In this document: piece after piece, positions 1 to 64,000 of the stretch
How positions within the stretch are numbered: the first letter of the stretch is position 1
Layout of the letters: each line of letters starts with the position of its first letter
NCBI GenBank assembly: GCA_903813345.2
Contig: CAIIXF020000012.1
Location: 29,464,684-29,528,683, forward strand
Source of the DNA: Owenia fusiformis
Lineage: Eukaryota > Annelida > Polychaeta > Sabellida > Oweniidae
Direction: 5' to 3'
DNA length: 64,000 bases
The notes under the pieces: generated by a model
What the model saw: only the letters and a program-made list of their open reading frames with translations
Databases searched by the model: none
What the model was told of the DNA's origin: nothing
Position numbers and translations under genes: made by a program

Positions 1-43
1 CTTTCCTTCTTCATTTCAATAAATATTTTAATTTGTTTTTCAG

Positions 44-87
44 AATCTGGGATAATTAATCCTGATAGTATAGACAGTGAGGATTAG
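44..87 (+). CDS. possible last coding exon of a plus-strand gene entering from the left
   Basis: A pyrimidine-rich tract ending in CAG (41-43) is followed by a short open stretch that, read from the third exon base, gives SGIINPDSIDSED and a TAG stop at 85-87. The acidic tail and the good acceptor are what a terminal exon would look like. Nothing upstream is in the window, so frame and gene identity cannot be confirmed. Chance occurrence is quite possible. Confidence 0.3.
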
Positions 88-200
88 ACAATGATGAAAA
101 ATACAGTGATGATAGTACAATGATGAATAGGGGCAATGATGGATAAACAATGATGAAAACACAGTGATGATAATGCAATGATGACTGGACAATGTGCCTA
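88..200. repeat. short imperfect tandem repeat
   Basis: The motif ACAATGATGA and variants (CAGTGATGA, GCAATGATG) recur about nine times with irregular 12-20 bp spacing. If the exon at 44-87 is real, this would lie in its 3' UTR. Confidence 0.5.
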
Positions 201-398
201 ATTAGCGAACAGAGTATTAAAAAGTAGATATTTTATATGAGAAAGTTACAAATGGTAACATGTAAAGTGAATAGTACTTATGCTTCTAGCTAAATTTCAC
301 AATGACATATTCATACATATATTACACACAAGAGAGTAAACATTTGTAAATTACACAAAATACAGTTTACTTGCATACACACAACATAAACCTGTCTG

Positions 399-671
399 TT
401 ATACAATGCAGTATACGATTGCTATACAATTCAGTATATAATGTGTACAATACAGTATTTATTGTTATACAATACAGTATACAATTGCCGTACAATACAA
501 TATACAATGCTATACAATACAGTACACATCTCTATACAATATAGTACAATACCATACATTGTTGTACAATACAGTATACATTGTTGTACAATATAGTACA
601 CATCTCTATACAATATAGTACACATTGTATACAATGCAGTATACATTCTACTTTGTTATACGATACAGTAT
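399..671. repeat. minisatellite of TATACAATACAG units
   Basis: About 16 imperfect copies of a 17-18 bp unit around TATACAATACAGTATACA. The unit is itself partly palindromic (GTATAC, TGTACA), so ORFs here on the minus strand are only repeat translations. Confidence 0.8.
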
Positions 672-803
672 ACAATTATTGACCTCTCCAGAGGTTTACT
701 GTCAAAATTATATCCCGAGACTGTAAACCGAGACCGTAGGTCGAGGTTTACAGTCGAGGGATATAATTTTGATAGTAAACCGAATGGAGAGGTCTATAAT
801 TGT
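672..803. mobile_element. foldback (inverted-repeat) element, 132 bp
   Basis: Left end ACAATTATTGACCTCTCC (672-689) is repeated inverted at 786-803. The inner arms (GTTTACTGTCAAAATTATAT and its complement near 756-780) continue the pairing around a small central palindrome. It lies directly 3' of the Crypton-like fragment on the minus strand. No transposase is encoded. Confidence 0.75.
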
Positions 804-824
804 TTTGTTAGTCCGAAGAATATC

Positions 825-1073
825 TTAGATTTTTCTAATACCAACGTAAAACTTTTTCAAAAAATTATCTACATCTGCCACGGCAGTAAGTTCACTCAAT
901 GGAGTCAAATTACTCTCCTGGGCGAAGTCCACTAAAAGCTTTGTACAAAGTTTTAGATTTTTCTTCGTATTTTGACTGTCTTTACTCTCTAAGAGACTAA
1001 TAATATCCTCATCTTCAACATTTTTGAAACGGCTAGGTGCTAGCGACGGCCATTTTATCGTCTGATAATGACG
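825..1073 (-). pseudogene. fragment of a Crypton-type tyrosine recombinase (N-terminal SAM-like domain)
   Basis: An open minus-strand stretch of about 82 codons lies between an in-frame TGA (1074-1076) and a TAA (825-827). It contains SRFKNVEDEDIISLLESKDS followed by NTKKNLK and, near the end, DVDNFLKKFYVGIRK. This resembles the N-terminal segment of Crypton-derived recombinase-like proteins (family pattern: 'LL..KDS.NTKK', a helical stretch, then 'L..FY...RK'), which normally continues into a catalytic domain. Here the reading stops right after RK, and a 132-bp foldback follows. There is no in-frame ATG. I infer a truncated transposon copy; an exon of a domesticated gene is less likely. Confidence 0.5.
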
Positions 1074-2600
1074 TCATTTTAGTGGAATGCTGGGAATATT
1101 ATTCACCGGCAATGCATTGCGCGGTGTACAGTTAAAATTATTCACCGCTCGTTGACCAATCAAAATCGAGTATTTCAACTGAGGTACTAACAATATACAT
1201 TGTACAATGATACAAACAATGTAGAAACATGTAATATAATATATGTGCCACGCCCACTCTGAAGTGTGGTCATGAGATGAGGAACTCTAATTCAGCCATC
1301 CACAGTTTTTCAAAAATCAATAATTTTTGGCAAAGATATATGCCTCATACCAATTTCTTACCTCAATCAATCCTAACATTCATTAGCTAAGTTCTCTTGA
1401 GGTCACAAAAGTTTCCGTGGATCACATGTGTTCATATCTGAAATAACAAACTGGAAAAAAGCAAATGTAGTGCAGGTGACCCATACTTCCTTATAAGGAA
1501 ACACATTCTCTCCTTCCATTTGAAGAGCTGTAACTGAAAATTTACCAATAGCTGAATTTACCAATTTAAAAAAGTGAAAACCTCTGCAATTTGAGACTGC
1601 GGAAATTTTTGTTACCAATAGAAAAAATATAGAATAAATGTTAGAATGATTGAGATAAGAAATATGTTTATCATGAGTGTCGAAAATTATTGACTTTTCC
1701 AAAATAAAGGCGAGACTATTAAATGCTCCTTTTGATCACCAAATGTATAAAAAATAGGTTGAGAAATTTGATAAATGTAAGATAGCTAATGTACTATTTT
1801 TCATATATTCTGTACATTACACAATTATGACATCTATTTCTATAAATGTTAGTGAATACTTTAAGTGTTATATTTATTCATGATATTCACTTTACAAAAG
1901 CATAATTGCACAAAACATTCTTTTTCTTCAAAGGTGTATTATTTTATTACATTTCAAATATTTACTCCAACTTCCATTATTTTTTTATTTCAAACCTAAG
2001 TAGCTAATCTTGATATTAGATTGAGCTTTGTCTTGTTATTTATTTTAGTAGCTTTTCATGTCACCAACAAATAAGACTATTTTGTTACATCCACTGACAC
2101 CGCATGGTTTGTGTCAGTGAGTGTAACAACCATTACACTTTTGTAATCATTAAAAGGTGCGTTAGTGTGTGTAACAACCATTACAGTTTTGTAATCACCA
2201 AAAGGTGATGATACATATTTTGGTATATCAAAGGTGTAGACTTTTTAAGCTCAGATATCGCCAAGTTTTTTCACCTTAATGTCAACTGTCTTATGTTATA
2301 TTGTGCAACAACAATTTATCATGGACATTCCAGATTTTTAAGGACATTCACAGGGAAAAGTGCCAAATTGTTTGGCGCAAAATCGTATATATTTTTTCTT
2401 ATTGTTCATGGCTGTATTGCTTTATAGATCCTTGGGGGACTATTGCAAAAATAAATGTAGGATTACCTTATTTCTATACTTTATAGGGGGTGTAAATGTT
2501 CCCATGCTGCCATTGATATTATAAATGATACAGCATGGCATTTTTCAGTATTTACTAGATAGATATGTGCCAGTCTTGGTATTTCATTTCCTAAATATAA
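1074..2600. other. no gene seen; intergenic DNA with one tandem duplication
   Basis: AT-rich sequence without a convincing exon. A 48-bp duplication (GTGTAACAACCATTACA repeated, with GTAATCA and AAAAGGTG) occupies about 2111-2208. Confidence 0.5.
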
Positions 2601-2836
2601 TTCATGAAATGTACAACATTCTTCATATATACAGTGTTCATGAAATGTACAATATTTATCAAATGTACAATATTCATGAAATGTACAACATTCTTCATAT
2701 ATACAATTTTCATGAAATGTACAACATTCATCAAATGTACAATATTCATGAAATGTACAACATTCTTCATATATGCAATTTTCATGAAATGTAGGACAAT
2801 TCATCAAGTGTACAATATTCATGAAATGTACAACAT
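2601..2836. repeat. 18-bp minisatellite with a higher-order period
   Basis: About 13 copies of TTCATGAAATGTACAACA and variants (CATCAAATGTACAATA, TTCTTCATATATACAATT). The variants recur in the same order roughly every 90 bp. All ORFs here, on both strands, arise from the 18-bp period, which is divisible by three. Confidence 0.85.
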
Positions 2837-3822
2837 TGATTTTTGCAAGGGTCCCCTAATGATCAAGTATTTGTCTCATAATTGTTTGCATTTGCTCATG
2901 GATTCAAAGAGACATTGTTTTGAATCTACTGTTTTGTTTCTAGTATCTCAGATAAACCTGACCTAAACATATTGCTTGGAGTATTTTTTTACAAATAATT
3001 GGCTAAAGGACGATGGAAATACTTTTTAAATATAGATGGCAGTAAAAGCAATCTGTTCTCCGTAGAGAAGAGGAGGGAAAACCCCAGAGCTTTAGAGATG
3101 ACAGACATAATTACATCTCTTGGTTACCATCTTCATTTGGCAGAATTTTCACCAGCTAGTTTACGAGTACAACATGTCAGTGTGGTGTCTTAATCCAAGT
3201 TAGCATATTCCTTACATCTTTCTCTATCTTGATGTAAAATAACAAGCTATGGTGTCACATTTGTTTATATTTTCTCGTAGAATCTTGAGATATTAATTAA
3301 TGTGTTCCCGAGTGTATGTGTGCTTTTTGTGAAGTATTCCCTTGATGCTTATGATCTAGGAGCTGCTTACATTTGGGTAGGTAAAGTTCCATTTGTTAAG
3401 AGAATGTGCGGAATTATGGTCTTCTAGAGATAGGTTTCTCCATTTTTGTATTCACTTGTTTCCCTCAAGATTATCATGTAACAAAACATGATGAATATAT
3501 CATATAATCGGGAGAATAATTATGCTACACGATTTTAGGAGAACATGTACAAGCAGGCCCATAGTCATATGTCAGTTCAGTCAGTTCGAGCGAACCAAAA
3601 TATTCTTTCAAAATCATGCAGTTCTGAGCACTTTTTAAGTGACTTTGTCCATTTTTGGACCAAAATTGTCAAAAGGGAACCCCCCTTGAATTTTTAAAAA
3701 AGTGACCCCCCCCCCCCTCTTGGCAAAAGCTGGCTACGGGCTTGACACATGGGAGAACTAATCCCTATTGAGGACCATAATTGTACAAATTCACGGACAA
3801 GTCCTCTCAAAAACATGTAGCT
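2837..3822. other. no gene seen
   Basis: AT-rich, no supported exon. About 3155-3235 resembles 38855-38955 (shared CTAGTTTACGA and ATTCCTTACA context), so it is probably part of a dispersed repeat. About 3580-3735 is a C-run-containing repeat related to 42180-42365. Confidence 0.4.
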
Positions 3823-3904
3823 AATGGCGTGGTCACATTTGCTCCGATTTTCACCAACGGCTGGGCGCTGTAGTAAAAATCGGAGCAAATGTGACCACGG
3901 CATT
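3823..3904. mobile_element. foldback element, 82 bp
   Basis: Arms of about 28 bp: GGCGTGGTCACATTTGCTCC at 3826-3845 returns inverted at 3882-3901, around a 23-bp GC-rich spacer. No coding content. Confidence 0.75.
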
Positions 3905-6900
3905 AACCTTTGTTATGTTGATTGATATTTATGTTGTACAATGCAGTTGTATGATTTATGTAATTAATCTTTAGTATTTTACAATTAAAGTCCAATTCTC
4001 ATTTTTGGGGTTTCTATGTTGACCCTTTAATTGGGGCCAAGTAGCCTAATAGTAATATATGAAAACATCACTTAAAATGAAAAATAATTTGATCTAAATG
4101 TATGAAAGTTGGGCAACAAGGATTGGTAATATCCCAGAATTCATAGTTGAACCTATTTCCATGTAAATACAAACCTCATTTCAGGTTCTTTGAATTCTGG
4201 GATATTTCCTCCTGTGTGGGACAACTTGAATTTTTGAGGTTTTACGATGACTGCAAATGCAAAATCGAAAAAAATAATCGTAATGAGCCCAAATATCATG
4301 TGTAATTTACTTTTAGTTGCTTATTATTGTATTTATAAGGGAATGGCTTGTTGTCATAGCAATATGTATTATTTCTTTGTCAAAGAATGTATCATTAATT
4401 GTGTACAGTGCATTGGTTAGAAGATGAAATAAATTTAAAATGTTTCATTGCACACTATGAGCCTGTTTTAAGTTTGTTGACTAAATATCGTCTGGGTGAT
4501 AGAAATAATTTTAGATAAAGATGGCATCACTTATTTTATAGGTGCTGTTAACTTTGACAATGTCGTTACGACTTTGTACTTTTACTTGGGTTCATTGCCC
4601 TTTGAAATCTTGTTCATCATTTAAAAATTTATTTTGTTGTTGACATTCATATTTTAATTTTAATTCATCATAAACAAATATCGTGAATCTGTCCTCTTCC
4701 CCATGTGAGCTCACTCGTGTCATTTTGTGGATATATTGTGAATTTTATTTTTAAATTTCATGGAATCAGTCAGGTGCCCATGGACCTGGAGGACTGGGTT
4801 TCAAGGATCCTTGAAGAAACAAAATGAACCTCTATCCTTTGATTTGTTTATCTTATACATTCACAATAGGAATCATATTTTGTTAGTTAGGATTTACGAG
4901 GGATTGTGGTTTTTTGGCTCACATAGTGAGCCTATGGAATCGACCAGGCGTCCGTCTGTTGGTCTGTCCGTCCGTCCGTCAACATTGGCCGCCCAAATTA
5001 AAACTGCTATTCGGATTGAGTCATATCCACATTCATTTTGTGCATATCCATAATGCCTATTTGACCTATCATCGCCATTTCCCAATTTCGCCCGGTTTCC
5101 GAGAAATTGCTGATTTTGACATCAAAAAGTCCAATTTTCTGTAAATACTAGACATTTTGTTGAAGTAGAACTTTCAAATAACTTGTAATAGTTGTTGTAT
5201 ATGTAACTTATGTTCTCTGAAGATTTCAAAGCTCTTGAAATTACAGTTTTTGGTGTTTACTCTATAAAATTTGACAAAAAGTAGGACATTGTCATTTTCA
5301 GGGAACTTTCTCATGTATAAAGTCAATCATCATTGGCAGCACAAAACACTGTGTGAGCACAGGAATGGGTCCTTTATTGAAATGTCTCAAATAAATTAAA
5401 TTACTCCTCATTATTTACCAATGGCTATGAGTCATTGTCTTTATGGTCTGAAGCCCACGTAAACAAGATGATGTCAAGGATATATGTACTGCACTTTTAA
5501 AAAAATATTATAAAGAGAAAAAAGAAAATCATTTTGTAATTCATTCTACATGTTCTATAGGGACAAATTGGGCATTAAATCTCTCACCCATGTAAAATTA
5601 AAAATTTTTTTTTAACAAAAACAGTTATATAAAATATTTCTAAATAATTTTTGCATTAAATTGTTGTCAATCAGTCAACATTACATAAAATACAATGTTT
5701 TTTTACAGAATGTTTTCAATGATTGGTTTAAGATAAAAACATTGTTGAATTCAGTTCTCCATATCGATACCTATCCTTTGCCGGGTAGCCAATAGTCAAA
5801 TCTATTTATGAGCAAAAGCGTATCATTTGGGAGATTGCACGTCTGCATCCCAGTATACAAGCAATATTTTACTCAGGAAAAGACAGTTTAATAGATAATG
5901 AGAGTTCAAATAAGGCCAAAGTAAAGGACACTCTAAAAAAAACTGAACCCAGTCTAAAGAGACATTTTCAAAAGTTTTTTTTTCAAATTGAATGTACTAT
6001 AGTGAGGCGTCTTTTCATGATTTGACATAGATATAACATAAAAAATAAGATTCTGCCTACGTGATATCTTGCAAGTATACCTTCCCTGGCCATGGCCTTA
6101 ATGACTATAAAGGTGAAGGCAAAGTTCTCAAGGTAACAAAAACATGAATAATCTGTTTTTGCATATTTTATCCAACAAAAAATGTCTCGCTTTGACTTTG
6201 TTAACTTTGCTTTTTGTTATTGCAATAATTTGAGAAAGTACATGGTTCCCCAGAAAGAGGACAGTGGGGCTTTTATACGGACAGTGGGGTTTTTATACGG
6301 ACAGTGGGGTTTTCATACATGAGGATTGCTTAAGGAGGCAGCATGGACACCCACGGGTTAATAAATTATTTCAAATCTTTTCAAAAATATAATAAAAATA
6401 TTTTCTTAAGTTAACAATAAATTACATTACATATTACAATATGTTGATGATATAAAATACATCTCTGTTGATCAAAAGTACAATGATATGCACTAATGAA
6501 ATGAAGTCAGCTGTGAGATACTTAATGATTTAATTATTTTAACTTTTCCTTCGGAAGTTAAGTTTCTCTGTTTCCATGTATTCAGTTTACATTCATGGCT
6601 TGTTAATTTATAAGGTAATAATTTCTATGACTAAGCTCACTTTGGCAATAGAAATGAAATTACTAAACGTATTGAAATAGAAATTTTAGCTCTCTGAAAA
6701 TGTGACAGATATATAAAGAGGATGGGGGATAGAATTTTAAAACTGCTCTTAAAAATTTCCTTTTAAAGTACACTTTTTCATTCATGGAGTCCCTCATTAA
6801 AAAAACTGAAATGAAAACATCTTCTATGCCAAACATTTGGTGGTGTTTGAATTAAACTATACTGTAGTTCTTAAAGTCCCCGATAAATCGGGCTACGTAT

Positions 6901-7230
6901 TCCACCATGTTTACATTAGGGGATTAGAAGAGTTTATTTTTTATTTAGGTATGCAAGCTATATCAATATTAGGCCTTCATTCATGTACTCGTGTGCATGT
7001 AATCAGCATGCCCTTCAATATAATGTAAACCAGGCTATTCAAGTAATACATAATGTACACTATTTATGTGTGTACTACATGGGAATACAATTCCCTGGGA
7101 AACAAAACACAAATACTTTTTTATATGTTCAAAATGAGCCATTTGATTGATGCATACACTAAATAGCTTCATAAATAACATCTACAAAGTATATCTAATA
7201 GTAATATTTAATTTCAATGGTGAAACTTAC
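3905..7230. other. gene-free stretch with minor repeats
   Basis: I see no supported exon. It holds a GTCCGTCC-rich dispersed repeat at about 4914-5140, related in style to 46620-46885, and a 20-bp unit (GGACAGTGGGGCTTTTATAC) repeated three times at about 6260-6319. AATAAA-type hexamers occur but cannot be tied to a gene. Confidence 0.45.
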
Positions 7231-7351
7231 TTGGTAAGAATTATACGGGGAATCAACACGGAACGAAGATTGTTCACCTTCCTGGCTTACCTCTGAAGCC
7301 TGTACCTGGTAATCTCTTTATATAGGTTAGCGAGAGCGGTGCGCCTGCGCA
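7231..7351 (-). promoter_or_regulatory. candidate minus-strand promoter and non-coding first exon
   Basis: Read on the minus strand, an NRF1-type motif TGCGCAGGCGCA (7351-7340) is followed by a TATA box TATATAAAG (7324-7316). A start site would fall near 7294. About 60 bp further on is a strong donor CCAA|GTAAGT, with the intron starting at 7230. A second possible donor (AGAG|GTAAGC) lies near 7290. There is no ATG between start and donor, so the exon would be 5' UTR. I found no coding exon further left that I could attach to it. Confidence 0.4.
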
Positions 7352-7797
7352 GTTTTAAACTTTGGTGCACACTTTAAGACTCCAACACATACCAAGTTAT
7401 TCTGACATAATATTATACCTGTATTTATTTTTGACTTATCTATAGTATATACTCATATACATGTACATGTTATACAAACAAACACAAATGCTAGTTTCGT
7501 GAGCTGCTATATGCAAAATTCTGCAAGCAAAACATACCTAAAACTGCATCTAATGCACATCCTATTTTGGAATGGATTACAATTAAATGTATTAATTATC
7601 ATACTGTAAGGTTTCATTAAAACATGTTAGGCTTTATCTATTAGAAATCATTTAATTCTTGACTTTTTTTAAAACTATAGCTACAGAGCCATGCAATAAG
7701 AATCCCACATACACCCACCATAAGTTTGGCAACTGGAAGTCAACTTTGGAGCATTTACAAAACCCTGTTTATGTTTGGCAATTTAAAAAAAATCATC

Positions 7798-8191
7798 AAA
7801 GGACGATTCTCGGTTTGGAGAATAGTCTCCTGGGCTAATAATTTTTTTCATGAAAAATATAGAAATATTACCCAAATTAAACTTTGAGTATTCAAAAGAG
7901 AACATTTAAATCTACAAGATGTAAAAATAACAAATTGGTCTGAAGCAGGGATAATGCTCAATTAGACCGATTAAATAAAATACAAGTCTCGATTTGGGGA
8001 AAGAAGTTCAATAGTGTACTGCGCTAATATTTTTTTGCGAAAAATCTATAAATATTACCCAAATTAAATTATGACTATTCAAAAGAAGACATTCAAATCT
8101 ATATTATGTAAAAAAATCAAATTTGTCCGAAGCAGGGATAATGCTCATTTAGATTGATGAACTTCGTTCTCCAAACCGAGAATCGTCCTTT
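7798..8191. mobile_element. MITE family A, copy 1 (394 bp)
   Basis: The ends are inverted repeats: AAAGGACGATTCTCGGTTTG at the left and its complement at 8172-8191. The interior is similar over its whole length to 17782-18176 and has no coding capacity. It sits inside one copy of a tandem duplication (about 7770-7797 plus 8192-8250, against about 8258-8350), so the neighbouring copy shows the uninterrupted target. Confidence 0.85.
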
Positions 8192-8988
8192 GTCCTAAAT
8201 TTCCGAACTTTTGCAACTAAGGAACAAAGTTCAGGTTTTGATATGGTACCCATACCCATGTTTGGCAATTTAAAAGAATTCAGCAAATTTGTCCTAAATT
8301 TCCGAACTTTTGCAACTAAGGAACAAAGTTAAGGTTTTGATATGGTACCCAATGAAAACCCCCAGTTGTTAAACTTATCGCCGGGGGCGTATGTAAAACC
8401 TTATAAGGGGATTTTTCTATGCCTTAATCTAAGAATTTTAAATAATCCCATAAAATTTGTCTGGATTTTGAAATTCTGCATTTTTTACTGTGGCATGAAT
8501 CATTTTTAAAAAGTAGCAAGCATGTGGTTACTATAGTTACATTGGCATAACAACACAGAAGCACATTTTTAGAATATGGAAAATAAATTACAGAAAATAA
8601 AATACTGTACCATGTGGCAATTTCTTTGTGAACCATTATCTAAATCAATCATAAAAAACATTTGGCAATATGCCTAACAAGAAATGTGGCATTTGGCATT
8701 TTGTGAATTTTACATTATCTATCAAAACATCATTTGGCAAGTAGCACTATTTAGCATTACAAAAAGCAAAAACTACATGTAATATCAAGACTGATATTGG
8801 TAATAAAACATTTAACATATGCCTGTATAATATGTGAAAAATTTCCAGTGGTTCGGTGATAGTGTCCAGTTATCAACATCAGTGCGAAAATGAAGTTAAT
8901 TTGATATGGTGTGACTCCCTACCACTTCAGGTTGTGACATAAAAAATCATGACTATTCGTTAATGAAACCATCATTTACCCCCTCCCC

Positions 8989-9236
8989 CATCCTCCGATC
9001 ACAGGGCTTCGAAATCAAGAATATATTCTTTCTTTTTACCCCCTGCGATAAGCAGTTAGCATTTCCCCGATTAAGAACTCGCAATCTGATTGGCTGACGC
9101 AACACTGCGACAGAAATCATGTATAAGTCATTGCACATAATTAGATCACATGATTCAGTTTAATCGGGCGCTTCCAAATTGGTTATAGCAGGGGAAAGAA
9201 TGAGGTACAGATTCTAGATACCTGCTAAGGAGGATG
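8989..9236 (-). mobile_element. MITE family B, copy 1 (248 bp, reversed)
   Basis: Starts CATCCTCC and ends GGAGGATG. The interior (GATTAAGAACTCGCAATCTG and following) matches 15032-15266 and 23879-24127 in the opposite orientation. Non-coding. Confidence 0.85.
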
Positions 9237-12000
9237 CCCCTCCCCTAATGAAACTAACGTTGCCATTCCACAACTGGTGATACTTGGACACCACCCCTTA
9301 CTGTATAAATTAATAGGGAACAAGATGTGTTCATTTCCACATGCAAAGCATCACAAAGTTTTTTACCCATTTTTTACTGCAGATGACAACAATGCAGAAG
9401 TCTCAAACTGGCTGAATGGAAACGTAAATCAACATTTCAATGCAACAGTTTACAGACATCGTACCATATAACTCACACTGCATTTTACTGTCATTTTGTC
9501 ATATTATATACATACTCATATTGTACTAAACTGTCTTTTGTCAATTATGGCTGAGGCGATGGCAAGATTAATGAAAAATTTAATTTGGGCTAATTACGGA
9601 CAGTAAAACATGTATATCTGAACATCTCTCTGATCCGAACATTTCTCGATGTCAACATTTTTTTCAGTCCAATTTTTTGATCTGCCATAGACTTTATAAT
9701 TATTTCGTCGGTCTCCGTGACATTCATATTTAACTGGTTTTACTGTGCATGTATTTGGTATTTAACTTCTATTGCTCTACTAAAAACATAGAAACGTGAA
9801 CTTTACACTTGAGGATGGGGAGGCGATGTCGTCCATGTAGGTAATTGATGGACACTCACTGCAGCCATTTGTCTTAGGAGTTTACCTACATGAAAGACAT
9901 TGCCCTCATCCTCTAGCAATGGACTACGATACAAATAAGGAAACCTGAATTTTACACTAGAGGATGGGGAGGCGATGTCGTCCATGATGGTAACTGAAGA
10001 TTACCTACATGAACGACAATGGCTCCGTCCTCTATCAATAGACTACAATACAAACATTAATTGAAAAATTACTATACTAGCGACGTAGCGAGCCAATTCA
10101 TGAGGTACATCAACCTCTTACAAGGGGCATACCAAAAGTAAGAGGACATGTGTATGGTTGCTATAGTAACCAGAAAACACTCACTTTAGAGTTTCCAAAA
10201 ATAAAATTCCAGGCTCTTATTACAAACTAATGAAGATTTTGTGGAAAAATTAGGAAATTTCAACAAATAACAAAGTTAGAACATGCGTCACTTAGCTTTT
10301 GGTACGCCTCTTGTATATCATTTACATCTCTTAATGCTGTGCAGACTCCAGTAAATGGTGAGCAATTTGATTTTCAAGATATCAAGATAATCACTGAAAG
10401 CTGTGGTGTAATACAGTTACATATCTACTCTAATGACTTGAGTACATGTTCCAAATAAATATATATGTGTATACTGCCATGGCAACAGGTATATGTTTGA
10501 AATAAAGGTTACATAGTTTAACATAATTTTTTCTTGTTATTTACAATTATTTACAAAGATGCTGTATTTAGCCCGACTAGGAAAACATTGACTCCCAAGA
10601 GAGGTGAATTCCAACGAACAAAACATATTTTATCGAAACATTTTGAATATTTGATAGAAATAACCAGGCAGTTATATTGACTTCTTTTGAGTAAAATCTA
10701 AACCAATGAGATCATCTTATAAAATTTGAATTAAATCCATTGACCAGTATTTCAGTTATCTACCTATTTCAATTGTATGAGTAAGAGCTGGGCCTTTCCC
10801 TTCAAATACCCCAGATTTAACAGATGAACAGATTTAGGGACATACAGATGGACAGATTGAGGGACATACAGATGGACAGATGGCTTCTCTATATTCCTAC
10901 TTAAACTCTTTCATTGAAATAACAAATGCCAATGACAAACAGTTAAACCTTATATAGTGAACACCTATGGAGCTACAAAAACTGTTCACTATAATATGTA
11001 GTTGTTTACTACAGAGAGGAGATTTTATGCAGGAGTCGATGTAAAATGTGTCTGGAAGTGGTGTTCACTAAACACAGGTGTTCACTAGAGAGGTATTCAC
11101 TAAACCTGGTTTTACTGTATCATTTTAGTGTCTGAGATGTGACTTCATCCAGACATTTGGAACACTAAAGATTGATCCTGTTCATATATAAGCTTATTAA
11201 CCTGTGCTGGGAACCCCAGTCACTTTATGTACACACCCACAAACATCTAAGATTTGATTGGTCGAAAGGAGCGAATAAAAACAGGAATAAATCAAAACAA
11301 TTTTGGCATACCTACCAAGCCAGGTTATAGACTCTTTCAAAGAAAAAATATATATAAATACTTCAAGCATTCAAATATAACCTTTTTTTTCCTTTGACTT
11401 ACTTCTTTACAAAAAGTAAATATAACCTTACACCTTGGATAGGATAGATACGCACTCAAAAACTTCAAAAACTCAAAAATTGTTTTTCTCTTGACAAATG
11501 GATATCTTTTTTTATTTGTCACGTAGTCAGATTAACCGCTTGAATACCAGAGCATTTTACATTTCTTAATTTACAATCTTGCTAATGAACACCAAATGCA
11601 AGGTATATTAGAGTGGATATGTTATTGTGACTTTGTTTTCAATTTTGGTGGCTTTAAATTGAGCCTGTATAAATATGATATATTTAATTAAAATGAATGA
11701 AAATATCCAGGCATTCTCACTTTCAAAGTGCACATAATAGGAGACCTAGACACTACAAAGACACTATTGTATGTTCCAAAGACACATGAATAAAAACAAA
11801 TTTATTTAAAGGAAACCAGGTCATTAAACTTTCACTTATCTCCGTATATTCACCTTAAAACATATCTCCGTATATTCACCTTTAAACGTTCAATGAATAT
11901 AAAATTGTTAGTTTCTACTGCACTGATTGGTTGTATACAAATAAGTACAATTGGTGGAAAGTTTTAATGAAGTGAACCCCTGCATTTAGAGGATGTATTT
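9237..12000. other. no gene seen; repeats only
   Basis: A duplicated segment around GAGGATGGGGAGGCGATGTC occurs at about 9812 and 9960. A family C inverted-repeat element is at 10939-11119. A 9277-9471 ORF of 64 codons has no recognisable features. I find no supported exon. Confidence 0.45.
10939..11119. mobile_element. MITE family C member
   Basis: Begins CAGTTAAACCT and ends CCTGGTTTTACTGTA, the family C terminal inverted repeat (consensus TACAGTAAAACCTGT). The interior repeats the GTTCACTA / GGTGTTCACTA words typical of the family. Confidence 0.6.
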
Positions 12001-12162
12001 TCCCCTAGACTGAGGGTATCTTCCCCTAGTCTGAGGGTATTTTTCTCCTAGTCTGATGGTATTTCCCCCAGTCTGAGGGTATCTTCCCCTAGTCTCAGTG
12101 TATTTTCTCCAAGTCTGACGGTATTTCCCCTTAGTTTGAGGGTATTTCCCCTAGCCTGAGGT
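12001..12162. repeat. minisatellite, about 21-bp unit
   Basis: Eight imperfect copies of TCCCCTAGTCTGAGGGTAT. The minus-strand ORF reading repeats of LGE/RGNT here is a product of the period. Confidence 0.85.
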
Positions 12163-12607
12163 TGAAAAGCTTTTAGCCACAGAAATTTACTGCAATAAAA
12201 TTTTATCACTGCTATACTCAACGCAATGCAGACCATTAGGAGAAATAGCACATAGAATAGACAAATCGAGGACACAAACTTATACAACATGTCCCCAGCA
12301 TTATGTAATATAGATTTTTTCAAATGAATACTCAACATCTAATCTAATGTGTTCCAGACTTTATACCAGGAAGAAAATTAAGTAAATTTCAAATCTACCC
12401 ATGAAACAATTTAGCTGAATGTCGCTATTTCATCTCTATCTAAGATCAATGTACTGAAATATTTGTTTTAATATTGAACAAAAATAATATTGTAGCAACA
12501 TTGTAGTGTTTGAATTCACAGTTTTGGAGTTGCACTGTGACAGAGTAACACCAAACGTCACACCAAAAAGTCCTGAAAGACTGATCTAACATTTGACAGA
12601 AATATTG

Positions 12608-13092
12608 TACAGTAAAACCTGTATATAACAAACAACTCTACTCTGTACATACAGGATATTTACTTGGAGGAATTGAATATGGGTTTTATTCCGAGGGACA
12701 ATATGATATTGGCCGAAGGGTAATATGATATTGACCGAGGAAGCGCAGCAACTGAGTGTCAATATCATATAGCTCAAGGTCAACATAATATTTCCGAAGA
12801 ATAAACCCCATATTCAATCCCGACCAGAAATAACCTATTTATTCCATAATACATCCCTCTAAAATGCTACTTTTGGATAATGCAAATAACCAGGAAAAAA
12901 TAACCGGGACACCGAAAATAGGTTGATTTGCTCCAATACGATTTTTTTCCGGGGACAATACAATTTTTTTCATGTTATACGCTCTAATACGATTTTTTCC
13001 CGGGGACAATACGATTTTTTCATGTAATATGATTCAATACGATTTTTATTCCTTCATATTTCCCTGGGAAAACAGTAGTATTATGGAATAAA
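12608..13092. mobile_element. cluster of a family C end and two foldback elements
   Basis: 12608-12651 is an isolated family C end (TACAGTAAAACCTGT). 12672-12818 is a foldback with ends ATTGAATATGGGTTTTATTC and its near-complement. 12838-13092 has ends TTTATTCCATAATAC and GTATTATGGAATAAA, and contains three copies of a CAATACGATTTTTT block. No coding sequence. Confidence 0.65.
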
Positions 13093-13340
13093 CCTGTGTA
13101 TCCATTGTCATGTCGATGATGTTTATAAACAAGTGATGTCATAAGTAAATCTCATCTTGCACGTGTGACTTTTTAGGATGAAAGATGGCAATATCTTGGA
13201 TGGGGTAAAGATGGCTGTATCTTTGTTAGTCATATGAGACAAAGCTATACATCTCACGTCTTATTTCCATCTTTGCATATACCTCGAGAAAGGCTCATCT
13301 AACGTTTGTAAGCAAATGACCAGAATGTAGCCTGATATTG

Positions 13341-13863
13341 TACAGTAAAACCTGTACATCCAAACAACTCAACTCTGTACACCTCTTCATGTGAGCACTT
13401 TTTAAGACTCATTTTTGAATACCATGTTAAACAGAGAATCAGATCAGATCTAGCGAGGAGACCAACAAAATTTTTTGTGTCATGTCATGTCTATTATCTA
13501 AAAATCCACAAAGTGCACAGTTGATTACAGGAAAACTTAATATTTTTATAATAATGTATTATTTTTCTATAAGAATGGTTACCATTTTTATTATTTGGGA
13601 GAATTTAAACATTTTGCACCCATTATTGCACTTTGAATCCATAATAACTCCACCAATTTATAACATATCGTGAATATTTTGGGAGATAATGTATTTGAGA
13701 TTGTAAGGAATAGATTAATAGGTAAATTGTACATGTTGCTTGTAATTTAGTCACCCCTGTAGATCTTATTCTGCCTTTAAAAAACCTCTACATGGCTACA
13801 CCTGCCAAATTAGACTCTTTTGGCTGATTCAACACGTGTTTGGATTAGACAGGTTTTACTGTA
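13341..13863. mobile_element. family C MITE interrupted by repeat E
   Basis: The family C ends are TACAGTAAAACCTGT at 13341 and ACAGGTTTTACTGTA at the right edge. Between them, about 13430-13785 matches the unrelated dispersed repeat E also found at 43193-43391 and, inverted, at 62683-63060. The simplest reading is a nested insertion. Confidence 0.6.
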
Positions 13864-14297
13864 CATGGAATATGCCCTATTTACATACTATATACATACA
13901 CAGTAGCTGCCATCATTTACATTGTATGACTATGATTGCCTATGAAATCGATATTTACTACTATAAATGTGGCATTAATATCATTCCTTACAACTACACA
14001 AGTGATATTTTTGGCAAGTAAATAAATGGTACGGTATAATACAAAAAGTGAAGTGGCCAAAATATAATTCCTCAGTCTGTATGACACTGCTCTCTTTTAC
14101 ATTTTAAGTTATTCTGCAGTCTGCATGTTCAAAGTGTCAAAAACTTCAGATGTAGTCGCGTTAAATTGTTTTTGTGTCATATGACCTATTCTACTAGACA
14201 TTAAAAAAACGTGGAGGTACGAGGGAGGTAAAACCTGATTGGTCGATTGTTACCTGACTTGACACGAGAACCTACAACAGTCATTTTCTTCTCTGAG

Positions 14298-14373
14298 TAA
14301 ATATGCACTGATTGATTTAATATGCATTGTTGGTTTCATATGCATTGTTGATTTCATATGCATTGATTGACCT
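14298..14373. repeat. short tandem repeat, about 20 bp x4
   Basis: Four copies of ATATGCATTGTTGATTTC and variants, just downstream of the WSB1 stop on the minus strand, so possibly in its 3' UTR. Confidence 0.7.
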
Positions 14374-14456
14374 AATGACTGCAGGATCCTTTGGTAAACG
14401 TTCAAAATGTGTCGTCAAATTTTTCGATCAATATTTTTGAATACTGCCATATTCCA

Positions 14457-17400
14457 TCATTCCAGTTTATATTTTAAATACTCTTTCAGACGTCTTGGCA
14501 AGAATAGTTGGTCGACATCTTGCGTCGGGACCAGATGGCGAATAGCCATGCGACTAATGTGTTGAAGGCTCTGAATTCCAGTGGGCATCTCGTAGAAAGA
14601 TATACACCCGTTTCTTGAGCTAAAATAAAAAACGAAATGCAAGAGTTAAGCTTGCAATCAAAATGCTTCATTTTACATGTGAACCTTAAATTCTCTAAAT
14701 TTTAGAAATCGTCCAAGTTATTTCAAATGCAATTATTTACGACTGCAGAAGAAAGACCCAATGTCTTTGGGTACAAATACTTTTATCGTCCTCAAGTATT
14801 TTTTTCATTTATTTATGAGCCACTGAGAGCCAGGGCATATGCAATTTTTCTTCACCAAACTCTCTGAAATTAAAATTGTCTTAAGAGTATTCAAATTTTT
14901 ATTCTCTCAGATGCGAGGTATTGTTATCTTGTATGAGGCAAATGAGGCTAAATGACGTATAAAAAGATCTTTTATAAAATGTTGGTGAGGCAACTTGCCT
15001 CATTTACCTCATGTCTGGTTACATATTTGACCATCCTCCTAAGCAGATATCCAGAATCCGTACCTCTTTCTTCCCCCTGCTGTAACCAATTTAGAAGCGC
15101 CCGATTAAACTGAATCACGTGATCTAATTATGCGCAACGACTTATACATGATTTCTGTTGCAGTGTTGCGACAGCCAATCAGATTGCGAGTTCTTAATCG
15201 GGAAAATGCTAACTGCTTATCGCAGGGGGTAAAAAATGGATTTTGAAGACCTGTGATCGGAGGATGACATTTGACATGCATCTATGTAAACTTACCCAGC
15301 AGCTAGCACCTGGCCACATGGACTATGATTACAACACAGAGCATTCTGTACATCTCCAACTGCTATAGGATTGTCCTCATCAAAGAGATACCAAAATCTC
15401 AAATATCTGAAATATAAGTCATATTACATTAAAGGTGCAACAATGAGTGCAGAGGGGCCATTCAACGATCATGGACTGGTGTCAAAATATATTTAAGTTC
15501 AGTTATTTCTTCAAGACTAACATATATTTTAATTATTTCCAAAGAAACCCCCTGGTTGAACATTATTTCAGATGATATTCCTCTTGAAACATGGTGAGTC
15601 TTAAAAATCTTTTAGTGGGACTCCCTCTATAGCAGCTTTGAACTGAATTTACACTTCTCAATACTGTAATTGATAGTTTATTCATACATTTTAAGAAAAT
15701 AGGTATGTCAAAAAAGATGTAAGCCAAATAATGCCCTGATAGCTCAGAAAAAGTTAAAATTTTCAAATTTTCTCTCTACAGGCCTTGTTGCCCCTTTAAA
15801 CAATAAGTAAAATACAAAATGTGACCTGGCCAAAAATATAATCTCAGTTTGTATGACACTGTACCCCATCATCATTTGTTTTAAGCTATTCTGCATGAAA
15901 AAAATTCACAAACATTGTTACATTGTCTTTGTGTTACATTATACTTGTTACTAGGTGACTGCCAGCATCTTAAGATACCATAAAACATATGAATTTGTGG
16001 GAGCAATTTTCACTGATTTGTACATTTGATTCATTTTCCTATTCAATGTTTTCATGATTTTTGCCTCAATTCGTGCAAGGAATATAGTTTTTAATTCACA
16101 GCATCGTGATTTCACAATTTACACCTGATATTTAACTTACTTTGCAGACAATCAAACAGATAGACAATTGGCTTCTATATAGCCCTACTCTAATATTGTA
16201 TGGTGGAATAATGAAAACTTATCAGGACTTAAGTCTTACCCGTCATCTGAGATAGAGGCCAAGTGGAGGCCGTCCCTTGAGAATGTCACGCCACGTACAT
16301 ATGATCCATTAGCACCACCGGCATATATACGACTAGGGGGTGGGAATAAGTGTCTGAAAGAACAGATTGCATATTCAAGACGAGGCATCAAAATTTCGAT
16401 GTTGGATGGACGGCTTTTTATAATTGTACATGAATTTCAGTCGATGGGATAAATATAGATCACACTCTACAGGAGTTTTTATCATTTTTCATCTCATGTT
16501 TGTAAAATTCCATTCAACTTTTTTTATAAAACTATTAACTTACCCGAACTCCTGTAGTGCCTCGCCTGTATGTGGGTCCCACACAATAAGACGAGTGTCA
16601 TACGATGACGTAGCTAACAGGGCGCCATCTGGTGAGAATTCACATCCGACCACTTCGTGATTATGGCCTGACAAGGTGTGTTTAACTTTATACGTTTTCA
16701 TGTCCCATATTACTACCTGGAAACATATAAAATTGAATGTTTTTTTATTGAGATCAATGTAACATCAACGTACACAGGTTATAATGGCTATGACCCCCAA
16801 GAGAGAGTATTAGGTGCCCTTATAGGGAAAAGTAACATATCCTAAGCCCTTATAAGGGAGAGTGATATACCGTATTAGCCGTAATTGGTGCCCATGTCAA
16901 TATAAGCGCCCCCCAGACTTTTCAAGACCTGTGGGTGAGTCCCTGGGTGGAGAATCAACGTTCAATAGGGTCAAACGTAAGAAATCCAGTGGGAGAGAGC
17001 AATTTATCTTAGGCCCTTATAAGGGAGAGTAATATTCTAATCCCTTATAAGGGAGAGTAATATTCTTAGGCCCTTATAAGGGAGAGTAATATTCTTAGGC
17101 CCTTATAAGGGACAGTAATAAATCTTAGGCCCTTATAAGGGAGACTAACTAGGTCCTTATAAGAAATACAGTTTCAGGGCAGATTTTCTAACTGAGGGAT
17201 AAATGCTTATTGCTTACTGATTTCTGTTGGCCTGTTCCAGCAAGCATGTCAGCTTGAGGGGACCAACAGCAGCTATATAGCCACTTAGAGCTTGTAGTCA
17301 AAGTCTTCTTCATGTTTCCGTCATCTAACATATCCCAGATCTTGATCTGGCCATCACGCGAGGCAGACGCTAACTGCATACTCTGATTCGGGGCAAATTG

Positions 17401-20400
17401 AAGACATCTGATGACGTCACGATGATCAACCAACTCCATGAGAAGCTTGGCTAAAAAAACAAAAATAACATGTTCACTTTTACATATGGGCAAGAATGAC
17501 TAAAGAAGTAAACCTGATCGGCTTTCTTGCAAAGGACTTTTTCAACATTGATATTTGTCCCTCTAGCATCAAGAAAGTGCACCTCAGAAATTGTATTGAC
17601 ATTTACCAATATCATCTGACCCTCATGACCCTTGAATAAGACTTGAAAAGGATATTAATTAAAATCCATGAGATATCAAAGCATTTTTCATTACATGCAA
17701 GTATTCGCCATTTTATTACCAATATATTTTGTGAGTCAATGCTATCATAGCTGTTGGCAAGGTAAACTGCTAATTTTGAGTAAAGGACGATTCTCGGTTT
17801 GGAGAACAGTCTCCTGGGCTAATAATTTTTTTCATGAAAAATATAGAAATATTACCCAAATTAAACTATGAATATTTAAAAGAGGACATTTAAATCTACA
17901 AGATGTAAAGATAACAAATTGGTCTGAAGCAGGGATAATGCTCAAATAGACCGATTCAATATAAATACAAGTCTCCATTTGGGGAAAGAAGTTCATCAGT
18001 GTACTGCGCGAATATTTTTTTGCGAAAAATCTAGAAATATTACCCAAATTAAATTATGACTATTCAAAAGAAGACATTCAAATCTTTATTATGTAAAAAA
18101 ATCAAATTTGTCCGAAGCAGGGATAATGCTCATTTAGATTGATGAACTTCGTTCTCCAAACCGAGAATCGTCCTTTCAACTAACAAGCTTTCATATGATA
18201 TATAACATATGGGGGTAGGCTATCTAGGATTTGCAATTAACTGGAGGGGGAGGGGCAGTCGTTAAAAAAATCCTGTTCATACAAGTCATGTGGATCCATT
18301 TTTCTAGGTGGTATTAATGTTAGCAGACAAACCTCATATAAAAGAAAAGACGTGGAGTTAGTATGACCCAATATAAAAAGGTGGTATTAACATTTTCAGA
18401 CACACCTCCAATATAAGAATCAATTATAACAATACGGGGAGTTAGTATGACCTGATGTACATCGTACAGTGAAACCTGTCTAATCTGAACGCCACTGGGA
18501 CTGGGACCAGTGTTCAGATTGGCAAGTGTTCATATTTTGATGTTTTTTACCATGGAAGTCTAGGGTAGATTAAAAAATGGGAGGGAAAACCTGTTCACAT
18601 TGAGAGATGTCCAGATTAGAGAGGTGTTCAAAAAAGAGGATTTACTGTATTTGGCTCAAGCTGACATATCCAGGACTCACATAAATAATGAAGTCTTAGA
18701 ATCATAAACTGACATGGGAGTTGGTATGACCCGATAAGGTGGCAGTTTGCAATTCACAATTGCATACAAATTTACAAACAAACTATATTTCCCTTTTAAG
18801 GACACGAAAAATCTCCTTTCACTGAATATTATTTAGGCCAGACAATATTTACTCAAGTAACTTTGAAGTGGGAATTTCGAAGTAATTTATGCATTTATTT
18901 GACCGATATTTTGTGAAATATTAACAAACTTGATTACTTTTTGGAACAATAAATATGACCTTATTTAAGCCTGGCATTATTCAAACAAAGCATTAACATG
19001 CAAAATGTCACCACCTGCCATTTGTTTACATTGAATGCTGACCACCAAACACCAACCACCAAATGCCAAACAGCAGCCACCAAAATCCATCCACAAAAAA
19101 GTTGGAGACTATAACAATATGTTATCACTTGTCATGGTTTCATAATAACAATTTGAGTTTTAAGTGAAATATTGATATCTGTGTTAATACTGTGTTAAAA
19201 GTTGATAAATTGGAAAATAATAATCAAATTAATAAAAAATATCTTACAAGTCCCTACATGCCATTTGTTACAGACACCAAATGCTGACCACCTAACACCA
19301 ACCTCAAAATGCCGAACATCAACCATCAAACACCAAATGCCAAACACAAACCAAAGAACACCATCCACAAAAAGTTGCAATAACAAAATAAATGTTTGAC
19401 TGAAATTTTGATTCTGTGTTAATACTGTGTAAGATAAGTTGGAAATAATAACCAAATTAATAAAAAAATATCTTACAAGTTCCAACATCCCATATGCGTA
19501 TGTTTCCATTATTGAGACCAGTTGCTAAGATCAAATTCTTTGAAAAGTCGAACATCCGCCAACTGATTAAGGTTGAGTTGACTTTCCCTGGATGTGTCGT
19601 AGCTCCAAAGGCCACTGACCAAACAAGATGGCCGCAGTCGATTGTGACGGGCTGTGTATTAAATTCTTCTTCATCTTCGTTCGGGTAAGCATTATGCCTG
19701 TAAAATGATTCAATACCATTAACACTGTAAACTAAATGTGATTTTCATACCTCACTTTAAGTTAATTTTTAGACTACATATTATATTTTAGACTACATTA
19801 TTATATTATATTATTATATTTTATATTATATTTTTATAATTTTTTGTATATATTTTTAGATATGTTATTTTACATTTGTATGCAGTCTTTCCCTATATTG
19901 ATTTGATGAATTTTTGTTTGCTGTATAATTGTAATTTGTTCAGTGTTGTATATTTGTACTTTTGTGTGCTATATAATTGTACTTTTGTATGCTATATAAT
20001 TATACTTTTGTGTGCTATATAATTGTACTTTTGTGTCCTATATAATTTTACTTTTGTGTGCTATTAATTGTATTTTCTGAGTCCTCTATAAATTGTATTT
20101 TTAAAGTGCTGCATAATTGTATTTTTTGTGTGCTGTATAAATTGTATTTTTTGTGTGGAGTAGAATTATATTTTTGGTGTGCTGTATAATCGTATTTTTT
20201 GTGCTGTATATTTATTATATTTTTGTATACTGAGATAGCATTGCATACTTGAGTCACTATTCTGCCAAGTTTTGACAACATATCAAACAGTTACTTACGT
20301 TGACGATTTCCGTCTCTTACTCCATGGAATGAGTTTCACAAGTCTGTTGCCGCATGACCATGCGAAGTATGACGCGTCAGCTGACCATGCACACTGCCAA

Positions 20401-22499
20401 GTCTCGCAGCCTGCTTTTTGCGTCAATGGATTATTTGATGGCTGCAACTGTGCTAGAAACTTGGCTCTTTCTGCAAATACAAAATATGAAAATTAGTTTA
20501 TTGGCCTTATATGTATTGTAAAGACAGGTAAATTTATATGGGGTCCAGGAAACTGGACATGTGAAACAGGCTACAATGCTTATGCAGTGTTGATGTGGAA
20601 ATGTCAGTTGGTCACGAAGCTGAGTGGTAGAGAACTCGTTTGGAAAACCGAGGGGTCCTGGGTTTTATCATCACTTAAAGTTGTACTCAAACCATTTTAC
20701 TTGATTTAGAGATATTAATGCTATCTTACCATATGAAAGCCACACTTTACGATGGTGAACCATCAACAATTCCAAAAATTCATTTTATGATAATTGCACC
20801 TTTTTGCCATTTTAATCGGGAGGAAAAGGGTTAAGACAATGTTTTATATTCTGAGTGCTGAACTTGATTATTGCTATGCTTCACATTTATTTTACTTATC
20901 TCTTTATTTGCCCCTAAGCATCAATTGCACACTTGAAGAGGGTGCAGTACAAAGTACAGTTCAACCTGTCTAACCTGAACACCTTTGGGATTGACCAAAA
21001 GTGTTCAGATTAGCAGGTGTTCACATTTCAAGGTTTTATAGACAACTAAGTCAATGGGAGATAACAATTTTAGGGACGGAGAAAAAAGAGCTCATATTGA
21101 GAGGTATTCAGATGAAAGAGGCATTAGGATTAGAGAGGTGTTCAGATATACAGGTTTCACTGTAAACACAAATGGTGGTTTTATTAATATAGATCTTATG
21201 TTTTAATAATCATTCCCTTGACAATCAAAACTTGAACTTACACATGTAACGGTTCCAAACAATATTATTCCTGTTCTGAATTTCCTAATTTCATATTTTT
21301 GAGAAACCTAAGCTACTTACTCCGATTCTTAATTTTCATAATCATCAAAGTTGGAATACAGCCATAGAAATAATCGCAAAAGAATATAAAACCACTTACA
21401 TAAACCTACTAAGAGTACAAAATCCTTTTAACAAAGAGGCTTGCCAGTTTCCACCAATCAAAGTACAGGAGGAATACCATTCACTGTATTGAAAAAATAT
21501 TTCAATGAACTTGGCTCGATGTAAAGTTACCTTGACTTCTACTGTATTGTAGTCTACTTCTCTTACCCAATTTCTATACTTAATAATATCACCCATTATT
21601 AACATGATGTTTAAAAATAAAAAAGCAATATGTGTAACAAGGCATTAACATGACAAAATGTCACCACCTATTTGCACACAAAATTATGAGTTCAATCTTA
21701 AGTCAGATTTAAATTTCTGAGAACGTGTAGATGATTTTGAAAAAAGGTCAATTTAATGCAATATGAAAAAATACCTTTTTGACCTTGAGTAGGTCATTGA
21801 AGGTCAAATATTTCTTTGACTTTGAGAAGGTCAGATCTAAAATCTAAAGTTAGATTTGAACTTCTGATAACTTGTAGATGATTTCATTTTTTTTTAAAAA
21901 TTGGTCAATTTAAAGCAAGTTGAAAAAAGACCTTCTTTTACCTTTTTGACCATGAAAAGGTCACCAAAGGTCAAATCTTAAATATAAAGCCAGATTTGAA
22001 CTTCTGAAAACTTGAAGATGATTTTGAAAAAAACTGAAGTCAGTATTTGTTAAGTTTTAAGAATCGTTACAGATGCCAACTGCCATAAGTTTTGAAAAGT
22101 AGTCAAAACTCAAAAAGTAAGCAAGATATTGAGTAACTAGTCCAAAAAATACTTTTTTGATAAAGGTAATCTAACCTGTATTAATTGAAATAACAGCTTA
22201 TTGTTTAAATAATGTTACAACTACAAAATCTCTCCAATGTTGTTTAAAAAAAAAATTAAAAATGCTTAAAATGAATATTGGAATATTTGTTGATTGTAAA
22301 AGATCAAATTTATTGTAAAAATAGTCAGGAATTTAAATATTTGAAAAAGAACAATAGGCCAAAACATTTTTAAGCCATTGAAAAATGAAGATGTAAACAA
22401 ATGATAATGATAAAAAAATATTTTCAACTCAACACTGAGTCTTTCATCGTTTCCATGTAAAAATAATTACATACCAATATCCTTGATTTCTTGCTTCAT
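14457..22499 (-). CDS. WSB1: WD repeat and SOCS box-containing protein 1 homologue, 8 exons, 403 aa
   Basis: Substrate adaptor of a cullin-RING (elongin B/C) ubiquitin ligase: WD40 repeats bind the target and the SOCS box binds elongin. Exons in transcript order: 22499-22475, 20470-20299, 19697-19477, 17450-17218, 16716-16544, 16353-16240, 15406-15296, 14619-14457. All junctions are GT-AG, phases agree, and the sum is 1212 nt including TGA. Recognisable blocks are WSCGNRLVKLIPWS, LATGLNNGNIRIWDV, SPDGALLATSSYDTRLIVWD, HLFPPPSR and the C-terminal SOCS segment SLQHISRMAIRHLVPTQDVD. The length fits vertebrate WSB1/WSB2 (about 404-421 aa), and the C-terminus is closer to WSB1. The 25-nt first coding exon (MKQEIKDI) is the least certain part; an in-frame stop lies upstream of its ATG. 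Introns carry several transposons and minisatellites. Confidence 0.9.
15032..15266 (+). mobile_element. MITE family B, copy 2, in a WSB1 intron
   Basis: CATCCTCC...GGAGGATG ends; same interior as 8989-9236 and 23879-24127. It ends about 30 bp from the donor of WSB1 exon 7 (intron side, 15295), so it lies very close to a splice site. Confidence 0.85.
16812..17163. repeat. intronic minisatellite with palindromic core CCCTTATAAGGG
   Basis: Between WSB1 exons 4 and 5. About nine copies of a 27-29 bp unit (CTTAGGCCCTTATAAGGGAG then AGTAATATT), interrupted by unrelated DNA at about 16875-17005. Each unit contains the 12-bp perfect palindrome CCCTTATAAGGG or a close variant. Confidence 0.8.
17782..18176. 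mobile_element. MITE family A, copy 2 (395 bp), in a WSB1 intron
   Basis: Same terminal inverted repeats (AAAGGACGATTCTCGGTTTG) and interior as 7798-8191. Flanked by GT on the left and CAAC on the right, with no obvious target duplication. Confidence 0.85.
18465..18649. mobile_element. MITE family C member, in a WSB1 intron
   Basis: TACAGTGAAACCTGTCTAAT at the left, GAGGATTTACTGTA at the right, with GTTCAGATT / AGAGGTGTTCA words inside. Confidence 0.7.
18989..19150. repeat. dispersed repeat D, copy 1
   Basis: CATTAACATGCAAAATGTCA followed by ACCAAACACCAACCACCAAA-type words and ending near AGACTATAACAATATG. Related copies are at about 19255-19390, 42665-42765 and 56825-56990, all in introns or intergenic DNA. 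Confidence 0.65.
19183..19390. repeat. intronic duplication of the WSB1 exon 3 donor region plus repeat D copy 2
   Basis: About 19183-19253 repeats about 19409-19480, which contains the true donor of WSB1 exon 3. In the minus sense both read ACTTGTAAGATATTTTTT followed by ATTAATTTG. The upstream-intron copy thus carries a decoy donor about 227 bp from the real one. A second copy of dispersed repeat D (CACC/CAAATGC words) fills 19255-19390. Confidence 0.65.
19900..20232. repeat. AT-rich intronic minisatellite, about 26-bp unit
   Basis: About ten imperfect copies of GCTATATAATTGTACTTTTG with TGT, in the intron between WSB1 exons 2 and 3. Confidence 0.75.
20600..20683 (+). repeat. tRNA-derived SINE head
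   Basis: AGCTGAGTGGTAGAGAACTC followed by GTTTGGAAAACCGAG and GGTCCTGGGTTTTATCATC follows the layout of a tRNA body: an A-box near 20619-20630, an anticodon-arm-like stretch, and a degenerate B-box near 20658-20668. The acceptor stem does not pair, so this is a SINE fragment, not a tRNA gene. It lies in the first WSB1 intron. Confidence 0.5.
20955..21164. mobile_element. MITE family C member, in a WSB1 intron
   Basis: Left end TACAGTTCAACCTGTCTAAC, right end ACAGGTTTCACTGTA. Interior GTGTTCAGATTAG words match other family C copies. Confidence 0.7.
21690..22040. repeat. tandem repeat with TGACCTT / AAGGTCA words
   Basis: Roughly 2.5 copies of a 140-150 bp unit containing GATTTGAACTTCTGA, GTAGATGATTT and ACCTTTTTGACC...AAGGTCA. 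In the first WSB1 intron. Confidence 0.7.
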
Positions 22500-22894
22500 G
22501 TCATCATTTCTATGTCATCATTTTTATGTCATCATTTCTATTGATATCCTCAGAAAATGAATCTCATGTTTGGAAGACAAACTTCAAGGCTGACCCTTGA
22601 TTTTACTGTATCATTTTCATTTGTTAATCAATAACGAAAACTTTAATCTGACTTAAAATGTTCAGTTAATCGTATTCTGGTTTCTTCAACAGGTAGGCTT
22701 TAAGAAGTTTGAGGTCAATTTTCTTAGATTGTATCTTTCGTATGCGAACAATACTACTTAGCCTTGCATTATAACTTGATTAACCAGCTCAATAGAAAGG
22801 TTTTATCCTTTAAGTTGACATTCTTACTTCACTTCCATCTATAGTCAGATCTTTATTGATATCCACAACTCTTGATCATTGGACGAAACTACTG

Positions 22895-23330
22895 TTAAAG
22901 TACATGCATTATTTGAATAAACACATCTCGGCTTATGTTGTCGTTTTTTAGCTGCCAATAACTCACAGGGGCTCAATATGTTACAAGGACACCAAGTCAT
23001 TTCAACAAGTAATCATAGCTTTGTAAGTTGAGTACATTTTGAATTTGATACAAATGATTATAATTTGGATGAGCGTACTCTTAAAGTACATGCATTATTC
23101 AAGTTCGGTTGTCATATCAGCTTTTGTTGTTGTTGCCTGCCTGCCAAAAAAACACAAGGTCTCAATATGTTACAACGACAAAATTTCATTACAACAAGTA
23201 ATCATACTTTATCACATTGAATTTCATATAAATGACTGCCAATTAATCCCAATCAAAGTGCCTCAATATGTTACCAGGTCACCATTTCATCACAACAAAA
23301 GGGCATAGTTTTGGATATTGAATTTGATAA
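22895..23330. repeat. degenerate tandem repeat, about 185-bp unit
   Basis: AAAGTACATGCATTATT, CTCAATATGTTAC and CAACAAGTAATCATA recur in order two to three times. It lies upstream of the first WSB1 coding exon. No recognisable promoter motif was found here. Confidence 0.6.
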
Positions 23331-23878
23331 TAAATGAGCTAGGCCACAGGACGAGGGGTCTTATCACAGATTTTTTTCAATGATTTAATTTTTTGTTTTT
23401 CAGCACAAAGAGACCTTTCAAATGAGCCATGGCTTATATCTTAACAATTTTTCCTTGCAGATATAGACCAAAAAGACAGATTTGAATTAAGCACATTTTC
23501 CTTTTAATCTTAGGCACATTTTGGCTCTGTTGCACAATCTTAATTTTTGTGATAAGACAGGTTTTCCTATGCAAGGCTCAGATAATAAATAATTTTCATT
23601 TATATAGAGAGTGTAGTTTTGTGATATAATAATTTTGATGTTCTTGTTGAAACACTATTTTTCCATTGTTGATCAAAATACAAAATGGCGTCTTGTTACA
23701 AAAGCGAGGAACAGAAAGTATGAATGTATTCTTAAATAATTAAGTTAATGAATATAAAATTATAACAAAGAAAAAACTTAAAATTGTGTGCTACCTGCAC
23801 ACCTGAGATATAATATAATCAAACAAAAAAATCTTGCAAAGATTTGTTACAAGAAAGCAAGACATATTGTTGACACAG

Positions 23879-24127
23879 CATCCTCCTAAGCAGGTGTCCA
23901 GAATCCGTACCTCCTTCTTCTCCCCTGCTACAACCAATTTGGAAGCGCCCGATTTAACTAAATCACGTGATCTAATTATGCGCAATGACTTATACATGAT
24001 TTCTGTCACAGTGTTGCGACAGCCAATCAGATTGCGAGTTCTTAATCGGGGAAATGCTAACTGCTTATAGCAGGGTGTAAAAAGAAAGAATATATTCTGG
24101 ATTTTGAAGCCCTGTGATTGGAGGATG
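23879..24127 (+). mobile_element. MITE family B, copy 3
   Basis: CATCCTCC at the left, GGAGGATG at the right, same interior as the other two copies. The 119-codon and 78-codon ORFs that overlap it are translations of the MITE, not genes. Confidence 0.85.
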
Positions 24128-25052
24128 GGGACACAGTGTCCTGGTAACACATTGAGACCCAGTGAATTCCTAGCAAAAATATACCTAGCTGGAGGTATCT
24201 TAACATATTAAGTTATTTAGGTACATGTATTTATGTACTCCATATATTGTTACAGTGCTGTTATATAAGATCATATGACCTTTAACTTTATGAACTAAGA
24301 CGCCATTTAGTTGAAATGAAAAAATGAATGTTTACTATTGGTAAACAGATTTTTAAAAGTACATAGTGAACACATAGCATACCTGCCAACTTATTGTCAC
24401 TAATTTGTTTGGAAAAAGTAGATTTTTCAAAAGTAGGAAAAACTGGAGAAAAGCAGGAGATTATTTCTTAGATGGAGAAGAGGAGAACTTGGGAGATTTC
24501 AAGTGAAACAGAAGAAAATGGGGAATTTCTAAAAGGATGGGAAAAATGGAGAGAGGAGAAATCCGGGAGATTTTGTAAAGTCAGGAAACTCTTTGCCATC
24601 TGAATGTTAATACTTCTGTACATTCTGGCTGGGTAGGCTGGCAGTGTTCTTCTTTTTACCAGTACAATTTGAATACAATGCTTGTTTAACGATTAAATTT
24701 TTATTTACAAAATCAGAATGCAGTGATCACTAAAGTAGAAAGTTGTGTTTTGACAATTTTAATGCATATGGATTAGTTTTTCATAATTGCCCGATAAACC
24801 TGACATTTATTTAGAAGCACTCAATGTCTACTGGCCTTAAAAATGTTTATTCTTTAAACAACTATCTTTCAATTATTCAACCGAGACACTATAAGCACTT
24901 ACTGGACACTGATGTCTAAAAAACATATTGGTTGTTTAAATGAATATTTATAACGATCACTTTTTAAGGACATATACAAAATGGAAATATCTGTAACAGA
25001 TGGGCATGATGGATAGAGATAACACCGAATTTTAAAAAAACATCTTAAAAAC
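24128..25052. other. no gene seen; left flank of the LTR element
   Basis: AT-rich with purine-rich runs (about 24400-24590, GGAGAAA words). No exon or repeat boundary recognised before the target duplication. Confidence 0.4.
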
Positions 25053-25489
25053 ATAGTGTAACAAAATTTTGAATTTTTGATTTTTGATTTGGTGCTGTCA
25101 ACTCGTTTTTATACATTTATTACACTTGATTTGTGGTTTACATGTGAGATCATTAGGATGGTAACGTGTAGCAATGTTTGCAGCACTTAGGTTGTACTTA
25201 CAGAGGTGAAATAGTTCGCATGTTTTATTTATTTAATCAAGATTTTGTTGATCGGGCAGTCTTATCTGGCAGTCTAATTTGTAGTTGATCGGTAGTCTAA
25301 CATGACACCTTTATTATTTTACTTCCTGGTTTTGATTCTATCAAATCGAAGTAAAACTAGAGTAAGTAGCGATCAATTAATGTTAGATTTGTTGAGTTCC
25401 AATTATTATCTTGTTGTAGAAGCAATATTAAAGCGGGATATGGCGTCAATAACTTGTTATTTAACTTTGAAATCTTGTTCGAAAAGTGA

Positions 25490-25512
25490 TGACGTCACGA
25501 AGCCTATAAAAG
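25490..25512 (+). promoter_or_regulatory. LTR promoter: CRE and TATA box (5' LTR)
   Basis: A perfect cAMP-response palindrome TGACGTCA (25490-25497) is followed 7 bp later by TATAAAAG (25505-25512). Transcription would start about 30 bp downstream, near 25535. The same pair is at 32934-32956 in the 3' LTR. Confidence 0.65.
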
Positions 25513-26019
25513 TATTTCGCCGATGTAAACTCGGCAGATTACAGCTAGCTTTCGTTCGGGACAGAGCTCCGTTCAATTTCATATTTTTATGTGAAGTTGG
25601 ACTTAGTCGTTTTTCAAGGAAATATTTTTGGACTTTGACAACTTTCAGTAGAAAGTTGTTGGGACTTTGAATATTTCTCGAGGCAGATAGGAGATACATA
25701 GCTGCACTTCAGTTCAATGGATGATAACTTGGACATCTACTTGTGATGAAGGATACCTGAGAGGGAAGACTACTACACCGTGATTCTGTAGATGATAACT
25801 TGGCCATCTACCCGTGTATTTGTGTAGTGTGTAGAGGATACCTCAAGAGGGAATATTCAGTACCGTGTATGGAGGCAGCATCAAGCCTATATTTCTGAGC
25901 TCTGTCAGTTCAATTTCATGAACACATGAAATTGGACTTTGCGTATTTTTTAGATAGAAATTATTGAACTTAGTCAATATTTGGAGAAACATTATTTTGG
26001 ACTTTGTTTGTTCTTGGAG

Positions 26020-26025
26020 AATAAA
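26020..26025 (+). terminator. candidate polyadenylation signal of the LTR
   Basis: AATAAA, repeated at 33464-33469 in the 3' LTR. I see no other AATAAA in the LTR 3' of the expected start site, so R would be about 0.5 kb long and the hairpin array would belong to U5. Confidence 0.45.
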
Positions 26026-26257
26026 TATTGAACTTAGAATATTTCAATATCAGTATAACTCAACATCAACTGAACTTAGTTATTTTCAAGGGCACATATT
26101 TTGACTTGTAATATTTTTGCCTATGTTGTTGTGTGCATGCTATATTTGTAGGTAGCCTGATTATTTAATTGTGAAGGAAGTAGGCTACTTAGCAGTTGAT
26201 GCCATGTATTAGACGTTTTTGGACTTAGTAGTTGGAAGATTGTGATAGTTTAACTAC

Positions 26258-29010
26258 AACACATTGAGGAGGATCCAGGAGATAGTCGTTTCCAGACTTT
26301 ATAATTTGACTTGGATTATTTCACATAATCAAAGTTGAATTATACTACAACACATAGAGGAGGATCCAGGAGATAGTCGTTTCCAGACTTTATAATTTGA
26401 CTTAGATTATTTTACATAGTCAAAGTCGAATTATACTACAACACATAGAGGAGGATCCAGGAGATAGTCGTTTCCAGACTTGATAATTTGACTTAGATTA
26501 TTTTACATAGTCAAAGTCGAATTATACTACAACACATAGAGGAGGATCCAGGAGATAGTCGTTTCCAGACTTGATAATTTGACTTAGATTATTTTACATA
26601 GTCAAAGTCGAATTATACTACAACACATTGAGGAGGATCCAGGAGATAGTCGTTTCCAGACTTTATAATTTGACTTGGATTAATTCACATAATCAAAGTT
26701 GAATTATACTACAACACATAGAGGAGGATCCCGGAGATAGTCGTTTCCAGACTTTATAATTTGACTTAGATTATTTTACATAGTCAAAGTCGAATTATAC
26801 TACAACACATAGAGGAGGATCCAGGAGATAGTCGTTTCCAGACTTGATAATTTGACTTAGATTATTTTACATAGTCAAAGTCGAATTATACTACAACACA
26901 TAGAGGAGGATCCAGGAGATAGTCGTTTCCAGACTTGATAATTTGACTTAGATTATTTTACATAGTCAAAGTCGAATTATACTACAACACATTGAGGAGG
27001 ATCCAGGAGATAGCCGTTTACTGAGCAATAGTTTGACTTAGATTATTTCACATAATCAAAGTTGAATTATACTACAACACATAGAGGAGGATCCAGGAGA
27101 TAGTCGTTTCCAGACTTGATAATTTGACTTAGATTATTTTACATAGTCAAAGTCGAATTATACTACAACACATTGAGGAGGATCCAGGAGATAGCCGTTT
27201 ACAGAGCAATAGTTTGACTTAGATTATTTCACATAATCAAAGTTGAATTATACTACAACACATTGAGGAGGATCCAGGAGATAGTCGTTTCCAGACTTGA
27301 TAATTTGACTTAGATTATTTCACATAATCAAAGTTGAATTATACTACAACACATTGAGGAGGATCCAGGAGATAGTCGTTTCCAGACTTGATAATTTGAC
27401 TTAGATTATTTTACATAGTCAAAGTCGAATTATACTACAACACATTGAGGAGGATCCAGGAGATAGCCATTTACAGAGCCGATAGTTTGACTTAGATTAT
27501 TTCGCATAATCAAAGTTGAATTATACTACAACACAGTGAGGAGGATCCAGGAGATAGCCATTTACAGAGCCGATAGTTTGACTTAGATTATTTCGCATAA
27601 TCAAAGTTGAATTATACTACAACACAGTGAGGAGGATCCAGGAGATAGCCATTTACAGAGCCGATAGTTTGACTTAGATTATTTCATATAATCAAAGTTG
27701 AATTATACTACAACACAGTGAGGAGGATCCAGGAGATAGCCATTTACAGAGCCGATAGTTTGACTTAGATTATTTTACATAGTCAAAGTCGAATTATACT
27801 ACAACACATAGAGGAGGATCCAGGAGATAGTCGTTTCCAGACTTGATAATTTGACTTAGATTATTTTACATAGTCAAAGTCGAATTATACTACAACACAT
27901 TGAGGAGGATCCAGGAGATAGCCGTTTACTGAGCAATAGTTTGACTTAGATTATTTCACATAATCAAAGTTGAATTATACTACAACACATAGAGGAGGAT
28001 CCAGGAGATAGTCGTTTCCAGACTTGATAATTTGACTTAGATTATTTTACATAGTCAAAGTCGAATTATACTACAACACATTGAGGAGGATCCAGGAGAT
28101 AGCCGTTTACAGAGCAATAGTTTGACTTAGATTATTTCACATAATCAAAGTTGAATTATACTACAACACATAGAGGAGGATCCAGGAGATAGTCGTTTCC
28201 AGACTTGATAATTTGACTTAGATTATTTTACATAGTCAAAGTCGAATTATACTACAACACATAGAGGAGGATCCAGGAGATAGTCGTTTCCAGACTTGAT
28301 AATTTGACTTAGATTATTTTACATAGTCAAAGTCGAATTATACTACAACACATTGAGGAGGATCCAGGAGATAGCCGTTTACTGAGCAATAGTTTGACTT
28401 AGATTATTTCACATAATCAAAGTTGAATTATACTACAACACATAGAGGAGGATCCAGGAGATAGTCGTTTCCAGACTTGATAATTTGACTTAGATTATTT
28501 TACATAGTCAAAGTCGAATTATACTACAACACATTGAGGAGGATCCAGGAGATAGCCGTTTACAGAGCAATAGTTTGACTTAGATTATTTCACATAATCA
28601 AAGTTGAATTATACTACAACACATTGAGGAGGATCCAGGAGATAGTCGTTTCCAGACTTGATAATTTGACTTAGATTATTTCACATAATCAAAGTTGAAT
28701 TATACTACAACACATTGAGGAGGATCCAGGAGATAGTCGTTTCCAGACTTGATAATTTGACTTAGATTATTTTACATAGTCAAAGTCGAATTATACTACA
28801 ACACATTGAGGAGGATCCAGGAGATAGCCATTTACAGAGCCGATAGTTTGACTTAGATTATTTCGCATAATCAAAGTTGAATTATACTACAACACAGTGA
28901 GGAGGATCCAGGAGATAGCCATTTACAGAGCCGATAGTTTGACTTAGATTATTTCATATAATCAAAGTTGAATTATACTACAACACAGTGAGGAGGATCC
29001 AGGAGATTAC
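26258..29010 (+). repeat. hairpin-forming tandem array in the 5' LTR, about 30 x 90-91 bp
   Basis: Units are marked by GGAGGATCCAGGAGATAG; the GGATCC words run from 26271 to 28995 at 90-91 bp spacing. In each unit ATAATTTGACTTAGATTAT and ATAATCAAAGTTGAATTAT flank a 5-nt loop (TTCAC, TTTAC, TTCGC or TTCAT) and pair over 18 of 19 positions as RNA. Variants: the left arm can be ATAGTTTGACTTAGATTAT; the right arm can be ATAGTCAAAGTCGAATTAT. All keep pairing through A-U, G-U and G-C exchanges. The pre-hairpin segment comes in forms TCGTTTCCAGACTT, CCGTTTACTGAGCAA, CCGTTTACAGAGCAA and CCATTTACAGAGCCG. Confidence 0.92.
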
Positions 29011-29448
29011 TATTCCAGGTTCAAGATACAATAACAATACGAGACGTACAAGTGGTACAATATACATGAACTTTGCATATTTGGGATACAACAGTGTTAT
29101 ATGGTGATCATCAGTTTCAATTTATATGGACTCTGGATATTATTTTATCAGTGATAATAATTATTAGCTCATATGGACTTTTGAGTTGTGAGTTTTGAGA
29201 GAAATAATAACACCGTAATATTCTTACATTACATTTGAAATTGCATGTACATCTTATTTGGGCTTATAAACGCCACAATATATTGTTTTATATTATATAT
29301 ATAAAATTGTATATTTTGTTTATTTCTTTAGGGACAAAGCACATTTAACGTGTGCCGTGCAATCCACAAGTAAACACCGTTTACTAAACAGTGGTCTTTT
29401 TATTAGCCACACTACCACATATCCACAAAAAAGGCCAAACTGTTACAC

Positions 29449-29467
29449 TGGTGGCAGTGGTGGGATT
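29449..29467 (+). promoter_or_regulatory. primer-binding site, tRNA-Leu type
   Basis: TGGTGGCAGTGGTGGGATT begins one base after the 5' LTR. It is complementary to the 3' end of metazoan tRNA-Leu (AATCCCACCGCTGCCA plus CCA) except for one G-U pair. Confidence 0.75.
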
Positions 29468-29514
29468 GATTGTGTCTGAAGATTTAAACCAGAGGTGCAT
29501 TATACAGTTTCAAG

Positions 29515-32199
29515 ATGGATCCAGAGCCCAGTCTCCCATATCTGAAGCGTGGAGATTATGTAGATATTGAAGGGGAGACTTCTGTATATGTGAAGACATA
29601 TTCTGGGGAATTAAGGAATCCTGGAGCTAAGGATCCAATGAGAGAAGCTGAGGAGAGAGGATTGCCTAGTAGTTTAGGTACAGGGTATTGGTCTAGAGGA
29701 GGACTGACCAATTTAGAGACTCCAGCGAATCCCTTCAATAAGGATAAGATGAATCCTACTGTGAGAAGTCAGAGTCCAATGACTTCTACCATGATTGATC
29801 AGCCTTTGAATAAAGGACAATCAGAGGATATAGTGAAACAAGAGTTAACTATGGTGGAAGGTCAGCTGCGAGATCAGATGTCTGTTTTTGGGAATATTGC
29901 AGAGGCACGACAGACACAGTTGGATGATATTAGAGAGACCCAACAAAGACAGACTCATAGTGTGACTCGAATAGAAGAGCAAATGACAGGGAGTAGAAGT
30001 ACACAACAAATTAGAGATGATATGGATCGGTTGCAGGCGATCCTCGAAAGATTAGAGAGTAATACGGAAGCAGCTAGTAAAGGGACCAAGTCCAATGGTG
30101 TTTTGTATGCAGGGAATGCTATTGATAATGATTTGTATGTAACTCCAAGTGGAGCTCAAAGGGGAGCACAATGGTCGCCTCCATTGTCTATGAGTCGGGT
30201 TCAGCATAAGGAAGAGTGTTTTACACCTGAACTCCCTACTCCAAAAAGGAGGCCATGGAAGTTGGAGAGACAAGACAGATTTTACACAACTTCAACACAC
30301 CCGCCTGCTGGTAGAGACCAGCGAGATCCTACCGGGATACACTGTAAACAAGAGGATGTTTGTGCTTCAGAGAGCAAGTATGCTACACAGGAAATTGCAG
30401 GCCCAAGGAAGGGGCATGTTCAAAGGAACCATGATTCCGAGGAACAGTTTCCTGTTGATGAACATAAATTTGAAACTAGAGTTCCATGCAGCGATTCTGC
30501 TAATGAGAAGAGTGGAACATTTTATACCAATTCCTCCAGTGAGTCAATGGACTTAATGAGGATGTTAAGTCAGATGTCCAAACCTAGGAACAGGATCAAG
30601 CCTGAGACTTACAATGGCACAACTCCTTGGCAAGAGTACCGAGCCCATTTTGAAATATGTGCTAACGCTAACAGCTGGACCACAGAAGAGAAAAATGAGT
30701 ACTTAGCTACCAGTCTGCGAGGTACCGCCCAACAGATTGTGTTAGAAATGGAAGCTGAGTACACATATGACCAGTTAGTTTTAGCCTTGGAGAAGAGATA
30801 TGGGCCAGGAGGAAAAGCTGAGATATATGAGGCTGAATTACTTGGGCGAGTGAGGAAGCCAAAGGAATCATTACAAACTTTAGGACAGGATATCAGGCGA
30901 CTTACAGCATTGGCATATCCTGAGATGAGTAGGTCAGAACAGGACCGATTAGCAAGGCGTAGTTTTGAGCAGGCGATTGCAGAGGATGACATACGCCGAG
31001 CAATACATGTTAATGAATGTACTTCATTGGATAAGGCGATTGAAATAGCCCTAAGAGAAGAATCTTATCTGGGATCAGAAAGAATACGGAGAGGATCAAA
31101 GCCTCAATACAGTCATGTAAATGTTTTGGAAGAAAAGGAAGACCAATTAAAGAAACTCACTCGGCTAATAGAAGAGTTAGGAAACAGGCAAGAAGAAGAA
31201 CGTAAAAATATGGAACAAGATCGCAAAAACTTTGAGAAAGATCGAGAAAATTTTGAGAAAAGAATCAAGCTACTTGAGCAACAGATCCAGTCAAAGGAAT
31301 CCAGAAGAAATGGCTATAAACGATTGGAGTGTTTTTATTGTCACAAAACCGGACATCTTATTGCTGACTGTTACACTAGAAAACGTGCAGAAGAAATCAA
31401 GGAAGCTAAAGAGAGGCAGAGTCAAGTTGCAACAGTAAGGTTCCAATCGCTACAAGGGAAGGATGTCAAATCTTCCAGAGATACTAAGAAGATTGTTGCT
31501 TCTGGAAAAGTTTGTGACACGAAGGTTGAATTCCTTGTAGACTCGGGTGCAGCTAGTAGTATTTTGAGTTTAAAGATCTACAAAGAGATCCCTGAAGACA
31601 TAAGACCCGAGCTTGAGCCACAAAAGAGAATCATTTTGCAAGCTGGTGGAGAACCTTTAGCTGTTGCAGGTGTTATGCACGTTGACCTACACATAGATGA
31701 TCATAAACAAAATTTAGAAGTATTTGTGGCTGACATTGAATTCAAAGGAATTCTGGGTAGCGACTTTTTAGCAGCTTCAAGGGTAATATTGGACTATGGC
31801 AAATGTTCCATGACTTTTGGACCAGAGAGTTCAAGTGCTGCTCAGATAGTAGGAGATACCAAACCGTCAACCAACCTGCCGAGTGAAACCAAGAACAAGC
31901 GGATTCTTGGAAAAAGAGCAGTCAATCCTTCAGGGAAAGTGACTCCTCCACCGATAGCATCCAAGAGGAGGACCTTGGATTTAACAGATGGTCACCCGTT
32001 TCATGAGCAGAGACATGGCAGGGACAGAGGATTGAACAAAGTCCCTGGACGCCGAGGTAACGAACAAAGTACTTCGAGTCATGAAGGCATGCCAAGTACT
32101 TATCCAGTAAAGGTGCCTTTGGCTAGAGTTTATCGAGGAAGATATCAGAGGCCTCGGCAGAGAAGCGATATAGATGTTAACTGGAGGAAGGGTTCCTAG
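29515..32199 (+). CDS. Gag-protease polyprotein of the LTR element, 894 aa
   Basis: Structural protein plus protease of a retrotransposon; it should form the particle that packages the element RNA and process itself. Residues about 105-185 and 530-600 are charged and predicted coiled coil. About 362-520 is a Ty3/Gypsy-type capsid region (starts KPETYNGTTPWQEY). A CCHC zinc knuckle, CX2CX4HX4C, occupies 606-619 (CFYCHKTGHLIADC). A retropepsin follows, with catalytic DSGA at 676-679 and the flap-distal ILGSDFL near 746-752. The last 90 residues are basic and Arg-rich, ending in TAG at 32197-32199. The ORF is intact, with no frameshift. In autonomous relatives the reading continues into reverse transcriptase; here it stops and is followed by 300 bp of non-coding DNA. 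The ATG lies 67 nt after the LTR. Confidence 0.92.
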   Translation: MDPEPSLPYLKRGDYVDIEGETSVYVKTYSGELRNPGAKDPMREAEERGLPSSLGTGYWSRGGLTNLETPANPFNKDKMNPTVRSQSPMTSTMIDQPLNKGQSEDIVKQELTMVEGQLRDQMSVFGNIAEARQTQLDDIRETQQRQTHSVTRIEEQMTGSRSTQQIRDDMDRLQAILERLESNTEAASKGTKSNGVLYAGNAIDNDLYVTPSGAQRGAQWSPPLSMSRVQHKEECFTPELPTPKRRPWKLERQDRFYTTSTHPPAGRDQRDPTGIHCKQEDVCASESKYATQEIAGPRKGHVQRNHDSEEQFPVDEHKFETRVPCSDSANEKSGTFYTNSSSESMDLMRMLSQMSKPRNRIKPETYNGTTPWQEYRAHFEICANANSWTTEEKNEYLATSLRGTAQQIVLEMEAEYTYDQLVLALEKRYGPGGKAEIYEAELLGRVRKPKESLQTLGQDIRRLTALAYPEMSRSEQDRLARRSFEQAIAEDDIRRAIHVNECTSLDKAIEIALREESYLGSERIRRGSKPQYSHVNVLEEKEDQLKKLTRLIEELGNRQEEERKNMEQDRKNFEKDRENFEKRIKLLEQQIQSKESRRNGYKRLECFYCHKTGHLIADCYTRKRAEEIKEAKERQSQVATVRFQSLQGKDVKSSRDTKKIVASGKVCDTKVEFLVDSGAASSILSLKIYKEIPEDIRPELEPQKRIILQAGGEPLAVAGVMHVDLHIDDHKQNLEVFVADIEFKGILGSDFLAASRVILDYGKCSMTFGPESSSAAQIVGDTKPSTNLPSETKNKRILGKRAVNPSGKVTPPPIASKRRTLDLTDGHPFHEQRHGRDRGLNKVPGRRGNEQSTSSHEGMPSTYPVKVPLARVYRGRYQRPRQRSDIDVNWRKGS

Positions 32200-32500
32200 A
32201 ACTAAACAGCAACTTTACAGCAGAATTGTGAGTTAGATATTTATAGCTAACTTGTTTGTTAGAGACTTGAGGTCTCACGTCATACACAGCTGTAAGTTGT
32301 AGTTACTTTTCCGAATACTGTAAATAGTAGTTAGCTTTACATGAAGTTAGGACAGTTTTTGTGTAGGATTGTATTAGCAACTAGTTGCACACAATTGTAC
32401 AGTTGTATTTTGTTAGGGTAGCTAAGTAAGCAAAATTTTGTTATTTTTTTTGTACTTTAAGCTTGGTGTTGTAAACACCAAAATCATTGGATTGGAGGAG
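32200..32500 (+). other. 3' untranslated internal region with purine tract
   Basis: Non-coding. The last bases before the 3' LTR, ATTGGAGGAG, are purine-rich and would serve as the polypurine tract that primes plus-strand DNA. A short inverted motif GGTGTTGTAAACACC lies at about 32465-32479. Confidence 0.65.
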
Positions 32501-35500
32501 TGTAACAAAATTTTGAATTTTTGATTTTTGATTTGGTGCTGTCAACTCGTTTTTATACATTTATTACACTTGATTTGTGGTTTACATGTGAGATCATTAG
32601 GATGGTAACGTGTAGCAATGTTTGCAGCACTTAGGTTGTACTTACAGAGGTGAAATAGTTCGCATGTTTTATTTATTTAATCAAGATTTTGTTGATCGGG
32701 CAGTCTTATCTGGCAGTCTAATTTGTAGTTGATCGGTAGTCTAACATGACACCTTTATTATTTTACTTCCTGGTTTTGATTCTATCAAATCGAAGTAAAA
32801 CTAGAGTAAGTAGCGATCAATTAATGTTAGATTTGTTGAGTTCCAATTATTATCTTGTTGTAGAAGCAATATTAAAGCGGGATATGGCGTCAATAACTTG
32901 TTATTTAACTTTGAAATCTTGTTCGAAAAGTGATGACGTCACGAAGCCTATAAAAGTATTTCGCCGATGTAAACTCGGCAGATTACAGCTAGCTTTCGTT
33001 CGGGACAGAGCTCCGTTCAATTTCATATTTTTATGTGAAGTTGGACTTAGTCGTTTTTCAAGGAAATATTTTTGGACTTTGACAACTTTCAGTAGAAAGT
33101 TGTTGGGACTTTGAATATTTCTCGAGGCAGATAGGAGATACATAGCTGCACTTCAGTTCAATGGATGATAACTTGGACATCTACTTGTGATGAAGGATAC
33201 CTGAGAGGGAAGACTACTACACCGTGATTCTGTAGATGATAACTTGGCCATCTACCCGTGTATTTGTGTAGTGTGTAGAGGATACCTCAAGAGGGAATAT
33301 TCAGTACCGTGTATGGAGGCAGCATCAAGCCTATATTTCTGAGCTCTGTCAGTTCAATTTCATGAACACATGAAATTGGACTTTGCGTATTTTTTAGATA
33401 GAAATTATTGAACTTAGTCAATATTTGGAGAAACATTATTTTGGACTTTGTTTGTTCTTGGAGAATAAATATTGAACTTAGAATATTTCAATATCAGTAT
33501 AACTCAACATCAACTGAACTTAGTTATTTTCAAGGGCACATATTTTGACTTGTAATATTTTTGCCTATGTTGTTGTGTGCATGCTATATTTGTAGGTAGC
33601 CTGATTATTTAATTGTGAAGGAAGTAGGCTACTTAGCAGTTGATGCCATGTATTAGACGTTTTTGGACTTAGTAGTTGGAAGATTGTGATAGTTTAACTA
33701 CAACACATTGAGGAGGATCCAGGAGATAGTCGTTTCCAGACTTTATAATTTGACTTGGATTATTTCACATAATCAAAGTTGAATTATACTACAACACATA
33801 GAGGAGGATCCAGGAGATAGTCGTTTCCAGACTTTATAATTTGACTTAGATTATTTTACATAGTCAAAGTCGAATTATACTACAACACATAGAGGAGGAT
33901 CCAGGAGATAGTCGTTTCCAGACTTGATAATTTGACTTAGATTATTTTACATAGTCAAAGTCGAATTATACTACAACACATAGAGGAGGATCCAGGAGAT
34001 AGTCGTTTCCAGACTTGATAATTTGACTTAGATTATTTTACATAGTCAAAGTCGAATTATACTACAACACATTGAGGAGGATCCAGGAGATAGTCGTTTC
34101 CAGACTTTATAATTTGACTTGGATTAATTCACATAATCAAAGTTGAATTATACTACAACACATAGAGGAGGATCCCGGAGATAGTCGTTTCCAGACTTTA
34201 TAATTTGACTTAGATTATTTTACATAGTCAAAGTCGAATTATACTACAACACATAGAGGAGGATCCAGGAGATAGTCGTTTCCAGACTTGATAATTTGAC
34301 TTAGATTATTTTACATAGTCAAAGTCGAATTATACTACAACACATAGAGGAGGATCCAGGAGATAGTCGTTTCCAGACTTGATAATTTGACTTAGATTAT
34401 TTTACATAGTCAAAGTCGAATTATACTACAACACATTGAGGAGGATCCAGGAGATAGCCGTTTACTGAGCAATAGTTTGACTTAGATTATTTCACATAAT
34501 CAAAGTTGAATTATACTACAACACATAGAGGAGGATCCAGGAGATAGTCGTTTCCAGACTTGATAATTTGACTTAGATTATTTTACATAGTCAAAGTCGA
34601 ATTATACTACAACACATTGAGGAGGATCCAGGAGATAGCCGTTTACAGAGCAATAGTTTGACTTAGATTATTTCACATAATCAAAGTTGAATTATACTAC
34701 AACACATTGAGGAGGATCCAGGAGATAGTCGTTTCCAGACTTGATAATTTGACTTAGATTATTTCACATAATCAAAGTTGAATTATACTACAACACATTG
34801 AGGAGGATCCAGGAGATAGTCGTTTCCAGACTTGATAATTTGACTTAGATTATTTTACATAGTCAAAGTCGAATTATACTACAACACATTGAGGAGGATC
34901 CAGGAGATAGCCATTTACAGAGCCGATAGTTTGACTTAGATTATTTCGCATAATCAAAGTTGAATTATACTACAACACAGTGAGGAGGATCCAGGAGATA
35001 GCCATTTACAGAGCCGATAGTTTGACTTAGATTATTTCGCATAATCAAAGTTGAATTATACTACAACACAGTGAGGAGGATCCAGGAGATAGCCATTTAC
35101 AGAGCCGATAGTTTGACTTAGATTATTTCATATAATCAAAGTTGAATTATACTACAACACAGTGAGGAGGATCCAGGAGATAGCCATTTACAGAGCCGAT
35201 AGTTTGACTTAGATTATTTTACATAGTCAAAGTCGAATTATACTACAACACATAGAGGAGGATCCAGGAGATAGTCGTTTCCAGACTTGATAATTTGACT
35301 TAGATTATTTTACATAGTCAAAGTCGAATTATACTACAACACATTGAGGAGGATCCAGGAGATAGCCGTTTACTGAGCAATAGTTTGACTTAGATTATTT
35401 CACATAATCAAAGTTGAATTATACTACAACACATAGAGGAGGATCCAGGAGATAGTCGTTTCCAGACTTGATAATTTGACTTAGATTATTTTACATAGTC

Positions 35501-36891
35501 AAAGTCGAATTATACTACAACACATTGAGGAGGATCCAGGAGATAGCCGTTTACAGAGCAATAGTTTGACTTAGATTATTTCACATAATCAAAGTTGAAT
35601 TATACTACAACACATAGAGGAGGATCCAGGAGATAGTCGTTTCCAGACTTGATAATTTGACTTAGATTATTTTACATAGTCAAAGTCGAATTATACTACA
35701 ACACATAGAGGAGGATCCAGGAGATAGTCGTTTCCAGACTTGATAATTTGACTTAGATTATTTTACATAGTCAAAGTCGAATTATACTACAACACATTGA
35801 GGAGGATCCAGGAGATAGCCGTTTACTGAGCAATAGTTTGACTTAGATTATTTCACATAATCAAAGTTGAATTATACTACAACACATAGAGGAGGATCCA
35901 GGAGATAGTCGTTTCCAGACTTGATAATTTGACTTAGATTATTTTACATAGTCAAAGTCGAATTATACTACAACACATTGAGGAGGATCCAGGAGATAGC
36001 CGTTTACAGAGCAATAGTTTGACTTAGATTATTTCACATAATCAAAGTTGAATTATACTACAACACATTGAGGAGGATCCAGGAGATAGTCGTTTCCAGA
36101 CTTGATAATTTGACTTAGATTATTTCACATAATCAAAGTTGAATTATACTACAACACATTGAGGAGGATCCAGGAGATAGTCGTTTCCAGACTTGATAAT
36201 TTGACTTAGATTATTTTACATAGTCAAAGTCGAATTATACTACAACACATTGAGGAGGATCCAGGAGATAGCCATTTACAGAGCCGATAGTTTGACTTAG
36301 ATTATTTCGCATAATCAAAGTTGAATTATACTACAACACAGTGAGGAGGATCCAGGAGATAGCCATTTACAGAGCCGATAGTTTGACTTAGATTATTTCA
36401 TATAATCAAAGTTGAATTATACTACAACACAGTGAGGAGGATCCAGGAGATTACTATTCCAGGTTCAAGATACAATAACAATACGAGACGTACAAGTGGT
36501 ACAATATACATGAACTTTGCATATTTGGGATACAACAGTGTTATATGGTGATCATCAGTTTCAATTTATATGGACTCTGGATATTATTTTATCAGTGATA
36601 ATAATTATTAGCTCATATGGACTTTTGAGTTGTGAGTTTTGAGAGAAATAATAACACCGTAATATTCTTACATTACATTTGAAATTGCATGTACATCTTA
36701 TTTGGGCTTATAAACGCCACAATATATTGTTTTATATTATATATATAAAATTGTATATTTTGTTTATTTCTTTAGGGACAAAGCACATTTAACGTGTGCC
36801 GTGCAATCCACAAGTAAACACCGTTTACTAAACAGTGGTCTTTTTATTAGCCACACTACCACATATCCACAAAAAAGGCCAAACTGTTACA
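32501..36891 (+). repeat. 3' long terminal repeat, 4391 bp
   Basis: Same length, ends and unit order as the 5' LTR (offset 7444). CRE at 32934-32941, TATA at 32949-32956, AATAAA at 33464-33469, hairpin array about 33702-36454. The ORF at 32746-33114 translates identically to 25302-25670. Confidence 0.93.
33702..36454 (+). repeat. hairpin-forming tandem array in the 3' LTR
   Basis: Copy of the array at 26258-29010. I read the same succession of about 30 unit variants, including the single GGATCCCGGAG variant unit (sixth) and the loop-altered fifth unit. Confidence 0.92.
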
Positions 36892-36895
36892 ATAG

Positions 36896-38303
36896 GTAAA
36901 AATTGCAAATCTCAAAGCAACAAAGACACTCTAAAGAAAAAGGAAACTGAGCTCATTATACTAGCCAAATCTATTTTACAGCTAACATTGCCATTTCTTC
37001 AATATTCTGATGTTCGATGACAAGGAATCTAAACTTGTTATTCTACAACTGTCAAATTTTGAACATCATCAATAAAACATATGTTTTACATGGAACAACG
37101 GGAGACATGAGTTGCTATTCCTATATTATTTAGTATTCCCAGGTAGTGCTGAGAAATTTTACTTTGAAGTACGCCTATTCCAATAATATTGACACGATTA
37201 ATCAATATATGGCGATGTACATCACAAATGTGATTGCAGTGATGTCTGAAACAAAACATCGATGTGTATTGAAATCTTCGGGTTGAAAACAAGCTGGATT
37301 AGTGATTATTTAGATAAAATTCAGCTTTGTGTCCACTACTGACAACATTTTTAAAACATCAAGTTTTCAATACAAAAGTAGTTGTGGGGGTGATTTGAAA
37401 AATCAACCCCACATTTATGGGGGTACTACAGCTGAGACTGTAGTAGCGACTTGCTATAAAGTAGGGATGTCACGGAACAAACATATTTCGGGACAGACCG
37501 GAAATTCGTCCATTTCGGGACAAACATTCGAGACGGGACGGGACATAACCAATAAAATTGTTAATAAGTTTAAACAGTTCAACAACTTACATTTTCCATC
37601 TATTTCTGGTTATGCTTATGCAGCGCAGATCTTTTGAATATCATAAGGGGGCTGCATATGTTGCGCAAAAACTTGTAATCTGAGATTAATTTTAAGTTGT
37701 TACCTTTCTTGCTGATGAAGATCTTTGTTATTGTTTAAATTAAAGCATATTTCAAATGGAAACACTGTTATCGATAAAACTACATGTTCTGTCCTGAATT
37801 TTTATAATCACTTATAGTATTTACCACTAGATGGCATTTACGCATGAACATAATCCGGCAGATAAGAAGTAAATTGAAAGAAAATTCTAGTTTAGATCAT
37901 ATTTATCGCGTTTGGGGCGTTTTAAGGTCATATGCAGCACGGACATCTAATACGTTCTTCGAACTGGAATTATATCAATAACAGGACTGGCATCCAGATC
38001 CAAGTATTTTTCAAGACCGCCGAGTCTCGTTGGGCTATTTATCCCTATTGACTCAGTTGTTCATATAAATTTACGTACCTGAGATGCTTTGTAATCGGCG
38101 TAGATAGAAAATATTGTTTCCTAAATTGTTCTGAAAAGCGATAATTATTACTAAATGTACTTTGAACAGGTCGACTGACAAAAAAGCCGGGCTTCTGGCA
38201 CAAGTCTCGTTCTCGCTCTCAAACAAAACGTGAAGAACGTGACGTCACTTCCGAATCATAGCATACAAAATAAGTAGCGTTTAATTTCTATCACATTCGT
38301 AAT
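36896..38303. other. no gene seen; right flank of the LTR element
   Basis: Low-complexity and AT-rich. Around 37465-37545 there is a run of GGGACA/GGACGGGAC words. Several ORFs of 60-100 codons show no conserved pattern. Confidence 0.4.
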
Positions 38304-38372
38304 ATCACGGTGGTCTAGCGGGAGAATCCTCGCCTAGCACGCTGGAGGCCCGGGTTTGAATCCGGTACTTGC
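38304..38372 (+). pseudogene. tRNA-like pseudogene (Gly-type body, AGC in anticodon position)
   Basis: TGGTCTAGCGG (38311-38321) is a good A-box and GGGTTTGAATCC (38352-38363) a good B-box, and a T-run follows at 38373, as in a pol III gene. The body resembles tRNA-Gly-GCC (CTCGCC...CACGC..GGAGGCCCGGG), but the anticodon loop reads CTAGCAC, the anticodon stem has a mismatch, the T-loop is one base short and the acceptor arms do not pair. A decayed tRNA or SINE head is likely. Confidence 0.55.
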
Positions 38373-39732
38373 TTTTTTTATTTTTTTAACTAAACGATTG
38401 TTCTTTGATATTACGCAGAAAAAAAACAATTTTTAATTACATAAACTTTATATTAGAGCTTGAAAATGTAAAAACAATATATGTCAACATATTGCGTTTT
38501 GGGGCGATGTGCAGGTTTAAAATTCCCGGGAAGTTTACCCTTCTAAAAAATTCGACCTACTTTAAAAAATGGTCGTTAAAAATGTATTTCTTCGTGTTTC
38601 CTATGTAATTAAATTAGACATATTTTATGAGATGTCAATTACTAATGTAAGAAGAATTCATTCGTAAGATAATCATTAAATAATTCGTAATGAACCGTAG
38701 AAATAAGTAATTACTCAGGATTTTGCAAGGGACTGATCTTTAGCGATCGGTAATTGTTTATTCCTCGGTTGCTAATGCTATACGTGCAGCTCGTTGAGAA
38801 TTTCTTTCAAGAAGTGACGTCATTGCAAAACCCCCCAGCTTTCGTTATCTTCATTGTCTAGTTTACGAATACCACATGTCGATGTGATGTTTTAATTGAT
38901 AAATACGAATTCCTTACACATTTCGTTATCTTATTGTGAAATAGCAAACTAAGAGATATCTTTACTTGCTAGGAATTAACATAATATTATTTGAAGCGAT
39001 TTTAGAAAATTTTGAAACCGCCATCTTGGTAATATTGATGACGTGATCACCATCGGTCAAGGTCAGGTCATAAGTCATCCATCTTGCCATTAGCCCCGCG
39101 GATTGTTACCAGTCGACAAAAAAACGATGAAATCACGTTAAAAATAAAATATACACTTTAAAATTGAGGCTGATTGAATATGACAAGACTCCATTGAATA
39201 CAGCTGTGCAATTTACAGTCACCAAGATGAGCTAATTTAGGAGAGATTCGGGAATTAAAAAAGGTAACTTCATTTTTTTCATCCGGGTTTCCCAACTTCA
39301 AGTATTTGAAATCCCAGAATCTCCTTTCGCCAGAAACATTCTCTCTGACTGTGATATGCAGGAGAAATAGTATATCCTGAACATGGTGCTTTTTCTTCTT
39401 TTTGCTGATGTATCGTTGTATGATTATGGCACATCACGACAACACTAAGTAATATACGTCACGAGTGATTGATTGATTGATTGATTCATGGAAAAAATGG
39501 ATGATACAAGTGCCATATCTTTCCATATTTCCCGATAAGTATTTCAAGAATATATCAAATACACCTGTAAGGCCCCGAAAATAATAGGAAGAGCCCGGGA
39601 ACATGTATAATAATGCAAAAATTGAACTTTGCCCCATCAAAGTTTGATCGTTTCCTAGGAATGTTGTCACCTAAGATTTTTTCTATGGGGACAGTCATGT
39701 CAATCTACGATTGGACAAACTTCAATTTTCGC
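38373..39732. other. no gene seen
   Basis: AT-rich sequence with ATTGATTGATTGATTG microsatellite at about 39468-39486. No supported exon. Confidence 0.4.
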
Positions 39733-39879
39733 TTTATTTATACATGTTCCTGGGCCTATGGAAAAGGCTGAAGGCCAACATGGCAACATGAACATGCACA
39801 ATTTCTACAAACCTAAGTCATCTTCATCACCATACTTGAAGGCTCTTGCCATTCCCTGAGCAATCGTCTTTTTTGGTTT
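39733..39879 (-). CDS. possible terminal exon of an unidentified minus-strand gene, with poly(A) signal
   Basis: Read from 39879 down to the TAG at 39807-39805, 24 codons contain KKTIAQGMARAFKYGDEDDL, a well-balanced coding-like composition. An AATAAA (complement at 39733-39738) lies about 70 nt past the stop. The acceptor (TTGAAG|AAACC) is weak and no upstream exon was found, so this may be a retained fragment of a gene rather than a live exon. The protein is not recognised. Confidence 0.3.
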
Positions 39880-40613
39880 CTTCAATAACAGTATCTATCC
39901 TTGAAATAGTAGATCTATTTGTAGGCGAAGATTGGTAGATTAATCCTCTTCTTCAAAACTGAAAACGGGAAATTTGTTTATCCCAAATTTCTTGTACAAC
40001 TGGATTAAACTAGATTAGTGGAGTTGTAATGTGGTTTGTTATTCACGTAATACTGCAAAGTCATGTTATTCAAATGTTTGTGAACTTTATTTATTGTTTA
40101 TGGCTTAGACGGCATAAAAACATTAAAAATACGCTACGTTTTTCATTCACATGATTGTTCTCACATATTTGACTGATTGTTGAGGTGGAGTAGATTTTGC
40201 AAACATACTCCCTCTAAGTATTATATTTTTAACAATTACTCGCGAATTTACTGCATGTTTTTACATATTCTTGCTAAATGCTGTATAGTATATAGTATGA
40301 TCGAGCTTTTATAATATTTTGCGATATAACTTTGCTCAATGGTCAGAAAATGTAAATTATGATTCTCATAAAAAAGGAGTAAAATCAATTCAAGTAACTG
40401 CCAATATTGAGCTATTAACAAAAGAAGGATTGTATGACATGGATGAATGGCAAACGGCAAGAGTAATTGTTTAGTTTCGAATCGGGGTATGTGAAAAAAC
40501 GCGTTAGGCCATAAAAAGTAGATTCTTTGTTTTGCGTCCTGGTATAATCCAAATCATGCGAGGGTACAAGGAAAACAAACACAAACTCAAGAAAAATGTA
40601 TACATTTCAAGGG

Positions 40614-40868
40614 CACTGGCGGATCTTGGGGGGGGGGGGGCAGGGGCCCGCCTCCCCAAAAAAGGCCTTAAGGCCTCAAAAAGTGGGCCTGTTTGGTCAA
40701 AATGGGCCTTCTTTTTTAATTTTAGGCCAAATTTTGAAGAAAATGGGCCTCAAAATTTCAAAATTTGGGCCCACTTTTTGGTTTTAGGGGCCCAAAATTG
40801 CAAGTGCGGGAGTTTTTTGCTCAGACCAGAAGTTTGGCCCCCCCTTGTTGTTTCCCAGATCCACCCAT
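40614..40868. repeat. dispersed GGCGGATC repeat, copy 1
   Basis: Begins CACTGGCGGATC and ends near CAGATCCACCCATG, with G and C homopolymer runs and GGGCCCAAAATT words. Related copies at about 41188-41490, 59858-60175 and 61437-61541. ORFs over these are artefacts. Confidence 0.7.
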
Positions 40869-41187
40869 GTAAAAAGGGATGGCATCCAATTTGTTGTGAT
40901 TAGATGTCTATGTCATAGATCTAAACCCTTACTGGCCCTGACTGTGTATAAATAATAAGGAAAATAATTGTGATTACAGGTCACCATATAAATCAAAAGA
41001 GAGTAAGACCAAATTTGATAGGACCACCTACCCTTTTTTACATTAGATCTACACACAAATATCAATACATTTTGTACAATATATTTAAACATATAGCTAT
41101 TGTTCAAGGGGAAAACATAAGAAAGAACACAATGTATGCCAAAGCAATCAATAACACTGTCAATTTTGACGCAAATCAAATTATACT

Positions 41188-41490
41188 TTCAGGGCAGGGC
41201 CCACCCCCACACTCCCTTGGTGTTATAACAATTTTTGGGCCCAAAATCAATTTTGAAGGGCCTCAACAATAAGTGGGCCTTTTATGGGCATAACTTGGCC
41301 ATTTTTTTAAATTTATTTGTAAAAAGAATCTAGTATTACTGAGAATTACATGTATCTTTTTAAGTTTGTGCCTATTTTTCAGATATTGGCCCAATTTTTG
41401 AAAGGGGCCCAACATTTCAAAATTGGGACCCATTTCTTTATGCCCAAGCGCAGCAAGAAATTTTTGCCCCTGGCCCCCAGCACAAATATA
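41188..41490. repeat. dispersed GGCGGATC-type repeat, partial and reversed copy
   Basis: TTTTGGGCCCAAAATCAATT, AAGTGGGCCTTTTATGGGCA and similar words match the interior of 40614-40868; the terminal motifs are degraded. Confidence 0.5.
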
Positions 41491-41555
41491 TTCCTCGGAT
41501 AAATACAATATCTCAGAAAGCCATCCACATGCAATTCACCTTGAGGTGCAAAAGT

Positions 41556-41909
41556 GGGAAAAAATGATTTGATTTTAGCCTATTAATCTGTGACTTTTTG
41601 GCCATGAATTTCAGAACTTTTGCAACCAAGTTACAAATAAAATTCACACAGGCGCTTTGATAGGCGTACGCTATTCAATGAAACCAGTTGAAAAACTCAT
41701 ATTGAGGGAAGTGTACATCCATATTGTAAATGCAAAACGTTTACATATTTCAGATAAATTAGTTTTATGTGCAATAAACCATGCTTTTATAATTTAGAGG
41801 TTTTCAGCCATCCCTGTGTTAATTTTATTTGTTCCTTGGTTGCAAAAGTTCTGAAATTCATGGCCAAAAAGTCACTGATTAATAGGCTAAAATCAAATCA
41901 TTTTTTCCC
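41556..41909. mobile_element. inverted-repeat MITE, 354 bp
   Basis: Arms of about 85 bp: GGGAAAAAATGATTTGATTT at the left returns inverted at the right edge, and TTTTTGGCCATGAATTTCAG pairs with its complement at about 41851-41870. No transposase. Confidence 0.8.
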
Positions 41910-42184
41910 ATTTTACACAAATGTTTCCAAGCACGTTGGTTTCGTCCTCTTCTGGCACATCTTGAAACATACTAGTATCCCCTTCATTTTCAAGACATTT
42001 AAGAAATGAATAACAAAGAAATTAGTATCTTCATACATTTTTATTTACATGTACATTACATAGAGAAAATATAATTGGATGTATGTTGTATTTGAGGTAT
42101 AACCACAGACAAATACAGAGGAATAATTAATTGAAAACATATCTTCTAGCCTGACGAGCAGGAAAATCGATAGGAGTACACCAG

Positions 42185-42765
42185 AGGCTGGTAGCCAGGT
42201 TATGCTTAGGAGGGGGAGAGTTCAGTTTTTAAAAAATTCAAGGGGATTCAAATTTTATAACTTTGGCCAAAAAATCAGCCAAAAATCACTTAAAAAGTTC
42301 TCAAAATGGTGAAAAACTGCATGATTTTTTTAAAGAATTTTGGCCAGAACCCCCTGGCTACAGGTAAGAGTCCATTAGAGATATGATACTGGAATATTAT
42401 TCTCATTTTCACTTTTATAGAATAATTCATAAGACAAACATACTAGTGGGACTTCTGGGGCAGTTTGATGTGTTTGTACAAATTGTCAGTGTATGATGTT
42501 AAAAGGATTACAAAAGTACAAAAAATCAGTAGGCAAGCCAGATGAGTGCATAATGGTAGTTTGCAAGCCTAATGAACGTAAAAATATTTGTTCAAAATCA
42601 TACAGTTATTTACCATTTGGAGTACTTTTAAGGCAAAATTGTCAAATTAATTTGAACCCCTTGCAACATGTCAATTTTTTACAGACGCTGAATGCTGAAC
42701 ACCAACCACTGCCACAAAAAATTAGAGACTATAATAATATGGTACCACATATGGTGGCATAAAAA
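42185..42765. repeat. dispersed repeats, including a repeat D copy
   Basis: About 42185-42365 resembles 3580-3735 (CCTGGCTACAGG, CACTTAAAAAGT context). About 42665-42765 is repeat D (CTGAATGCTGAACACCAACC, AGACTATAATAATATG). No gene seen in 41910-43829. Confidence 0.5.
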
Positions 42766-43192
42766 CTGGATCCCCTTGGCTGGCTACTGTCTGAACCACA
42801 TTCTACTTTATATTATATCTTTAACTGAGAGAAGCAAAACAACAGAGTAATAACAATCAAAACTAACAAATAAAATGAAATATGTCTTGGACTTTCAATT
42901 ATCAACAGCTGAGAACATATGAACACAAATTGAGCAAAACACTGTTACATAAAACATGCCTCTGAATCAGCATGAAACAGGGAGCATTTCAAAATACAAA
43001 TATATGTTCATGTCACCACAGCTAAAGAGGGAGGCATAAATCCCTCAAATTGTTTTCTGACACACAATGATTATTCTGATTATACATATTCAAGGGGATT
43101 TAAACATTTTTATACAATACTATTTAGGAAATTTTAACGATATCATATCAGTCCAATAATATCCACACACATGAAAACATTTAGTCTGAATA

Positions 43193-43391
43193 TTTATTAT
43201 TTGGGAGAATTTAAACATTCTCCCCCTTTTTGCACTTTGAATTGTTAATAACTTCACAACATATTTTCATAACATATCCCGTATCTTTTGGGAGATATTG
43301 TATTTGAGATCATGGGTTGGATTGGTTGGCTAATTGTACATGTTGCTTGCAATTTTGTCACCCCCCATAGATTTGATTCTGTCTTTAAGAC
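43193..43391 (+). repeat. dispersed repeat E, copy 2
   Basis: TTATTTGGGAGAATTTAAAC, TTGTACATGTTGCTTG and GATTCTGTCTTTA occur in the same order as at 13430-13785 and, inverted, 62683-63060. Confidence 0.75.
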
Positions 43392-43829
43392 GACAATAAC
43401 AGATTGATTTCGCACATCTAAAATGAACTCTTTCATTCGTGAGAATACGAAATGTCAATGGTATGAGAAATGTATGTTGAAATATTATGTATGTTGTGTG
43501 AAATAAATTGGAATAAAAAAATAAAAAAAGTATCTGCTGGTATCTACTGTATCACAAACAAACATCATAAAAAAATGGGAGGTTACAATAGCTCACCCAA
43601 TATTTGCATAATTGACATTTGGACTATTAAATCTTAAATGCTTGCCTTTAACCAAAACTGAGCATGGAAAGTCAATTTATGTCAAATAAAAATAGTTGTT
43701 CACCATTCAACATTTATGTAACAAGTATGGCTAATATGAGGAGTATATTCTGCATGGAAAATTTGGGGGATTTTCTCGCTCTCCCTGGCTACAGGCCTTA
43801 GACGTGTTCCATTTACATGTTTAACTGTA

Positions 43830-46800
43830 TTAAAAATAATCATCATCCTGGTTCACTTCTATAGTCAATGACGGTAAGTCCTCTAGGAAATTTTTCTTCT
43901 TAGTAAACACTGATGTGGTAGTCCTATTTGACTGATTTCCTAGTCTAGCTCTAAGGTCTCTAGATCGGGATGATGTCACTGGGATATACTCTTCCTCATT
44001 GACATCTTCGTCACTTTCACTGGTGACATCACTGCCTGGGATGTCATGGAGGAATGTGGCTTGTTTTTGTTCTCTAGTCCTGATACGATGCCTGGCATCA
44101 TTAAGAAGTTGTCTCTCGGCCATTTCCTTTGCATGGGCCTTCCTGAAACAATGCAATTAGCTCTATTAGATAACTAGACATACAGTGCTAAATATTGCAC
44201 TTTGAAGAGCAAAATGACAGCCACGTTATTTACCCAGCATGCCCAAAACATAATCTGATAGGAGTCTGATCATGTCAAATTGAATGGATAAGTAGTTCCT
44301 CTTGTTGCTTATTGATTGATTTTATAGTGCTTACTTTATTATGGCCCATCAAAATAAAACAATCTTCTATCATTTTTGAATGAAATGGAGTACAAAATAC
44401 ACATTGCTTCAATTTTATTTTCGCCACATCGGCTTCTTTTTTAAATCTTTATACACCTGACTTATTTTTCATTTGAATAAAGACTGTTAATACTGGCTCA
44501 CTCCTGTCAAATTCGCCAGTTTCATAGGTATTTATTCTTGCTTAAATTTGGCCAATTAAATCTTTGCAAATTTTCCCAATTCGTCAAATTAAGTGCACTA
44601 ACAGTATTTTCTCTCAAAACACAAATTATGTTCACTAACAAATAAAGCCGATATGATGCAATTGATTTAAACCTTTTTGTAATAATTTTTTCCTCTTCAT
44701 CATCAGCGTGCATCCTTCGAGATCTCATTTCTGGCTCCGGAGCAATTAATCGTGCAACTTCTGCTGGCGTATACAGGAAGTCATCATCTTCTACTTCAGC
44801 TTCTTTCTCAGACCCTTCTTCAGCTGTTGGGTCATCGAGATAAAGTTCAGATTCATCAAAGTATTCGACACTGTCGTCACTGTTGTAGTCCTTGGTCCTT
44901 TTTCGTTCCTTTCTCTCTGAAAATATTAAGCTTTAAATTATGATATACTGACAATGGCAGTGGTTTGGCTTGATCTAGCCAAGGCTTATCCAAGTTTTCC
45001 ACAAGCTCTTCCAAGGACTCCAAAGTTACGGGTTCAGGAGAATCAATATTAAGCGGAAGTTGATGGAATCCTCAAAAGGCAACTAGACAACAGCAACGCC
45101 AAAGCATAGCAAATCCCAACAGCCATGGCTGGGATTTTTACAAACAAAGTATATTGCAAAAATGGCAGCCATTTTGAAAAATGGCCACCTTCTACCAAAA
45201 GTGTCATTAGACAGTGTGCCATGCTTATAGTATTCACATACCAAATATGAACAAAATCGCTCCACTACTTTTCGAGTTATAGTAAAATATGTTAAAATGC
45301 CAGCCATGGCTGGGATTTTTACAAACAAAGTATATTGCAAAAATGGCAGCCATTTTTCAAAATGGCCACCTTCTCCCAAAAGTGTCATTAGAAAGTGTGC
45401 CATGCTTATAATATTCACATATCAAATATGAACAAAATCGCTCCACTACTTTTCGAGTTACAGCAGAATTGTAAAATAATGAGTAAAGGCCGCCATTTTT
45501 CAAGATGGCGGAACTAAAATGGCCGCCATTTTTAAATGAGCGACCACTTTGAAAATCAGCTTTCGAGCAGAACTTCTACCCCCATAGGGTATATGTGTTC
45601 AATATATGAACAAAATCTGGCCAAGGGTATTTGAGTTATTGCCTGGACGGAGGGACGGACGGAGGCATTCCCTATATCCCTCTGAACTTCGTTAGATGAG
45701 ATAACCAGAACAACGGCAACGCCAAAGCGTAGCGAATCCCATCGAACAGAAATGGCTGGCATTTTTACAAACGAAGCGCAAATATCATAAAACAACACAC
45801 CAGAAAGGCCAACATTTTCAAAATGGTTGCTCACTAGCCAAGTTGTCATCAGAAGAAATAATATGCTTTTAAGTAGCCACCTCTAAAATTATTTAAAAAA
45901 TCACACACGTACTTGTAAAATAACACACGTAAAAATGGTGACTACTCCCCAAAGTTTTATTAGACAATGTGCCATGCTTAAAGTATTCACATATCAAATA
46001 TGAACAAAATCACTCCACTACTTTTCGAGTTATAGTAAAATACGTTAAAATGGCGGCCATTTTTCAAGATTGTTTTCAAAATGGCCGCCTTCTACCAAAA
46101 GTGTCATAGGACAGTGTGCCATGCTTATAGTATTCACATACCAAATATGAACGAAATCGCTCCACTATTTTTCGAGTTATAGTAAAATACATTAAAATGG
46201 CGGCCATTTTTCAAAATTGTTTTCAAAATGGCCGCCTTCTACCAAAAGTGTCATAGGACAGTGTGCCATGCTTATAGTATTCACTACCAAATATGAACAA
46301 AATCGCTCCACTACTTTTCGAGTTATAGTAAAATACGTTAAAATGGCGGCCATTTTTCAAAATGGCCGCCTTCTACCAAAAGTGTCTTTAGACAGTGTGC
46401 AATGCTTATAGTATTCACACACCAAATATGAACAAAATCGCTCCACTACTTTTAGAGTTACAGCAAAAATCGTAAAATGACGAATAAAGGCCGCCATTTT
46501 TCAAGATGGCTGCCATGTGCTTTTAATATCTACATTTGTAGCATTATTAATGTCCTTTATAATTTTTTTTCATTTAAAACATATTGCTATTACAGTTTTA
46601 CATATTGCACCTAAATTACTGTAAAATCGTCACTAAAATGGCCGCCATTTTGAAATGAGCAGCCATTTTGAAAATCGGCTTTCGAGCAGAACTTCTACCT
46701 CCATAGGGTATATGTGTACGAAATATGAACAAAATCGGGCCAACGGTATTTGAGTTATTGCCCGGACGGACGGACGGACAGACGGACGGACGTACGTACG

Positions 46801-49800
46801 GACGTACGTACGGACGGACGGACGGACGGACGGACGGACGGACGGAGGCGTTCCCTATATCCCTCCGAACTTCGTTCGATGGGATAATAAGCAATGCTGA
46901 AAGTCAACTCCGTCATAAGGACATTGTAGGCGTAGTTAGTTGTAACATTTATACAATTAAATACATGGAGATTGTACCTGGTGGGGGAGAAGGCGATTTT
47001 TGTTTCTTTGGGCGTTTCAATTTTGGTGGGTCCATTGTATCTATAGTTTCCTCAATAGGTGGTGCATCAGAGAAGGGGTCAAGGTCATCATAGGTCACCA
47101 TTTCTCGCTTTGATTTTAGCTCCGCCTCTTGTTGCATTGCTTCACGCAATTTACGTAAACTGAAAAGGAACAAAGTCATCAAAACCATTTCATACCTGAC
47201 ATTTTCAAGACATTTGATGTTTGTTTCTTAGAGATGCTGAAGGAGGTTATATATACTATATATTCATAAATGTCGAGAAGAGTGTACATAATACGGTGAT
47301 TTCCCCAGGATGTTTTCTCAAGTGGGTGCAAAATTCTCATTTTCACAATTCAGACCAAAATTGGTCAAAAATGCCAAATTTTCATGATTTTTCTCATTTT
47401 CAAGTGGGTGGAAATGGATTTTCACGTGGGTGCAAGGGAATTTTCAAAATCTCGGATGGGTGCTGCGCCCACTTGCTTTAATGCTGGGGAGACCACTGTA
47501 ATAGTAACGTACATGAGAAGGAGTATGGGTACTCTGTTGAGAAGGATGTACATATATCCTATCAAACATGTGGAGAAGGGGAAGGTTAATAGGACCTTAC
47601 ACTTTGAAAGCAAGGGAGCTCGGGCTATATTGATAGCCGACCTAAGTCATATATTCACTGATAGGGACATAACGGCTAATCATACATGTGGAGAAGGAGG
47701 AGGTACATATGAACTTACACTTCTTCATCTTGCTGCCGATTTTGAGTAGCACGTAACCTTCGTTTTCTTGATCCACTGATTAACCCTGTAATTCCGCCAT
47801 AATTGGGATTTCCATATTTCTGATAATACTGACTTCTCTTCTCCGCACCTGGCTGCTTTCTGTCCGCTGTAATGACAAAAATTTGGGGTCAACACAAAAA
47901 TTTCATTTAATATTTCGCAAATATTATAATTCCAAAATGAGACATTTGAATAGTGTTCTTAAAAAATTTACTATGATTGTGTTTTACACTAGACTTTACT
48001 GTTGGCAATAACATGTTTATTGAATTTATAAAAATGAATCATTTTTGTTTCAATGAGTGCGTTACATAGTACCCCACACATAATTTTGTCGCCAACTTCA
48101 ATTTAAGATTAAAGTACTTTCCTACGTACATATCTTCATGAAATTTAGCATACTTAAACGTGAACATATTTCCAACACTCAAATTTTTTTATTTTACAAA
48201 CGGATACCAGGTGTTCACTTGAGACTGACAGCAAACTGCTACATTGTTTTACATTTTCCCGCTTATTTTGCACTTCTGACCTCTTTCGGTACTGGTTTAA
48301 GAAAACTGTTTTGAATTAAATCTGTTCAGTTGAATTGTAACAATGAAAGGGAAAAAAGGGTTTTCCAAAGGGGAACAAAACCCCTCTTCTATTTACTTCA
48401 AAGGGAGGAATGTTGAAAAAAATATTGTGGTAAAGTGTACAAGAACGTATACACCAAGAAGGCGAAGTTCGATTTTAGAACAGTTAGACCAAGGCAGATC
48501 CAAAACCAATGTTGCTGGAAACCATGGAATAAATATCAGAACTGCATGTTCAGCGGATTGCATCTACTAACCAGAACTCACCTCAGCAACGGGGTCCAAA
48601 ATTGAAGATTGTACCAAATTCAGAAGTTGAAGATGTCTTATTTGACATCGCAGATCATGAGCCATTCGCACGGATAACGGAGATTAATGGCCAGCACGTC
48701 GCAATTAAGAGTTGAACCCGTGGACGGATTTATTAGAGTTTAAAGCTAATATGAACTGAATTTGCAAAATACAAACTGGAATTTTCATTATAGAATAACT
48801 TCAAATATAGCCATGTTCAGCTAAACAGTAGTAAAAGTACATTTACTTCGCTAATGTAATATACAACATGCAAAACTAAAACATTCAAGAATACAGTTAA
48901 AAATGCTAAAATAGCCTAATTTGAGGCAATTTTGCAAAATGATACTGCATTTTGAAAATGTTGTTAAAAAATAAATAATAAGTTTTATGTTAAATAAAAA
49001 AATTTGAGTGTTGGAAATATGTTCAAGTTTAAGTATGCTAAATTTCATGAAGATATGTATGTAGGAAAGCACTGAAATCTTAAATTGAAGTTGGCGACAA
49101 AATTATGTGTGGGGTACTAGTGTATACTATTAATATAACTGTACCTTTAGTAGCCAAGCGTAGATAAAGACACCTTGTCTTTGGACACTCGCAACCAATC
49201 CGCCACTTGCCAGGAGGCAAAATTAAGCGTTCAAAGTTTTTCGGCCACTTGAACTGTGTATCTTCTTCAGAGTCTGATGATTGTTTGTTCGAGTCTTCAG
49301 CTGCGACATTGTCAGATTTGTCATCAGTTTCTGCAGGGTCTTTCTTTGCAGGCTTTAAAACCTTCATAAAGAAAACATCCATTTGATTTTTGATCACAAT
49401 TTCCCAAGTATGTAATTTATAACAGGAGTGAAACTTAACCTCTTGAATCCCACGCTCTAAAATCGGTTGAAACCAGAGAATTTTTCATTTTTGCCATCTT
49501 TGACATTTTACTACTTACCTATACAACTTGAGATTCTCAATTTAGTAAAATTAGACGGCAGAGATCATTTCTACACATTTTAAAACAATGTTCATGTAAA
49601 TTGGATGAAAATTGTTCAAATACGAGCAATTTCAGTGAACATTTTTATGACGGATTTTCTCGTCACTCTGGGTTTAAAGGTCATTTCTGAGGTGACGAGA
49701 AATCCCGTCACTCCAGGTAGTCAAGAGGTTAATAGTGTCTTTCTTTGCGGGCTTGAAAACCTTCATAAAGAAAACCTCAATTTTGATTTCAAATTGCCAA

Positions 49801-52800
49801 GTATATTCCTTATAAACAGAAGTGAAACTTAATAATCTTTGACACATTAATGATGGTTAGTGAAGCTGCCATTGTTGGATATAAGTACAGTTTTATTGAC
49901 ATCTTGGCAACTTACATGGAAGTCAATAGACATTAACTTGAAAATGGTACCAATCCGCGGTCCACATTGTGAAAATTTATACAAATTCCTTCATTTACAA
50001 GTTAAAGTACTCTCTCCATTCTCAAACCAAAACTATTCAGGTAATAAGTTAAAAACTTAATGGGTTTAATTGGACATGTACCTGCTTATCCTTTCCCTTT
50101 TCAGTAGCATCATCTTCTGTGTCGCTGTCCAAGTTAAGATCAACATCTGAATCCATTTCAACATCATCTGTATCTGCCTGCTTTACAGCCTCTTTTTCAC
50201 TTCCATCAGCCTCTTTTTGGGACTCATCAACTTTTTCTAAAGACAATTAAGTTAAAATATGACTTTTGTTACTTAGTTAAGGCCTTGTACAAACCATTGT
50301 GAGTTAAAACACTTTTAAATAATGATTTAGAATTTGTGCTCTTTAAAACATCTTTTTGCACTCATGGGCAAATTTTTGGCTCACTTTCAATAGATCTTTC
50401 CAATATCTTATTTCATGTCATAGAGCTTAATGTATATGTACAGTAAGATTTGTCATTTCGAGATATTAAATCAAGGAAAAGGCACCTAATTCAACATTAT
50501 CTAAAAAGTTGTTCGAAAACTTTGAAACAACAATCTCAATACAATTTTTTATTTCATCTATTTTTAATGAAATACTACAACATGTACTTGTGATCAAGAA
50601 CTTGATCAATTAAAAGCGCCGATCGAGTTATATCTTAACCAATGCAATGAATCATGGTGATTTATGAAACACCTACCTTTATTTTTCTTTCCAAGTTTCT
50701 TTTGTCTTTTCTTTTTAAAGTCATCAGGGTCTCTACTAAGGGCTGCAAGAGCTCTAGCTGGTGTCACAGAATCAGTCCATAAAACATTACCTACAATATT
50801 GAAGCACATGCATGGTAAAGGACACCAATGTAATAACAATGCAAACCAAAAAGTGGAATTGTAAGGACTTTATTTAGTATAGGTTGTATTAGGTTGTATT
50901 GGGTAGGTTATTTATATTACCCGAAAAAGTTAATAAAGTCATTTTTCAGGTAGTGTAGCTCTGAACAGCTTCCTTTTGGGCTGAGTAAGCCTCTAATAAA
51001 GGCAAGAATTGTTTTTGTAAAAAGACATGCTGACCAGGCCTTTTTCTTTCATTCAAAACCAGACGTATTAAAATGAGAGACAAAATTTAATATTGTATTC
51101 AACAAAATATTCAACAAAAATGTACGACAATTGTTTCACAAGGTTTTCAGTTGACCAAACACTAAAGAGACAATATTTTAAGGGTAGTGATACATACATG
51201 ATCCATCATCGATCCATTCAATCTCCCCAGGTGAAAACTCCTTGAAGAAATTGAAAACATCCTTAGTAGACATGTCCTCCAATCCTCTTAAGTGAATGGC
51301 TTCCTGTCTGATCCCACGCTCTCCTCCACCAAGCTCTCGCTCGCTCACTCCGAGACTGAAACACATGTTCAAAAGTGTACACAGTAAAACCGAATGTTAC
51401 TGGCACTGGCCAAAAAGTCACTCCGAGACTGAAACATATGTATGCAATTCTTGGTATATAAGTGTACACAGTAAAACCTGTCTAATCCGAATGTTACTGG
51501 GACTGGCCAAAAAAGTCACTCCGAGACTGAAACATATGTGTATGTACGAGGGTTGTCCCAGAAGTAATGCACTATATGCTATAACTTTATCAATAATTGA
51601 TATGTTTCCATGAAATTTTCAGAATATGTTCCTTAGAGACATTTTGATTATTTTGAAAAATTTCACGTTGACTGATGAAATTATATTGATGTTATAATAA
51701 AATCAAGTTGGTGAGTTTGGGTAGGGCGGGGCAGGTTATACATTCACGTCAAAAGGAATAAAAAATTGAAAATATGAAATAATTAATCAACAAATACCAT
51801 TTTGTGTAGCTATAAGAAGTATGCTCAAAAATACATTTTTGAGATACTAAATTACTATGAGCACATCCTAGATTCAATGGATGTATATTGCACAGTGTCC
51901 CATTTCACATTTTCTCAAAATAATGCCCTTTGCATGGTATGTACTTTTGATGCCTGTCAGGTCAAACACTCTTGGCAATTTCTTCCACTGTGACTTGTGG
52001 AGTTTTTGCCTCCCATGTTTGGGGTCGTCATCCAGGGTCAAATAGTCTCTTTTAAATCTTTTCTGTCACCCCATAATTGTAGTTCTATCTGGTATATACT
52101 CCTTATATAATTTCTTCATGGTAGCATTGTTTTGCGTGGCTGTGAGTCCAAGTGAAGTATGAAATTAGGCCACTAAACGCAAGGCCTTCTGTTATCAGGC
52201 AAGAATTGCAGCCATTTTTGCAATTTCTTGACTGTGACTGTATTTGAATTCATGACTATTGACATGTGGTATTATGATATCACAGTGCTAAATGTCATTA
52301 TTTGTACTTGGTTAACATCATGTTGAATAAATTTAACAATTTCCCAAACATTTTGACCATTTAAAGGAACGAAATATTAATAAAATAACACTTTAGATCT
52401 TTTCATAATTAGAAAAATTTGTGCCTGCCCTGCCCACCCCTACCCCCGTGTTGTTATAGCAACCATATTGAGACTTAATATTAATGTTTGATGCTGAAAC
52501 TTCAGGATATAATAGATAAAACTTCAATTGTTATATATACAAAATTTCAGCTGAATTGAAGAATATTAAAGAAAGTTAGAGCATATAGTGCATTACTTCT
52601 GGGACAACCCTCGTAATTTTTGCTTTATAAGTGTACACAGTAAAACCTGTCTAATCCGAATGTTACAGGGACTGGCCAAAAAAGTCACTCCGAGACTGGA
52701 ACATATGTGTATGTAATTTTTGCTTTATAAGTGTACACAGTAAAACCTGTCTAATCCGAATGTTACAGGGACTGGCCAAAAAAGTCACTCCGAGACTGAA

Positions 52801-54822
52801 ACATATGTGTATGTAATTTTTGCTTTATAAGTGTACACAGTAAAACCTGTCTAATCCGAATGTTACAGGGACTGGCCAAAAAAGTCACTCCGAGACTGAA
52901 ACATATGTGTATGTAATTTTTGCTTTATAAGTGTACACAGTAAAACCTGTCTAATCCGAATGTTGTGATCACATTTCAGGGTTTTTCAAAACCGATGTTT
53001 ATAGCAGTTTTTAAATTCTTTTTGGAGACATTCAATCTTGGGAGATTTAAATCAAATGATTAAATTAAGTGAACATGTTTTACTCTTACCTTTGGTGTAT
53101 ATTAGTGATATTTTCAGATGTTTTTTCACTATATTTGATACCAAATCTCTTGGCTCTTGCTGCTTTCTTCTCAAGATAGTCCTGAAAAACAAGATTCTTC
53201 ACAAGGTCATCTTGGTTAATATTAACAAGACATCAAAAAATGTCACCATCTGGTTGCTTTTGATTGGTAAGAAAAGTGTAACAATTTGCAACAGAATGTG
53301 TAATATTAAATTGGAGATATCATTACTCGACTGTCACAATCATTCAATAAATTGTTGTTATATAAACAATAAAAACACTGGAAAAAGTGCTTAATATGAG
53401 CTTATTTAAAAGGTACACCAGTTAAAAGCTTGTCAAAATTCTTCTGTTTTGGCTTATATTAAGAACTGCACATGTCTAGATTATAAATACCTTAGAGTTG
53501 ACATCAATTCCAGTAACAAATGCCCCATCCCTGTTTGCATACTTGTGTCTCTCCTGTAATTGTAAACATATTTATTCATTTATTCACCAATTAAGACTTT
53601 TCTGAATTTCTAAAGCACACTAAAATGTGCTTTGGTTGGTGAAGTGGTGGAACCCCTAGTTGGCCCATGTACCCCCTAGCGAGATACACCCTTTGCATTT
53701 GTTCGACTTTGCTTCTTAAAAGAGCTTCGTCATCACTCTTTCAGTTTTCAATAAATATCTGAATTCACCACACTAATTAAGAGTTTGTCGTCGAAATAAG
53801 GACGATGGTCATTTTCTCTGACAAATTTATTGTGCACACATTTAGCATATGTTCCTTCCAGCTTGTTGATTGGTTGAGAATATGTCAGTGCGTTAGGTAG
53901 AAACTGATTTATGACCCGAGCCGTCACGACATTGATTGTGGGGGCGAGGCTGCTAAACTGTAAAAAAAGTCAATACTAGGCAGGGGGTAGTTTACTTAGA
54001 CTCTGCGCACATGGTAAGCGAGATATGGGGTTTCGTTGCCATGGGGTTACTTCAACCATAAGGCTATGACGACATATAAATCTGCAAAGTCCGCCATTTT
54101 TAAAAATTTGACCATTTGGTTGAAGTAGCCCCATGAAGAAGTAGCCCTGTATGTCAAAGTTCGACAGAACCCCATATCGTTTTAGGCCCAAATCAATATT
54201 GGGGGTGGTAGGTTACAACTTTTTGAAAGAAATGCGTGACATAACAAATATTTTGAACCAAATGTGTGACATAGAGCTCTATACGGAATTTGTGTGAAAA
54301 GTCCGAATGTAATAAGTTCGCTTTTTTCGGCATTATTATTATTATTATCGGCGATTTATAAAAATCAGATTTTTTTAACTTCAACAAAATGCATGTTTTG
54401 CGTGACATTTTATCGTTTCAATTTTTCCATCAAATGCATGACGATAACGCCTAATGCGTGAGTGTTGACAGGGCAGGGAGTAAGTCTTCAACACCCCTCC
54501 ATTTATGAACTAATTTTATTCAAAAGAGGATGGAGGGTCAGTGACTTACTCCCCAACATCTATGACATTGCAATCGACTGTGTATCTACTAAGCTGCTCT
54601 GTTGGCTAGCCTAACCTGCTGAATCCGGTCTTTTGTTGGCCCTAATTCCGGGATGCTCACGCTGACCTCTACGTCATCATCGTCATCTTCAATTTCCCCT
54701 TCTTCAAGTTCATTATCGTTAGTTTCTTCTGCAAGCTCTATATCTGCGTCTAGATCACTCAAGTCGTCGGTATTATCGATACAAATCTTCAGATTTGGAA
54801 GATCCTTTCCCTTGACCTCCAT
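43830..54822 (-). CDS. NCBP3: nuclear cap-binding protein subunit 3 homologue, 11 exons, 630 aa
   Basis: Cap- and exon-junction-associated RNA-binding protein; it partners NCBP1 in mRNA export. Exons: 54822-54616, 53553-53491, 53181-53090, 51355-51198, 50790-50677, 50236-50082, 49361-49145, 47866-47719, 47159-46978, 44916-44673, 44142-43830; total 1893 nt, phases consistent (human protein 620 aa). Matching blocks: GAFVTGIDVNSK, LEKKAARAKRFG, LEDMSTKDVFNFFKEF, EIEWIDDGSCNVLW (WIDD at 168-171 in place of the vertebrate WLDD cap-binding motif), CLYLRLATK, RSQYYQKYGNPNYGG and the C-terminal FLEDLPSLTIEV. Exons 1, 6, 7 and 10 encode acidic low-complexity segments. The exon 7 acceptor could be 9 nt further in (49352) without changing frame. 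A CCAAT box (complement at 54861-54865) lies about 40 nt before the ATG. Confidence 0.92.
44917..45078 (-). other. coding-like stretch inside the NCBP3 intron before exon 10
   Basis: Open for about 54 codons up to an in-frame TGA and carrying LNIDSPEPVTLESLEELVEN then LDKPWLDQAKPLPLS. The composition is strikingly protein-like, but the frame differs from the adjoining NCBP3 exon 10 and there is no start codon or obvious acceptor. I do not recognise it; a fragment of a transposon protein or an abandoned exon are both possible. Confidence 0.3.
45095..46885. repeat. composite intronic repeat: 135-190 bp tandem units plus GGACGG ends
   Basis: Six copies of a unit containing AAATGGCCGCCTTCTACCAA, AGTGTGCCATGCTTATAGTA and CGCTCCACTACTTTTCGAGT. 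Two copies (about 45500-45725 and 46620-46885) run on into CAGAACTTCTACC, TTGAGTTATTGCC and GGACGGACGG followed by GTTCCCTATATCCCTC. The (GGAC)n stretch at about 46763-46850 is the longest. All in the intron between NCBP3 exons 9 and 10. Confidence 0.75.
47293..47505 (+). repeat. dispersed repeat F, copy 1
   Basis: TCAAGTGGGTGCAAAATTCT, TTTTCATGATTTTTCTC and TGCTGGGGAGACCACTG also occur in order at 57348-57706. In the intron between NCBP3 exons 8 and 9. Confidence 0.7.
48067..49119. mobile_element. 1049-bp element with about 125-bp terminal inverted repeats and TA duplication
   Basis: Element 48069-49117, TA at 48067-48068 and 49118-49119. Ends GTACCCCACACATAATTTTG and its complement; similarity of the arms continues for about 125 bp (to ACACTCAAATTTTTTT). 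The interior has a 75-codon plus-strand ORF (48343-48570) that I do not recognise. TA duplication suggests the Tc1/mariner superfamily. It inserted about 25 bp from the donor of NCBP3 exon 7. Confidence 0.8.
49735..49835 (-). repeat. intronic copy of the NCBP3 exon 7 acceptor region
   Basis: Matches about 49335-49440 in the same orientation, from inside exon 7 across its acceptor into the intron (AAAACCTTCATAAAGAAAAC, CCAAGTAT, AGTGAAACTTAA). It carries a decoy acceptor and roughly the first 25 nt of exon 7, about 400 bp upstream of the real exon. Confidence 0.75.
51344..52960 (-). repeat. 100-bp intronic tandem array built on the NCBP3 exon 4 acceptor
   Basis: Each unit contains, in the minus sense, GTTTCAG|TCTCGGAGTGA (intron end plus the first 11 nt of exon 4) and a family C fragment (plus sense CAGTAAAACCTGTCTAATCC). 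One real acceptor and five decoys are present. CAG markers at 52638, 52738, 52838 and 52938 give a 100-bp period. The array is split by a transposon at 51545-52615. Confidence 0.85.
51545..52615. mobile_element. mariner-like element, 1067 bp, TA target duplication
   Basis: Element 51547-52613 with 34-bp perfect inverted ends (CGAGGGTTGTCCCAGAAGTA then ATGCACTATATGCT) and TA on both sides. Sister units of the surrounding array read GTGTATGTAATTTTTG, the unfilled site. The interior shows minus-strand protein-like fragments broken by stops, so the transposase, if that is what it was, is dead. Confidence 0.85.
54476..54554. repeat. small foldback
   Basis: GGGAGTAAGTC at 54476-54486 returns as GACTTACTCCC near 54543-54553, with CCCTCCAT/ATGGAGGG pairing inside. 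In the first NCBP3 intron. The remainder of 53560-54475 shows no exon. Confidence 0.6.
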
Positions 54823-56384
54823 TTTGAAACTCTACGGACTGAAGCATAAGCGACAATCTGATTGGTCTTGTCTTCAGAGTATGCAAACAGTTCGTTTAGT
54901 GTTATCTTGTACATTTTATGTTAATTTCCCGGGAGCTGCTAAGTTATATATATATTTTTAATTCTATTCTATTCAAATTCTATCACTGTTAAATTATATA
55001 TCTGCTTTGCAGATTATTGACATAGACTTGATGTTTCTCTTTACTTGTGTTTATCTTGATAAAGTTAGCATGGTTGTAATTATGTTCAATGAGTTGAATT
55101 TGTTGTCAAAAAGCACAGAGACATGTAGCACTATGATATGAGATGAGCACTATGATAGGCCCTATAGTATAAGAAGTATATAAAGCCCCATATCAGGCAG
55201 CCCCATATCAGTCATCATAAACGTGCTACAATATCCTGTGTCAAAAAGAGCTGATTTTATTCAATATATTAATTATTTTGGGACCCTTTTAACATTTATA
55301 TTACCTTCCTAAGGCCACTATTATACATATATCGTGAATTGACTAGACTCGAGTGACATTTATCTATTTTGAATTGTAACTGTTGTCCAGAATGCCAGAT
55401 GGAGCTTTGAAGTGTAGAATGTTAAATGTAAAGAAGCGAAGTCAAATAAATGGAAAGGGTAGTCAGATGGAGAAAAGTTTGATATCATTTTCAGTCATGG
55501 GTCTAGGTAGCCAAATAATACAGAAAAAATAATTCAGACATTTTTTCAATTTAAAGTTTGACTGTAACCATTCTTAAGACTAATTTTAAAATATTGAGCA
55601 TGGTTAAGCATTAACCGAAATACATGTAGGTGACTGGATCCGGTGGCCATCTCAAAGCTCTGTAGTAGTTAATTCTTCCATAGTTTTTCTAGTCGGTTCT
55701 TGAAGAGGTTGAAAGTGTTATTTACTAAATAAAATTTGCCTCGCCATTGAGTCACCAAATATAATTTGCCTCGCCAAATTTTAGATCCTGGCTACATCCC
55801 TGGCGGTATAAAAGTGACAAAATTTAGAAAAACTGTTTGTTAATATTCATTTTATTGGAAATTTATTAAAAACTATCTTCAATATTGTTTACATCTACAT
55901 ATAAATAAAATTAAATTCTCTGAACAACAGAAATAGGTTACAATGACTGATGCTCAGGGTATATCCCATATCCAAAACCTCCCATGACAAAACTAGTGAA
56001 CATAAACCTTATACATATCACCTTTTATTAAGGTGGGATCACAATAAATTGTAAGCTTTAAGGCCAGGGTGCATGTTGGAATTATTTTGCAATTTTGAAA
56101 AGTAAACCACTGAATATTCTAGTTATTCAAACATTCTGAAAAATTATCAACCCTCAATTAATAGTCTAGGTACACTAATGCATCTTTTGTGCAAGAATGA
56201 AAGATGTAGATGATTTGTGGAATGAGTTATGTTTATCTGAAAATAGCACATGGTCATGAAATTTCATCAAAGTGCACCCTGACCTTAAAACAAGACTGAC
56301 ATATTCTTGTTATCTTCATAGAATCCATTTCATATTTGATTATTGTAAAATATGGCTTATTAAAGCTTTGACCATATTATATAT
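54823..56384. other. intergenic region between ERp29 and NCBP3; no gene seen
   Basis: NCBP3 promoter side (54823-54900) includes a CCAAT box. The rest is AT-rich, with a single CTCGCCA-type repeat near 55740-55780, and has no supported exon. Confidence 0.5.
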
Positions 56385-56646
56385 TACAGTAAAACCTGTA
56401 ATCTAAACATCTATCAATGTAAACACTTTGTGCCTCTTAGGGTGTCTTCCACATGATATTGATATCTCATGATCTGTATTCCTTGTAAATTACAAAATAA
56501 AATAAACATAACAAAAAAAAATTACGAAAAACATCTACCATAGACTTCCATGTTAAAAAAAACTTGAAATGTGAAAACCTTCTAATCAAAACAACTGACA
56601 CTGGTTCTGGTCCCACTGGTGTTCAGATTAGACAGGTTTTACTGTA
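56385..56646. mobile_element. MITE family C member
   Basis: TACAGTAAAACCTGTAATCT at the left and AGACAGGTTTTACTGTA at the right, with CACTGGTGTTCAGATTAG near the right end. Confidence 0.75.
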
Positions 56647-56824
56647 TATGTATATACATGTATATCTACATGTGTGTCAAACCACACTATCACAATACTG
56701 ATAGGGATAAGCATGCATCAAGATAAGATAACGGTACAGTTACAATTACATTTGCTAACTTTTGCAGCTCTTTAACATGCAAATTTTTGTTTATAGCTCA
56801 ATAACAGTTGATGACAGATCAATA

Positions 56825-56990
56825 AACAAGGAATTAACATGCAAAATGTAACCACCTGCCATTTGTTACAAACACCAAATGCCAAACACAAACCACTGAA
56901 CACCTACCACCAAAGACCAACTGCCTTACAACAGCCATCAAAAAGTTTGAGACTATAACAATATGTCATCACTTCTGGTCGTGACAAAAA
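56825..56990. repeat. dispersed repeat D, copy 4
   Basis: GGAATTAACATGCAAAATGT, CCACCTGCCATTTGTTACA and GAGACTATAACAATATG match the copies at 18989-19150 and 19255-19390. Confidence 0.7.
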
Positions 56991-57347
56991 ATTAGTAATG
57001 TAATTGAGTTGCATTATTCCTCGAATGACTACCTTATATTTCAACCATACAGCTTAAATGGCAAGATTTCAAATTCTTAATTTTACTATTGCATGCCTGA
57101 CATAATCAGATACAGGAACTCCATAAATGTCACACGAAAAATCCCTTTGGAGTAAAGGTTGAATTAAGTACAAGTATTATTAAAAAAATTGGCCGAAAAT
57201 GGGGGTTTATGTCCAAGTGGCCACTACATGTAAACAGTCAAAAAAGCATTCTGTTCTGTTATTTGTCTATGTTATGTTGCCTCTGATTGGTTACTGAATG
57301 AACACAGGTGTGAATTAAACAAAGATTGATACGCTACAACGTTGTCC

Positions 57348-57706
57348 CCAGGCATTTCTTCTCAAGTGGCTGCAAAATTCTTTTTTTCACAATTTAGACT
57401 AAATTTGGTCAAAATATGCATATACTTTTCATGATTTTTCTCCTTTTCAAGAAGGTGCAAATAAATTCTCAGGTGGGTGCAAGCCTATTACTGTAACAGT
57501 GAAACCTGTAAAATGGAACACCTCTGTTAGTGGAACATTTTTCAGAGTCCAAAGATCAACTGACTTAATGTAAATGAAACTCTGTAAGTGGAACGCCTCC
57601 CCAGTGGAACACACTTTAGAGGTACCAAAGGTGTTCCACTTAGACAGGTTTTACTCTCTATTAATACCTCAAGTGGGTGCAATGCTGGGGAGATCACTGC
57701 ATTACA
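57348..57706 (+). repeat. dispersed repeat F, copy 2, split by a family C MITE
   Basis: 57348-57495 and 57665-57706 together match 47293-47505. Between them, 57496-57656 is a family C-type element (ACAGTGAAACCTGTAAAATG...AGACAGGTTTTACT) of the GGAACACCTCT subtype. Confidence 0.7.
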
Positions 57707-57813
57707 TATAAAGCCAAAGTTCCATTGCATAGAATACCATAAGTGAAATAACCCATGCTTTTTATAGCAAGAAATGTATTATAATATTTTGGAATGTGTT
57801 TTACACTATATCA

Positions 57814-60789
57814 CTACAACTCATCCTTTGTAGCACCTTTTTGTAATTGCAGAGATGTTAAAATATTTAATCTTTCTTTGAGTTGATTCCTCTTCTTATC
57901 ACTAACTTTTTGCTCCTTAAGTTTTTCAACTCTCTTGATTTCATCATCAATCAAATTGTCGCCCTTTTCAAGGACTTTTTTCAATAACTTAATATAGACA
58001 TCCGCTGACTGTTTCTGACTCTCGTTGATAGAGCCAACCTCCTTTTCGGCTTTTTCAATTATATCTTGACGTTCTTTCAGATCTTTAGTAGAGAAGAATT
58101 GTTTGGCAAGTCTATCGTAACTTTCAATGCAGTTTGGGAGTCCAATCCAGATACCTGCAATGAAATAAATAACAAGATTACAACAATCCAGAAACCTGCA
58201 ATGAGATGAATAACAAGATTACAACATTGAACAATTCAAATTCCTGCGATCCAGACACCTGCAATGATATAAGTAACAAGCCAGATGCTAAATGAAAAAT
58301 TGTTTCAAATATCATATTTTGATAACATTGGCAAGACTACAATAAGTTCTTCAAACTTTTCCCTTTAAAAGCCATGTAAGACTAAAGATTGCAAGATATG
58401 TGTTATTGTACTTTTTATTTGATTGGTTTGAAACTTGAAGTGTACTTTCGAGGTGAAACAATGCTGATAATTTGCATTTTATGAAGCAGGGAAGTCGAAA
58501 TGTTGTAATAAGCAATGCAATGTATATTTTGAAGAACTATTTCACAAATATTCACATTACAAGTTATTAGATTGGGATGTGTTACACTTTTTGCTTACCC
58601 TGTATATACAGTGAAAACTGTAGAGTGGAACACCTCTAGAAGTTGAACACCTCTGTTAGTGCACTACTTTAGAGTCCCAAGACCAACTGACTTAATGTTA
58701 AATGAACCTCTATAAGTGGAACACCTTCCAAGTGGAACACTTTTGAGAGGTACCAAAGGTGTTCGACTCAGACAGGTTTTACTGTATGACCAACTTTGTT
58801 TGTAATAAAGACCTGCTAAGTATAGAGTTCATTCCCGAAATCCCTTTTATGTGATCTACACAACAACATACCTGATTCTTTTATTAGGAACTGTTTCAGC
58901 GCATTCACACTCTTATCATTACTGGTGTAATCTATTGCATCTGCCTGGCCTTCTAGGAACAACTTATACACTGGGAAATCTTCCTTCTTTGCACCAAATC
59001 TTTCGGCTAAGTCAGAGTTATCTTTATCACCATAATCTAATAAATACAGAGTTATTCTATGAGAAAAATATGCAATGAACAGAGGTCTTTTTGAGAGCAT
59101 TGTCAGGGGCCTAGCCAGGTGAGGCAAATATTACAAAATTAAATCATAAAGGTATTTTTTCAAATGAAACTGAAAATAATGTCCAATTATAGGGTGGGCC
59201 AAAAATTTTTATTTCATAATGCATGGATGTCGATAATATTTTCCCAGGAAATCCAAAGTTTGTTCACATCAAGATAATGATCATTAGTTACCTTGTATAT
59301 TGACTTCAGCTAAAAGCAAATCTGGCTGTGACAAAGTAACTTGGGCAAGTTCTTTGAACTGATCGTGTTTTTCACCATATGGGTATGCCTCATCAAACTT
59401 CACTAGCACCACCTTGTGCTTTGGTACGATCTGCAAGCAAAAGAGAGATATACAGGGTGTCCATAAAGTCTATATACACTTTACACAACTTTGTATTGTA
59501 ATTGTAAAGAAACTTTATGGACACCATGTATTGTAAAGAATTCAGAATTTTCTGCCTCCTCCTGGGTGAGTTTCAACCTACCTAACACACAATGTAGGGT
59601 TTGTTATTTAATTTCGTTTTTAATTTCTCTTGCATAATAAACATAAAGTTCATCATCTATCCAATAATAGGGTGCATTTTAGTATAGCACATTTATTTTG
59701 ATACATATAAGAACATTTAGGCATGATAGTACCAAATGTGTTGCATAATGTTGTAAATGTACCAATATTTTTAGTAAAGAAAATCACTCAGTTTGTCTTT
59801 TGAAGAATTTTAAAGAGAGTCATATTGGCATTTCATTCTAAACCTACAGAACTATACACTGGCGGATTAGGGGGGGGGGGGCCTGGGGGCCCGCCCCCCC
59901 CCCCTTGGGTGGGCCCAGAAAAAAAAATTGGGCCCAAAAAAAATGTTGGGCCAAAAAAGGCCTTTAGGCCCCTAAAAGTGGGCCTTATATATAGGTCATT
60001 ACATTTTTTTAATTTCAGGCCAAATTTTGAAGAAAATGGGCCTCAAAATTTCAAAATATGGGCCCACTTTTGGGTTTTAGGGGCCCAAAATTTTTTTCCG
60101 CTCAAGCGCGGACGCTTTTTTCTCTGACTTGAAATGTGGGCCCCCCCCCCTTGTTGATTCCCAGATCCGCCCCTGCTATAAGACATCAGCCTCAAAATTT
60201 GAACCAAGTCCATCAACTGATATTTGAGTTATTCCCCAGACAGAGATCTGATTTGACAAATAACTTCTCTAGAACATCGACTAACTTATAAACAGCTTTT
60301 TACACATGTTATTCTCCTTATCTTAGTTACCCTGACTCCCATGTCTGTCCATCAGATGGTGCCTCAAGTACAGTCTATCAAATGTCTGTTACATATGAGT
60401 ACTTTGGTTTCCCTATTTGGGTTACTGAGGAAAAGAATAAATGATTATTCAGCGATATGCTTTTGGTTGAAATTGTTTGCAAGGTGTCTACAGCAGAAAA
60501 ACAGACAGGGAGTGTTTGTCTCGACTAAGTTGTGTTATAAAATTGGTGAACTGACTCCTGAGACACACAGGAGATCATGCATATACGTGTATAGCCGGCA
60601 TGCTTTTCAGATTTTTTGCAACAGAACATTCAAGAAATCATTGATGTTTTGATGTGCTGCTGCATTCACTTTACAAAATCAGAGATCTACCTTGTCAAAT
60701 ACTCCAGCATTCAGCTGCACCGATCCCTGAATTGTTTCCCCAGTTACACTGCAGAGAAGGGCAGCAGTAATTGAGATAAACAACATCAT
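57814..60789 (-). CDS. ERP29: endoplasmic reticulum resident protein 29 homologue, 4 exons, 247 aa
   Basis: ER-lumen chaperone of secretory proteins, a redox-inactive thioredoxin-fold protein (Drosophila Windbeutel family). Exons: 60789-60691, 59430-59292, 59036-58872, 58154-57814; 744 nt with TAG, phases consistent. Residues 1-17 form a signal peptide ([17 protein letters not shown]). The thioredoxin-like domain has [20 protein letters not shown] and [15 protein letters not shown] and, as in the family, no CXXC. The helical C-terminal domain begins [14 protein letters not shown], keeping the single conserved Cys (residue 143), and ends in KDEL, the canonical ER retrieval signal (human has KEEL). 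Human ERp29 is 261 aa. Two ETS sites lie about 40-60 nt upstream of the ATG. Confidence 0.93.
58146..58283 (-). repeat. triplicated ERp29 exon 4 acceptor region
   Basis: The true acceptor (minus sense CATTGCAG|GTATCTGG) is followed in the intron by two imperfect copies (CATTGCAG|GTTTCTGG and CATTGCAG|GTGTCTGG) with the adjoining AATAACAAGATTACAAC word. Units are about 41 and 63 bp. Confidence 0.8.
58607..58786. mobile_element. MITE family C member (GGAACACC subtype), in an ERp29 intron
   Basis: TACAGTGAAAACTGTAGAGT left end, CAGACAGGTTTTACTGTA right end. Interior AAGTGGAACACC words match 57496-57656 and the partial right end at about 61645-61692. Confidence 0.7.
59451..59530. mobile_element. 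short inverted-repeat element (GGGTGTCCATAAAGT family)
   Basis: ACAGGGTGTCCATAAAGT at the left, ACTTTATGGACACC at the right. A related copy lies at about 62575-62660 (GCAGGGTGTCCATAAAGT...GGACACTCTGT). This one is in an ERp29 intron. Confidence 0.65.
59858..60175. repeat. dispersed GGCGGATC repeat, copy 3
   Basis: CACTGGCGGATTA to CAGATCCGCCCCTG, with long G and C runs and GGGCCCAAAA words. In the first ERp29 intron. A 105-bp short form is at 61437-61541. Confidence 0.75.
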
Positions 60790-60828
60790 AATGTTGATAA
60801 CGTGTGAAACTGTGTGGCAGGAAAAGTC

Positions 60829-60851
60829 ACTTCCGGTTTGACTTCCGGTGA
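60829..60851. promoter_or_regulatory. paired ETS-type sites, probable bidirectional promoter
   Basis: CACTTCCGG (from 60829) and GACTTCCGG (from 60840) are two ETS/GABP-type core sites 11 bp apart, about one helical turn. They lie between the ERp29 ATG (60789, minus) and a possible plus-strand first exon. Such sites are common in short housekeeping promoters in animals. A TATA box is not seen. Confidence 0.6.
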
Positions 60852-60877
60852 AGAGCCTCGTTTTGGGGTTGTTAGGA

Positions 60878-62298
60878 ATGCAAAATTTGAAAATTACTTT
60901 GGTGAGTTTATTTATATTTTACAATGTTTTAGTTGTATGAGGACGTCACCCGCCACAACATAGACTGCCACAATATCCAGGAATGTAAAACATATGAATA
61001 TATTTAGCAACATGCATGATACTATTAGGCAAAATTGGTTAGAAATATAGGCTAATTTTGAAAAAAATTATCTTGGAAAAATATTTTTATCATTGATTGA
61101 TCACCTCCATTAGGCTAGGGGAATTTTGTTGTATATCTGCACGACAACCTTGTGAAGCTGCCGCATGAACCTCTTGCATAACTGCAACAATCTGTCGAAT
61201 CTTCACGATAGTCTTGCATCTCTCGTTCCAAGAGTTTTAGCGTTGGAAGCATTGAATACCGTCCTACGTTGTATTTCAATAGTCAAAGAATATTCAATAT
61301 TGGCGCTATTTATATATATATATTTCTTACCTCAAATGAAATTCTAAACACCACCAGAAATGTCAAAGGCAAAAAGATGCAGCTGTCTCAAAATGCAGTC
61401 AATCTTAATCCACTAGTGTTTCAAAAATGTCTGCCACACTGGCGGATCTGGGTGGGTCCAGAAAAAAAAAATTGGGCCCAAAATTTTTTTCTCAGACCAG
61501 AACTTTGGGCCCCCCTTTGTTGGTTCTCAGATCCGCCCCTGTGCCATGTAAACACATGGATAATATTGACGTCAAGTTCGATCAACAGACTATCTTAAAT
61601 TACATACGCTAAGTAATATAAATGAATCATGGATTATAATGCCTCCCAAGTGGAACACTTTTCAGGGGTACCATAGGTAGGTTTTACTGCATAGCCTATT
61701 TTTCAAGATCTCCCCCTGATTGAGTTGGAGGTCAATCTACAAAAAATACATTTATATTTTAGATGTAATGTTTGTATCTTGGATTGCTTTTGCTTTGGCT
61801 TATAAATGTATGGCCTCATGTATTTTGATGCCTCTCTGACATATGGCTGAAACCCTTATGAACACTAGATGTCATTGTCGCAGACAAAATGAACCAGCAC
61901 ATGCAATGACATAGTCAATCATGTGAGTGCACATTTTTCTGAAGCTGTCGACATCTAGGAGCAAATTGATTTCATCCTCTTGGAAAGTCAACTTTTTTTG
62001 AAAAAACATCTCATATTCTTTTTTAAGTTGTGACATATAACTTTAGATGATTAAACAGTATTTTCAATTTTAACATGGTTTGCAATATTGGAGCTTTAAC
62101 AGTTAATGAGGATTTTGAAATTTACAAAAATTACTATTCAAGCACAATATTGCAAATTTTGTTTCAGGAGATTCTACGATATGAAGCTAAGGTGAAGTAA
62201 TGGCTGCAACATCTCCCATAGTGACATTATGGGTCAAGAGTGAACCATTTAGTTTTGGAGCTCTTCCCGTAGCCCCGCATCCCCGTCTCTCAGTCCAT
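60878..62298 (+). CDS. 5' exons of an unidentified plus-strand gene divergent from ERp29 (partial)
   Basis: The coding start is taken as ATG 62200-62202; the exon from 62168 runs to a strong donor CAT|GTGAGT at 62299 and encodes 33 residues containing SPIVTLWVKSEPFSFGALPV. A preceding acceptor TTTCAG|GAG is good. A possible first exon begins after the ETS sites and includes ATG 60878 with donor TTG|GTGAGT at 60902. If joined, that ATG opens an 18-codon upstream ORF whose TAA (62198-62200) overlaps the main ATG as TAATG. No further exon could be recognised before the window ends. The protein is not recognised. Confidence 0.45.
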
Positions 62299-62682
62299 GT
62301 GAGTAGAGTTATGAGGAAACCCATCAAACCCATTCGGATATGTTATCTTATATGGAAAATCAAATTATAATGATACTTCATGTACTTAGAGAGTTGAAAA
62401 ATTCCTAGGACACAACAATGTATTTTACACATGACTATGATTTTACTTCAGACATAGAAATTGAAAAAGAAAAATATAGATTATGGATAGCTACAAATTA
62501 TTAATTTTAAGTCTCTATAACTATTATTAAAATTTATTTGTAATTTCCATATCTATGCATCATGATACATAATGCAGGGTGTCCATAAAGTTTCTTTACA
62601 ATTACAAATATAAAGTCTGTACAACATGTAAATAGACTTAGATACGGACACTCTGTATATTTGATTATTGACTATTAATTAA

Positions 62683-63060
62683 AGGCAGAATCAGATCTAT
62701 AGGGGGTGACAAAATTACAAGCAACATGCATAATTGACCTACAAATCTATTCCTTACAATATCAAATACAATATCTCCCAAAAGATTCACAATATGTTAT
62801 AAATTGGTGAAGTTATTAATGATTAAAAGTGCAAAAATGGGTGAAAAATGTTTAAATTCTCCCAAATAATAAGAATGGTAACCATTCTTATAGAAAAATA
62901 ATACATTATTGTAAAAATCTTTTGTTTTCCTTGAATAAAGTATGCACTTTTGTGATTTTTATAAAATAGACATGACAAGGAATGATATGAGCCAAAAATA
63001 TTCTAAAACTGAAACAATTTTGTGTTTAGCCTGCTCGCTATCTCTGATTCTCTCTTTAAA
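62683..63060 (-). repeat. dispersed repeat E, copy 3 (reversed)
   Basis: Inverse of 13430-13785: TTTAAATTCTCCCAAATAAT, ACAAGCAACATGCATAATTG and AATAGACATGACA in reverse order. Confidence 0.75.
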
Positions 63061-63395
63061 CTATGATATTTGAAAACAATATACAGGAGAGGTACTTCCT
63101 AAAACACTTGATGGAGACAAAGCAGTGAATTGTAAAAAGACAGTCACGTATCACTTAGATCACTGCCAATGAACTTATTGCTGATACATTTATTGCAGAA
63201 CATCAAGAAGATTGTCACATATGCCAAGACAAAGGGACATCTTGGGTTCCCAAAGCTGAGGTAGTTGTTTTATTTTATCATCTGCATATTTTATCGTTCT
63301 GCATAAACACATATTACATTGTATATCAGTGTATATATCCAGACATTTTGTAGCCTTGAATTGACCTAGATCTTGACCATAATGAGTTGGACAGG

Positions 63396-63436
63396 CCAGA
63401 GACATATAAAACATGAAATGTTTTATATGTCTCTGG
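63396..63436. repeat. perfect short palindrome, 19-bp arms
   Basis: CCAGAGACATATAAAACAT (63396-63414) and its exact complement (63418-63436), separated by GAA. Confidence 0.85.
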
Positions 63437-63540
63437 ACAGGCATAATATTGAACTAAATTTCCCAGTTTTATTCAAACCCAATGGTTTTGCCTTGATACA
63501 GTACTATGGGTTTTCATGAGAAAGCTTTGTAGAAATCAAT

Positions 63541-63692
63541 AGATGTTTCCGATAAATCGTGCCATCTTTTGATCCATTAGGAAAACTATAACTTATTGGC
63601 TAGATTGTACAACCTATGACATCATCAATCTGGCCAATATATTGTGGTTTCCTTGATGGATCAAAAGATGGCACTATTTATCGGAAACGTCT
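63541..63692. mobile_element. foldback element, 152 bp
   Basis: Arms of 36 bp with few mismatches: GATAAATCGTGCCATCTTTT near 63551-63570 returns inverted near 63663-63682, around an 80-bp spacer. No gene seen from 63693 to the end; a TGGTCCAGTGGTTAAG word near 63790 resembles a tRNA A-box but no B-box follows. Confidence 0.75.
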
Positions 63693-64000
63693 ATTGTTGA
63701 CAGGTGGATGAGGCGTAAGTAAAGATAAAATAATATTGTTCAGATATTTGATATAAGAGAAAGCTCAACCTTATAATAACAAGCTAAGTGGTCCAGTGGT
63801 TAAGATTGTAATTGTGTAATAGTGCCCTTTGTGACACATATTCTTTTTTTATTTATCCACAAGTATAAAACATGTACAATAACAATACAATTAATTGCGT
63901 ATAAAGCAGGATTCACAAAAATTGATTTACAAAAATATTGATAAAGATAAATGTTTTTTTCTCAAAAGTTCTTGTTGATGATGTTTTTAATCCATTCAGA

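Follow-up and report, generated by a model that had tools for sequence, protein, structure and literature searches.

LARDs of plants combine long LTRs with a non-coding internal domain, and TR-GAG is a plant LTR element with a gag ORF and no pol. HeT-A of Drosophila, a telomeric non-LTR element, is gag-only and is thought to borrow the reverse transcriptase of another element.

Closer parallels come from wheat. According to the excerpted text of the reports, RLG_Quinta is a Gag-coding, pol-less partner of the single-ORF autonomous gypsy element RLG_Cereba; the two have a common primer binding site, common LTR ends and a common 3' LTR half, and Gag has recombined between Quinta lineages (PMC11302176). 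For Quinta, which is centromeric, the same excerpt names Gag and DUF1 and no protease. RLG_Sabrina and RLG_WHAM, with RLG_Wilma, are long-lived semi-autonomous Gag-encoding elements; non-autonomous lineages of RLC_Angela, with differing LTR and internal trees, apparently switched autonomous host (PMC9744471). Among animal LTR elements, the sole ORF of mammalian ERVL-MaLR is a putative gag (PMC10735291), and non-autonomous elements of Culex carry long tandem repeats (PMC3286476). Among the titles and abstract starts listed from the open-licence literature, we found no gag-protease-only animal Ty3/gypsy family with partner capsid exchange.

Anatomy of the element

The window, a stretch of 64,000 nucleotides from the annelid Owenia fusiformis, contains an LTR element with the following features. 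That the genome is an animal one is supported by Wnt exons, which gave 42 matches in it and none in any of 14 control genomes. F1 denotes a family of full-length elements in the same genome, and A, B and C denote clades of gag-only copies.

25053-36895, whole insertion including both duplications (element proper 25057-36891)
25053..25056, +, target-site duplication ATAG, left copy
25057..29447, +, 5' LTR, 4391 bp, same sequence as 3' LTR
25057..25530, +, LTR segment, probable U3, no blastn match to the F1 LTR
25505..25510, +, TATAAA box, transcription start predicted
26253..29007, +, 91-bp minisatellite, 30.3 copies, within 5' LTR
29449..29465, +, primer binding site (17-mer), complement of the tRNA-Leu(TAG) 3' end
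29515..32199, +, single gag-protease ORF, 894 aa
30580..31176, +, capsid region, 85-87% to the autonomous partner F1
31327..31371, +, CCHC zinc knuckle, approximate transition from the partner-like 5' to the satellite-lineage 3' module
31501..31773, +, aspartic protease, Pfam Asp_protease_2
31831..32196, +, C-terminal tail, 122 aa, no Pfam match
32463..32481, +, perfect 8-bp inverted repeat (TTGGTGTT/AACACCAA), just 5' of the purine tract
32494..32500, +, purine tract GGAGGAG, adjoining the 3' LTR
32501..36891, +, 3' LTR, 4391 bp
33697..36451, +, 91-bp minisatellite within 3' LTR, coordinates by offset from 5' LTR
36892..36895, +, target-site duplication ATAG, right copy

The two 4391-bp LTRs with TG...CA ends, the ATAG duplication, the tRNA-Leu site, the purine tract and the 894-codon ORF had all been described in the initial annotation, and all were confirmed. 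Aligned base by base, as it proposed, the LTRs are identical (0 mismatches, no gap). They begin and end with TGTAACA...TGTTACA and flank an internal region of 3053 bp (29448-32500). A tRNA-Leu(TAG) gene matching the primer site is present in the same genome. Both ends were read in eight clade A copies; seven of these have 4-bp target-site duplications and the eighth abuts another internal region. The TG...CA ends, the short duplication, the tRNA primer site and the purine tract are structural characters of Ty3/gypsy elements (Metaviridae). The pol order PR-RT-RH-INT of that group is absent from the window element and present in F1, as pieced together from two copies.

The LTR length of 4391 bp stands, but most of it is a minisatellite of variable copy number that had been overlooked. 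The array takes up 2755 bp of each LTR, and its 91-bp unit is repeated 30.3 times in the window element, 10.3-19.4 times in three siblings and 19.6 times in F1. Since 26253-29007 is array, the remainder of the LTR is only about 1.6 kb. A 4.4-kb LTR as a fixed feature was thus rejected, LTR length following minisatellite copy number.

The reading of the ORF as capsid, CCHC knuckle and protease without pol was also upheld, with different strength for its parts. The protease matches Asp_protease_2 above the family cut-off (E = 1.3e-6), matches to the CCHC knuckle and to gag-asp_proteas are below their cut-offs, and the 894-aa ORF has no reverse transcriptase or integrase match. The DSG, GG and ILG motifs of the protease are invariant across seven aligned gag-only copies. 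Within clade A, dN/dS is 0.16 for the capsid (CA) and 0.25 for the protease (PR), and the protease value between A and B is 0.13; the window-type protease is under purifying selection. Assignment of the capsid by profile is weak: the window copy gave no profile match above cut-off, and seven aligned members gave weak matches to PNMA, DUF1759, Ty3_capsid and Retrotrans_gag. A PDB profile search with the capsid returned one match, ribosomal eL29 (E 0.024), which we take as chance, and folding from the single sequence produced a poor model (mean pLDDT 55.8).

Clade A has the C-terminal tail, most of clade B has it at 27-45%, and it was not found in F1. The idea that the tail is left over from the C-terminus of F1 pol was rejected (best match E 0.98).

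A gag-only family and its probable full-length partner

A genome-wide search gave 150 protease matches, for which we looked for reverse transcriptases within 15 kb on either side, using the best 150 of 932 RT candidates. The initial annotation had called for other copies without pol, and these exist: none of the 55 matches of at least 50% identity has an RT in this neighbourhood among those best 150 of 932 candidates. One of the 55 is partial (69 residues, 68% identity), and for 43 the surrounding frame is free of stops over at least 850 aa. Among the 95 matches below 50%, 51 have an RT within 15 kb, including all 34 next best, and 44 have none, judged from the same best 150 of 932. The missing nearby RT is therefore not special to the gag-only clade. 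A single-copy artefact, one of the two findings that would have undone the initial interpretation, was rejected, as multiple genomic copies were found.

An autonomous element with the same primer site and LTR ends had likewise been proposed as a search target, and F1 is such an element. In all five F1 copies sampled, a single open frame of 2534-2599 aa runs through CA, PR and RT. Bearing on whether F1 and the window element, with its identical LTRs, have been active at the same time, protease dS within F1 is 0.012 and RT identities are 98-100% in the best seven rows. The exact 17-mer primer site occurs in two of the five copies (L011, L014) and a one-base variant in the other three; of ten clade A copies whose primer site was read, five carry one of these two forms and five the other. 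The first 9 bp of the window and F1 LTRs are identical and the last 440 bp are 96% identical. Beyond nt 474 much of the LTR is common to both, with 94-96% identity across two compared parts that lie outside the repeats, and the 8-bp inverted repeat is common as well. The window element and F1 thus agree in primer site, in LTR termini and in the conserved 3' half of the LTR, as do Quinta and Cereba.

Close identity with the F1 LTR starts about 30 bp 3' of the TATA box (about 25535), at the predicted U3/R border. The probable U3 is instead about 80% identical to the LTRs of clade C and of CF, and about 82% to those of two further gag-only copies, L009 and L010. CF is autonomous and its U3 is of the type seen in A and C, so that U3 is not always tied to the satellite lineage. 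In L009/L010, satellite identity extends to about LTR position 500, beyond the predicted border. No LTR start was found in L072, a piece of the full-length family F2, and the U3/R border of F2 is therefore not placeable.

Conflicting trees of capsid and protease

Trees were computed for 59 sampled copies, and the groups for AU tests were named once the trees had been seen. In the PR tree, all gag-only rows sampled (35, from A, B and C) form one clade (100/99) on a long branch (0.35). In the CA tree, nine A rows group with F1 (100/99), L009/L010 with F2 (82/95), four B rows with L041 of F3 (100/99) and C with CF (100/99); the F1 grouping itself is weak (83/42). With E-type copies left out, the minimum number of changes between gag-only and full-length elements is six for CA and one for PR. 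On CA, the AU test rejects a monophyletic gag-only group (p 1.5e-5) and a monophyletic clade A (1e-6). On PR, it rejects A+F1 (9e-8), C+CF (8e-6) and L009/L010+F2 (3e-4).

The window element itself could be a simple internal-deletion derivative of F1 that was recently amplified, without a separate lineage. The LTR beyond nt 474, the primer site and the capsid would agree with this, and E-type copies, whose protease is shared with a full-length relative, do look like such derivatives. For the window element, however, the protease is 46-47% identical to F1 and 59-65% to clade B, and the tail and 3'UTR match the F1 3' end significantly only in the last ~71 bp. Because protease and tail belong to another lineage, the element is not a recent internal deletion of its partner, the second finding that would have undone the initial interpretation. 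With A+F1 also rejected on the protease, this origin is already contradicted and seems extremely improbable.

False grouping needs to be considered too, as the long branch of the gag-only proteases might reflect fast evolution of the protease and 3' half after pol loss, without any recombination. Two comparisons make this most implausible. L009/L010 have a clade A protease at a PR dS of 0.13, whereas all 18 pairs compared between their capsid and that of A are saturated at synonymous sites. L042 is 99-100% identical to the autonomous copy L050 over ~1.5 kb, and identity then drops to 37-60% at a single point just 3' of the zinc knuckle; beyond this junction, L042 matches gag-only C.

The window element is a mosaic of a partner-like 5' half and a 3' half of the satellite lineage, and the family appears to have repeatedly swapped its capsid half for that of the full-length element it rides on. 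Part of the 5' half of L042 is equally close to gag-only L043 and to autonomous copies, and F1 copies are themselves mosaics of one another in their N-terminal part. Exchange has therefore not been confined to satellite and partner. The mosaic structure of the window element had been overlooked in the initial annotation.

Proposed mode of propagation

We consider it likely that the window element is a recent copy of an old, non-autonomous Gag-protease lineage of Ty3/gypsy type, which is replicated in trans and recombines with its partners by template switching. The further copies, F1 and the identical LTRs support the earlier interpretation as a non-autonomous element with a pol-bearing partner. 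Transcription would most likely be driven by the U3 promoter, and translation would yield Gag-PR. This product could co-assemble into particles with the Gag-Pol of a full-length partner such as F1, with its like capsid, primer site and LTR ends, and F1 reverse transcriptase and integrase would then copy and insert the gag-protease element. With both RNAs in one particle, template switching could join R-U5-leader-gag of the partner to zinc-knuckle-protease-3'UTR-U3 of the satellite. Such joining appears to have occurred with several partner lineages, so that the satellite retains its protease and 3' half and the capsid tracks the partner.

Mosaics might also arise through gene conversion among copies already integrated in the genome, instead of by template switching in reverse transcription, and the many copies and apparent tandem LTR-sharing arrays in this genome speak for it. 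We regard it as rather unlikely, since the window/F1 border near the predicted U3/R border fits reverse transcription of mixed RNA pairs, as do the borders that several pairs show inside the element close to the zinc knuckle.

The relation to the partner may be one of co-operation and not parasitism. Because F1 makes Gag-Pol from one frame, as in all five sampled copies, the gag-protease element might provide extra Gag needed by both, the role suggested for Quinta in the excerpted report (PMC11302176). Splicing or protein degradation could instead set the Gag ratio, and we treat co-operation as conceivable but somewhat doubtful. We lean slightly towards a polymerase-less selfish lineage that has persisted by capsid capture across several autonomous hosts and that may supply Gag to partners with fused Gag-Pol. 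Under capsid capture, protease, tail and 3' half would descend jointly and independently of any reverse transcriptase, and the capsid and packaging half would be replaced by those of each new partner.

Comparison with known systems

LARDs, to which the initial annotation had likened the element, are a poor comparison because they are non-coding, unlike the window element with its 894-codon ORF. TR-GAG also has gag without pol; the window element adds a protease and resides in an animal. HeT-A is alike in being gag-only with a presumably borrowed reverse transcriptase, but is a telomeric non-LTR element.

The Culex elements are non-coding, with repeats between the LTRs and, in the excerpt of the report, no known autonomous relative (PMC3286476), whereas the window element is coding and has its repeats inside the LTRs. 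ERVL-MaLR is retrovirus-related (ERV3 subfamily), and the model in the excerpted report leaves out recombination (PMC10735291). Non-autonomous RLC_Angela copies have degenerate coding sequence (PMC9744471), whereas the part exchanged here has an intact capsid gene.

This single animal genome is assembled in long contigs and harbours recent copies of both element classes. Together with capsid tracking, this makes it testable whether co-assembly of Gag with Gag-Pol decides which element moves. It also becomes testable by what means a lineage that lacks a polymerase survives longer than its hosts, and whether elements with a single Gag-Pol ORF rely on helpers to reach the right Gag dosage.

Partners that supply Gag, and recombination of Gag, are already known from wheat, as far as the excerpted reports go; the present case adds an animal host and a distinct lineage of proteases. 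Like Quinta and Cereba, the window element and F1 have a common primer site, common LTR ends and a conserved 3' LTR half. Unlike Quinta as excerpted, the window element encodes a protease, which belongs to a clade of its own, and the capsids of the family match several autonomous lineages. As excerpted, the wheat reports infer partnership chiefly from timing, primer site and LTRs; in the present family, the capsid itself follows the partner.

Structure of the element and its long LTRs

The LTR retrotransposon at 25057–36891 (forward strand) is flanked by ATAG duplications. Its two LTRs are identical (4391 bp each) and enclose an internal region of 3053 bp with a single ORF of 894 amino acids, which comprises, in this order, an N-terminal region, a capsid region, one CCHC knuckle, an aspartic protease and a tail of 122 residues. 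No match to reverse transcriptase (RT) or integrase was found in this ORF. The primer binding site (PBS) matches the 3' end of a tRNA-Leu(TAG) gene by exact complementarity. The search pattern, made of T-arm and acceptor end, has a single hit in the genome; ARAGORN identifies this locus (L021 1498–1581, minus strand) as a tRNA-Leu, and CCA is apparently encoded in the genomic sequence there. A genomic CCA is unusual for a eukaryotic tRNA gene. The source genome is that of an animal, since Wnt exons are present.

The long LTRs are explained by a 91-bp minisatellite, which makes up most of each of them:

26253–29007: 91-bp minisatellite in the 5' LTR, 30.3 copies (Tandem Repeats Finder), 63% of the LTR
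33697–36451: 91-bp minisatellite in the 3' LTR

Sibling copies of the same gag-only protease clade (clade A) carry 11.4 (A2), 19.4 (A3) and 10.3 (A4) units, and one LTR of the full-length group F1 carries 19.6. Arrays of 90/91 bp were also found in one LTR of the gag-only clade C and one of the full-length group CF. Clade A LTRs range from about 2.6 to 4.4 kb (eight copies with both LTR ends placed), the longest being that of the window copy.

Copies without pol

A genome search with the protease piece was evaluated for 150 of 374 candidates, and the best 150 of 932 RT candidates served as RT reference list. Fifty-five protease matches have at least 50% identity (54 near full length, one of 69 residues), and none of these has a listed RT within 15 kb on either side. 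Among the remaining 95, a listed RT lies within 15 kb of all of the next best 34 and of 17 of the last 61, leaving 44 without. These weaker relatives are either gag-only too or have an RT outside the list. In the close protease clade, pol was seen at no copy. For the capsid, 54 of 150 matches have a listed RT at most 8 kb downstream; the other 96 have none within 15 kb, except for one at 9.4 kb upstream. Four copies outside the gag-only clades A–C revealed no RT in the 3 kb downstream.

Clade A (protease identity at least 88%) comprises 11 copies among the 150 scored, including that of the window. Duplications of 4 bp flank seven of the eight with both ends read, a count which leaves out C8:33.50 Mb (3' flank), L009 and L010; in the eighth, at C9:5.49 Mb, the 5' LTR is adjoined by another internal region. 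The LTR pairs of seven clade A copies are 97.8–100% identical over the first 600 bp, and that of A2 is identical over its whole 2749 bp.

In the assembly (G000), a 3' internal end lies directly before a 5' LTR at C9:5488232, and gag-only capsid matches are paired 5.4–6.5 kb apart at C11:29628550/29634840, C12:35786748/35792149, C7:16517305/16523693 and C4:25353702/25360212, which suggests tandem copies with a common LTR. A shorter relative, apparently without gag, has about 0.8 kb between PBS-like and 3'-LTR-side matches (C245:7939–8769).

The protease profile matches a solved structure, retroviral-like aspartic protease 1 (E 4e-10). The catalytic DSG motif and the GG and ILG motifs are unchanged across the seven gag-only proteases aligned. 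Within clade A (nine copies), dN/dS is 0.16 for the capsid, 0.25 for the protease, 0.49 for the tail and 0.82 for the N-terminal region; between the proteases of clades A and B it is 0.13, with 25 of 144 saturated pairs excluded from the dS mean. These values indicate that the protease is retained and not decaying.

A candidate autonomous partner

All five F1 copies sampled (C1, C3 twice, C6, C12) have a single open frame of 2534–2599 residues over capsid, protease and RT, while two more F1-type RT matches (C2, C10) have shorter frames. Pieces from two F1 copies confirmed the presence of RT, RNase H and integrase domains. The frame ends in a 553-residue piece past the integrase domain without Pfam match (L063 841–2499, minus strand).

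Between F1 and the window LTR, the first nine bases are the same, and identity is 94% over nt 474–1161 and 96% over the final 440 bp; for the first 473 bp, blastn gave no F1 match. The 71 bp preceding the 3' LTR are 90% identical and the capsids 85–87%, the proteases only 46–47%, and the tail of the window element has no counterpart in F1. The primer site is common to both. Its 17-mer, which lies in the first 25 nt of the internal region, occurs in two variants one base apart (five and five among ten clade A copies read, two and three among five of F1), perhaps reflecting two tRNA-Leu primers. A perfect 8-bp inverted repeat within the 71 bp, just upstream of the purine tract (32463–32481), is present in F1 too; it also falls inside weaker genome matches.

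Conflict between protease and capsid trees

We sampled 59 rows: 35 gag-only rows of clades A (11), B (17) and C (7), four other gag-only rows (E), and 20 full-length rows (F1 5, F2 3, F3 3, CF 5, DF 4). In the protease tree, the 35 rows of A, B and C form one clade (100/99, branch 0.35). In the capsid tree, nine A rows group with F1 (100/99), L009 and L010, which belong to A by protease, with F2 (82/95), four B rows with L041 of F3 (100/99), and C with CF (100/99). The minimum number of changes between gag-only and full-length is six in the capsid tree versus one in the protease tree (eight versus two with E included). Swapped groupings were rejected both ways by AU tests, the groups having been named after the trees were seen.

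The E rows resemble a second gag-only lineage of the ordinary kind, because they have both protease and capsid in common with the full-length relative L055. Their gag-only status was read downstream for L058 (L075) and for the other three follows from the list of the best 150 of 932 RT candidates. Further copies that look gag-only and fall outside the main protease clade (L056–L059, L075–L078) reflect a second loss of pol that was probably independent.

Recombinant copies

In 100-bp windows, the gag-only copy L042 (C9) matches the autonomous L050 at 99–100% between about nt 800 and nt 2300; over part of this range, gag-only L043 is just as close to L042. At nt 1901–2300, L042 is 100% identical to L049 and L050, against only 72–92% for the five gag-only C copies in the comparison. 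The identity to L050 runs through the zinc knuckle (2314–2355) and then falls; from nt 2401, CF copies are 33–61% and gag-only C copies 78–100% (mostly above 90%) identical to L042.

L009 is 68–100% identical to F2 through the capsid in 60-residue windows (73–75% in the last window before the switch), and past the switch at most 50% to F2 and 82–92% to the window element. In L009 and L010, LTR ends and leader are 95% identical to F2. With the window element, these two copies share 95% identity over the final 105–123 bp ahead of the 3' LTR and 82% over roughly the initial 520 bp of the LTR.

Synonymous divergence is in agreement with this. Between A and L009/L010, dS is 0.13 in the protease, while the capsid is saturated in 18 of 18 pairs; it is 0.72 for the A–F1 capsid, 0.54 for the L009/L010–F2 capsid and 1.41 for the F1–F2 protease. 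The 3' halves of A and L009/L010 therefore diverged later than F1 and F2 did, and the 5' half was changed in at least one of them.

A probable route of exchange

Close identity of the window LTR to F1 begins at about LTR position 479, 30 bp past the TATA box (449), where transcription is expected to start. Synthesis of cDNA could start on partner RNA (R-U5), move to the 3' end of the RNA of the satellite, i.e. the gag-protease lineage without pol, and proceed through its U3, protease and knuckle. A return to the partner RNA at gag would produce the observed layout; both RNAs would have to be in one particle. Of the sequence evidence for trans-mobilisation, which we infer, this layout of F1-like R-U5 and gag with satellite U3 and protease is the strongest.

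Three observations count against a tidy version of template switching: the U3 type of A and C is also found in the autonomous group CF, satellite sequence in L009/L010 extends tens of bases beyond the predicted start, and the F1 copies are themselves mosaic. The latter (L011–L015) are of two types at about nt 151–1200, the N-terminal Gag region, which are about 60–80% alike, and are mostly 97–100% identical on both flanks. Exchange therefore takes place among autonomous copies too. The strong pattern is the capsid–protease split, which is not a rule for every segment. We have good confidence in the overall reading, in which a long-lived satellite lineage is mobilised in trans and exchanges segments with its partners; this confidence is slightly lowered because many weaker protease matches are also without nearby RT.

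Comparison with known systems

Pol-less, Gag-coding partners of single-ORF autonomous elements, with PBS and LTR ends in common, are described for wheat in two studies, which also record Gag recombination and host changes (PMC11302176, PMC9744471). Further reports describe template switching between Triticeae LTR elements (PMC1950507), conflicting trees of different domains in plant Ty1/copia elements (PMC6317226) and, for mammals, MaLR as an example of gag-only LTR elements (PMC10735291). As far as searches of open-licence literature show, what is new here is an animal system of Ty3/gypsy type with a protease lineage of its own and with capsids that match those of several partner lineages.
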